A stretch of DNA of 36,880 nt from Agrococcus sp. KRD186 (GTDB lineage: Bacteria; Actinomycetota; Actinomycetes; Actinomycetales; Microbacteriaceae). The stretch lies in contig NZ_JABFAP010000001.1 in assembly GCF_017168255.1 (NCBI RefSeq), positions 620,107 through 656,986 of the forward strand, given 5' to 3'. The notes beneath the pieces are model-generated. The model did no database searches. It was not told where the DNA came from and saw only the letters and a program-made list of their open reading frames with translations. Made by a program: the position numbers and the translations under genes. Below, piece by piece: positions 1 through 36,880 of the stretch. How positions within the stretch are numbered: the stretch's first letter is position 1; every line of letters begins with the position of its first letter.

Positions 1-1
1 A

Positions 2-508
2 AATAGCCCAACGGAGGAGCACAGCAATGACGACCCCGCCCCCGCGCGCACGCGCAGCCACACGGCCACCACGATCGCGATCGGTGAACGAGACCGCGAA
101 TGGCAGGCCACGACCGACGAAGCCATCGCCCGCATCGACCATGCGCTCACGACCACCGACGCCCGCGCCGACACCGTCGCCGACGGCGATACGAGAGGCC
201 ACATCACCGGGCACCTCGCTGCCGCCCTCACGGTCCTGGAGCGGCTCGCCGACAGCCTCCCAGTCCCGCCCGCGGGCGGCGACGAGCACCCGCACTGGCC
301 CAGCCCACGCCACGAATACCGGCCGCGCTCAGCTGGCCGGAATCCGCGCACACGTGGCCGGAAAATCCGCGCTCAAACGGCCGACTTCGACTTGACAAAA
401 CACAGCGGTAGCGACATACGGGGCAGTTGGCGGCACCGCTCGCGGTGCGATGGCCTTCCCTCGGGGCAGTACATCCGCTCATGGTCTGATCGTAGGTGGG
501 GCATGTGA
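2..508 (+). CDS. 5'-truncated hypothetical protein of a mobile element
   Basis: The frame is open from the left edge of the window to a TGA at 506-508, and its start lies outside. Codons up to about position 320 have strong G/C at the third base and give a sensible mixed composition, including the stretches REWQATTDEAIARIDHAL and AAALTVLERLADSLP, which look helical. After about residue 105 the translation becomes Arg/Ser rich and the DNA carries short direct repeats, so the original gene may have been cut or frameshifted there. I do not recognise the family. Its position beside an AlpA-like gene and a tRNA scar suggests cargo or conjugation-related DNA of an integrated element. The competing frame starting at ATG 27 has a good-looking ribosome site but translates to low-complexity Pro/Arg/Thr, so I prefer this frame. 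Confidence 0.4.
   Translation, partial: NSPTEEHSNDDPAPARTRSHTATTIAIGERDREWQATTDEAIARIDHALTTTDARADTVADGDTRGHITGHLAAALTVLERLADSLPVPPAGGDEHPHWPSPRHEYRPRSAGRNPRTRGRKIRAQTADFDLTKHSGSDIRGSWRHRSRCDGLPSGQYIRSWSDRRWGM
334..372 (+). repeat. Short direct repeat, two copies
   Basis: The motif TGGCCGGAA followed by TCCGCGC occurs at 334-349 and, with two extra A, at 355-372. The copies start 21 bp apart. Repeats of this kind are found at insertion-sequence ends (IS21-like ends carry multiple short repeats), but no transposase is visible here, so a link to an IS is only a guess. Confidence 0.4.
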
Positions 509-841
509 CGGGCAGCGCTCCAGAGCGCGGCGAGCCGAGGATTGCTTCGCACGGTGCGGGCGGCGCTCCTGGCGGGGTGGCGGCTGCGCGTCGGCACTCT
601 TACAGCCGTCGATATCGCCGAGCGGAACCAATTTTGATCGCCAGCAATCTCCGGCCGAGGTGCGTCGCCAACAGTTGCCGAGATCACGCCAGTCAAATGG
701 CGGGCTGACTTGATCCGCGCTCCAGGCACGCAGTCGGCATCCGTCTGCGTCGGGCGTCATGCTCGAAGGGGAAGCTCTCGTGCCGCGGGGCTATCGTCGA
801 CGCTCGTCGACGTCCTGGCTATCTTGGTTCTGGGAGCCCCA
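509..841. other. Gene-free stretch inside the element
   Basis: No reading frame here has convincing codon use on either strand. Base composition is more mixed than in the chromosome to the right, with an AT-richer patch near 600-720. I see no transposase, integrase or RNA gene. It probably holds eroded element DNA and the promoter of the gene at 842. Confidence 0.4.
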
Positions 842-1060
842 ATGATCGTCGATCGCAATCCGCTGGACCCTTATACGGATCTTCGGGCGCTCGGTGCTGC
901 GTACATCACGCAGGACGACGTGGCATCCGTATGTCGAGTCACGCCTGAGACCCTGAAGAACTGGCGACACAAAGGCACCGGCCCGCCGTCGACGCGCGGA
1001 AAGATGCCGCTGTATCGCGCTTCCGATGTTGCCGATTGGCTCGACGCGCAGATCAGGTAG
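842..1060 (+). CDS. AlpA/excisionase-like small DNA-binding protein
   Basis: This 72-residue protein has the layout of MerR-superfamily excisionase/AlpA-type helix-turn-helix proteins. A tyrosine (YITQDDVASVCRV) leads into the first helix of the motif, followed by TPETLKNWRHKG as recognition helix, a GPPSTRGKMPLYR wing and a SDVADWLDAQ C-terminal helix. Such proteins act as excision factors or as regulators of integrase genes in phages and integrative elements. The start ATG at 842 has GGGAG about six bases upstream. It sits about 165 bp from the tRNA fragment that I read as the attachment site, the usual place for an excisionase. No integrase is visible; it would lie outside the window or be lost. 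An ordinary regulator with the same fold is the alternative. Confidence 0.72.
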   Translation: MIVDRNPLDPYTDLRALGAAYITQDDVASVCRVTPETLKNWRHKGTGPPSTRGKMPLYRASDVADWLDAQIR

Positions 1061-1124
1061 TCCAGCCGCGAGACGTGTCGAGTGGCCCAGCCGGCGTGCC
1101 CTGACCGTGGCCACTTACATGTAG

Positions 1125-1163
1125 CCGTAGCGGTCTTGACCGGGACGAAAAGTGACCCTACGG
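1125..1163. repeat. Imperfect inverted repeat next to the tRNA scar
   Basis: CCGTAG at 1125-1130 pairs with CTACGG at 1158-1163, and GGTC/GACC lies just inside. It is about 60 bp from the tRNA fragment and could be an arm-type integrase or excisionase binding site. The signal is weak. Confidence 0.25.
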
Positions 1164-1224
1164 TCGTAACGAGCGCTGCAATCCGCTTGCGCTCGTGGTC
1201 AGTTCTGGTGGGATTTTGTCCGGG

Positions 1225-1254
1225 AGGTCGCAGGTTCGAATCCTGTCGCCCCGA
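1225..1254 (+). mobile_element. tRNA 3' fragment, probable attachment site (attR)
   Basis: The sequence reads as the 3' part of a tRNA: AGGTC, then a T arm with stem GCAGG (1230-1234), loop TTCGAAT, stem CCTGT (1242-1246), then the acceptor strand CGCCCCG (1247-1253) and discriminator A. No matching 5' half (expected to begin CGGGGCG) lies at the right distance upstream, so this is not a complete gene. The arm sequence matches my memory of actinobacterial tRNA-Pro genes. Integrases of many elements recombine at tRNA 3' ends, leaving an intact tRNA at one end and such a fragment at the other. The orientation fits: element on the left, chromosome on the right, intact tRNA expected left of the window. 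Confidence 0.7.
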
Positions 1255-1320
1255 CGCGTGCCCTCCGCATCGAACCGCTGGCCGAACCGGCTGCGAGTCG
1301 GCGGGTGCTGCCGCCGCGAA

Positions 1321-1326
1321 TACGAT
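1321..1326 (+). promoter_or_regulatory. -10 element, leaderless start of the SAHH-like operon
   Basis: TACGAT fits the TANNNT actinobacterial -10 consensus and ends 6 nt before the GTG at 1333, so transcription would start at or near the start codon. There is no ribosome binding site before this GTG, which supports a leaderless transcript. Confidence 0.55.
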
Positions 1327-1332
1327 GGATGC

Positions 1333-3147
1333 GTGACTGACGCAGGCGGCGTGACGCTGGCCGCCGAGAGGGTGGCGCGGGTGATCGCATCGGCGACCAA
1401 TCGCAGCTTCGCCGGCTCGACCATCGCTGTGCACGGCGACGGCGCCCTGGCGCAGCGGCTCGCCGCGATGCTGCGCGGCTTCGGCGGTCGCATGCTCGAT
1501 GCCGAGCCGGGCCGCGATGGCGATCGGGCCACGACCTCGCGCATCGAGCTGCTCGTGCTGTGCGATGCGCAGCAGTCCGCGCAGCCGGCAGCCGCCGCAG
1601 CTGCGCGCTCGACGGAGGCGCTCGACGCGCTGCTGCGAGGCCTGCCGCTCGTCGACGACGCGATCGTCGTCGACGCATCCGCCGCCGGCTGGGACGCGGG
1701 AGCGGCAGCAGGCGACGAGGTCCGACCGGGCGTGCGCGAGCTGCTGGGCCGCGACCGCACCGCCTTCTGGATGCGCGTCGATCCGAGCGAGCGCCCGCGA
1801 ACCGGTGCTGGGTCGCACGCGCTCGACGCGATCGATGTTGTGACGAGCGCCGACCGCGGCGCGGCCCGCATCGTCTGGGCCCGCCGCTTCATGCGCAGCA
1901 CCACCCTGCTCGCGCGGCAGCTCGGCACCGCACGCGCGCTCGAGGGCCGGCGCATCGGCGTGAGCCTGGTGCTCGAGCCGAAGACCGCCGTGCTCGCACT
2001 CGCGCTCGCGGACGCGGGCGCCGAGGTCGCCGTCTTCGCGAGCTCGGGGGAGACCGACGGCGAGGTCGCGGACGCGCTCGCGCGGCTCGGCATCGCCGTG
2101 TTCGCCGCAGCGGATGCCGGCCCCGACGGCGACGCCCGGCACGCCGCCGCGCTGCTCGACTGGGCGCCGCAACTGCTCGTCGACGACGGCGCGCACCTCG
2201 TGCGGCTCGCCCACACCTCGCAGCCGGAGGCGCTCGCGGCGCTCGCCGGCGCCGCCGAGGAGACCACCAGCGGCGTGCGGCCGCTGCGCGAGATGGCCGC
2301 CGAGGGGGCGCTGCGCGTGCCCGTGATCGCTGTGAACGACGCCCGCACCAAGACGCTCTTCGACAACGTGCACGGCACCGGCCAGTCGTGCGTGCTGGCG
2401 ATCGCCGACCTGCTCGACGTGGCCGGCATCCGCGGCGGTCGGGTGCACGGTGGGCGCTGGACCGTCGTCGGCTACGGTCCCGTCGGCGTCGGCGTCGCCC
2501 GGCACGCGGCGGCCATGGGGGCCCGCGTCACGGTCGTCGAGCATGACCCCGTGCGCGCGCTCGGCGCGATGTTCGACGGCCTCGAGGTGGCGCCGCTCGA
2601 GGCGGCGGTCGCCGCGAGCGACGTGGTCGTGAGCGCCACCGGCCACGCCGGCACCATCACCGTCGATGCGCTGCAGGCCGCCGCCGACGGCTGCGTCTTC
2701 GCGGTCGCCGGCGGCGTCGACCAGGAGATCGAGCTCGACCGCGCCCTCGCGAGCGGCTTCGCCCGCACGACGCTCCAGCCCCACATCGAGCACCTCGAGC
2801 GGCCCGGCGCCGGCAACGTGCTGCTGCTGGCCGGCGGCGACGGCGTCAACTACACGGCGGGGGAGGGCAACCCGATCGAGATCATGGATCTCTCGTTCGC
2901 GACCCAGCTCACCGCGCTGAGCCTGCTGGCCGAGGCGATCGGCGCGGACGGCACGAGCTCGCTCGCCCCCGGCGTGCACGAGCTCGGCGCAGCCGGCGAG
3001 CACGCCATCGCCCGCGCCGCACTCGCCGCGCGCGGCGCACCGGTGCCCGATCGACCCGTGCCCGATCGACCCGGCTGCACGAGCGCCGACGACGCCCACC
3101 CCTGGCGCGAGCACCGCTACCGCCCGACCGCAGAGGACATGCGATGA
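1333..3147 (+). CDS. Adenosylhomocysteinase-like protein with altered active site
   Basis: The 604-residue product belongs to the S-adenosylhomocysteine hydrolase (SAHH) superfamily. Visible landmarks are TAVLALALADAGAEV (about 218-232), LLVDDG (281-286), EETTSGV (309-315), VNDARTKTLFDN (334-345, matching the SAHH segment with catalytic Lys and Asp), the NAD motif GYGPVGVG (380-387) with acidic E403, and SATGHAG (434-440). Several SAHH signatures are replaced: the LHMT histidine by LVLE, IGHFD by AGGVD (about 459-463), and GHP by GNP (512-514). The SCN..STQD segment is absent and the C-terminal KPDHYRY is only loosely matched by REHRYRP. About 180 N-terminal residues precede the SAHH-like part and look like a separate alpha/beta domain. 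The GTG was chosen because of the -10 just upstream; reading further upstream would translate the tRNA scar. It overlaps the amidohydrolase gene by 4 nt. Canonical SAH hydrolysis is therefore doubtful; cleavage of a related thioether nucleoside such as S-inosylhomocysteine is a possibility. Confidence 0.75.
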   Translation: MTDAGGVTLAAERVARVIASATNRSFAGSTIAVHGDGALAQRLAAMLRGFGGRMLDAEPGRDGDRATTSRIELLVLCDAQQSAQPAAAAAARSTEALDALLRGLPLVDDAIVVDASAAGWDAGAAAGDEVRPGVRELLGRDRTAFWMRVDPSERPRTGAGSHALDAIDVVTSADRGAARIVWARRFMRSTTLLARQLGTARALEGRRIGVSLVLEPKTAVLALALADAGAEVAVFASSGETDGEVADALARLGIAVFAAADAGPDGDARHAAALLDWAPQLLVDDGAHLVRLAHTSQPEALAALAGAAEETTSGVRPLREMAAEGALRVPVIAVNDARTKTLFDNVHGTGQSCVLAIADLLDVAGIRGGRVHGGRWTVVGYGPVGVGVARHAAAMGARVTVVEHDPVRALGAMFDGLEVAPLEAAVAASDVVVSATGHAGTITVDALQAAADGCVFAVAGGVDQEIELDRALASGFARTTLQPHIEHLERPGAGNVLLLAGGDGVNYTAGEGNPIEIMDLSFATQLTALSLLAEAIGADGTSSLAPGVHELGAAGEHAIARAALAARGAPVPDRPVPDRPGCTSADDAHPWREHRYRPTAEDMR

Positions 3148-4439
3148 CCGCCCAAGACGCTCCGATCCAGGTCTACTCGGCCGGCCTCGTGATCCCCGTC
3201 ACCGGCCCCCGCATCCTCGACGGCGCGGTCGCCGTGCGCGGCAAGCGCATCCTGCACGTCGGCGACCGGCGCTGGGTGCTCGGCCAGTTGGCCGAGCGCG
3301 GTCGCCCCTCCACCGAGCACCACTGGCCGGGCGTGCTCACGCCGGGCCTCGTCAACGCGCACACGCACCTGCAGTACACCGACATGAGCGAGGTCGCCGA
3401 GCGCACCTACAGCGGCTTCGACGACTGGGGCGATGCCTTCGACGTCGTCTACGAGCGCGAGCAGGGGCACGACTGGGCGGCGGCCTCGGCCCGCGGCGCC
3501 CGCGACTCGATCGCGCACGGCGTCACCAGCGCCGCCGACGTCGTCACCGACATCCCCGCCATCAGCGCGCTGCACGACGCGCGCATGCACGGCATCGCCT
3601 ACTGGGAGGTCTTCGGCCTCAGCAACGAGGTCTGGCACGGCGGCGCACGGGAGTCGGTCGTCGCACAGCTCGAGCGGATGCCGTCCACACCGGGGGTTGG
3701 TGTGTCCCCCCACGCGCCCTACTCTCTCGAGGTCGAGCCGCTGCTGGAGGTGCCCGACATCGCCCGCGAGCGGGGGATGCGGCTGCACATCCACCTTGCC
3801 GAGGCGCACATGGAGCGCGAGCACGACGACGCGGGCGAGCTCTGGCGCGAGGGGGACGCCGCGAGCTTCCGCGCGCTGCGCTCGCAGGGCGTCGGCGTCT
3901 CCTCGACGCAGTTCGTCGACCACCTGGGCGTGCTGGGCCCCGACTGCCACATCGCGCACGGCGTCTACGTGAGCGCGCTCGACCGCGCCCTGCTGCGCGC
4001 CCGCGGCACGAGCGTGGCGCTGTGCCCGCGCTCGAACGCGATCATCGGGCTCGACGAGCCGCCCGTCGCCGCCTACCTCGACGAGGGCAACCCCATCTCG
4101 GTCGGCACCGACTCGCTCGCCTCCTCGCCGTCGCTCGACCTGCTCGACGACGTCAGCGCGCTGCACCGCATCGCCGTCGGCCAGGGCTTCGCCGGCCCGA
4201 ACCTGCACGCGCGGCTCTTCTCGGCCGCCACGCTCGGCGGTGCGACCGCTCTCGGGCTCAGCATGGGCAAGCACCGCGTCGGGCAGCTCGCCGTCGGCGC
4301 CATGGCTGATCTGGCGTTCTTCGACATCCCGGTCACGACCCAGGAGAACACCCTTGCGCACCTCGTCGAAGCCGGTGCCGGCACCTGCGCCCGCACCGTG
4401 ATCGCGGGCGAGCTGCGCTTCGAGCGGGAGGCATCGTGA
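3144..4439 (+). CDS. COG0402 amidohydrolase, SAH/MTA deaminase-like
   Basis: This 431-residue protein has the metal-site pattern of the amidohydrolase superfamily subgroup that deaminates adenosine-type nucleosides and related rings. Key residues are H73 and H75 (LVNAHTHLQYT), H190 (SPHAPYS), H217 and E220 (HIHLAEAHMERE), H272 (HIAHGVYV) and D323 (VGTDSLASSP). Characterised relatives include 5'-methylthioadenosine/SAH deaminase (MtaD/DadD) and aminodeoxyfutalosine deaminase, which have similar HTHLE-type motifs. Start and stop overlap the neighbours by 4 nt on each side, so all three genes should be translated together. Next to an SAHH-like protein, a deaminase acting on SAH, methylthioadenosine or 5'-deoxyadenosine is the most economical reading, but the substrate cannot be seen from the sequence. 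Confidence 0.75.
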   Translation: MTAQDAPIQVYSAGLVIPVTGPRILDGAVAVRGKRILHVGDRRWVLGQLAERGRPSTEHHWPGVLTPGLVNAHTHLQYTDMSEVAERTYSGFDDWGDAFDVVYEREQGHDWAAASARGARDSIAHGVTSAADVVTDIPAISALHDARMHGIAYWEVFGLSNEVWHGGARESVVAQLERMPSTPGVGVSPHAPYSLEVEPLLEVPDIARERGMRLHIHLAEAHMEREHDDAGELWREGDAASFRALRSQGVGVSSTQFVDHLGVLGPDCHIAHGVYVSALDRALLRARGTSVALCPRSNAIIGLDEPPVAAYLDEGNPISVGTDSLASSPSLDLLDDVSALHRIAVGQGFAGPNLHARLFSAATLGGATALGLSMGKHRVGQLAVGAMADLAFFDIPVTTQENTLAHLVEAGAGTCARTVIAGELRFEREAS

Positions 4440-4918
4440 CCGAGCACGAGATGACGGACGCGCGGCCCGTCCGGGCGCGCGAGCTCGACCTGGCGCCGCA
4501 CCCGGAGGGCGGCTGGTACCGGCGCGTCTACACGGCCGCCCACGGCCTGGAGACCGCGAATGGCCCGCGGCCCGCGGCCACGCTCATCCACTTCTTCCTG
4601 CAGCGGCACGAGCATGCCGCGTGGCACAAGGTCACCAGCGACGAGGTGTGGCTCTGGCACGGCCCGGGTGCGCTCGACGTGCACCTCGGCGGCACCGGCG
4701 AGCGCCCTGCCACCGAGTCGGTCGTGCGCCTCGATGCCCCGGGCACCCCGGGCACCGCGCAGCAGATGCTCGTGCCCGCCGGCGTTTGGCAGCAGTCGGT
4801 GCCGGCGGCCGACGCGGCAGTGCGACCCGACGGGGACGTGCTGGTGAGCTGCCTCGTCACGCCCGGATTCGACTTCGCCGACTGGCAGCTCGAGGCCGGC
4901 GCCGGTCATATGGCGTAA
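4436..4918 (+). CDS. DUF985-type cupin protein
   Basis: A 160-residue single-domain beta-barrel protein with the hallmarks of the DUF985 cupin family: an early HPEGGWYRRVY motif, IHFFLQ, WHKVTSDEVWLWHGPG, the VPAGVWQQSV strand, and the CLVTPGFDFADWQLE C-terminal signature. The His and Glu of the HKVTSDE segment and the early His/Glu are the likely metal ligands of the barrel. No biochemical role is firmly established for the family; sugar-isomerase-like or small-molecule-binding activity is usually assumed. It starts with a GTG that overlaps the amidohydrolase stop (GTGA), placing it as third gene of the operon. It may process or bind a product of the two upstream enzymes. Confidence 0.8.
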   Translation: MTEHEMTDARPVRARELDLAPHPEGGWYRRVYTAAHGLETANGPRPAATLIHFFLQRHEHAAWHKVTSDEVWLWHGPGALDVHLGGTGERPATESVVRLDAPGTPGTAQQMLVPAGVWQQSVPAADAAVRPDGDVLVSCLVTPGFDFADWQLEAGAGHMA

Positions 4919-4948
4919 CCGAGTGGCGGACGGGGATCGTCGATCGCA

Positions 4949-4954
4949 TACGAT
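4949..4954 (+). promoter_or_regulatory. Possible -10 for the amino-acid transporter operon
   Basis: TACGAT lies about 100 nt before the substrate-binding protein start and would give a leader of about 93 nt. No clear -35 box is present. Read-through from the upstream operon (136-nt gap, no terminator seen) is also possible. Confidence 0.35.
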
Positions 4955-5054
4955 TGTCATGGCCTCGTCGCCACGTGCGCGAAGCCCTGAACCATCACTC
5001 GGCCTCCACCCTGCGCGCTCCAGCGCCGCGGGCGGCCGGAGCACCAGGAGAACC

Positions 5055-5918
5055 ATGCTTCGCACCACCCGTCTGCGCGCCGCCGGCACCGTCATCGCCG
5101 CTGCCGCCCTCGTCGCCCTGACCGCCTGCGCCGGCACGGCCGAGCCGGCCGGCTCGCCCGAGCCCGCCACGGGCTCCGAGACCGGGCTGCCGACGCTCGT
5201 CGACGGGCAGCTGACGATCGCCACCGGCCAGCCCGCGTACTCGCCCTGGGTCGAGAACGACGATCCCGAGTCGGGCGAGGGCTTCGAGGCCGCCGTGGCC
5301 TACGCGGTCGCTGAGGAGCTGGGCTTCCCCGCGGAGGACGTGGTGTGGACGCGCACGACCTTCGACAGCGTCATCGCACCGGGCCCCAAGGACTTCGACT
5401 TCAACATCCAGCAGTTCTCGATCAACCCCGACCGGGCCGAGGTCGTCGACTTCTCCTCGCCGTACTACGTGACGAGCCAGGCCGTCGTGTCCCTCGCCGG
5501 CAACGACGGCGCTGAGGCGACCACGATCGCCGAGCTGCGCGAGGTCAGGATCGGCGTGGCCGCGGGCACCACCACGATCGGCGTCGTCGACGAGCTCATC
5601 GATCCGACGGTCGATGTCGCCATCTTCAACAGCAACGAGGACACGGTGCAGGCGCTCATCGCCGGCCAGATCGACGTGCTCGTCACCGACCTGCCCACCG
5701 CGTTCTACAACGCCTACGGCCAGCTCGACGACGGCGTGCTCGTCGGCCAGATCGACAGCGCCGAGGGCGGCGACGAGTTCGCGCTGCTGCTCGAGAAGGA
5801 CTCGCCGCTCACCGACGCGGTGACCGCCGCGGTCGACACGCTGCGCGAGAACGGCACGCTCGACGAGCTCGCCGCCACCTGGATCGCTGACAACGGCGGC
5901 GCCGCCGTCCTGCAGTAG
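5055..5918 (+). CDS. Family 3 amino-acid-binding lipoprotein of an ABC importer
   Basis: A 287-residue extracytoplasmic solute-binding protein. It begins with an Arg-rich n-region, a hydrophobic segment and the lipobox LTAC with Cys25 as the lipidation site. The mature part follows the family 3 pattern: a substrate-binding opening strand (LTIATGQPAYSPWVEN), a GFEAAVAYAVAEELGF helix, FDFNIQQFSINPDRAEVVDFSSPYY, and later ALIAGQIDVLVTDLPTAFY. Relatives bind polar amino acids or cystine. ATG 5055 was chosen because AGGAGAA lies just before it and the signal peptide begins there; in-frame starts further up would add about 44 residues before the signal. The permease gene starts 2 nt after the stop, followed by the ATPase. 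Confidence 0.9.
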   Translation: MLRTTRLRAAGTVIAAAALVALTACAGTAEPAGSPEPATGSETGLPTLVDGQLTIATGQPAYSPWVENDDPESGEGFEAAVAYAVAEELGFPAEDVVWTRTTFDSVIAPGPKDFDFNIQQFSINPDRAEVVDFSSPYYVTSQAVVSLAGNDGAEATTIAELREVRIGVAAGTTTIGVVDELIDPTVDVAIFNSNEDTVQALIAGQIDVLVTDLPTAFYNAYGQLDDGVLVGQIDSAEGGDEFALLLEKDSPLTDAVTAAVDTLRENGTLDELAATWIADNGGAAVLQ

Positions 5919-5920
5919 TC

Positions 5921-6793
5921 GTGCCAGCACCCGAGCGGCCCGCACTCGAGCGGCCCGCGCCGAGCGCCGTCGAGCTCGACCGCCGCGCGTTCCGCAGGCG
6001 CCAGGGCGGCCGATCGATCGCCGTCAGCATCGGCAGCACCATCGTGTTCGCCGTGCTCATCGGCGTCGGGCTCGTCAACAGCCCGGGCTGGGCCGACGTG
6101 CAGCGGTCGTTCTTCGACCTCGAGACCGCGGTCGAGGCCTTCCCCTCGGTCATCGAGGGGCTCTGGCTCAACATCCAGGTGCTCTTCTTCGCCGCCATCG
6201 GGGTGGCCGTGCTCGGCAGCCTGCTGGCCATCGCGCGCACCCTTCGGGGGCCGATCTTCACGCCGCTGCGCTTCGCCGCCGCGATCTACACCGACCTCTT
6301 CCGCGGCATCCCGCTGCTGCTGGTGCTCTACCTGGTGGGCTTCGGGCTGCCCGGCCTCGACCTCTTCGGCCGCGTGCCCGCGCAGGTGTGGGGCACGATC
6401 GCGCTCATCCTCACCTACTCGGCGTACGTCTCCGAGGTGCTGCGAGCCGGCATCGAGGCGGTGCACCCCTCGCAGCGCCTCGCCTCGCGCTCGCTCGGCC
6501 TCGGCTACGCGAAGACACTGCGGCTGGTGGTGCTGCCTCAGGCGGTGCGCAGGGTGACGCCCGCGCTCATGAACGACTTCGTCTCGATGCAGAAGGATGT
6601 CGGCCTCATCTCGGTGCTCGGCGCCGTCGACGCGATCCGCGCGGCGCAGATCGAGGTCGCGGCGTCCTACAACTTCACGCCCTACGTGCTCGCCGGCATC
6701 CTCTTCATCGCGCTGTCGTGGCCGATGATCCGCCTCACCGACTGGTACACGGCCAGGGCGCAGCGGCGTGAGCAGATCGGAGGCTCGGTGTGA
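5921..6793 (+). CDS. Amino-acid ABC transporter permease
   Basis: This 290-residue inner-membrane protein has a hydrophilic Arg-rich N-terminus, a first membrane span (VSIGSTIVFAVLIGVGLV), an extracytoplasmic loop and a HisM/GlnP-type core of about five spans. The EAA loop that docks on the ATPase is clear: LRAGIEAVHPSQRLASRSLG followed by LGYAKTLRLVVLPQAVRR. The segment NDFVSMQKDVGLISVLG is also typical of polar amino-acid permeases. It starts with GTG 2 nt after the binding-protein stop and overlaps the ATPase start by 4 nt. Only one permease gene is present, so the transporter is probably a homodimer of this subunit. Near the N-terminus the DNA has a 15-bp repeat (CGAGCGGCCCGCACT type) that duplicates ERPALERPA. 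Confidence 0.9.
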   Translation: MPAPERPALERPAPSAVELDRRAFRRRQGGRSIAVSIGSTIVFAVLIGVGLVNSPGWADVQRSFFDLETAVEAFPSVIEGLWLNIQVLFFAAIGVAVLGSLLAIARTLRGPIFTPLRFAAAIYTDLFRGIPLLLVLYLVGFGLPGLDLFGRVPAQVWGTIALILTYSAYVSEVLRAGIEAVHPSQRLASRSLGLGYAKTLRLVVLPQAVRRVTPALMNDFVSMQKDVGLISVLGAVDAIRAAQIEVAASYNFTPYVLAGILFIALSWPMIRLTDWYTARAQRREQIGGSV

Positions 6794-7548
6794 GCGAGCA
6801 GCAGGCAGCGCCGGTGCTGCGCATCGACGGCGTGCACAAGTGGTTCGGCGACACCCCGGTGCTGCGCGGCATCGACATCGAGGTCGCGCAGCACGAGGTG
6901 GTGGTGCTGATCGGCGCGAGCGGCTCGGGCAAGTCCACGCTGCTCAAGACCATCAACCTGCTCGAGCCGGTCGACGACGGCCGGATCTTCCTGGGCGAGA
7001 CCGACATCACCGACCCGCGCGTCGACGCCGACCGCATCCGCGGCCGCATCGGTGTCGTGTTCCAGCACTACAACCTCTTCCCGCACATGCACGTGCTCGA
7101 CAACGTCACGCTCGCGAGCCGCAAGGTGTTCGGCGTCAAGCGTGCCGTCGCCGAGCAGCGCGGGCGCGAGCTGCTCGAGCGCATCGGCCTCGCCGACAAG
7201 GCGCGCGACTACCCCGACCGGCTCTCGGGCGGCCAGCAGCAGCGCGTCGCGATCGCCCGCGCGATCGCGACTGACCCCGAGGTGCTGCTGCTCGACGAGA
7301 TCACGAGCGCCCTCGACCCGCAGCTCGTGGGTGAGGTGCTCGATCTCGTGCGCGAGCTCAAGGCGGGCGGCAGCACGATGCTGATGGCGACGCACGAGAT
7401 GTCGTTCGCGCGCCGCGTCGCCGACCGCGTGATCTTCCTCAAGGACGGGCGCATCGTCGAGTCGGGCACGCCGCAGCAGATATTCGACGCGCCGCGCGAG
7501 CCCGAGACGCGCGAGTTCCTGGCGCGGCTGCAGGACCCGCTCGCGTAG
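6790..7548 (+). CDS. Amino-acid ABC transporter ATP-binding protein
   Basis: A 252-residue ATPase of the GlnQ/HisP group. It has Walker A GASGSGKST (42-50), the Q-loop in VVFQHYNLFPHM (about 89-100), signature LSGGQ (145-149), Walker B LLLDE (166-170) and the switch His at 202 (ATHEMSFA). The polar amino-acid class is supported by ITSALDPQLVGEVLDLV and by THEMSFARRVADRVIFLKDG. It starts with GTG overlapping the permease stop and closes the operon. Length and all catalytic motifs are intact, so the importer should be functional. Confidence 0.92.
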   Translation: MSEQQAAPVLRIDGVHKWFGDTPVLRGIDIEVAQHEVVVLIGASGSGKSTLLKTINLLEPVDDGRIFLGETDITDPRVDADRIRGRIGVVFQHYNLFPHMHVLDNVTLASRKVFGVKRAVAEQRGRELLERIGLADKARDYPDRLSGGQQQRVAIARAIATDPEVLLLDEITSALDPQLVGEVLDLVRELKAGGSTMLMATHEMSFARRVADRVIFLKDGRIVESGTPQQIFDAPREPETREFLARLQDPLA

Positions 7549-7602
7549 CGGCACGTCGCCGCGCCCCGGTTGATGGTGCGGCATCCGCCCGCAGCGAGCG
7601 GC

Positions 7603-8559
7603 TCAGGCGCCGTCGGCGATCTCTCGCGGGTGCGGCCGGGTCGCGAGCCGCCGCTGCGCCACCAGCACCACGGCGACGCCCGCCGCCGCGACCGCCATGC
7701 CGATCACGCCGAGCGGCGAGACCGGCACGCCGAAGACGAGCCACACCCACAGCATCGTGGTCGGCGGCGTCAGGTAGAGCATCGTCGAGACGAAGGTCGC
7801 GCCGTGCGAGCGCGTCACCGTGACGTAGAGCACGTATCCGCCCAGGCTCGACAGGCACACCAGCCACACGATCGCGCCCCAGATGTCGATCGAGGTCGGC
7901 ACGGCGGCCTGCCCCCGCACCAGCGCCACCAGCATGAAGGCTCCGGCAGCCACCACCGCCTGCATCAGCAGCGTCTGCAGCAGGTCGTCGTGCGCGTGCC
8001 AGCGGCGCTGCAGCACCGTGCCGCTCCCGAGGCAGAGCACACCGATCAGCGGCAGGGCGTAAGCCCACAGCGGTGCGTCCGACAGCCCCAGCTGCCCGGA
8101 GACCACGAGCGCGACGCCGGCGAACCCGGCGAGCATGCCCGCCCACATCCACCCGTTGGCGCGCTCGCCCAGGAACCGGCCCGCGACCGTGGCGACGAGC
8201 ATCGGCTGCAGCGCCGCGATCAGCGATGCGGTGCCGCCGTCGACGCCGAAGCGCACGCCCTCGAAGATCATCAGCAGGTAGCCGAACTGGCTGAGCAGCG
8301 CGATGCCGCCCTGCCGCAGCCAGCTGCGCCACCGAGGCCAGCGTCGGCGAGCGATCAGCATCGCCGCGACGAGCAGGCCCGAGAGCACCGTGAACCGCCA
8401 GGCGAGCACGGTCACCGGCTCGCCGCCCGCGCGCGCCGCCAGCTCCGCGCCGACGAAGCCCGAGCTCCACATGACGACCAGCCCGACCGAGGCGACGACG
8501 ATCGCGATCGAGCCCAGGTGCATCGAGCGCGCTGGCCGGTCGCTCACGGAATCAGACAC
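7603..8559 (-). CDS. EamA/DMT-family transporter
   Basis: A 318-residue membrane protein with about ten hydrophobic spans in two homologous halves, as in the drug/metabolite transporter superfamily (EamA domains). Typical features are VGLVVMWSSGFVGAELAARAG near the N-terminus, IEG-type motif LMIFEGVRFGVDGGTASLIAAL, RFLGERANGWMWAGMLAGFAGVALVVSG at the end of half one, and STMLYLTPPTTMLWVWLVFGVPVSPLGVIGMAVAAAGVAVV at the end of half two. Relatives export amino acids or metabolites, but no substrate can be assigned. The GTG at 8559 is preceded by CAGGAT at leaderless spacing, so the start is plausible but not certain. It lies downstream of sigK-rskA on the same strand and may once have followed rskA directly. 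Confidence 0.85.
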   Translation of the reverse strand: MSDSVSDRPARSMHLGSIAIVVASVGLVVMWSSGFVGAELAARAGGEPVTVLAWRFTVLSGLLVAAMLIARRRWPRWRSWLRQGGIALLSQFGYLLMIFEGVRFGVDGGTASLIAALQPMLVATVAGRFLGERANGWMWAGMLAGFAGVALVVSGQLGLSDAPLWAYALPLIGVLCLGSGTVLQRRWHAHDDLLQTLLMQAVVAAGAFMLVALVRGQAAVPTSIDIWGAIVWLVCLSSLGGYVLYVTVTRSHGATFVSTMLYLTPPTTMLWVWLVFGVPVSPLGVIGMAVAAAGVAVVLVAQRRLATRPHPREIADGA

Positions 8560-8608
8560 CGTGCGATCCTGTCAGGTCGCCACGGCCGAGGGCGGCGGCG
8601 CACCGAGC

Positions 8609-8698
8609 GGGTGATGGGCGGATGCGTCAGGTCTGGACGAGCAGGAGCGGCTCGTGGTCGGTTTCTCAGATCCGCCCTCGGGCTCAACCGTCGCGCCC
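8609..8698 (-). pseudogene. Decayed copy of the rskA 3' end
   Basis: About 90 bp here align with 10177-10267, the last coding bases and immediate downstream sequence of rskA, at roughly 80% identity. Identical runs include GGGCGGATGCGTCAGGTCT and CCGCCCTCGGGCTC. On the minus strand it still encodes the tail motif TVEPEGGSE, but a one-base gap then breaks the frame relative to TEPFLVVET and no stop is kept in register. Similarity ends sharply at about 8698/10267. It looks like a relic left when the Fic gene was brought in between rskA and the EamA gene. Confidence 0.75.
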
Positions 8699-8759
8699 AG
8701 GGCGAAGTCGTGCGGGGCCGTTTCCGGTCGGACGGAAGCCGAAATCGCGCGGCGGCTTA

Positions 8760-8790
8760 TTGCGACTTTCCCTGGAACCCGAAGTAAGAT
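8760..8790 (+). promoter_or_regulatory. Promoter of the Fic gene
   Basis: TTGCGA (8760-8765) and TAAGAT (8785-8790) form a -35/-10 pair with a 19-bp spacer. The -10 ends 7 nt before ATG 8798, so the transcript is probably leaderless and the coding start is fixed at 8798. Confidence 0.6.
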
Positions 8791-8797
8791 CGGGCGT

Positions 8798-10105
8798 ATG
8801 GTCCAGGATCGCAACCGTGAGGCACGTCGGCCTAGCGGCTCTCCCAGCGGCGGAGCGCTCGCGCCGTCAACCGGAGCGCCGCCGGCAGTCTCGCTCGCCT
8901 CGACCTGGCCGTTGGTCAGCTACGAGACCGCGCAGTGGCGCGTCCACGCCGACTCCGGGATGTCGAGACGGCAGGCTCAGGCGAACCGAGGGGACTACGA
9001 AGCCGCGGTCGTGCCGCCCATCTCTGCATTCGAGTTCGCGCTGCCCGCCGACCTCGCCGCAGACCTCAGCGAAGCCACGACCGCCCTGGTGCGTCTCGAC
9101 GAACATGCCGACCGGATGCTCGGCGCCGAGTCGCAGCTCGCGCCCATGCAGGCCGTGCTGCTGCGCACAGAGAGCGCGTCGTCCTCGCAGATCGAGGGGC
9201 TCACCGCATCCGTGCGGAAGCTCGCGCTCGCGCAGATCGGCGAGGAGTCGGGGCGCAATGCGCAACTCGTCATCGGCAACGTGCGGGCGATGGACGCGGC
9301 GCTGCAGTTGGTGGACGAGCCGGGCCTCGACAGCATCCTCGCCATGCACGAGGCGCTCATGCGCGGCCAGCAGCTCCACACGCCGGGCGAGCTCCGCGTC
9401 GAACAGGTGTGGATCGGTGGCGGCGCCGGACCCAGGACGGCCTCGTTCGTCCCGCCGCTCCACGAGCGGGTCGCGGAGAGCATGCGCGATCTCGAGGTGT
9501 TCGTGGCGCGCACTGACATCCCACCGCTGGCGCACGCGGCGATCGCGCACGCCCAGTTCGAGACCATCCACCCGTTCACAGACGGCAACGGCAGGACGGG
9601 CCGCGCACTCGTGCACGCCATGCTCCGCCAGGCAGGCGTCACGACGCGAGTCGCCACACCCATCTCCGCCGGCCTGCTCACCGAGCCCGACGGCTACATC
9701 GAAGCGCTCACCGCCTACCGCGAGGGCGACGTTCGCCCGATCCTGGAGACCTTCTCGCGCTCCGCAAGACAAGCCGCAGTGTTCGGCAACTCCCTCACCG
9801 AGGAGCTCGCTGCCGCCCGCCTCGAGATGCGTTCCCGCGTCCAGGCGCGCTCCCACTCCACAGCATGGCCGCTCATCGACCTCACCATCGGCCAGCCCGT
9901 CCTCAACACGAAGACCGTCACCGAGCGCCTCGGCGTCTCCCCGTCGACCGCCATCAACGCGTTCGACATGCTCGTCGAGGCTGGCGTGCTCAGCCAGACC
10001 AGCGCCGGCAGGCGCAACCGCGTCTGGCAGAGCGACGACGTCCTCACCGTGCTCGATTCCTTCGCCGAGAAGATTCGGCGCGCCCGCAGCGGTCGTACCG
10101 GCTGA
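8798..10105 (+). CDS. Fic-domain protein (class II) with C-terminal winged helix
   Basis: This 435-residue protein contains the complete Fic motif HPFTDGNGRTGR (258-269) with catalytic His258, which transfers AMP or another nucleotide monophosphate to a hydroxyl side chain. The N-terminal Fic_N-type region carries SSQIEG (129-134), matching the inhibitory [S/T]xxxE[G/N] helix of class II Fic proteins, so the enzyme should be autoinhibited in cis. The flap segment IGGGAGPRTASFVPP (about 206-220) is also present. The last 80 or so residues (TKTVTERLGVSPSTAINAFDML) form a winged helix, usual in this architecture. No Fic antitoxin gene is adjacent. ATG 8798 was chosen over an in-frame start 144 nt upstream because the -10 box lies at 8785 and the upstream stretch overlaps the rskA relic. 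Its position between two rskA ends suggests acquisition. Target unknown. Confidence 0.88.
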   Translation: MVQDRNREARRPSGSPSGGALAPSTGAPPAVSLASTWPLVSYETAQWRVHADSGMSRRQAQANRGDYEAAVVPPISAFEFALPADLAADLSEATTALVRLDEHADRMLGAESQLAPMQAVLLRTESASSSQIEGLTASVRKLALAQIGEESGRNAQLVIGNVRAMDAALQLVDEPGLDSILAMHEALMRGQQLHTPGELRVEQVWIGGGAGPRTASFVPPLHERVAESMRDLEVFVARTDIPPLAHAAIAHAQFETIHPFTDGNGRTGRALVHAMLRQAGVTTRVATPISAGLLTEPDGYIEALTAYREGDVRPILETFSRSARQAAVFGNSLTEELAAARLEMRSRVQARSHSTAWPLIDLTIGQPVLNTKTVTERLGVSPSTAINAFDMLVEAGVLSQTSAGRRNRVWQSDDVLTVLDSFAEKIRRARSGRTG

Positions 10106-10106
10106 C

Positions 10107-10131
10107 ATGCCGGCAACGCGCTAGCCGGCAT
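10107..10131 (+). terminator. Hairpin after the Fic gene
   Basis: ATGCCGGC (10107-10114) and GCCGGCAT (10124-10131) form a perfect 8-bp stem with a 9-nt loop directly after the Fic stop codon. There is no U tract, so termination strength is uncertain. Confidence 0.45.
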
Positions 10132-10194
10132 CACTCGACCCCGGCACGCCGATCCGGAAGATCGCTGCGAAGGCGAGGGTGACGGGCGGATGCG

Positions 10195-11055
10195 TCAGGT
10201 CTCGACGACCAGGAAGGGCTCGGTGGTCGGTGCCTCCGACCCGCCCTCGGGCTCGACGGTCACGCCCACGACGACCCCCGCATCCATCTCGCCCTCGAGC
10301 ACCACGGCGGTGCTGTCGCCGGCGGCCTGGAACACGCCCGCGCTGTGCGGACCCGCCGCGTCGATGTACCAGGCCTGGTACGTCTGTCCGTCGGGGGCGG
10401 CGCCGAGCCCGTCGAAGAGGATGACCGACTGCCCCTGCTCGGGCGACCAGACGACGGTGGCGGTGCCGCCGCCCTCGAGCTCGACCTCGCTGCGCTGCGC
10501 GTCGGGCGCCGCGATCACTGCACCCAGCGACTCCTGCTGCGACGCGCCGCCCAGCTGCGAGCCGATGGCGATGCCGCCGGCCAGCAGCGCAGCGCCAGCG
10601 GCGACGGCGCCGAGCACGCGCGCCGGGCGCCAGCGGGCGCGGGCGCGGCGCTCGGCCGGACCGGGCCGGCCGGTGGTGGGGGCGGATGCGTCGTGGACGT
10701 CGCGCGTGAACGGTGCGGCCGGGGCGGTCGGCTCGGCGCCGGCCTGCGGCAGGGCGCTGTGCCGCGGCTCGGTGCTGTGCTGCGGCTCGGCGCTGTCCTG
10801 GGGCTCGGCGCGGATGGCGTCGAGCAGGCTCGCGCGCAGCGCCGGCGGGGGAGCGACCTCCGTACCGGCGAGCAGCGTCGCCGTGTCGGCGAGCTCCTCC
10901 GCCTCCCGGCGCGCGGCCGGCGAGGCCTTCGCCTCGAACAGCGCGCGCTCCTCGGGGGAGAGCGCGTCCAGCGCGTACGCCGCGGCGAGGTCGTCGACCC
11001 ATTGCTGATCGTGCATGTCCTCGCCCCCGTCCTTCTCGTCGCCGTCGTTGCTCAT
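10195..11055 (-). CDS. rskA: Anti-sigma-K factor RskA
   Basis: This 286-residue membrane protein holds an ECF sigma factor inactive. The N-terminal RskA_N-type domain contains DDLAAAYALDALSPEERALFE (about 21-41) followed by helical DTATLLAG. A Pro/Ala-rich linker with three similar QDSAEP/QHSTEP/RHSALP units leads to a single membrane span at about 147-168 (VLGAVAAGAALLAGGIAIGS). The outer domain with VVWSPEQGQSVILFDGLGAAPDGQTYQAWYID and VTVEPEGGSEAPT is the RskA C-terminal domain. The ATG at 11055 overlaps the sigma factor stop (ATGA). A second ATG at 11016, preceded by GCGAGGAC, begins directly with the family-like MHDQQWVDDLA and is an alternative. Regulated proteolysis would release the sigma factor; the signal is unknown. 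A decayed duplicate of its 3' end lies at 8609-8698. Confidence 0.88.
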   Translation of the reverse strand: MSNDGDEKDGGEDMHDQQWVDDLAAAYALDALSPEERALFEAKASPAARREAEELADTATLLAGTEVAPPPALRASLLDAIRAEPQDSAEPQHSTEPRHSALPQAGAEPTAPAAPFTRDVHDASAPTTGRPGPAERRARARWRPARVLGAVAAGAALLAGGIAIGSQLGGASQQESLGAVIAAPDAQRSEVELEGGGTATVVWSPEQGQSVILFDGLGAAPDGQTYQAWYIDAAGPHSAGVFQAAGDSTAVVLEGEMDAGVVVGVTVEPEGGSEAPTTEPFLVVET

Positions 11056-11600
11056 GTCGTCACACCCAGGATCTCGCGCAATCGGCGCATCCCGTCGCGC
11101 ATTCGCGTCTTCACCGTGCCCAGCGGGGCACCGAGGCGCTCCGCGATCTCGGTCTGCGTGAGCCCGCCGAAGTAGGCCAGCTCGATCGCCTCCCGCTGCG
11201 GATCGCTCAGCTCGGTCAGCGCCCGCCGGGCCCTCGCCGACTCGAGCGAGGTCTCCGCCCGCTCGGCGACGTCGTCGATCGGCACGGGCGTGTCCCGCAC
11301 GCCGACGCGCTCGTCGCGGTTGCGCTGCGCCTGCGACGAGCGCACGCGGTCGACCGCACGCGCGTGGGCGATCTGCAGCAGCCAGCTGATCGCGGCGCCG
11401 CGATCGGGATCGAAGCGCCGTGCCACGCGCCACGCCTCGAGGTAGACCTCCTGCGCGACCTCCTCGGCCTGCGCGCGATCGACGAGGATGCGCAGCACCA
11501 GGCCGAACACGCGCGGAGCGGTGGCGTCGTAGAGCTGCGCGAACGCCCGCTCGTCGCCGTCGGCGGCGCGCACGAGGCACTGCTCGACGTCGATCTCCAC
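11052..11600 (-). CDS. sigK: ECF sigma factor, SigK type
   Basis: The 182-residue protein has a sigma-2 region at about 20-88 (AFAQLYDATAPRVFGLVLRI, AEEVAQEVYLEAWR, ISWLLQIAHARAVDRVR) and a sigma-4 region at about 125-178 (LSDPQREAIELAYFGGLTQ, EIAERLGAPLGTVKTRMRDG). This arrangement and the RskA partner place it with the SigK/ECF19 group, which drives small envelope or redox-stress regulons. GTG 11600 was chosen because GATACT lies 7 nt upstream and the protein then begins with the typical short lead VEIDVEQCLVRAADGDERAF; an upstream ATG at 11708 would add 36 residues of atypical sequence. It is the first gene of a two-gene unit, overlapping rskA by 4 nt, and is divergent from tig. Confidence 0.87.
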   Translation of the reverse strand: MEIDVEQCLVRAADGDERAFAQLYDATAPRVFGLVLRILVDRAQAEEVAQEVYLEAWRVARRFDPDRGAAISWLLQIAHARAVDRVRSSQAQRNRDERVGVRDTPVPIDDVAERAETSLESARARRALTELSDPQREAIELAYFGGLTQTEIAERLGAPLGTVKTRMRDGMRRLREILGVTT

Positions 11601-11607
11601 GCGCCCG

Positions 11608-11613
11608 AGTATC
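11608..11613 (-). promoter_or_regulatory. -10 element of sigK
   Basis: On the minus strand this reads GATACT and ends 7 nt before the GTG at 11600, giving a leaderless transcript. Whether SigK itself recognises this promoter cannot be told from the sequence. Confidence 0.4.
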
Positions 11614-11739
11614 GCAGGCGCAACCTCCCGTGCCCGTGCGACCGGCCGAACCGTCGACGCGTGCACCCGAAGGGGCGGTGCCGGCGCGGTCAGCAGGAGG
11701 GCGGTCATGCGAGTGGTTCGTCGCCGGCGAACGGATGGA

Positions 11740-11770
11740 TTGCGGCGCGCACCCGCACGGCCGGTAGGCT
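11740..11770 (+). promoter_or_regulatory. Candidate promoter of tig
   Basis: TTGCGG (11740-11745) and TAGGCT (11765-11770) with a 19-bp spacer would start transcription near 11777, leaving a leader of about 90 nt before the trigger factor start. The region between tig and sigK (11601-11867) holds no other gene. Confidence 0.4.
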
Positions 11771-11867
11771 TGGGCGGTGGTCCGCCCTCTCGCGGCGGAT
11801 CCGGCGCGCCCTCGCGTCACCGGTCGGCTTGTCCGGCACATCCACGAACCCCTCAGGAGACCACCTC

Positions 11868-13229
11868 GTGAAGACCACGGTCGAGAAGATCGAGAACACG
11901 CGCGCCAAGCTCACCATCGCGGTGGAGCCGCAGGAGCTGCGCCCCGCGATCGACCAGGCGTACAAGACCGTCGCCGAGCAGATCAGCGTGCCCGGCTTCC
12001 GCAAGGGCAAGGTGCCCGCGGCGATCATCGACCAGCGCGTCGGCCGCGAGGAGATCCTGAACCAGGCCGTCTCCGAGTCGATCGACGAGTTCTACCGCCA
12101 GGGCGTCGCAGAGGCAGAGGTGCGCCCGATGGGCCGCCCGCAGGCCGACGTCACCGGCTGGCCCGAGGTGAAGGACTTCAGCGGCGACCTCGTGCTCGAG
12201 ATCGAGGTCGACGTGCGTCCCGACTTCGAGCTGCCCACGGTCGAGGGCCGCACCATCACCGTCGACGCGGTCGAGGTCGGCGACGAGGCCGTGCAGAAGG
12301 AGCTCGACGAGCTGCGCACCCGCTTCGGCACGCTCGTGACCGTCGACCGCCCGGCCGCCAAGGGCGACTTCGTGCAGCTCGACCTCACGGCGACCATCGA
12401 CGGCGAGACCGTCGACGAGGCATCCGGCATCTCCTACGAGGTCGGCTCCGGCGAGCTCATCGACGGCATCGACGAGGCCGTCGAGTCGCTCACCGCAGGC
12501 GAGGAGACCACCTTCACGTCGACCCTCGTCGGCGGCGACCACGCGGGCAAGGACGCGGAGGTCAGCGTCACCGTCTCGGCCGTCAAGGAGCGCGAGCTGC
12601 CCGAGGCCGACGACGACTTCGCCCAGCTGGCCAGCCAGTTCGACACCATCGACGAGCTGCAGGCCGACCTGGCCGAGCAGGCCGGCCGCTCCGGCCGCAT
12701 GGCCCAGGCCGAGCAGGCCCGTCAGCGACTGCAGGACGAGCTCATCGAGGCCGTCGAGGTCGAGGTGCCGACGCAGGTGGTCGAGGACGAGGTCGTCCGT
12801 CACCTCGAGGCGGAGAACCGCGCGGAGGACGCCGAGCACGGCGAAGAGGTGCGTCAGGAGACCCGCAAGCTGCTCAAGCAGCAGATGATCTTCGACCGCT
12901 TCGCCGAGGAGGAGCAGCTCGAGGTCACGCAGCAGGAGCTGACGCAGATCATCGTGCAGCAGGCCGCCCAGTACGGGATGGGTCCGCAGGACCTCGTGCA
13001 GGCGCTCGAGCAGAACGGGCAGCTGCCGGTGCTGCTGGGCGACATCCTGCGCGGCAAGACGCTCTCGACGCTGCTCGGCCGCGTCACCGTCGTCGACGAC
13101 AAGGGCGAGACGGTCGACCTGAGCGACTTCCTGCCCTCGGCCGAGTCGGGCGAGGTGGGCGAGGACGACGTCGAGGCCGCCATCCGCGAGACCGAGGCGA
13201 AGCTCGCGGCGCAGCACGCCGAGGACTGA
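11868..13229 (+). CDS. tig: Trigger factor, ribosome-associated chaperone
   Basis: A 453-residue protein with the full trigger factor layout. The N-terminal ribosome-binding domain carries the signature GFRKGKVP (43-50) that contacts the ribosomal protein L23 site at the exit tunnel. A PPIase (FKBP-like) domain follows at about 150-240 (KGDFVQLDLTATIDGETVDEA, GDHAGKDAEVSVTVSAVKE), and then the long helical C-terminal chaperone domain. The Asp/Glu-rich tail is typical of actinobacterial members. GTG 11868 has CAGGAGA six nt upstream and the expected VKTTVEKIENTRAKL N-terminus. It lies upstream of clpP1-clpP2, the conserved actinobacterial order, separated from them by a terminator. Confidence 0.95.
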   Translation: MKTTVEKIENTRAKLTIAVEPQELRPAIDQAYKTVAEQISVPGFRKGKVPAAIIDQRVGREEILNQAVSESIDEFYRQGVAEAEVRPMGRPQADVTGWPEVKDFSGDLVLEIEVDVRPDFELPTVEGRTITVDAVEVGDEAVQKELDELRTRFGTLVTVDRPAAKGDFVQLDLTATIDGETVDEASGISYEVGSGELIDGIDEAVESLTAGEETTFTSTLVGGDHAGKDAEVSVTVSAVKERELPEADDDFAQLASQFDTIDELQADLAEQAGRSGRMAQAEQARQRLQDELIEAVEVEVPTQVVEDEVVRHLEAENRAEDAEHGEEVRQETRKLLKQQMIFDRFAEEEQLEVTQQELTQIIVQQAAQYGMGPQDLVQALEQNGQLPVLLGDILRGKTLSTLLGRVTVVDDKGETVDLSDFLPSAESGEVGEDDVEAAIRETEAKLAAQHAED

Positions 13230-13257
13230 TCCACACCGATCCACACCGATCCACACG
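13228..13257 (+). repeat. Three tandem 10-bp repeats at the tig stop
   Basis: GATCCACACC occurs at 13228-13237 and 13238-13247, and as GATCCACACG at 13248-13257. The first unit overlaps the tig stop codon. A short slippage-prone repeat; no function seen. Confidence 0.7.
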
Positions 13258-13262
13258 TGAGA

Positions 13263-13285
13263 GGCCGGGCGGAAGCCCGGCCTTT
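13263..13285 (+). terminator. Rho-independent terminator after tig
   Basis: GGCCGGGC (13263-13270) pairs perfectly with GCCCGGCC (13275-13282) around a GGAA loop, followed by TTT. It separates tig from the clpP genes. Confidence 0.8.
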
Positions 13286-13295
13286 CGCATGCCTC

Positions 13296-13309
13296 CGCCT
13301 GCGGCGAAC
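13296..13309 (+). promoter_or_regulatory. Possible ClgR activator site upstream of clpP1
   Basis: CGCCTGCGGCGAAC fits the core of the ClgR recognition pattern as I recall it (CGC, five bases, GCG, then A/T-rich plus C or G) with one mismatch. It lies about 30-40 bp upstream of the clpP1 -10, a suitable place for activation. ClgR activates clpP1P2 in other actinobacteria. The match is short and could be chance in such GC-rich DNA. Confidence 0.35.
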
Positions 13310-13337
13310 ACGGCCCGTCCGAGGGCGGTGGCTCGCC

Positions 13338-13343
13338 TAGGGT
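13338..13343 (+). promoter_or_regulatory. -10 element of clpP1P2
   Basis: TAGGGT fits the -10 consensus and would start transcription near 13350, leaving a short leader that contains the AAGGAG ribosome site before GTG 13372. No good -35 box is visible, in keeping with an activator-dependent promoter. Confidence 0.5.
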
Positions 13344-13371
13344 TGAGAGCAATCGAGAGAAGGAGTCACCT

Positions 13372-13986
13372 GTGGCTGAACCCGTCTTCGCGCCGTCGGT
13401 CTTCGACCGTCTACTGCGCGACCGCATCATCTGGCTCGGCGAGGAGGTGCGCGACGACAACGCGAACGAGATCTGCGCGAAGATCCTGCTGCTCGCCGCT
13501 GAAGACCCGAACAAGGACATCTACCTCTACATCAACTCGCCCGGCGGGTCGATCACGGCCGGCATGGCGATCTTCGACACCATGCAGTTCGTGCCCAACG
13601 ACATCGTCACGGTCGGCATCGGCATGGCTGCCTCGATGGGGCAGCTGCTGCTGACCGCCGGCACGGCAGGCAAGCGCTACATCACGCCGAACGCGCGCGT
13701 GCTGCTGCACCAGCCGCATGGCGGCTTCGGCGGCACCTCGAGCGACATCCAGACGCAGGCGCAGCTCATCCTCGACATGAAGCGCCGGCTGGCGGAGATC
13801 ACCGCCGAGCGCACCGGCAAGACCGTCGAGCAGGTCAATGCCGACGGCGACCGCGACCGCTGGTTCTCGGCCGAGGAGGCACTCGAATACGGCTTCGTCG
13901 ACCACCTGCGCTCGTCGGCATCCGACGTCATCGGCGGCGGCGGCACCGATCAGGACGGCACGAGCAGCCAGGAGGGCGGCAACTGA
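13372..13986 (+). CDS. clpP1: ATP-dependent Clp protease proteolytic subunit 1
   Basis: This 204-residue serine peptidase subunit of the ClpP1P2 double ring has the catalytic triad Ser88 (GMAASMGQ), His113 (LLHQPHGG) and Asp162 (DRDRWFSA). Other family marks are [31 protein letters not shown] and [10 protein letters not shown]. The C-terminal tail is Gly/Ser rich. The start GTG follows AAGGAG at proper spacing. Its stop overlaps the clpP2 ATG by one base, so the two subunits should be made in equal amounts, as needed for the mixed ClpP1P2 complex of actinobacteria. Confidence 0.95.
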
Positions 13987-14654
13987 TGAACACTCCCACC
14001 TTCCAGTCCGGCGGCAGCGCCCTGCAGATGCCCGGCTCGCGCTACATCCTGCCCACGTTCGAAGAGCGCACGGCCTACGGCTACAAGCGCCAGGACCCCT
14101 ACGCGAAGCTGTTCGAGGACCGCATCATCTTCCTCGGCGTGCAGGTCGACGACGCATCCGCCGACGACGTGATGGCGCAGCTGCTCGTGCTCGAGTCGCA
14201 GGACCCGGACCGCGACATCATCATGTACATCAACTCGCCCGGCGGCTCGTTCACGGCCATGACGGCGATCTACGACACGATGCAGTACATCCGTCCCGCG
14301 GTGCAGACGGTCTGCCTCGGCCAGGCGGCCTCCGCCGCCGCGGTGCTGCTCGCAGCGGGCGAGCCCGGCAAGCGCCTCGCGCTGCCGAACGCGCGCATCC
14401 TCATCCACCAGCCGGCGACCTCGGACGCCGGCCGCGGCCAGGCCTCGGACATCGAGATCCAGGCGCGCGAGGTGCTGCGCATGCGCGGATGGCTCGAGGA
14501 GACGCTCTCGGAGCACTCCAACCGCGACGTCGAGACGGTGTCGAAGGACATCGAGCGCGACACCTTCCTCTCCGCAGAGGAGGCGCTCGAGTACGGCCTG
14601 ATCGACCAGGTGCTCACGAGCCGGAAGACCGGGCCGAACCAGCTCGGCGCCTGA
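13986..14654 (+). CDS. clpP2: ATP-dependent Clp protease proteolytic subunit 2
   Basis: This 222-residue second ClpP subunit has Ser116 (GQAASAAAVLLAAG), His141 (ILIHQPA) and Asp192 (IERDTFLSA). Compared with clpP1 it has an N-terminal extension of about 35 residues with SRYILPTFEERTAYGYKRQDPYAKLFEDR, typical of the ClpP2 ring that docks the ATPase in actinobacteria. Start and clpP1 stop overlap (TGATG), so translation is coupled. A strong hairpin closes the operon, so clpX, 900 bp further on, needs its own promoter. Confidence 0.95.
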   Translation: MNTPTFQSGGSALQMPGSRYILPTFEERTAYGYKRQDPYAKLFEDRIIFLGVQVDDASADDVMAQLLVLESQDPDRDIIMYINSPGGSFTAMTAIYDTMQYIRPAVQTVCLGQAASAAAVLLAAGEPGKRLALPNARILIHQPATSDAGRGQASDIEIQAREVLRMRGWLEETLSEHSNRDVETVSKDIERDTFLSAEEALEYGLIDQVLTSRKTGPNQLGA

Positions 14655-14668
14655 CGGCAGCCAAGCAC

Positions 14669-14701
14669 AGAGGCCGGCACCCGCTCGGGTGCCGGCCTCT
14701 T
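14669..14701. terminator. Strong terminator between clpP2 and the copC-like gene
   Basis: A perfect 14-bp stem, AGAGGCCGGCACCC (14669-14682) with GGGTGCCGGCCTCT (14687-14700), and a GCTC loop. It lies between converging genes and can serve both strands. Confidence 0.85.
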
Positions 14702-14753
14702 GCGCGTGCGGCGGTCGGGGAGCTGCCCCGGCCTGCGCTCGTCTCTGCCGAGC

Positions 14754-15437
14754 TCAGCGCGTGCCGTCGGCGTCGTCGTCGGCGGGCTCGGGCACGTCGT
14801 TCCGCTCCTTGAGCCGGCCCCGCAGCCGGTTCGCGCGGAAGGCGATGAGCGCGAGCAGCGCCAGCAGCGCGAGCACGCCGATGGCGATGAAGGGGAACGA
14901 GTCGCCCTGCTCGACCGCGCCGTCGGACGGCTCGCTCTCGGCGCCCTGCTCGGCCGATGCGGTGGCCGGCGCGCTGTCGCTCTCGGCCTCGGGCTCGGCT
15001 TCGGGCTCGGCTTCGGGCTCGGCCTCGGGCGCAGCAGCGCCGCACACCGGGGCCTCGGCCACGCCGGGCTCACCGGCCTGGCCGTCTGCCGGGTCGAAGG
15101 TGAAGTCGATCGTGTCGGAGACCGCATGGCCGTCGGCGGAGACGACCTGGAAGGTCAGCGCGTAGTCGCCGGCCTCGCCGAGCTGCGCCGGCATCGACGC
15201 GATGTCGCCGTCGACGCTCAGGCAGCCGTCCCCGTAGAACAGGCCCGCCGCATCCGTCACCTGGATCGCGTTCGAGCCGCTCGCGCCCTCGATGGCCAGG
15301 ATCTCCTCGTTCAGCACGATGCTGACGCTGCCCGGCTGCTCCGTCACCACATCACCGGCCGCGGGCGTCGAGCCGATGAGGGATGCGTGGGCGGGCAGCA
15401 GGAGGACGGCCGAGAGCACGGCGAGGGCTGGAAGCAT
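14754..15437 (-). CDS. CopC-domain copper-binding membrane protein
   Basis: A 227-residue exported protein with a CopC domain. The signal peptide ends at AHA, which would place His17 at or near the mature N-terminus, the classic copper-binding position ([15 protein letters not shown]). The second mark is [17 protein letters not shown]. After the domain comes a low-complexity PEAE linker, a transmembrane helix ([21 protein letters not shown]) and a basic/acidic cytoplasmic tail, the form common in actinobacteria. The usual CopC methionine-rich copper(I) loop is not obvious, suggesting a copper(II) site only. A TAGACT box lies 6 nt before the ATG, implying leaderless expression. It sits inverted between clpP2 and clpX, which are often adjacent. 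Copper handling is inferred from the family. Confidence 0.82.
14989..15030 (-). repeat. 12-bp tandem repeat inside the copC-like gene
   Basis: TCGGGCTCGGCT (or a one-base variant) occurs three times in a row plus a partial copy and encodes the repeated Glu-Pro-Glu-Ala linker. Copy number could vary by slippage without breaking the frame. Confidence 0.7.
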
Positions 15438-15443
15438 GCCGCC

Positions 15444-15449
15444 AGTCTA
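15444..15449 (-). promoter_or_regulatory. -10 element of the copC-like gene
   Basis: Reads TAGACT on the minus strand, 6 nt before the ATG at 15437. The arrangement implies a leaderless transcript. Confidence 0.5.
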
Positions 15450-15505
15450 TCGATGGCGATCTGCCCTGCGGCGGCGTGGTCGGTCGCCGTGTCGGCGGCC
15501 TGCTC

Positions 15506-15511
15506 TACACT
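15506..15511 (+). promoter_or_regulatory. -10 element of clpX
   Basis: TACACT would start transcription at about 15518. An in-frame ATG at 15515 lies at or before that point, which favours ATG 15560 as the translation start. Confidence 0.5.
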
Positions 15512-15559
15512 TCCATGGACGGGCGCAGCCTGCGTTCGACGATGATCAAGAGGTGCAAC

Positions 15560-16837
15560 ATGGCGCGACTGGGAGAGAGCGGCGACCTGCTCAAGTGCTC
15601 CTTCTGCGGCAAGAGCCAGAAGCAGGTGCAGCAGCTGATCGCCGGCCCCGCGGTGTACATCTGCGACGAGTGCGTCGAGCTGTGCAACGAGATCATCGAG
15701 GAGCGCATGGCCGAAGCCGGCGAGACGCCCTCGACCGAGAGCTTCACGCTGCCGAAGCCGCGCGAGATCTTCGAGTTCCTCGAGGAGTACGTGGTGGGGC
15801 AGGAGAGCGCCAAGCGCTCGCTCGCCGTCGCGGTCTACAACCACTACAAGCGCGTCGCCGCGTCGCAGCAGCTCGCATCCGCCGACAGCGTCGGCGACGG
15901 GGTCGAGATCCAGAAGTCGAACATCCTCATGGTCGGCCCGACCGGCTGCGGCAAGTCCTACCTGGCCTCGACGCTCGCGAAGCAGCTCAATGTGCCGTTC
16001 GCGGTCGCCGACGCCACCTCGCTCACCGAGGCGGGCTACGTCGGCGAAGATGTCGAGAACATTCTGCTGAAGCTCATCCAGGCCGCCGACTTCGACATCA
16101 AGCGCGCCGAGACCGGCATCATCTTCATCGACGAGATCGACAAGGTCGCGCGCAAGGCCGAGAACCCCTCGATCACGAGGGACGTCTCGGGCGAGGGCGT
16201 GCAGCAGGCGCTGCTGAAGATCATCGAGGGCACGGTCGCCTCGGTGCCGCCGCAGGGCGGGCGCAAGCACCCGAACTCCGAGTTCATCCAGATCGACACG
16301 TCGAACGTGCTGTTCATCGTCGCCGGCGCCTTCGCCGGGCTCGAGGACATCATCGCCAACCGCGCCGGCAAGCGCGGCATCGGCTTCGGCGCTTCCATCG
16401 CCTCGCTCAAGCCCGACCTCAACGTGTTCGAGGAGGTGCTGCCGGAGGATCTGCACAAGTTCGGCCTCATCCCCGAGTTCATCGGCCGCCTGCCGGTGAT
16501 CGCGACGGTCTCGCCGCTGGATCAGTCGGCGCTGGTGGAGATCCTCTCCGAGCCGAAGAACGCGCTCGTCAAGCAGTACCAGCGCATCTTCGAGATCGAC
16601 GGCGTCAAGCTCGACTTCGAGCCCGAGGCGCTGCAGGCGATCGCCGACCTCGCGGTCGAGCGGAAGACCGGCGCGCGCGGCCTGCGCTCCATCCTCGAGA
16701 CGGTGCTCGCGCCGGTGATGTTCGACGTGCCCTCGCGCGAGGGCGTCGAACGCGTGATCGTGACGAAGGAGTCGGTGACGGGCGGGGAGGCACCCGAGGT
16801 GCTGACCGCCGACGACATCCAGGAGCTCTCCGCGTAG
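15560..16837 (+). CDS. clpX: ClpX, ATPase of the ClpXP protease
   Basis: This 425-residue AAA+ unfoldase delivers substrates to ClpP1P2. The N-terminal zinc-binding domain has C13, C16, C35 and C38 (CSFC and CDEC). Next come [23 protein letters not shown], Walker A GPTGCGKS (126-133), the pore loop GYVGED (159-164), Walker B IIFIDE (187-192), and the [19 protein letters not shown] segment. The ClpP-docking IGF loop appears in KRGIGFGAS, and the sensor-2 arginine in [13 protein letters not shown] 15560 follows AGAGG at good spacing and begins with the family-typical [21 protein letters not shown] longer form from ATG 15515 is less likely because it would start at the transcription start point. 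Confidence 0.95.
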
Positions 16838-16872
16838 CCGTTCTCGCGTGCGCTCGGATTGCGCGGGCAGGT

Positions 16873-16894
16873 GAGGTAAGGCTAGCCTTACCTC
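16873..16894. promoter_or_regulatory. DtxR/IdeR iron box over the siderophore-transport promoter
   Basis: GAGGTAAGGCT and AGCCTTACCTC form a perfect 22-bp palindrome whose core TAAGGCTAGCCTTA matches the DtxR/IdeR consensus. The -10 TAGCCT (16883-16888) lies inside it and ends 7 nt before GTG 16896, so bound repressor would cover the promoter of a leaderless transcript. Iron-replete repression of the downstream transporter is the expected result. Confidence 0.9.
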
Positions 16895-16895
16895 T

Positions 16896-17714
16896 GTGAC
16901 GATCACCGGACCCCAGGCGCTGCGCGCGACCGACGTCTCGATGGCGTACGGCCGTGAGCGTATCGTCCACGACGCATCCATCGCCCTCACGCCGGGCTGC
17001 GTCACCGCCCTGGTCGGGCCGAACGGCTCCGGCAAGTCGACGCTGCTGCGCGGCCTCACCGCGCTGCACCGCCCGACGGGCGGCAGCGTGGTCTTCGCCG
17101 ACGGCGCCGACGCATCCGGCCTGGGGGAGCGCGAGCTCGCCCGCCGCATCGCGCTGCTCGCGCAGTCGCACCCCGAGCCTTCCGGCGTCAGCGTGCGCGA
17201 GGTCGTCGCCTACGGCCGCTTCGCGCACCGCGGCCGCTTCCGCACGGGCGACCCGAACGGCGCCGACGTCATCGACCGTGCCATGGCGGCAACCGGCATC
17301 GCCGACCTGACCGACCAGCCCGTCTCGCAGCTCTCGGGCGGCCAGCGGCAGCGCGTGTGGCTGGCCACCTGCCTCGCGCAGCAGACCGGCATCGTGCTGC
17401 TCGATGAGCCCACCACCTTCCTCGACGTGCGCTACCAGCGCGAGATCCTCGAGATCGTGCGCGACCTCGCCGACGACGGCGTCGCCGTCGGCATCGTGCT
17501 GCACGACCTCGAACAGGCGGCCGAGATCGCCGACGAGGTCGTGCTGCTCGTGCACGGGCGCATCGTCGCCACCGGCACGCCCGCGCACGTGTTCACACCC
17601 GAGCGGCTCACCGCCGCCTACGAGGTGCCCATCGACGTCGAGCCTGTCGAAGACGGCTTGCGCATCCGGCCGCAGCGGCTCCGCCGCCGGCCCGCCGTGT
17701 CACGCGCCGCGTGA
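16896..17714 (+). CDS. Iron-siderophore ABC transporter ATP-binding protein
   Basis: A 272-residue ATPase of the FecE/FhuC group. Walker A GPNGSGKST is at 41-49, the signature LSGGQ at 146-150 followed by RQRVWLATCLAQ (typical of iron-chelate ATPases), Walker B IVLLDE at 166-171 and EPTTFLDVRYQREILE. The switch His is in VLHDLEQAAEIADEV. The basic C-terminal tail (RPQRLRRRPAVSRAA) is unusual but harmless looking. It starts with GTG directly at the iron-box promoter and is the first gene of the fecE-fecB-fecCD-like operon. Confidence 0.92.
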   Translation: MTITGPQALRATDVSMAYGRERIVHDASIALTPGCVTALVGPNGSGKSTLLRGLTALHRPTGGSVVFADGADASGLGERELARRIALLAQSHPEPSGVSVREVVAYGRFAHRGRFRTGDPNGADVIDRAMAATGIADLTDQPVSQLSGGQRQRVWLATCLAQQTGIVLLDEPTTFLDVRYQREILEIVRDLADDGVAVGIVLHDLEQAAEIADEVVLLVHGRIVATGTPAHVFTPERLTAAYEVPIDVEPVEDGLRIRPQRLRRRPAVSRAA

Positions 17715-17766
17715 CGCATCCCACCATGAGCCCGGCGGCCACGCCCCGGGCCGAGGAAGGCTGACC

Positions 17767-18771
17767 ATGACCAAGCGAACCCTGCTGGGGCGGCCCGTGC
17801 TCGCCGGCGCCGCGGTGCTCACCGCGCTCGCGCTCGCGGCCTGCGGCACCACCGAGGCACCCGCTGAGAGCTCCGCCCCCGACGCCGCCGCCGAAGCGGT
17901 GACGGTGACGGATGCGCGCGGCGTCGAGGTCGAGATCCCCGCGGGCGTCCGGGACGTCGTCGCGCTCGAGTGGGTCGCCGTCGAGCATCTGCAGACCGTC
18001 GGCATCGTGCCGGTCGGGGTCGCGGATGTCGCCGGCTACCAGGAGTGGGCGGCCACCGGCGCGCCGCTCGAGGGCGAGCCGACCGACGTCGGCACCCGGG
18101 TCGAGCCGTCGATCGACGCGATCGCGGGCCTGGCGCCCGACCTGATCGTGGCCGTCGCCGGCCGCGACGCGGGCGCCTATGCCGACCTGGAGGCCATCGC
18201 GCCCGTGCTGGTGCTGCAGGGCGCCGATGCCTCGGCACCGATCGAGACGATGTACGAGGACCTGCGCATGGTCGGCGAGGCGACCGGCAGCTCGGACGCC
18301 GCCGAGACCGCGATCGACGAGTACGAGGCGCATGTCGCCGAGCTCACCGCCCAGGTCGAGGAAGCGGGCCTGGCCGGCACCTCGGTCGCCCACATGGACG
18401 GCTACGAGAACGGCGGCCAGGTCGAGACCCGCCCGTACGCCGACGGCGCGCTGCTGCCGGCAGCCTTCGAGTCCATCGGCTTCGTCAACGGCTGGCCCGG
18501 CGAGGGCGACGAGCAGTACGGCCTCGGCATCACCGACGTCGAGGGACTGACGGCGCTCGCCGACGACACACAGATCGTGTACCTGTCGGTCGGCAGCCAG
18601 CGCGACGTCTTCCAGGACCAGCTCGCGGACAACGACATCTGGAACGGACTGCCGACCGTGCAGGCCGGCAACGTGCACCGGCTGCCCGACGGCATCTGGC
18701 TCTTCGGCGGCGTCGACTCGCTGACGGCCTACCTCGACGCGCTCGTCGCGTCACTCGCACCGACCCCGTGA
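17767..18771 (+). CDS. Iron-siderophore-binding lipoprotein
   Basis: This 334-residue lipoprotein of the FecB/FepB type has a signal peptide with lipobox LAAC and Cys26. The mature domain shows the helical-backbone binding protein pattern: VTVTDARGVEVEIPAGVRDVVALEWVAVEHL, GTRVEPSIDAIAGLAPDLIV, AYADLEAIAPVLVL, and near the end NDIWNGLPTVQAGNVHRLPDGIWLFGG. Relatives bind ferric siderophores outside the membrane. ATG 17767 follows GAGGAAGG at a 6-nt spacing. The gene is 52 nt after the ATPase, and its stop overlaps the permease start. The substrate siderophore is unknown; no biosynthesis genes are in view. Confidence 0.92.
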   Translation: MTKRTLLGRPVLAGAAVLTALALAACGTTEAPAESSAPDAAAEAVTVTDARGVEVEIPAGVRDVVALEWVAVEHLQTVGIVPVGVADVAGYQEWAATGAPLEGEPTDVGTRVEPSIDAIAGLAPDLIVAVAGRDAGAYADLEAIAPVLVLQGADASAPIETMYEDLRMVGEATGSSDAAETAIDEYEAHVAELTAQVEEAGLAGTSVAHMDGYENGGQVETRPYADGALLPAAFESIGFVNGWPGEGDEQYGLGITDVEGLTALADDTQIVYLSVGSQRDVFQDQLADNDIWNGLPTVQAGNVHRLPDGIWLFGGVDSLTAYLDALVASLAPTP

Positions 18772-20798
18772 CGCGCGTCCGACCTGGAGGGCTCGCGCTC
18801 GGCGCGGCCCTCCTCGTCGCACTCTTCGCTCTCGCCGGCTGGCACGCCACGCAGGGCACGACCGATCTCGGCCTGGCCGAGCTGCTCGGCTGGCTGGGCG
18901 GCGAGGAGGGCCACGCGGCCGTGATCGTCGAGAGCCGGCTGCCGCGCATCGCCGCGGCGATCGTGGTCGGGCTGGCGCTCGGTGCGGCCGGCTACGCGAT
19001 GCAGACGCTCACCGGCAACCCGCTCGCCTCGCCCGACACGCTCGCCGTCAACGGCGGTGCGGGCGCGGCGATCGCGATCGCCGCAGTCTTCGGCATCAGC
19101 CTGCCCGGCATCGGAGGCGCGGGGCTGGCGTTCGTCGGAGGCCTGCTCGCCGCGCTGGCCGTCGTGGCGATCGGCCGCGGCCGTGGCTCGACCACGCAGA
19201 TGGTGCTCGTCGGCACCGCCCTCGCGCTCGCGCTGCAGTCGGTGACGACCGTGACCATCATCCTGTTCGAGCAGGAGACCGCGGGCCTCTACGCCTGGGG
19301 CGTCGGGCGGCTCTCGCAGAACGGCATCGAGACCGTCGCGCAGCTGCTGCCGATCGTGCTGCTCGGCATCGCGGCGCTCCTGCTCCTCGCGCGCAGGCTC
19401 GACGTGCTCGCGCTCGGCGAGGAGGCCGCGACGACGATCGGCGTCGGGGTCGGCCGACTGCGATTCATCACCCTCGTCGCCTCGGTCGCGCTCGCCGCGG
19501 CCGCCGTCGCGATCGCCGGGCCGATCGGCTTCGTGGGGCTCGCGGCGCCGATCGTCATCCGCATGCTCGCCTCGCGCATCCCCGGCGCCGCCCGGCATGT
19601 CGTGGCCATCCCGCTCGCCGCCCTCGCAGGCGCGGTGCTCGTGGTGGGCGCCGACGTGCTGCTGCGCGCCGTGCTGCCGGGCAGCGCCTCGCTCGACGTG
19701 CCGACGGGCGTCGTCACGAGCCTGGTGGGCGCGGTGTGCATCATCGTGCTCGCCCGCACCATGGCGGGCGCGGCCGAGACCGAGTCGATGTCGGTGCTGG
19801 GCGCGCGCACGGTCGCGAGCCGCGCCTGGCTGCCGATCGCGATCGCTGCCGTCGTGCTGGCGGCGCTGACGATCGCCGCGGTGCTGCTGGGTGACCGGAT
19901 GCTGCTGCTCGGCGATGTCGTCAACTGGCTGTCGGGCAGGGCGGGGGATGCGGTGCGGGTCACCCTCGACACGCGCGCGCCCAGGATCGCCGCGGCGGTG
20001 GCCGCCGGGATCGCGCTCGCGCTCTCGGGCGCGCTCGTGCAGGCGGTCGCGCGGAACGCGCTCGCCGAGCCCTACCTGCTCGGCGTCGCGGGCGGCGCGG
20101 GCCTCGGCGCCGTCGGGGTGATCACGCTCGTGCCGACCGCGGTCGGCTGGGCGGTGGCCGGCAGCGCCCTCGCCGGCGGCGCGATCGCCGGCCTGCTGGT
20201 GCTGCTGCTGGTCGGCTGGCGCCGGCTCGGCAGCCTGCGGCTGGTGCTGACCGGCCTCGCGCTGTCGGCCGGCACCGCGGCGCTGACGAGCATGCTCATC
20301 GTGGTCACCGACCCCTGGAACCGGGGCAAGGCGATCGTCTGGCTGGCGGGCTCCACCTACGGCCGCGGCTTCGAGGATGTGGCACCGGTCGCCGTCGCCG
20401 TGGTGCTCGGCGTGCTCGCGCTGCTGTGGATGCACCGCGACCTCGACCTCGCGCAGCTGGACGACGCGACGCCCAGACTGCTCGGCGTGCGCCTGACGGC
20501 CGTGCAGATCCTCGCCCTCGCCCTCGCGGTCGCGCTCGCCTCGACGGCCGTCGCCGCGATCGGGGTGGTCGCGTTCGTTGGCCTGGTGGCGCCGCACGCG
20601 GCGCGGGCGCTCGTCGGGGCACGGCACCGGGTGCTGCTGCCGCTCGCGGCGCTGCTGGGCGGCACGCTGACGCTGCTGGCCGACACGCTCGGCCGCACGC
20701 TCATCGCACCCGCGCAGCTGCCCGCGGGCATCATGACGGCGCTGGTCGGCATCCCCTACTTCATCTGGCTCGTGCTGCAGGCGGGGCGCTCTCGCTAG
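18768..20798 (+). CDS. Fused double FecCD/FhuB-like siderophore permease
   Basis: This 676-residue membrane protein consists of two homologous FecCD halves in one chain, as in FhuB. Half one has LPRIAAAIVVGLALGAAGYAMQTLTGNPLASPDTLAVNGGAGA and GPIGFVGLAAPIVIRML. Half two has APRIAAAVAAGIALALSGALVQAVARNALAEPYLLGVAGGAGLGA and GVVAFVGLVAPHAARALVGARHR. Each half should hold about ten spans and its own ATPase-coupling loop, so a single chain with two FecE-like subunits makes the channel. The GTG at 18768 overlaps the binding-protein stop (GTGA). Reading upstream of this GTG gives Arg-rich antisense-like sequence, so no earlier start is supported. Confidence 0.92.
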   Translation: MTRVRPGGLALGAALLVALFALAGWHATQGTTDLGLAELLGWLGGEEGHAAVIVESRLPRIAAAIVVGLALGAAGYAMQTLTGNPLASPDTLAVNGGAGAAIAIAAVFGISLPGIGGAGLAFVGGLLAALAVVAIGRGRGSTTQMVLVGTALALALQSVTTVTIILFEQETAGLYAWGVGRLSQNGIETVAQLLPIVLLGIAALLLLARRLDVLALGEEAATTIGVGVGRLRFITLVASVALAAAAVAIAGPIGFVGLAAPIVIRMLASRIPGAARHVVAIPLAALAGAVLVVGADVLLRAVLPGSASLDVPTGVVTSLVGAVCIIVLARTMAGAAETESMSVLGARTVASRAWLPIAIAAVVLAALTIAAVLLGDRMLLLGDVVNWLSGRAGDAVRVTLDTRAPRIAAAVAAGIALALSGALVQAVARNALAEPYLLGVAGGAGLGAVGVITLVPTAVGWAVAGSALAGGAIAGLLVLLLVGWRRLGSLRLVLTGLALSAGTAALTSMLIVVTDPWNRGKAIVWLAGSTYGRGFEDVAPVAVAVVLGVLALLWMHRDLDLAQLDDATPRLLGVRLTAVQILALALAVALASTAVAAIGVVAFVGLVAPHAARALVGARHRVLLPLAALLGGTLTLLADTLGRTLIAPAQLPAGIMTALVGIPYFIWLVLQAGRSR

Positions 20799-20812
20799 GT
20801 CGTCCCTGGTCG

Positions 20813-20849
20813 TCGAGTAGCGACCGGCCTGCGGGCGGCCGCTACTCGA
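20813..20849. terminator. Inverted repeat between converging genes
   Basis: TCGAGTAGCG (20813-20822) pairs with CGCTACTCGA (20840-20849) around a GC-rich loop. This TCGAGTAGCGACC-type sequence resembles a dispersed intergenic repeat that I recall from Microbacteriaceae genomes. Between the permease and the peptidase it could act as a two-way terminator. Confidence 0.6.
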
Positions 20850-22889
20850 TCAGCTGGTTGCCTCGAGCCCGCGGCGCTTGAGCAGCGGCGCGATGTCGGC
20901 ATCGCGGCCGCGGAAGTCGCGGAACGCCTCCAGCGGATCCTTCGAGCCGCCGACGCCCAGCAGCCGCTCGCGAAAGCGCTGCCCGGCCTCGCGGATCGAG
21001 GGCTGCGCCTTGAACCACTCGACGGTGTCCGCGTCCATCACCTCCGACCAGATGTAGGAGTAGTAGCCGGCCGAGTAGCCGCCGGAGAAGACGTGCTGGA
21101 AGTAGCCGGTGGAGTAGCGCGTCGGCACGGTCGCGCTGAGCAGGCCGACCGCCGCCAGCGCATCCTGCTCGAACGCGGCGACATCCGTCACCTCATCCCC
21201 TGCGGTGCGGGCGTGCCACGCCTGGTCGAGCAGCGCCGCGGCGAGGTACTCGCTCGTGTCGTGGCCCTGGTTGAACGACTCCGAGGCCTGTAGCCGCTCG
21301 ACGACGTCGGCGGGCAGCGGCTCACCGGTCTCGATGTGCTTGGCGTAGTTGTCGACGATGCCCGGCCACAGCATCCACATCTCGTTCACCTGGCTGGGGA
21401 ACTCGACGAAGTCGCGGAACACGTTCGTGCCGCCCAGCGAGGGGTAGGTGACCTGCGCGAAGAGCCCGTGCAGCGCGTGGCCGAACTCGTGGAAGAGCGT
21501 CGTCGTCTCGTCGAAGGTGAGCAGCGTCGGCGTGCCCGCCGGGGGCTTGGGCACGTTGAGGTTGTTCATCACGACGGTCGGGTGGCCGAGCAGCGTGTTC
21601 TGCTGGATGAGCGGGTTCATCCAGGCGCCGCCGCGCTTCGCGTCGCGCGTGTAGAGGTCGAGCAGGTAGAGGCCCACCTCGCTGCCGTCGTCGTTCCGCA
21701 CCTCGAAGACGCGCACATCGGGGTGGTAGCCGACCAGGTCGGCGCGCTCCTCGAAGGTGACGCCGTAGACCTGCGTGGCGGCGTGGAAGACGCCGTCCCA
21801 CAGCACGCGCTCCGACTCGAAGTAGGGGCGCAGCGCCGCGGTGTCGACGTCGAAGCGCGCGGTGCGCTCCTTCTCGGTCCAGTAGTCCCAGTCCCACGCG
21901 GCGAGCTCGTACGTCTCGCCGGTCGCGTCGATCTGCGCCTGCAGCGCGGCGGCCTCGGCCCTGGCGTTCGCGGCGGCGGGCGCGGCGAGCTTCGTGAGCA
22001 TCGCCAGCACGTTCTCGGGGCTGCCGGCCGTCTCGTCGGCGGTGATCGCGTGCGCGTGCGTGGCGAAGCCGAGCAGCTGCGCGCGCTCGGCGCGGGCGGC
22101 GGTCAGCTCGAGCACCGTCTCGCGGTTGTCGTGCTCGTTGCCGCGCGTGCCACGGGCGAGGGATGCCTCCAGCACGCGCCTGCGCACGTCGCGGTTCGTG
22201 AGCGAGGCAAGCCACGGGTGGCCCGAGAACAGCGGCAGGGTGATGAGCCACGTGCCGTCGAGGCCGCGGTCGGCAGCGGCGGACGCCGCCGCCTGGATCT
22301 CGCCCTCGGCGAGCCCGTCGAGCTCCGCCTCCGACTCGATGACGACCGCGAGCTCGTTCGTGTCGGCCTGCAGGTGCTTGTCGAAGCGAGTGGTGAGCGT
22401 CGCGATCTGCTGGTTGAGCTGCTTCAGGCGATCGCGGGCGGCGTCGTCGAGGCCCGCGCCGGCGATCGTCATCTCGGTGTGCTTGCGCTCCACGAGATAG
22501 CGCTGCTCGTCGGTCCACTCCGCTGCCGGGCTCTCGTGCAGCGTGCGGATGCGCGCGTACAGCGCCGGGTCGAGCGTGATCGAGTCGGCGTGCGCGGCGA
22601 AGCGCGGCGCGTAGCGCTCCTCGAGCTCCTCCAGGAACGGGGTCGAGTCGGTCGAGGTCATGCTCCAGAACACGTGCGCGACGCGCGAGAGGATGCCGCC
22701 GGAGCGCTCGAGCGGCTCGATCGTGTTCTCGAAGGTCGGCGCCGAGCGCACCACGGTGATCGCCCGCACCTCCTTCGTCTGCTCCTCGAAGCCCGCCTCG
22801 AACGCCTCCTCGAAGTGCTCGTCGCGGATCTCGGCGAAGGGCGGCAGCTGGTACGGGAGCGCGCTGGGCGCCAGGAAGGGATTGGTCAT
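20850..22889 (-). CDS. M3-family metallopeptidase (oligopeptidase A/Dcp type)
   Basis: This 679-residue cytoplasmic zinc peptidase digests short peptides. The zinc motif is HEFGH with His467, Glu468 and His471, inside TLFHEFGHALHGLFA; the third ligand Glu is expected in the helix FVEFPSQVNEMW about 25 residues on. Other marks of the M3A group are NPFLAPSALPYQLPPFAEI at the N-terminus and FQHVFSGGYSAGYYSYIWSEVMDAD near the C-terminus. ATG 22889 has TAGGGT on its strand 7 nt upstream (leaderless), and the protein then starts MTNPFL as in relatives; a start 42 nt further up is not supported. It diverges from the methyltransferase gene with only 53 bp between start codons. Confidence 0.93.
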   Translation of the reverse strand: MTNPFLAPSALPYQLPPFAEIRDEHFEEAFEAGFEEQTKEVRAITVVRSAPTFENTIEPLERSGGILSRVAHVFWSMTSTDSTPFLEELEERYAPRFAAHADSITLDPALYARIRTLHESPAAEWTDEQRYLVERKHTEMTIAGAGLDDAARDRLKQLNQQIATLTTRFDKHLQADTNELAVVIESEAELDGLAEGEIQAAASAAADRGLDGTWLITLPLFSGHPWLASLTNRDVRRRVLEASLARGTRGNEHDNRETVLELTAARAERAQLLGFATHAHAITADETAGSPENVLAMLTKLAAPAAANARAEAAALQAQIDATGETYELAAWDWDYWTEKERTARFDVDTAALRPYFESERVLWDGVFHAATQVYGVTFEERADLVGYHPDVRVFEVRNDDGSEVGLYLLDLYTRDAKRGGAWMNPLIQQNTLLGHPTVVMNNLNVPKPPAGTPTLLTFDETTTLFHEFGHALHGLFAQVTYPSLGGTNVFRDFVEFPSQVNEMWMLWPGIVDNYAKHIETGEPLPADVVERLQASESFNQGHDTSEYLAAALLDQAWHARTAGDEVTDVAAFEQDALAAVGLLSATVPTRYSTGYFQHVFSGGYSAGYYSYIWSEVMDADTVEWFKAQPSIREAGQRFRERLLGVGGSKDPLEAFRDFRGRDADIAPLLKRRGLEATS

Positions 22890-22896
22890 GCCCGCC

Positions 22897-22936
22897 ACCC
22901 TATGTCGCCGATCCCGCACTCGACTGGCCATAGACT
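22897..22936. promoter_or_regulatory. Back-to-back leaderless promoters
   Basis: TAGGGT on the minus strand (22897-22902) serves the peptidase and TAGACT on the plus strand (22931-22936) serves the methyltransferase. Each ends 6-7 nt before its start codon. The -35 regions must overlap within about 30 bp, so the two genes may compete for RNA polymerase. Confidence 0.5.
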
Positions 22937-22942
22937 CCCGAT

Positions 22943-23752
22943 ATGACCGCTACAGTTTATTCGCATGGCCACCACGCGTCGGTCGTCGGCGCGCACGCCG
23001 CGCGCACCGTCGCGAACTCGGCCGCCTACCTGTCGCCGCTGCTCGAGCCGGGCATGCGCATCCTCGATGTCGGCTGCGGCCCGGGCTCGATCACGATCGA
23101 TCTCGCGCGGCGGGTGGGGGAGCGCGGCACCGTCGTGGGTATCGACGCGAGCGCCGAGGTGGTCGAGACCGCTCGCGCCGCGGCCGCGCAGGCAGGCGTC
23201 ACGAACGTCGCCTTCCGTGTCGGGGACGCCTACGACCCGCCCCGTCCGGAGGACGACGCGGCTGCGCGCTGGGATGTGGTGCACGCGCACCAGGTGCTGC
23301 AGCACCTCGGCGAGCCCCTGGCGGCGCTGCGGGCCTGGCGCGCGGCGGGGGAGCTGGTGGCGGCGCGCGACGTCGTCTACTCGGCCACGACCATCCATCC
23401 GCTGACGCCCGAGCTCGCACGCTGGCGCGAGCTGGTGCTGGCGCTGCAAGCGGCCAACGGCGGCGACGGCGACGCGGGAGCGAAGCTCAAGGCCTGGGCG
23501 CGAGCGGCCGGCTTCGCGCAGGTCGAGACCGACGTCGAGACGTGGTGCTTCGAGTCGCAGCGTGGCCGCGCGTTCTGGGGCGGGCAATGGGTCGAGCGCG
23601 CGCTGCACTCGGCCTTCGCCGACGGCACCGAGCGGCACGGTCTGGCGGATGCGCGGGAGCGCCAGGCGATCTCCGACGCGTGGGCTGCGTGGTCGCGCGA
23701 CGACGACGGCTGGATGGCCATGCTGCACGGCTGGATCCTCGCGCGCGGCTGA
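22943..23752 (+). CDS. Class I SAM-dependent methyltransferase
   Basis: This 269-residue protein carries the SAM-binding motif LDVGCGPGS (41-49), the acidic residue after strand two in VVGIDAS, a GDAYDPP segment, and WDVVHAHQVLQHL, which together mark the UbiE/methyltransf_11-like group. The family methylates small molecules; the substrate is unknown. There is no ribosome site, and a TAGACT box 6 nt before the ATG indicates leaderless expression. It stands next to an unknown protein gene on the same strand, 22 nt away, which has its own -10 box. Confidence 0.85.
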   Translation: MTATVYSHGHHASVVGAHAARTVANSAAYLSPLLEPGMRILDVGCGPGSITIDLARRVGERGTVVGIDASAEVVETARAAAAQAGVTNVAFRVGDAYDPPRPEDDAAARWDVVHAHQVLQHLGEPLAALRAWRAAGELVAARDVVYSATTIHPLTPELARWRELVLALQAANGGDGDAGAKLKAWARAAGFAQVETDVETWCFESQRGRAFWGGQWVERALHSAFADGTERHGLADARERQAISDAWAAWSRDDDGWMAMLHGWILARG

Positions 23753-23761
23753 GCGCGGCGA

Positions 23762-23767
23762 TACGCT
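23762..23767 (+). promoter_or_regulatory. -10 element of the unknown gene at 23775
   Basis: TACGCT lies 7 nt before ATG 23775, the same leaderless arrangement as many genes in this window. Confidence 0.4.
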
Positions 23768-23774
23768 CTCGGCG

Positions 23775-24359
23775 ATGAGCAGCAACGAACCCGCATCCTT
23801 CGATCCGCTCGCCCCTGACGGGGAGGACACCGCATTCGGCAACCTGCTGTCGGCGTCCGGCCGGGCGCTGGCGCCGTTCAGCCGCGCGAGCGAGTCGGCG
23901 GCCGAGAACCTGATGGAGAAGGCCAGAGCGGCGCTCGTCGACGGCGATCGCGAGCGCGCGGTTGCGCTCGTCGATCGCGCGATCGCGCTGCCATTCGATC
24001 AGCACGAGCAGCAGACCCCGGCCGCAGCTGGGGCGGGTATGCAGCTCTTCCTGCTCGTCACCGATGAGCTCGAGGCAGCCGACGCGGATGATGCTCGCTG
24101 GCTCGACGCAGCCCTCGACGTGCTCGAGACCGCGGATCCGTCCGCACGCTGCGACCTCCGCGATGTCCTGCTGGTGGTCGATCAGGACTTCTTCATCGAA
24201 CCGGCCGAGAGCAGGCGCATCCGCGCAGCGGTGCGCACCATCCCGCAGCGCACCGAGCTGCGCGATCTCGCGCCGGACGACCCCGAGCTGGCCGATCGCA
24301 TCATGTCGGTGCTCGCCGCCTGCAACGCCTACGACGCACGGCTCGACACCCTGCAGTAG
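23775..24359 (+). CDS. Hypothetical protein, soluble, acidic and helical
   Basis: I do not recognise this 194-residue protein. It has no signal peptide or membrane segment. It begins with a disordered acidic stretch (SSNEPASFDPLAPDGEDTAF). A helix-rich middle with AENLMEKARAALVDGDRERAVALVDRAIALPFD resembles a TPR-like helical hairpin, and LRDVLLVVDQDFFIEPAESRRIRAAVRTIP follows. Third-position GC is high and even across the frame, so it is very likely a real gene. It follows the methyltransferase by 22 nt but has its own possible -10. Confidence 0.75.
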   Translation: MSSNEPASFDPLAPDGEDTAFGNLLSASGRALAPFSRASESAAENLMEKARAALVDGDRERAVALVDRAIALPFDQHEQQTPAAAGAGMQLFLLVTDELEAADADDARWLDAALDVLETADPSARCDLRDVLLVVDQDFFIEPAESRRIRAAVRTIPQRTELRDLAPDDPELADRIMSVLAACNAYDARLDTLQ

Positions 24360-24406
24360 GCGCTGAGCCACCGAGATCTGACGGCGCGCAGGATATCTGA
24401 TTCCTA

Positions 24407-24436
24407 TTGCAAAGAGGTCTTTGCAAAGGGTAGTCT
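24407..24436 (+). promoter_or_regulatory. Palindromic operator and promoter of the ArsR-type regulator
   Basis: TTGCAAAGA-GG-TCTTTGCAA (24407-24426) is a perfect inverted repeat with 9-bp arms, set in an AT-rich pocket. Its left arm starts with TTGCAA, a fair -35 box, 18 bp before TAGTCT (24431-24436). The start ATG follows 6 nt later. A dimer of the regulator bound here would cover the -35 region, so autoregulation is likely. Confidence 0.75.
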
Positions 24437-24442
24437 GGAGTC

Positions 24443-25093
24443 ATGCTCGACGCCGCCGTCGACGGATCCGGCGGCGAGAGCGAGGCCCCGGCCGTCGAAC
24501 TCGAATCCCTCACAGCGCTCGCCCACCCGCTGCGGGTGCGCATCCTGCATGCCCTGACCACGCGCGGGCCGCAGACCTCGTCGTCGCTCGCGGCTGCGCT
24601 GGGGGAGTCGACCGGATCGACCAGCTACCACCTGCGCCAGTTGGAGGCGAAGGGATTCATCGTCGAGGATCACGGCCTCGGCACCGCGCGTGAGCGCTGG
24701 TGGCGGCGCGCCGTCGCCCACGTCGAGGTGTGGACGAAGGCGCTCGCCGATGTGCCGGAGGGCAGGGCGGCCAGCGCCACGGTGCTCGGCGCCTGGACGC
24801 AGCACGACAGCGCGCTGCTGTCGGCCTACATCGCCACCGGCGAGGAGCGCTACGACGAGCCGACCCTCGACGCCTCGCGCGTCAGCTCGCACTCGGCGAC
24901 GATGCCGGCCAGTGCGCTGCACCGGCTCACGCGCGACGTCGAGCAGCTCATCCGCGAGCGCATCGCCGCGGCTGCGCAGGCCGAAGACGCGCAGGCCGAA
25001 GACGCGCAGCCCGAAGACGCGCAGACCGACGCCGACCCCGGCGACCCGAGCCACCGCATCCAGATCCAGTTCAACGCCTTCCCGATCGACTGA
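24443..25093 (+). CDS. ArsR-like winged-helix transcriptional regulator
   Basis: This 216-residue protein has an HTH_20/ArsR-type winged helix at about 22-90: LTALAHPLRVRILHALTTRG, then SSSLAAALGESTGSTSYHLRQLEAKGFI and the wing EDHGLGTARERWWRR. The rest is a helical C-terminal region unlike classic metal-sensing ArsR proteins, and no cysteine cluster for metals is present, so another signal is more likely. Near the end are three near-identical Ala-Gln-Ala/Pro-Glu-Asp units, then PSHRIQIQFNAFPID. A palindromic operator lies over its own promoter. A probable microprotein gene follows 27 nt after the stop. In related loci a transporter often follows such regulators; none is here. Confidence 0.85.
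   Translation: MLDAAVDGSGGESEAPAVELESLTALAHPLRVRILHALTTRGPQTSSSLAAALGESTGSTSYHLRQLEAKGFIVEDHGLGTARERWWRRAVAHVEVWTKALADVPEGRAASATVLGAWTQHDSALLSAYIATGEERYDEPTLDASRVSSHSATMPASALHRLTRDVEQLIRERIAAAAQAEDAQAEDAQPEDAQTDADPGDPSHRIQIQFNAFPID
24974..25018 (+). repeat. 15-bp tandem repeat in the regulator gene
   Basis: Three 15-bp units beginning GCGCAGGCCGAAGAC (the third with one change) encode AQAED, AQAED and AQPED. The count can change in steps of five codons without frameshift. Confidence 0.8.
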
Positions 25094-25120
25094 TCGGGCA
25101 TGACCATGAAGGAGCACACC

Positions 25121-25216
25121 ATGCCGAACAAGGACGCACACCCCGCGACCACCCCGATCAACCTGATCCTGGACAGCTACACGCGCGCCGAGCTGCTGAT
25201 GCGCCCGCTGCGCTGA
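25121..25216 (+). CDS. Probable 31-residue microprotein
   Basis: ATG 25121 is preceded by AAGGAG at a six-nt spacing, one of the best ribosome sites in the window. The frame runs 31 codons to TGA and is followed 13 nt later by a strong terminator. The peptide begins MPNKDAHPATTPINLILDSY and ends TRAELLMRPLR. In-frame ATGs at 25100 and 25106 would add five to seven residues but lack the ribosome site. It has a mixed, amphipathic composition (INLILDSYTRAELLM could form a helix) and no membrane segment. Sitting 27 nt after the ArsR-type regulator gene, it probably shares its autoregulated transcript. I know no family for it; a regulator partner, signal peptide or unrelated small protein are all open. 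Confidence 0.6.
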   Translation: MPNKDAHPATTPINLILDSYTRAELLMRPLR

Positions 25217-25229
25217 TCTCGAGACAGCA

Positions 25230-25263
25230 GAACGCCCCCGAACCGCGACGGTCGGGGGCGTTC
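25230..25263. terminator. Strong hairpin terminator
   Basis: GAACGCCCCCGA (25230-25241) pairs perfectly with TCGGGGGCGTTC (25252-25263) over a 10-nt loop, with further pairing possible outside. It lies between converging genes and can end both the microprotein and the valS transcripts. Confidence 0.85.
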
Positions 25264-25270
25264 GCTCTGC

Positions 25271-25501
25271 CTACGGCTCGCGGGTGACGAGCACGTCGTC
25301 GCCGTCGAGGCGGATGGTCGTGCCATCGTCGAGCTCGACCACCGGCCGACCCTCGAGGAAGGTCAGCGTCCAGCGCCAGCTCGCGGTGTCGGCGCCGATC
25401 TCGGCGAGCGTGCGCTCCTCGTCGTCGATCGCGGCGCGCATCGCGACCGGCACCGTCTGCGGCGGCTCGCCGCCGACCGCCCAGCGGGTGCCGATCTGCA
25501 T
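25271..25501 (-). CDS. Small conserved-looking protein coupled to valS
   Basis: A 76-residue protein starting at an ATG that overlaps the valS stop (TGATG), so it is translated by coupling. The sequence shows a short helix (PVAMRAAIDDEERTLAEIG), then a beta-rich part with WRWTLTFLEGRPVVELDDG and TTIRLDGDDVLV. There is no signal or membrane segment. I do not recognise the family; from memory, similar small proteins can follow valS in related actinobacteria. Codon use matches the chromosome. Confidence 0.75.
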   Translation of the reverse strand: MQIGTRWAVGGEPPQTVPVAMRAAIDDEERTLAEIGADTASWRWTLTFLEGRPVVELDDGTTIRLDGDDVLVTREP

Positions 25502-28140
25502 CACGCCTCCTCGAGCACGATCTCGCCGACGGCGAGCTCGTCCGCCTCGACCAGCGTGAGGTCGCGGATGCGTCCCACGGCCTTGAGGTCGTCGGCTGCG
25601 GCCTCGAGGTGCTCGCGCAGCGCAGCGGGGACGGCGATGACCGCGGAGGCGACGGCCGTCTTCTGGCTCGCCTTCGCATCCGTCTTCGCCCTCCGGATGC
25701 CGATCAGCGCGCGCCCCACGGTCGCGAGCATGCCGGTCGAGCCGATGCTGATCGCGCCCGTGGCGACCGCGCCGGCACCCATCGCGTCGCTGCCGTTGCC
25801 GAGCTCGTCCGGCGTCGGCCAGGGGGCGACGTGGATCGAGCCCTCGTGCGACCACGACCAGACCTCTTCGGTCGCGAAGGGCAGGAACGGCGCCAGCAGC
25901 CGCAGCTGCACGTCGATCGCCGTGCGCAGCGCAGCGATCGCCGAGCCGCGGCCGGCCTCGTCGCCCGAGTAGGCGCGCTCCTTGACGAGCTCGAGGTAGT
26001 CGTCGCAGAAGGTCCAGAAGAAGGCCTCGGTGGCCTCGAGCGCCTTCGCGTGGTCGTAGGACTCGAAGGCCCGGGTCGCGGTGCGCACGACCAAGGCGAG
26101 CTCGGCGAGCATCTCGCGGTCGAGCCGCTCGGTGACCTCGCCCGGCGCGCCCTCCATCGAGAGCACGAACTTCGCGGCGTTGAGCACCTTCATCGCCAGG
26201 CGGCGCCCGATCTTGATCATCTTCGGGTTCTGCGGGTCGAGCGTCGCGTCGACGCCCAGGCGAGACGACGCCGCCCAGTAGCGCACGCCGTCGGAGCCAT
26301 GGTCCTCGAGCATGCCCAGCGGCGTGACGACGTTGCCCTTCGACTTCGACATCTTCTTGCGGTCGGGGTCGAGGATCCAGCCGGAGAGCGCCGCGTGCTT
26401 CCACGGTGCCCGGCCGTCCTCGAACATCGAGCGCAGCATGGTCGAGAACAGCCAGGTGCGGATGATGTCCTGCCCCTGCGGCCGCAGGTCGAAGGGCGCG
26501 ATCTGCTGCCAGAGCTCGCTGTCGGCGGCCCAGCCGCCGGCCAGCTGCGGGGTGAGCGAGGAGGTCGCCCAGGTGTCCATGATGTCGACCTCGCCGGCGA
26601 AGCCGCCCGGCTCGCCGCGCTGCGACTCGTCGTAGCCGTCGGGCACGTCGGTGGTCGGGTCGAGCGGCAGCTGGTCGATGCTCGGCAGCAGCACGCCGCC
26701 GGGCACGCGCTCGCCCTGCTCGTCGAGCCGGTACCAGACCGGGATGGGCACGCCGAAGAAGCGCTGCCGCGAGATGAGCCAGTCGCCGTTGAGGCCGTGC
26801 ACCCAGTTCTCGTAGCGGGTGCGCATGTGCTCGGGATGCCAGGAGATCTCGCGCCCGTGCGTGACCAGGCGCTCCTGCAGCGACTCGTCGCGACCGCCGT
26901 TCTTGATGTACCACTGCAGCGTGGAGACGATCTCGAGCGGCTTGTCGCCCTTCTCGAAGAACTTCACCGGGTGCGTGATCGGGCGCGGCTCGCCCACCAC
27001 GCGGCCGGCGGCCTGCAGCAGCTCGAGCATCGTCTTCTTCGCGCTGAAGACGGTCTTGCCTGCCAGCTCCGCATAGGCGGCCTTCGCCGCATCCGTCTCC
27101 AACGCCTCGGGCGCCTCTGCCACGAAGCGGCCGTCGAAGCCGATCACCGAGCGGCTCGGCAGCTGCAGCTCGCGCCACCAGATGACGTCGGTCAGGTCGC
27201 CGAAGGTGCAGATCATCGCCACGCCCGTGCCCTTGTCGACCTGGGCGAGCTCGTGCTTGACGAACGGCACCTCGACGCCGAACACGGGCGTGGTCACCGT
27301 CGTGCCGAAGAGGTGCTGATAGCGCTCGTCGTCCGGATGCGCGACCACGGCAACGCAGGATGCCAGCAGCTCGGGGCGCGTGGTGTCGATGCGCAGGTCG
27401 CCGTCCTGACTCGCGAACAGCAGCGTGCTGTATGCGCCGGGCTGCTCGCGGTCCTCGAGCTCGGCCTGGGCCACGGCGGTGCGGAACGTGACATCCCACA
27501 GTGTCGGCGCATCCGCCTGGTACGCCTCGCCGCGCTCGAGGTTGCGCAGGAACGCGAGCTGCGAGGTGCGGCGGGCGTCGTCGGAGATGGTGCGGTACGA
27601 CTGCTTCCAGTCGACCGAGAGGCCGAGGGTGCGCCAGAGGTGCTCGAACTTCTCCTCATCCTCCTCGGTGAGGCGCTCGCACAGCTCGATGAAGTTGCGG
27701 CGCGAGACGGGCAGCTGGTCGCCGGCCTTCGAGCCCTTGTTGTCGCCGCCCTCCTGCGGAGGGGTGAAGCCCGGGGCATAGGGGAGCGTCGGGTCGACGC
27801 GCACCCCGTAGTAGTTCTGCACGCGGCGCTCGGTGGGCAGGCCGTTGTCGTCCCAGCCCATCGGGTAGAAGACGTGCTTGCCGCGCATGCGCTGGAAGCG
27901 CGCGATCAGGTCGGTGTGTGTGTACGAGAACACGTGGCCGACGTGCAGCGAGCCGGACGCCGTGGGCGGGGGCGTGTCGATCGAGTAGATCGCGTCGCGC
28001 TCGAGCGGGGTGCCGTCTGCTGCGACGCCGTCGAAGCGATAGGTGCCCGCCTCCTCCCAGCGCTGATCCCACTTCTGCTCGAGTCCCTCGAGGGCGGGTC
28101 GCTCCGGCATGCCGGGCGTTGCGGGCGTGGTGGCGCTCAT
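25501..28140 (-). CDS. valS: Valyl-tRNA synthetase
   Basis: This 879-residue class Ia synthetase has the HIGH-type motif HVGH at 66-69 (ASGSLHVGHVFSYTHTDLIAR) and KMSKS at 596-600. The first part has DDNGLPTERRVQNYYGVRVDP, typical of the shorter archaea-like ValRS type seen in many actinobacteria. The editing domain includes IDTTRPELLASCVAVVAHPDDERY. The anticodon-binding domain ends with an Ala-rich segment and a short tail (RDLTLVEADELAVGEIVLEEA); the long C-terminal coiled coil of the bacterial type is missing. No T-box leader precedes it, in contrast to ileS. It lies 79 nt downstream of yigZ. A weak GCGAG site precedes the ATG. Confidence 0.95.
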   Translation of the reverse strand: MSATTPATPGMPERPALEGLEQKWDQRWEEAGTYRFDGVAADGTPLERDAIYSIDTPPPTASGSLHVGHVFSYTHTDLIARFQRMRGKHVFYPMGWDDNGLPTERRVQNYYGVRVDPTLPYAPGFTPPQEGGDNKGSKAGDQLPVSRRNFIELCERLTEEDEEKFEHLWRTLGLSVDWKQSYRTISDDARRTSQLAFLRNLERGEAYQADAPTLWDVTFRTAVAQAELEDREQPGAYSTLLFASQDGDLRIDTTRPELLASCVAVVAHPDDERYQHLFGTTVTTPVFGVEVPFVKHELAQVDKGTGVAMICTFGDLTDVIWWRELQLPSRSVIGFDGRFVAEAPEALETDAAKAAYAELAGKTVFSAKKTMLELLQAAGRVVGEPRPITHPVKFFEKGDKPLEIVSTLQWYIKNGGRDESLQERLVTHGREISWHPEHMRTRYENWVHGLNGDWLISRQRFFGVPIPVWYRLDEQGERVPGGVLLPSIDQLPLDPTTDVPDGYDESQRGEPGGFAGEVDIMDTWATSSLTPQLAGGWAADSELWQQIAPFDLRPQGQDIIRTWLFSTMLRSMFEDGRAPWKHAALSGWILDPDRKKMSKSKGNVVTPLGMLEDHGSDGVRYWAASSRLGVDATLDPQNPKMIKIGRRLAMKVLNAAKFVLSMEGAPGEVTERLDREMLAELALVVRTATRAFESYDHAKALEATEAFFWTFCDDYLELVKERAYSGDEAGRGSAIAALRTAIDVQLRLLAPFLPFATEEVWSWSHEGSIHVAPWPTPDELGNGSDAMGAGAVATGAISIGSTGMLATVGRALIGIRRAKTDAKASQKTAVASAVIAVPAALREHLEAAADDLKAVGRIRDLTLVEADELAVGEIVLEEA

Positions 28141-28219
28141 GGCGTCTCGCTTTCGATGTGCGCGGCTTCGCGTCTGCGCCGCTGGTGCGGCATGAAGCCT
28201 GGTTGTGCTCCGGAAGAGT

Positions 28220-28837
28220 CTACGGTGTCACCTCGAGCAGCAGGCCGCCCTGCGCGCGCGCCGCCACCCCGAGCTGCGCCAGCAGCGCCTCGGCCGCCGG
28301 CAGCTCGGCATCCTGGATGACGCAGCGCAGCACGGCGTCGTGCTCGCGGTAGTGCAGCGCTGGCTCGTGACCCGCGCTGCGCAGGGCGTGCTCGATGCGG
28401 GGCGCATCGGCGATGGCCACGGTGCCGATGAGCTCGCTCGCCGGCACGCGCGCGAGCCTGCCGGCGGCGTCGAGCGCCTCAGCGGCAATGCCGCCGTAGG
28501 CGCGCACGAGTCCGCCGGTGCCGAGCTTCACGCCGCCGAACCAGCGCACCACGAGCACGGCGGCATCCGTCAACTCGCGGCCGGCGATCGCCGAGAGGAT
28601 CGGAGCGCCGGCGGTGCCGGCCGGCTCGCCGTCGTCGTTCGAGCGGCTCGCCTCGCCGAGCGGCCCGGCGACGCCCGCGCTGCAGACGTGCCGGGCATCG
28701 GGGTGCGCGCGGCGCGCGGCGCGGACGAGCCCGCCCAGCTCGTCGAGCGAGCCGATGCGGTGCGCGGTCGCGACGAAGCGCGAGCGGGAGATCTCGATCT
28801 CGGCGCTCGCGGTCCGCGCGATCGTGCTCTTGGCCAT
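28220..28837 (-). CDS. yigZ: YigZ/IMPACT-family protein
   Basis: This 205-residue protein has the UPF0029 (IMPACT) N-terminal domain: EIEISRSRFVATAHRI, the conserved core HPDARHVCSAG, SRSNDDGEPAGTAGAPIL, and VLVVRWFGGVKLGTGGLVRAYG. The smaller C-terminal domain (IEHALRSAGHEPALHYREHDAVLRCVI) is ferredoxin-like, as in YigZ. The biochemical role of bacterial members is not settled; the eukaryotic relative acts on translation control. ATG 28837 follows GAGAGGATGG on its strand; starting further upstream would translate the heptamer array. It lies in front of valS on the same strand. Confidence 0.92.
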   Translation of the reverse strand: MAKSTIARTASAEIEISRSRFVATAHRIGSLDELGGLVRAARRAHPDARHVCSAGVAGPLGEASRSNDDGEPAGTAGAPILSAIAGRELTDAAVLVVRWFGGVKLGTGGLVRAYGGIAAEALDAAGRLARVPASELIGTVAIADAPRIEHALRSAGHEPALHYREHDAVLRCVIQDAELPAAEALLAQLGVAARAQGGLLLEVTP

Positions 28838-28851
28838 CGGTCCATCCTCTC

Positions 28852-28970
28852 GTGCGCCGTGCGCCGCGCGCCGCGCGCCGCGCGCCGCGCACCGTGCGCC
28901 GTGCACCGTGCACCGTGCGCCGTGCGCCGTGCGTCACGCACCGCCCGCCGTGCGCCGTGCGCCGCGCACC
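28852..28970. repeat. Tandem 7-bp repeat array, about 17 units
   Basis: Seventeen consecutive heptamers fit G-Y-G-C-R-C-C (for example GTGCGCC, GCGCGCC, GTGCACC, GCGCACC), with only a few single-base departures (28929-28949). There is no unique spacer sequence. It directly follows the yigZ start region, so it lies in the yigZ 5' upstream DNA. Such a GC array could slip in copy number and form strong hairpins or Z-DNA-prone tracts. Confidence 0.85.
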
Positions 28971-28976
28971 GCCGCG

Positions 28977-29037
28977 ACAGGTATACGACGATCTGCGCTG
29001 ACCGGGCGGCATGAAGCGCAAACCGCCGTATACCTGT
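28977..29037. repeat. Long inverted repeat with 11-bp perfect arms
   Basis: ACAGGTATACG (28977-28987) is repeated inverted as CGTATACCTGT (29027-29037), with 39 bp between. Inside it a second inverted pair, TGCGCT and AGCGCA, can extend the fold. Each arm contains GTATAC, itself a palindrome, so the arms could be two operator sites or a structured RNA. The remaining DNA from 29038 to 29251 before the TetR gene shows no gene I can support. Confidence 0.7.
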
Positions 29038-29251
29038 GGGGCGCGTGGGGCGGGGCGCGCCTCAGGCGGGCTCGGCCACCGCTTCGTCGGTGACCGCCTG
29101 CGCGGCGTCGGCGTCCTCGTCGCCGAGTCGCCGTGTGCCGCCGCGCGCGGGCGGCGGCTGAGATGGTGGTCACGGATGCTCCTCGGAGGGCGCCGACGTC
29201 GGCGCAGATATCAGTACCGGGTGGAACAATAGACCTCAGGAAGGATGCCGC

Positions 29252-29854
29252 ATGACGTCGACGAGAGGGCCGGGCCGGCCGAGGGCATCGAGCGCCGCCA
29301 CGATCCACGAGGCTGCACTCGAGCTGTTCCTCGAGCGCGGCTACGACGCCGTGAGCGTCGACGACATCGCCCGCCGCGCGGGCGTCTCCCGCGGCACCGT
29401 CTTCTCCTACTGCGACTCGAAGGCCGACGCGCTCTGGGTCGGCCTCGACGCAGCGATCGAGCGCGCCGGCGACGCCATCGCGGGCGGGCGCGGGGATGCG
29501 CTGCAGCGGCTCGTGGACGCGATCGCGCAGGCGGTCGAGCCGTGGGGCACGACGCCGCCGACCGCGCTCCGCGACGCACAGGCGATGGGTGCGGTGCAGG
29601 CACTGCGCGATGGAGCGCCCGCCCGCCTGCAGCCGCTGCTCGACCGCGCGGCGCTCGCGCTCGCGCTCGAGCGCGACGCGCTGCCGGAGTCGACGGATGC
29701 GGCGGTCGCGCCGGTCGCGCTCGTCGCCGCCGCGTGCGCCGCACTGGTGGCGTGGACGAGCACGCCGGCCCGCGCCGCCGCGGCGGATGCGGTGCGCGCC
29801 GCGATCGAGCCGATCGCCGCAGCATCACGAACGGGCAACGATCTGCGCGCTTGA
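29252..29854 (+). CDS. TetR-family transcriptional regulator
   Basis: A 200-residue protein with a TetR N-terminal domain: RGPGRPRASSAATIHEAALELFLERGY followed by the helix-turn-helix VSVDDIARRAGVSRGTVFSYCDSKADAL (about 35-60). The C-terminal ligand domain is Ala-rich and helical, with AVAPVALVAAACAALVAWTS. AGGAAGG lies 7 nt before ATG 29252. The arms of the inverted repeat at 28977-29037 are candidate binding sites. The effector and target genes are unknown; a lipoprotein gene follows 47 nt downstream. Confidence 0.9.
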   Translation: MTSTRGPGRPRASSAATIHEAALELFLERGYDAVSVDDIARRAGVSRGTVFSYCDSKADALWVGLDAAIERAGDAIAGGRGDALQRLVDAIAQAVEPWGTTPPTALRDAQAMGAVQALRDGAPARLQPLLDRAALALALERDALPESTDAAVAPVALVAAACAALVAWTSTPARAAAADAVRAAIEPIAAASRTGNDLRA

Positions 29855-29901
29855 CGCCGCGCCTCTGCCCTTCGGCGCCCTCGACGCGCATGATGGGGGA
29901 C

Positions 29902-30771
29902 ATGAGGCCCGGACCTCGGATGGTCACGGTCGCCGCGGCACTGCTGACGGTCGCGGCGATGGCCGGCTGCGGCCTCGTGCCGAATGCGCCGGAGGCCGTC
30001 TCGGTCACCCCGTCGCCGTCCGCCAGCGAGCCGCCCGCGGTCGTCGCACCGCCGGTCGAGGCGGTGCGGCCGCCGCTGTCGCCGGCGACGGAGGTGCCGC
30101 TGGCGCCCGTGCCGACCGTGCACGGGCCGTACGTGCCGCCGGTGCCGCAACCCGACGCATCCGCCGAGCCGTCGCCCGCAGCCACTCCCGGCCCGAGCGC
30201 GGCACCGACGACTGCGCCGAGCCCTGCGCCAAGCACTGAGCCTGCCCCGCTGCTCGCGCTGCTGCCGGAGGCTGGCGAGCTGCCGCGACTGCGGTGGGCG
30301 ACTGCCGACGGCGAGCGCACGGCGGCGTGGAGCGAGGTGACGGCCGCTGCCGCGACGACGCCGGCGACCGCCATCGTGCACCTCGGTGCCGCGCGCGACG
30401 CCGGCGGTGCCTGCGCCGCTGCGGCCGGGGCCGTCGACGGGGCCGCGATGGAGGCCGCAGCGGTGTCGCTCGCAGCCGACCCGGCCCCGGGCGCGCCGTT
30501 CGACCTGGTGCTGGTGCGCTACCCGACACCGTCGGAGGCCGAGCAGGCCCTGACCGCGCTGCAGCGGCTCGGCACCGAATGCGCGGGTGTCGAGACCGAC
30601 GCCGGGGTGCTCGCGGCGGGGCAGAGCGCGCACGGGCCGACCGCGCTGCTGCGCGCCGACGACGCTGTGCTCATCGCCGAGGCGACCGTGATCGACGCGC
30701 TGCTGGCCGTCGTGCTGCACGAGGGCGCGCCGCCCGAGGCGGTCGCGACGCTGCTGGCTGCACCCCGCTGA
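29902..30771 (+). CDS. Lipoprotein of unknown function with Pro-rich linker
   Basis: This protein of about 289 residues has a lipoprotein signal (VTVAAALLTVAAMAGC, Cys23 from ATG 29902). An extended Pro/Ala/Thr/Ser-rich stretch of about 90 residues (including EPSPAATPGPSAAP) looks like a flexible cell-wall spacer. A C-terminal globular part of about 160 residues shows alpha/beta character (FDLVLVRYPTPSEAEQALTAL, VLIAEATVIDALLAVVLHEG). In-frame ATGs at 29890 and 29893 are alternatives; none has a well-spaced ribosome site. The function is not recognisable. It converges with the pabC-like gene with only 26 bp between stops. Confidence 0.75.
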   Translation: MRPGPRMVTVAAALLTVAAMAGCGLVPNAPEAVSVTPSPSASEPPAVVAPPVEAVRPPLSPATEVPLAPVPTVHGPYVPPVPQPDASAEPSPAATPGPSAAPTTAPSPAPSTEPAPLLALLPEAGELPRLRWATADGERTAAWSEVTAAAATTPATAIVHLGAARDAGGACAAAAGAVDGAAMEAAAVSLAADPAPGAPFDLVLVRYPTPSEAEQALTALQRLGTECAGVETDAGVLAAGQSAHGPTALLRADDAVLIAEATVIDALLAVVLHEGAPPEAVATLLAAPR

Positions 30772-30797
30772 GCGGTTCGGCAGGCGTCCGGCGCGCC

Positions 30798-31637
30798 TCA
30801 GACGTCGAGCAGTCGGCGCAGCGCCGGGTCGTGCGGCGAGACCGGCAGCGGCTGCCCGTCGACGCTCGTCACCCGCGCCAGCAGCCGACCGGAGGAGAGC
30901 AGCCATGCGCCGTCGCTGCCCCGCAGGTCGTCGGGGCTGAGCGTCTCGAAGGTCACCTCGAGGCCCTCCGCCGGCGCGTCGCGCATGAGGTGCTCGAGCG
31001 TGATCGAGGCGAGGATGCCGTCCTGCCGCGGCGTCAGCAGACGGCCGCCGCGGTCGATGACGAGCGTCGAGGTGGGGCCCTCGAGCAGTGCGCCCGCGGG
31101 CGAGACGAAGACCACGTCGTCGAAGCCGTGCTGCGACGCGTGCCGCTTGGCGGCCATGTTGATCGAGTACGACAGGCTCTTCGCGCCGGGCAGCAACCAC
31201 GGCATCGCGGCGACCTCGTCGCCGTCGTGGCCGCGCCCGAGCAGCGTGATCGCGACGCCGCGCTCGCGCTCGGAGATGGCGGATGCGCCCAGCGGCGCCA
31301 TGAGGGCGAAGGCCGTCGGGTCGCCCCCGGACTCCGCACCGCGGGTCAGCACCAGCCGGATGATCGCCTCCGGCGCGGCGCCGAAATCCCACGCCGCGAC
31401 GAGCGCATCGATGGCGCGGCCGAAGCCCTCGCGGTCGGGTGCGGGGAGCTGCAGGATCGCAGCCGAGCGCTCGAGCCGGTCGAGGTGCGACTCCCGATCG
31501 CGCACGACGCCGTCGCGGGCGAGCGTCGCGTCGAAGACGCCGTCGCCGCGCACGACGCCCAGGTCGTCCGCCCGGATGATGGGATGCGTGACGTCGACGA
31601 TCGAGCCGTCGAGCAGCGCCAGCAGCGGCGCGCTCAT
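30798..31637 (-). CDS. pabC: Class IV PLP enzyme, aminodeoxychorismate lyase-like
   Basis: This 279-residue fold-type IV pyridoxal-phosphate enzyme has Lys153 in LLPGAKSLSYSINMAAKRHA as the probable cofactor lysine, Glu186 in ALLEGPTSTLVI, RGDGVFDATLARDG near the N-terminus, and TPRQDGILASITLEHLM. The family includes aminodeoxychorismate lyase (PabC, folate pathway), branched-chain aminotransferases and D-amino-acid aminotransferases. Size and the DGVFDAT segment fit PabC best, but no other pab gene is near, so the symbol is tentative. The ATG at 31637 overlaps the upstream lipoprotein stop by 4 nt, giving an odd coupling of a lipoprotein with a cytosolic enzyme. Confidence 0.75.
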   Translation of the reverse strand: MSAPLLALLDGSIVDVTHPIIRADDLGVVRGDGVFDATLARDGVVRDRESHLDRLERSAAILQLPAPDREGFGRAIDALVAAWDFGAAPEAIIRLVLTRGAESGGDPTAFALMAPLGASAISERERGVAITLLGRGHDGDEVAAMPWLLPGAKSLSYSINMAAKRHASQHGFDDVVFVSPAGALLEGPTSTLVIDRGGRLLTPRQDGILASITLEHLMRDAPAEGLEVTFETLSPDDLRGSDGAWLLSSGRLLARVTSVDGQPLPVSPHDPALRRLLDV

Positions 31638-32122
31638 GCGGTGCCCGCGCAGAACTCCTGCAGCGACGAGACCTGATCCGCCAGCTCGGTCAGCCCCGAT
31701 CCGACGCGCTCGAAGGCGCCGGTGTCGCCGGCCCCGATCGACTCGGTGGCGTCGGCGACCAGCGCATCCCAGCCGGCCTGGATCTCGCCGATGCGCTCGA
31801 GCAGCGCCGGGTCGGTCACCCGGGTCTCGAGGTCGCCGATGCGCCCGGTGATGCCGCCCAGCAGGGCGAACGCGCCGAACGGGTCGGTGCCGAGCATCGA
31901 GCCGATCTGCCCGAGGTCGGTGGCGATGCTCGACACCTCCGCCACCAGCTGCGCGCACTGCTGCGCCTGCGTGCCGGGGTCGGCGGAGCCCGATGGCGCA
32001 GGCTCCGCGGTCGGCACCGGCGGCATCGAGGGCGAAGGCAGGAGTCCGCACCCGCTCACGAGCAGCCCCGCGGCGATGACCGCGGCTGCCGCACCGGTTC
32101 GGGCTGAGCGATGCAAGATCAT
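31634..32122 (-). CDS. Small lipoprotein, helical
   Basis: A 162-residue protein with signal peptide and lipobox LVSGC (Cys25), a short Pro/Ser spacer (PSPSMPPVPTAEPAPSGSAD), then a helical domain of about 110 residues (QQCAQLVAEVSSIATDLGQIG, LLGGITGRIGDLETRV, GSGLTELADQVSSLQEFC). Two cysteines at the start and end of the domain could form a disulfide. The function is unknown. The -10 box on its strand at 32129-32134 implies a leaderless start at 32122. Confidence 0.82.
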   Translation of the reverse strand: MILHRSARTGAAAAVIAAGLLVSGCGLLPSPSMPPVPTAEPAPSGSADPGTQAQQCAQLVAEVSSIATDLGQIGSMLGTDPFGAFALLGGITGRIGDLETRVTDPALLERIGEIQAGWDALVADATESIGAGDTGAFERVGSGLTELADQVSSLQEFCAGTA

Positions 32123-32128
32123 GCGCCG

Positions 32129-32230
32129 AGGGTACTGCCGAGCCCTATGCCGCAGGCCCGCCGGGTGGGGGAAACCCCCAGAAGGCTTCCGGGGATCCGC
32201 CGGGCGCCCGGCACTGGCGCGGCCTAGCGT
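32129..32230. promoter_or_regulatory. Divergent promoter region with hairpin, lipoprotein and sensor kinase
   Basis: TACCCT on the minus strand (32129-32134) serves the lipoprotein and TAGCGT (32225-32230) serves the kinase gene; both give leaderless transcripts. Between them TGGGGG (32166-32171) and CCCCCA (32175-32180) form a GGGGGAAACCCCC-type inverted repeat, a candidate site for the response regulator. Confidence 0.45.
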
Positions 32231-32236
32231 TGAGGC

Positions 32237-33475
32237 ATGCAACGAACCGGCCCGCTCCTCGCCACGATCGCGCACCTCGCGATCCTCGGCTCCATCGGCA
32301 TCCCCATCCTGATCACGATCGTCACGCTCATCGCGGTGGGCATCGGCACGCTCGTCGTGCTCGTCGGCTTCCTGCTGCTCGCGCTCGCGCTGCTGGCGAT
32401 GTTCGCCGTCGCCTGGTTCGAACGGGAGCGCATCGCGGGCCTCTACGGCGCGCCCGTGCCGCCGGCGTTCTTCCGGCAGTCGCAGCGCACCGATTGGCTG
32501 CGCGTGCCCCACCGCCTGCTCCGCATCGTCTCCGACGGCCAGCACTGGCGGGCGATCCTCAGCTTCTTCCTCGCGAGCCTCTTCGGCGCCTTCACGCTGC
32601 CGCTGCTGACGCTCGTCGGCATCGGCGTGCCGCTCGCGCTCGCCGGTCTCGGCGACGCCGACTCGGTCGGCATCCCGCTCACGTCGCTCGCCGTGCCGGT
32701 CGAGTGGGCGCCGCTCATCGGAGCGCTCTCGCTCGCCGCCGGCATCGCCGGCACGATCGGCCTCGCGCTCGCCCACCGCAACGTCACCGTCGGCCTGCTC
32801 GTGCCCGACGAGCGCGAGCGGCTCGAGCAGGAGGCGCGCGACGAGCGAGAGCGCCGCCACGGCGCCGTGCGCGCCGCCGACTTCGACCGCACCCGCATCG
32901 AGCGCGACCTCCACGACGGCGTGCAGCCGCGGCTCGTCTCCATCGCGATGCAGCTGGGCATGGCGCGCGAGAAGATCGAGAGCGATCCGGTCGCCGCCAT
33001 GCGGCTCATCGACGAGGCGCATGCCTCCTCGAAGTCGGCCGTCACCGAGCTGCGCCAGGTCGCTCGCGGCATCCACGTCGCCGTGCTCGACGACCGCGGC
33101 CTCGACGCCGCCGTCTCGGCGCTCGCCGCGCGCAGCGTCGTGCCGGTCGAGATCGACGCCCGCATCGAGGGCCGCTGCAGCCGCGACGCGGAGACCGCCG
33201 TGTACTTCGCGATCGCCGAGGGCATCACGAACGCGCAGAAGCACTCCCGCGCCAGCCGCATCCGCATCGCCATCCGCACGCGCCGATCCGAGACGGGCAC
33301 CGCATCGCTGTGGGCGCGCGTCGAGGACGACGGCATCGGCGGCGCCGAGCGCCAGCCCGGCGGCGGCATCGACGGGCTCGCCCACCGCGTCGCCGGCGTC
33401 GGCGGCACGCTCACCATGACCAGCCCCGCCGGGGGCCCGACCGCGATCGAGGTGGACGTCCCGTGCGCATCCTGA
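32237..33475 (+). CDS. Sensor histidine kinase, NarL-type (HisKA_3)
   Basis: This 412-residue membrane kinase has two hydrophobic blocks, one at about 15-60 with two spans and a second at about 107-180, enclosing a small 'sensor'-type domain with FFRQSQRTDWLRVPHRLL. The dimerisation/phosphoacceptor part is RTRIERDLHDGVQPRLVSIAM with His226. The ATPase part shows the N-box in FAIAEGITNAQKHSRA, VEDDGIGG and the G-box in GGGIDGLAHRVAGVGG. Most sensing must occur in or near the membrane. The gene overlaps the response regulator by 13 nt. A -10 TAGCGT 6 nt upstream indicates a leaderless transcript. Confidence 0.92.
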   Translation: MQRTGPLLATIAHLAILGSIGIPILITIVTLIAVGIGTLVVLVGFLLLALALLAMFAVAWFERERIAGLYGAPVPPAFFRQSQRTDWLRVPHRLLRIVSDGQHWRAILSFFLASLFGAFTLPLLTLVGIGVPLALAGLGDADSVGIPLTSLAVPVEWAPLIGALSLAAGIAGTIGLALAHRNVTVGLLVPDERERLEQEARDERERRHGAVRAADFDRTRIERDLHDGVQPRLVSIAMQLGMAREKIESDPVAAMRLIDEAHASSKSAVTELRQVARGIHVAVLDDRGLDAAVSALAARSVVPVEIDARIEGRCSRDAETAVYFAIAEGITNAQKHSRASRIRIAIRTRRSETGTASLWARVEDDGIGGAERQPGGGIDGLAHRVAGVGGTLTMTSPAGGPTAIEVDVPCAS

Positions 33476-34155
33476 TCTGCGAGGACAGCGTCCTCCTCCG
33501 CGAGGGCATCGCCCGTCTCCTCACCGACGCCGGCCACGACGTCGTCGCGCAGCTGCCCGACGCCACCGCGCTCGAGGCTGCCATCGCGGCGCACGATCCC
33601 GAGCTCGCGGTGCTCGACGTGCGCATGCCCCCGACCCGCACGAACGAGGGCATCCTGGCGGCGATCGGCATCCGCTCGCGCGGCGACCGGCCGCGCGTGC
33701 TGGTGCTCTCGCAGTACGTCGAGGAGCGCTACGCGGCCGACCTGATCGCGAGCGGCACCGCCGGCTTCGGCTACCTGCTCAAGGATCGCGTCGCCGACGT
33801 GCGCGACTTCCTCGCCGCCGTCGAGCAGGTCGCCGCGGGCGGCACGGTGCTCGACCCGGAGGTCGTGAGCCAGCTGCTCGCGCGCCGCCGCCGTGACACC
33901 CGCATGGAGCGCCTCACGCCGCGCGAGCGGCAGGTGCTCGCGCTCATGGCGGAGGGCTCCTCGAACCAGACGATCGCCGACCGCCTCTACGTCTCCGCCG
34001 GCAGCGTCGAGAAGCACATCTCGGCGGTGTTCCAGAAGCTCGAGCTCGAGCCCGAGGACGGCAACCGCCGCGTGCTCGCGGTGCTCGCCCACCTCGACGC
34101 CCCCACACCCACCGACCAGACCAGCGCGCCCGACGCGACCGGAGGCATCCGATGA
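33463..34155 (+). CDS. NarL/LuxR-family response regulator
   Basis: A 230-residue regulator with a receiver domain: acidic pair Glu7/Asp8 (LICEDSVLLREG), phosphoacceptor Asp52 (LAVLDVRMPPT) and the switch Lys107 (GYLLKDRV). The DNA-binding LuxR-type domain is at about 150-195 (LTPRERQVLALMAEGSSNQTIADRL, VSAGSVEKHISAVFQKL). It starts with GTG inside the kinase gene (13-nt overlap) and its stop overlaps the next ATG (ATGA), so kinase, regulator and DUF4097 protein form one coupled operon. The target sites are unknown; the G/C hairpin upstream of the kinase gene is a candidate. Confidence 0.93.
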   Translation: MRILICEDSVLLREGIARLLTDAGHDVVAQLPDATALEAAIAAHDPELAVLDVRMPPTRTNEGILAAIGIRSRGDRPRVLVLSQYVEERYAADLIASGTAGFGYLLKDRVADVRDFLAAVEQVAAGGTVLDPEVVSQLLARRRRDTRMERLTPRERQVLALMAEGSSNQTIADRLYVSAGSVEKHISAVFQKLELEPEDGNRRVLAVLAHLDAPTPTDQTSAPDATGGIR

Positions 34156-34982
34156 CCATCTCCACCCCCACCACGCGGCCCGGCCGCTGGATCAGCATCC
34201 TGCTGATCGTGCTCGGCGCGATCGGCGTCGTCTACGGCGTCGGCAGCGGCGTGGTGCGCGGCTTCGCCTCGCACGCCGCCACGAGCGACACCCTCACCGC
34301 CGACGCGGCCGGCATCGAGCAGCTGCAGATCGACAGCTCGGCGACCGCGTTCGAGGTGCGCTTCGGCGATGTCGAGGAGGCGACGCTCGACGTCGCCAGC
34401 GACGGAGGGCCGGTGCAGCAGTGGAACCTGAGCCGATCGGGCGACACCCTCGTGGTCGATACCGATCGGCGCTGGCGCTGGGTCGGCTTCGGCATCATGT
34501 TCGGCGACCGCGTCGGCGAGCAGCGCGCGGTCCTCACGCTGCCGGCGGCGCTCGAGCGGCAGGGCCTCGGCCTCGAGACCGAGGTCTCGGCGGGCAGCTT
34601 CGAGGCAGCCGGCTCCTGGGGCGCCGCGTCCATCGACCTGAGCGCAGGCAGCGCCGACCTCTCGGGCACCGCGGAGTCGCTGTTCGTCAGCGTCTCGGCA
34701 GGTGAGGCCCGCCTCGACGTCGAGACCGGCGGCACCGTCACGCTCGATGTGAGCGCCGGCCGCATCATCGGCGCGCTGACGGGGGAGCAGCCCTCGTCGA
34801 TCGACGCGCAGGCGAGCGCCGGCAGCATCGACCTGACCATCCCGGATGGCGAGTACGCCGTCACCGAGCAGGCCTCTGCCGGCGACTCCGACGTGCGCGT
34901 GATCGACGACCCGGGCGCGACATCGACGATCGACGTAGACGTGAGCGCCGGCAACGTCACGCTGCGTGGCGAAGAGCGCTGA
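34152..34982 (+). CDS. DUF4097-type beta-repeat membrane protein
   Basis: This 276-residue protein has an N-terminal membrane anchor (WISILLIVLGAIGVVYGVGSGVV) and a long extracytoplasmic part of repeating short beta strands, as in DUF4097 proteins. Strand pairs contain SAGS/SAGE/SAGR turns at roughly regular spacing (EVSAGSFEAAGSWG, DLSAGSADLSG, SVSAGEARLDV, DVSAGRIIGAL, QASAGSIDLTI), which predict a right-handed beta-helix or stacked solenoid. Family members commonly sit beside LiaRS-like or PspC envelope-stress systems, as here, next to a two-component system with overlapping genes. A role in sensing or buffering envelope stress is inferred. Confidence 0.85.
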   Translation: MTISTPTTRPGRWISILLIVLGAIGVVYGVGSGVVRGFASHAATSDTLTADAAGIEQLQIDSSATAFEVRFGDVEEATLDVASDGGPVQQWNLSRSGDTLVVDTDRRWRWVGFGIMFGDRVGEQRAVLTLPAALERQGLGLETEVSAGSFEAAGSWGAASIDLSAGSADLSGTAESLFVSVSAGEARLDVETGGTVTLDVSAGRIIGALTGEQPSSIDAQASAGSIDLTIPDGEYAVTEQASAGDSDVRVIDDPGATSTIDVDVSAGNVTLRGEER

Positions 34983-34989
34983 TCGAGAC

Positions 34990-35019
34990 GTGACGACGGC
35001 CGGATCGGCGCGGTAGGAT
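34990..35019 (+). promoter_or_regulatory. Promoter of the ileS T-box transcript
   Basis: GTGACG (34990-34995) and TAGGAT (35014-35019) with an 18-bp spacer place the transcription start at about 35026, leaving a leader of about 220 nt before ileS. Confidence 0.5.
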
Positions 35020-35025
35020 CTTCCT

Positions 35026-35248
35026 ACACGCACTGATCCGGCCATCACCGGGGAGCGGTCGGCAGAACGGCAGTCAGGCACCGAGAGGTGCGGGGCGGCT
35101 CAGTAGATCCGAACGGGGCAGGCCCGTCACAGCCGATGGCCCGCAGCAGGCGCGGGCACGAAGCGGCGAGCCGAGAGGCCCGCAAGCGGGGTGGTACCGC
35201 GCGAGAGCGTCCCCGCATCCGAAGTTCCGAGGATGCAGGAGACCCAGC
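35026..35248 (+). promoter_or_regulatory. T-box riboswitch of ileS, translational type
   Basis: The conserved T-box is at 35186-35216: GCGGGG, bulge TGGTACC, an apical hairpin GCG-CGAGAG-CGT, then CCCCGC, which is the tRNA-acceptor-binding antisequestrator. A competing hairpin GCATCC (35215-35220) with GGATGC (35231-35236) abuts the ribosome site AGGAGA (35237-35242) and shares bases with the antisequestrator. Uncharged tRNA-Ile should therefore expose the ribosome site and raise translation. No U tract is present, so control is at translation. The ATC at 35044-35046 (GGCCATCACCGG) is my candidate specifier codon within a very short Stem I, the form known from actinobacterial ileS leaders. 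Confidence 0.9.
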
Positions 35249-36880
35249 GTGACCGACCAGCCTTCGACCCACCCGGCCAGGTACCCGCTCTCTGGCGACG
35301 AGCCCGTCGTCGCCAGCCCGAACCTCCCTGCGCTCGAGACCGGCATCCTCGCCTTCTGGAAGGGCGACGACACGTTCAAGGCGTCGGTCGAGCAGCGGCA
35401 GGGCTGCACCGAGTGGGTCTTCTACGACGGCCCGCCGTTCGCCAACGGCCTGCCGCACTACGGCCACCTGCTCACCGGCTACGCCAAGGACGTCTTCCCG
35501 CGCTTCCACACCATGCGCGGCAAGCAGGTGCCGCGCGTGTTCGGCTGGGACACCCACGGGCTGCCCGCCGAGCTCGAGGCGATGAAGCAGCTCGGCATCA
35601 CCGAGAAGGCCGAGATCGAGTCGATGGGCGTCGACGTGTTCAACGAGCACGCGCGCGCCTCGGTGCTGCAGTACATGGACGAGTGGGAGGCCTACGTCAC
35701 CCGCCAGGCCCGCTGGGTCGACTTCGACGGCGGCTACAAGACCCTCGACCTCACCTACATGGAGAGCGTCATCTGGGCGTTCAAGACGCTGCACGACAAG
35801 GGCCTCGCCTACGAGGGCTACCGGGTGCTGCCCTACTGCTGGCGCGACGAGACGCCGCTGTCGAACCACGAGCTGCGCATGGACGACGACGTCTACCAGG
35901 ATCGCCAGGACACCACCCTCACCGTCACCTTCCCGCTCACGGGTGAGAGAGCGGATGTGTTAGGTCTGTCGGGCGTCAGGGCACTGGCCTGGACGACGAC
36001 GCCGTGGACGCTGCCGACCAACCTGGCGCTCGCGGTGGGCCCCGCGATCGACTACGCGGTCGTGCCCGCCGGACCGAACGGCACGAGCGCGGGCGACGGC
36101 TCGTTCCTGCTCGCCGCCGACACCATTGCGGGCTACTGCAAGGATCTCGGCTACGACTCCGCCGAGGAGGCGCTCGCCGCCGTCACGCGCACGCTGCCCG
36201 GCAGTGATCTCGCGGGCGTCACCTACGAGCCCCTGTTCGACTTCTTCGCCGACGCATCCGAGTGGGGCACCGAGCACGCCTTCCAGATCCTGGTCGACGA
36301 CTACGTCGCCACCGGCGAGGGCACCGGCATCGTGCACCAGGCGCCCGCCTACGGCGAGGACGACCAGCGGGTCGCGAACGCCGCCGGCATCCCCACGATC
36401 CTCTCGGTCGACGACGGTGGCCGCTTCCTCGACGTCGTCGCCCCGGTCGCCAGCCAGCAGGTCTTCGACGCCAACAAGCCGCTCTCGAAGCTGCTGAAGG
36501 ACGCCGGCCGGGTGCTGCGCCAGGCGAGCTACGTGCACTCGTACCCGCACTGCTGGCGCTGCCGCAACCCGCTGATCTACAAGGCGGTCTCGAGCTGGTT
36601 CGTGAAGGTCACCGACATCAAGGACGACCTGCTGGCCGCCAACGAGCAGATCACCTGGGTGCCTGAGAACGTCAAGCACGGCCAGTTCGGCAAGTGGCTC
36701 GAGGGCGCTCGCGACTGGTCGATCAGCCGCAACCGCTACTGGGGCAGCCCGATCCCGGTGTGGAAGAGCGACGATGCCAACTTCCCGCGCATCGACGTCT
36801 ACGGCTCGCTCGACGAGCTCGAGCGCGACTTCGGCGTGCGCGTCACCGACCTGCACCGGCCCGCGATCGACGAGCTCACC
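35249..36880 (+). CDS. ileS: Isoleucyl-tRNA synthetase, type 2, 3' end cut by window
   Basis: The first 544 codons are present; the frame is open to the window end. The HIGH-type motif is HYGH at 70-73 ([22 protein letters not shown]), followed by [72 protein letters not shown], the editing domain ([35 protein letters not shown]) and [23 protein letters not shown]. These match the eukaryote-like IleS2 type, as in mycobacteria. Type 2 enzymes are generally little affected by mupirocin. The KMSKS loop and anticodon domain lie beyond the edge. GTG 35249 is 6 nt after AGGAGA in the T-box leader. Confidence 0.95.

Follow-up and report, generated by a model that had tools for sequence, protein, structure and literature searches.

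A relative of SAH hydrolase that lacks three histidines and carries a relic of its sister subunit is encoded with a likely deaminase and an amino-acid-type ABC importer in Agrococcus sp. KRD186

The window (the whole stretch of DNA analysed here, 36,880 nucleotides from Agrococcus sp. KRD186) was found to contain a gene unit for an enzyme resembling SAH hydrolase (SAHH), termed S2, an amidohydrolase, termed AMI, a cupin and an ABC importer. Neighbouring genes were called with a simple ORF caller rather than a trained gene finder. The features identified were:

1333..3147, forward strand: S2, SAHH-like enzyme of 604 aa (Pfam AdoHcyase and AdoHcyase_NAD)
1333..1848, forward strand: N-terminal segment of S2, fused relic of the NAD domain of a sister subunit, S1 (N-domain HMM)
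3144..4439, forward strand: AMI, COG0402 amidohydrolase of 431 aa, likely a deaminase (Pfam Amidohydro_1)
4436..4918, forward strand: Cupin_5 (DUF985) protein of 160 aa (Pfam)
5055..5918, forward strand: solute-binding lipoprotein of a polar-amino-acid ABC importer (open frame from 4923)
5921..6793, forward strand: ABC permease of the HEQRo 3-TM family
6790..7548, forward strand: ABC ATPase

The genes for S2, AMI and the Cupin_5 protein are joined by stop-start overlaps (ATGA and GTGA), in agreement with an earlier note on this DNA that described three overlapping genes at 1333-4918. The unit is longer than this, as the genes of the polar-amino-acid ABC importer (about 5055-7548) extend it to position 7548. 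GTG at 1333 is a plausible start codon for S2, while for the binding protein the ATG at 5055, which precedes a signal containing LTAC, seems likelier than the frame start at 4923. The Cupin_5 gene is optional, being present at only 66 of 103 S2 loci, and the suggestion that the cupin handles a product of the pathway was left unsupported. A search for riboswitches in 20 S2 loci (4.0-4.8 kb) against Rfam returned one tRNA as its sole match, and no description of the cluster was identified by title or abstract in the open-licence literature.

S2 of the window retains the framework of SAHH (DDG, EETTSGV, NDARTKTLFDN and GYGPVGVG), with LVLE, AGGVD and GNP situated where human SAHH has histidines in LHMT, IGHFD and GHP. 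In human numbering, which we take to correspond to the S2 positions (H55, H301, H353, K186, D190, N181, D131 and E156), the replacements are H55 to V213, H301 to G461 and H353 to N513. These substitutions, already read from the window in the earlier note, were found throughout 98 distinct S2 cores: Gly takes the place of H301 in 98/98 and Asn that of H353 in 97/98, no histidine occurs at any of the three positions in the 98 cores (one gap at H55), and F302 of the His-Phe gate (H301-F302) is absent from all 103 S2 rows. Since the same replacements recur in 98 distinct homologous cores, they are not due to chance. Other site residues are retained, namely K186 (98/98), D190 (98/98), N181 (97/98), D131 (97/98) and E156 (92/98), with all five present in the window, and the NAD glycines are invariant (103/103 rows). 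Among the 97 cores scorable for the HxExK fingerprint, H was found in none, E in 96 and K in 97, leaving xExK only, and R291 was identified as a new fixed residue of S2 (97/97, against 0/10 reference rows). The segment SCN..STQD, thought in the earlier note to be gone, is rather replaced, mostly by ETD at the STQD position (E in 82, T in 83 and D in 81 of 103 rows). The C-terminal tails, in which a Lys/Tyr completes the NAD site of the neighbouring subunit, were too variable for alignment among the 24 rows printed. S2 scored 278.7 bits against TIGR00936, below the curated cut-off of 497.6, and 322.8 bits against NF004005, above its looser cut-off of 275. The predicted structure of S2 (mean pLDDT 83.4; best PDB match 3x2f, TM 0.88 by target length) gives no indication of a collapsed fold.

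Residues from about 1 to 172 of S2 were identified as a degenerate SAHH NAD domain. An extra N-terminal domain of about 180 residues had been reported previously; the extension is indeed present, at about 172 residues, its origin as a relic having been missed. Detection relied on an N-domain HMM, adopted over a regular expression that matched 3/98 cores. At E <= 0.01 the HMM matched 92 ORFs, all SAHH-like or stand-alone relics, with S2 of the window scoring 22.5 bits (E 7e-5). The domain was detected upstream of 62 of the 98 cores; the 36 missed comprise 12 with a stand-alone domain gene, six with an S1 gene and 18 assigned neither. The domain is found both as a separate gene, at these 12 loci, and fused to S2. 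The top 21 Foldseek matches of a stand-alone N-domain model were all SAHH. Furthermore, an intact S1 gene is present at five loci (L046, L100, L108, L121 and L125), and a dead full-length S1 at another (L119). The N-terminal extension of S2 is what is left of a sister SAHH subunit, S1, that has been lost. S2 would derive from a pair of SAHH genes, of which the partner S1 may have lost its active site, been reduced to its NAD domain and then been joined to S2. The relic is most likely retained in the core of the oligomer.

The absence of key histidines and the formation of hetero-oligomers by SAHH paralogues could also be taken to indicate that S2 is a pseudoenzyme or regulator comparable to AHCYL1 of animals. 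AHCYL1 and AHCYL2 are SAHH paralogues that, like S2, carry an N-terminal extension, and they associate with each other; however, they are eukaryotic regulators whose extension is not a relic of an SAHH domain. Such a role for S2 is highly improbable, given its invariant NAD glycines, K186 and D190 and the close association of its gene with those of an enzyme and of importers. The decayed paralogue is S1, with decay of S2 itself seen in a single case (G024), where AMI is gone and S2 is without EETTSG and other site residues.

In the SAHH family tree S2 formed a single clade (42/42 sampled rows, support 100/100), and S1 with S2 formed a clade (support 99/94) that groups with archaeal-type SAHH rows, apart from canonical AhcY. 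The S2 clade covers Actinomycetota and two gammaproteobacterial MAGs. The co-occurrence of S2 and AMI raised in the earlier note was borne out among 120 genomes of the family: 22 encode both, one AMI only, one S2 only and 96 neither (Fisher 8e-22, not corrected for kinship). In six genera one genome carries both genes and a congener neither. AMI was found at 99 of 103 S2 loci, and the two are fused at three. At L100, a counter-example, S1, S2 and the importer lie on a contig that has no AMI. In the sole AMI-only genome AMI adjoins MetQNI-like genes and an NtaA/DmoA-type monooxygenase.

The intact metal site of AMI reported previously held across the 94 AMI proteins compared, with H73, H75, H217 and E220 present in 94/94 and H269, H272 and D323 in 93/94 (one gap). 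AMI is likely a deaminase, judging from its family and these residues, and by sequence it is without a close characterised relative: none of the 24 curated deaminase equivalog families listed was passed (best 109.2 of 532 bits), and scores against any solved structure were at most 69.9 bits. The top PDB match, 8-oxoguanine deaminase, covers half of AMI; near full-length matches include 4gbd/4dyk and aminofutalosine deaminase, and 1p1m was also matched. We take 4gbd/4dyk and 1p1m to be MTA/SAH deaminases of the TM0936/PA3170 type, with which AMI shares the COG0402 fold and metal-site residues, differing in its own motifs NAHxHLQY and SPHApYSL.

Importers near the S2/AMI pair at the 103 loci were of the amino-acid ABC (76), ECF (10) and CUT1 (4) classes, with none seen at 13; the class was set by hand for L042, L044 and L046. 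R77 and D161 of LAO, by which the bound alpha-amino acid is gripped, map onto R171 in 71/71 binding proteins and D256 in 67/71 (N in 4/71), numbered from 4923. Gln-Gln replaces S69/S70 of LAO in 71/71, and the ligand therefore differs from simple amino acids. An ABC importer within the operon indicates uptake over recycling. The amino-acid clamp, together with the distance of AMI from curated equivalogs, would also suit a substrate that is not a nucleoside, AMI opening or deaminating a different amino acid with a cyclic amidine, whose hydroxylated product S2 would take. This is quite unlikely, as S2 retains the nucleobase and ribose contacts (E/K, E156, T157, K186 and D190) and the SAHH site is intact in the sister S1.

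It is quite possible, though short of probable, that the operon, with the S1 history described above, serves the uptake and breakdown of an amino-acid-bearing 5'-substituted adenosine of the SAH class; a nucleoside compound brought in from outside is the probable target of S2. The ABC importer would admit the compound, as suggested by the conserved clamp of its binding protein, and AMI would convert adenine to hypoxanthine. The resulting nucleoside may be held by the E-x-K pair of S2, which would oxidise the 3'-OH using bound NAD; the C4' proton would be taken by the conserved K/D/N/D residues and the 5'-substituent released by beta-elimination.

Another route, modelled on that of methanogens, was proposed in the earlier note: AMI converts SAH to S-inosylhomocysteine, from which S2 releases homocysteine and inosine. 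The HxExK fingerprint is linked to S-inosylhomocysteine preference in PMC10978960, which also describes archaeal-type SAHH/SIHH with DadD (T. maritima, methanogens). These share with the S2 system the SAHH fold, NAD site, E-x-K and a pathway deaminase, AMI being comparable to DadD at the level of COG0402. The xExK of S2, its deaminase partner and the placement of S1 and S2 with archaeal-type enzymes agree with this route, as do seven of 23 S2 genomes without canonical ahcY and without MTAN over cut-off (MTAN passes in 5/23). However, xExK does not prove a present-day hypoxanthine substrate under this or the uptake reading, as it is ancestral in the branch (Tm, Pfu and methanogen rows carry it). 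Unlike the archaeal-type enzymes, S2 has H55, the gate His-Phe and H353 replaced, an NAD-domain relic and an importer in its operon. H55 and the gate, whose counterparts in SAHH touch O5' and the channel for homocysteine, are lost from 98/98 cores, and this disfavours plain S-inosylhomocysteine hydrolase chemistry. Canonical ahcY, the presence of which the earlier note had left to be checked, is encoded in the source genome, which excludes SAH recycling as the sole role of S2 there; 13 of 23 S2 genomes carry canonical ahcY. With the cluster also carrying its own importer, the route as proposed is unlikely, although its pairing of an SAHH-like enzyme with a deaminase stands.

AgmF, the angustmycin dehydratase, is like S2 an SAHH relative acting on a non-SAH nucleoside, with NAD tightly bound; according to its description (PMC8599513) it makes an antibiotic, and its H56A and H299A variants are inactive. 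As S2 lacks both of these histidines, it may perform no elimination. A short SAHH paralogue of the HxExK branch (source-genome copy about C1:1828476-1829639) has GNS for GHP in 12/13 rows; unlike S2, it retains H55 and the gate His-Phe and has D131 replaced by N and D190 by E (13/13). In relatives it sits within a nucleoside-salvage cluster.

With two 5'-side histidines of SAHH and AgmF missing, S2 under the preferred uptake reading probably needs altered 5'-side chemistry. The options include a leaving group with no need of an acid, a 4',5'-unsaturated nucleoside as endpoint, or use of other residues such as R291. A further reading, in which S2 would be an NAD-dependent lyase/hydrolase of a sulfonium nucleoside (SAM or its inosyl form) that expels methionine via a 3'-keto intermediate, would be allowed by the removal of all three imidazoles and from a leaving thioether needing no protonation. 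We consider it very unlikely, and to our knowledge cleavage of a SAM-type compound in this way is without precedent. Retention of the 3'-oxidation residues with loss of those on the 5' side would also fit a redox nucleosidase, in which the 3'-OH is oxidised and the base leaves rather than the 5' group, provided that S2 can do without acid-base residues at C5'. This is decidedly unlikely, since D131, the C4' proton acceptor of SAHH, is among the residues retained and a nucleoside hydrolase gene close to five Microbacterium S2 loci would make the step redundant.

SAHH ranks among the most conserved enzymes, and its histidines are regarded as essential. A clade such as S2, without these histidines and with its oxidation site intact, allows the residue requirements of the two half-reactions to be tested directly. 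Living genomes also display steps in the decay of a partner subunit, from loss of the active site through reduction to a single domain to fusion with its sister. Were the substrate to be identified, the operon would represent a way for bacteria to take up compounds resembling SAH or SAM.

S2, an S-adenosylhomocysteine hydrolase (SAHH)-like enzyme, is encoded in the 3.10 Mb genome of Agrococcus sp. KRD186, which holds the window at C1:620107-656986 (C1 being the contig), together with AMI (a COG0402 amidohydrolase and likely deaminase), a Cupin_5 protein and an importer.

Genes of the S2 locus (window positions)
1333-3147: S2 gene, 4-base overlap with AMI
3144-4439: AMI gene, 4-base overlaps with S2 and with cupin
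4436-4918: cupin gene, 4-base overlap with AMI
likely 5055-5918: binding lipoprotein of a polar-amino-acid ABC importer, 3' of cupin
5921-6793: permease of the same importer
6790-7548: ATPase of the same importer
7603-8559, minus strand: DMT-type exporter-like gene (weak likeness, under every curated cut-off)

The last of these genes, directly past the importer, could export a product. An exact 35-base repeat, matching the 3' end of a tRNA-Pro(TGG) gene that is intact, was identified at 1221-1255 of the window and at C1 606489-606523 of the same genome. The approximately 14.8 kb between the two copies contains a type I restriction R-like gene (L007:29-3094) and encodes an HTH_17 protein (window 797-1060). 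Immediately 5' of S2 lies what seems to be the end of a tRNA-integrated island.

Active-site residues were counted over 98 distinct S2 cores, using human SAHH numbering (H55, H301, H353, K186 and others). The position of H55 was found to hold V in 78 cores, F in 8, I in 5, T in 5, L in 1 and a gap in 1, that of H301 G in all 98, and that of H353 N in 97 and D in 1. Residues K186 and D190 are kept in 98 cores, N181 and D131 in 97, and E156 in 92 (Q 5, D 1). Of the nucleobase fingerprint HxExK, the E was present in 96 cores and the K in 97, and this fingerprint is inherited. In the numbering of the window's S2, R291, S313, G461 and N513 occur in 97/97 S2 rows and P216 in 96/97 (locus L052 left out), with the ten reference rows lacking or nearly lacking them; these were two canonical enzymes, Tm, Pfu, a methanogen enzyme and five S1, the sister subunit encoded upstream of S2 in some loci. 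PMC10978960 describes HxExK enzymes as favouring S-inosylhomocysteine, with the fingerprint Lys able to bind O6 of inosine. According to PMC13406329, the 5'-OH is contacted by a His that follows beta-1 and an Asp that follows beta-4, with H301-F302 forming a gate. The AgmF mutants H56A, D129A, K184A, D188A and H299A were all dead (PMC8599513). S2 thus keeps the oxidation/C4' side of the site and lacks the 5'-side His.

Among 120 family genomes, S2 (>260 bits, >=38% identity) and an AMI orthologue (E <= 1e-60) were each identified in 23. The earlier note had proposed co-occurrence of the pair as a check, and this was borne out: both were present in 22 genomes, S2 only in one (G024), AMI only in one (G093) and neither in 96 (Fisher p = 8e-22, kinship ignored). 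The two genes tend to be gained and lost together, since six genera (g1, g2, g15, g17, g29, g43) each have one genome with both genes and another with neither. Relatives were found in at least 578 stretches of a named collection, the best 80 of which are mainly from Microbacteriaceae, but also from Schaalia/Actinomyces, Bifidobacterium, Nocardia, Mycolicibacterium, Nonomuraea, Demequina, propionibacteria, Atopobium/Olegusella and two gammaproteobacterial MAGs. These 80, with 22 family loci and the window, gave 103 loci (some genomes duplicated), of which 99 have AMI and 66 the cupin; S2 and AMI form a single reading frame in L037, L071 and L085. The four loci without AMI are L049 (a contig end, with AMI on another contig), L125 (a short contig), L100 and L052. 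The last is from G024, a genome in which no AMI orthologue was found (best match E 1.3e-8), and in its S2 several residues that are fixed elsewhere have changed (EETTSG to DDAADG, DDG to DSD), a decay that would be expected, in this single case, if S2 were useless without AMI.

In a tree of 63 rows, S2 formed one side of a branch (42/42 rows, support 100/100) and the S1+S2 clade was supported at 99/94. In L046, L100, L108, L121 and L125, S2 is immediately preceded by a second SAHH gene, S1, which keeps all three histidines. The S1 of L119 is full length with most site residues lost, and its placement is less sure because its branch is long (1.76). An SAHH gene also adjoins S2 in Olegusella (L134:10719-11990); this groups with the methanogen enzyme 7r3a (88/94), outside the S1 group.

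An NAD-domain gene stands alone upstream of S2 in twelve loci (L042, L044, L090, L095, L097, L099, L110, L112, L113, L115, L141, L146), L095 (15.7 bits) and L113 (10.0 bits) being weak scorers. In the window and in most of the remaining loci, S2 carries the domain as a fusion. An HMM built from 18 fused domains was searched against 15742 open frames from the loci and gave 92 matches at E <= 0.01, namely 81 SAHH-like frames and 11 stand-alone genes, with no other kind of frame. When a profile of nine stand-alone domains was compared with that of the S2 core, they aligned to its NAD domain (probability 96.0, E 4.4e-9). The L099 domain was also modelled (mean pLDDT 76.2, pTM 0.71), and in a Foldseek search of the PDB its top 21 matches were all SAHH.

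The tree places the five sampled S2s that have an intact S1 in a separate group (100/99), with the remaining 37 rows cohering at only 83/38. Within these, L117 and L119 (100/99) are apart from 35 others (100/99), of which the six sampled rows that have a stand-alone domain (82/20) are apart from 29 (99/97) with the domain fused wherever determinable. This order fits a stepwise decay of S1, two of the forks being weak. As the SAHH tetramer core contains NAD-domain helices and C-terminal tails (PMC13406329), the NAD-domain relic may stand in for S1 within the oligomer. The S2 locus has an unusual evolutionary history.

The genome also encodes a canonical ahcY besides S2 (448.4 bits to PF05221, 607.7 bits to TIGR00936), which settles a further check suggested by the earlier note. 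It has a third SAHH-type gene as well, a short paralogue of 391 aa. In related genomes, the short paralogue lies near genes for nucleoside ABC permeases, thymidine phosphorylase, cytidine deaminase, adenosine deaminase and purine phosphorylase, as named from reading the sequences rather than by family scan. A second SAHH-like subfamily (approximately 390-400 aa) was observed in a nucleoside-salvage cluster of family genomes (L005:6483-7658 and L054-L066, within which L056 is a canonical ahcY locus), with D131 to N and D190 to E in 13/13 rows and GNS replacing GHP in 12/13. Canonical ahcY over cut-off is missing in 10 of the 23 S2 genomes, and both ahcY and MTAN in 7, so a housekeeping role for S2 is possible there. 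The absence of canonical ahcY is common anyway, as 31 of the 120 family genomes lack it over cut-off, at least two of these only as contig fragments.

Importers near the pair in the 103 loci (best 80 of at least 578 included) were of the amino-acid ABC type in 76, ECF with a RibU-like S component in 10 and CUT1 in 4, with none seen by the importer queries in 13. In the amino-acid binding protein, the Arg and Asp that form the alpha-amino-acid clamp of LAO are kept in 71/71 and 67/71, respectively, and two serines of LAO are replaced by Gln-Gln in 71/71. Five Microbacterium loci among the 13 have a nucleoside hydrolase downstream of AMI on the opposite strand, followed by a CUT1-type importer (L110, L112, L115, L141, L146; IU_nuc_hydro in L110, the others by similarity). 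A luciferase-family gene lies directly 3' of AMI in L110 (NtaA/DmoA-type by score), L112 and L141. In G093, AMI occurs without S2, within a gene row (L147:6372-11728) that also has MetQNI-like genes (MetQ, MetN and MetI scores under curated cut-offs), ABC genes resembling CUT1 and a monooxygenase, again of the NtaA/DmoA type. AMI itself has no close characterised relative. Circumstantially, the importers, the binding protein and the genes neighbouring AMI suggest that the compound taken up is an adenosine compound bearing an amino acid, and perhaps sulfur.

No description of the S2 variant or its operon was found in the open-licence literature searched. The route proposed in the earlier note, in which AMI would deaminate SAH or another thioether nucleoside for cleavage by the SAHH homologue, is a sound lead and not yet a result. 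S2 is a real enzyme variant, widespread and encoded within an uptake operon that is conserved.
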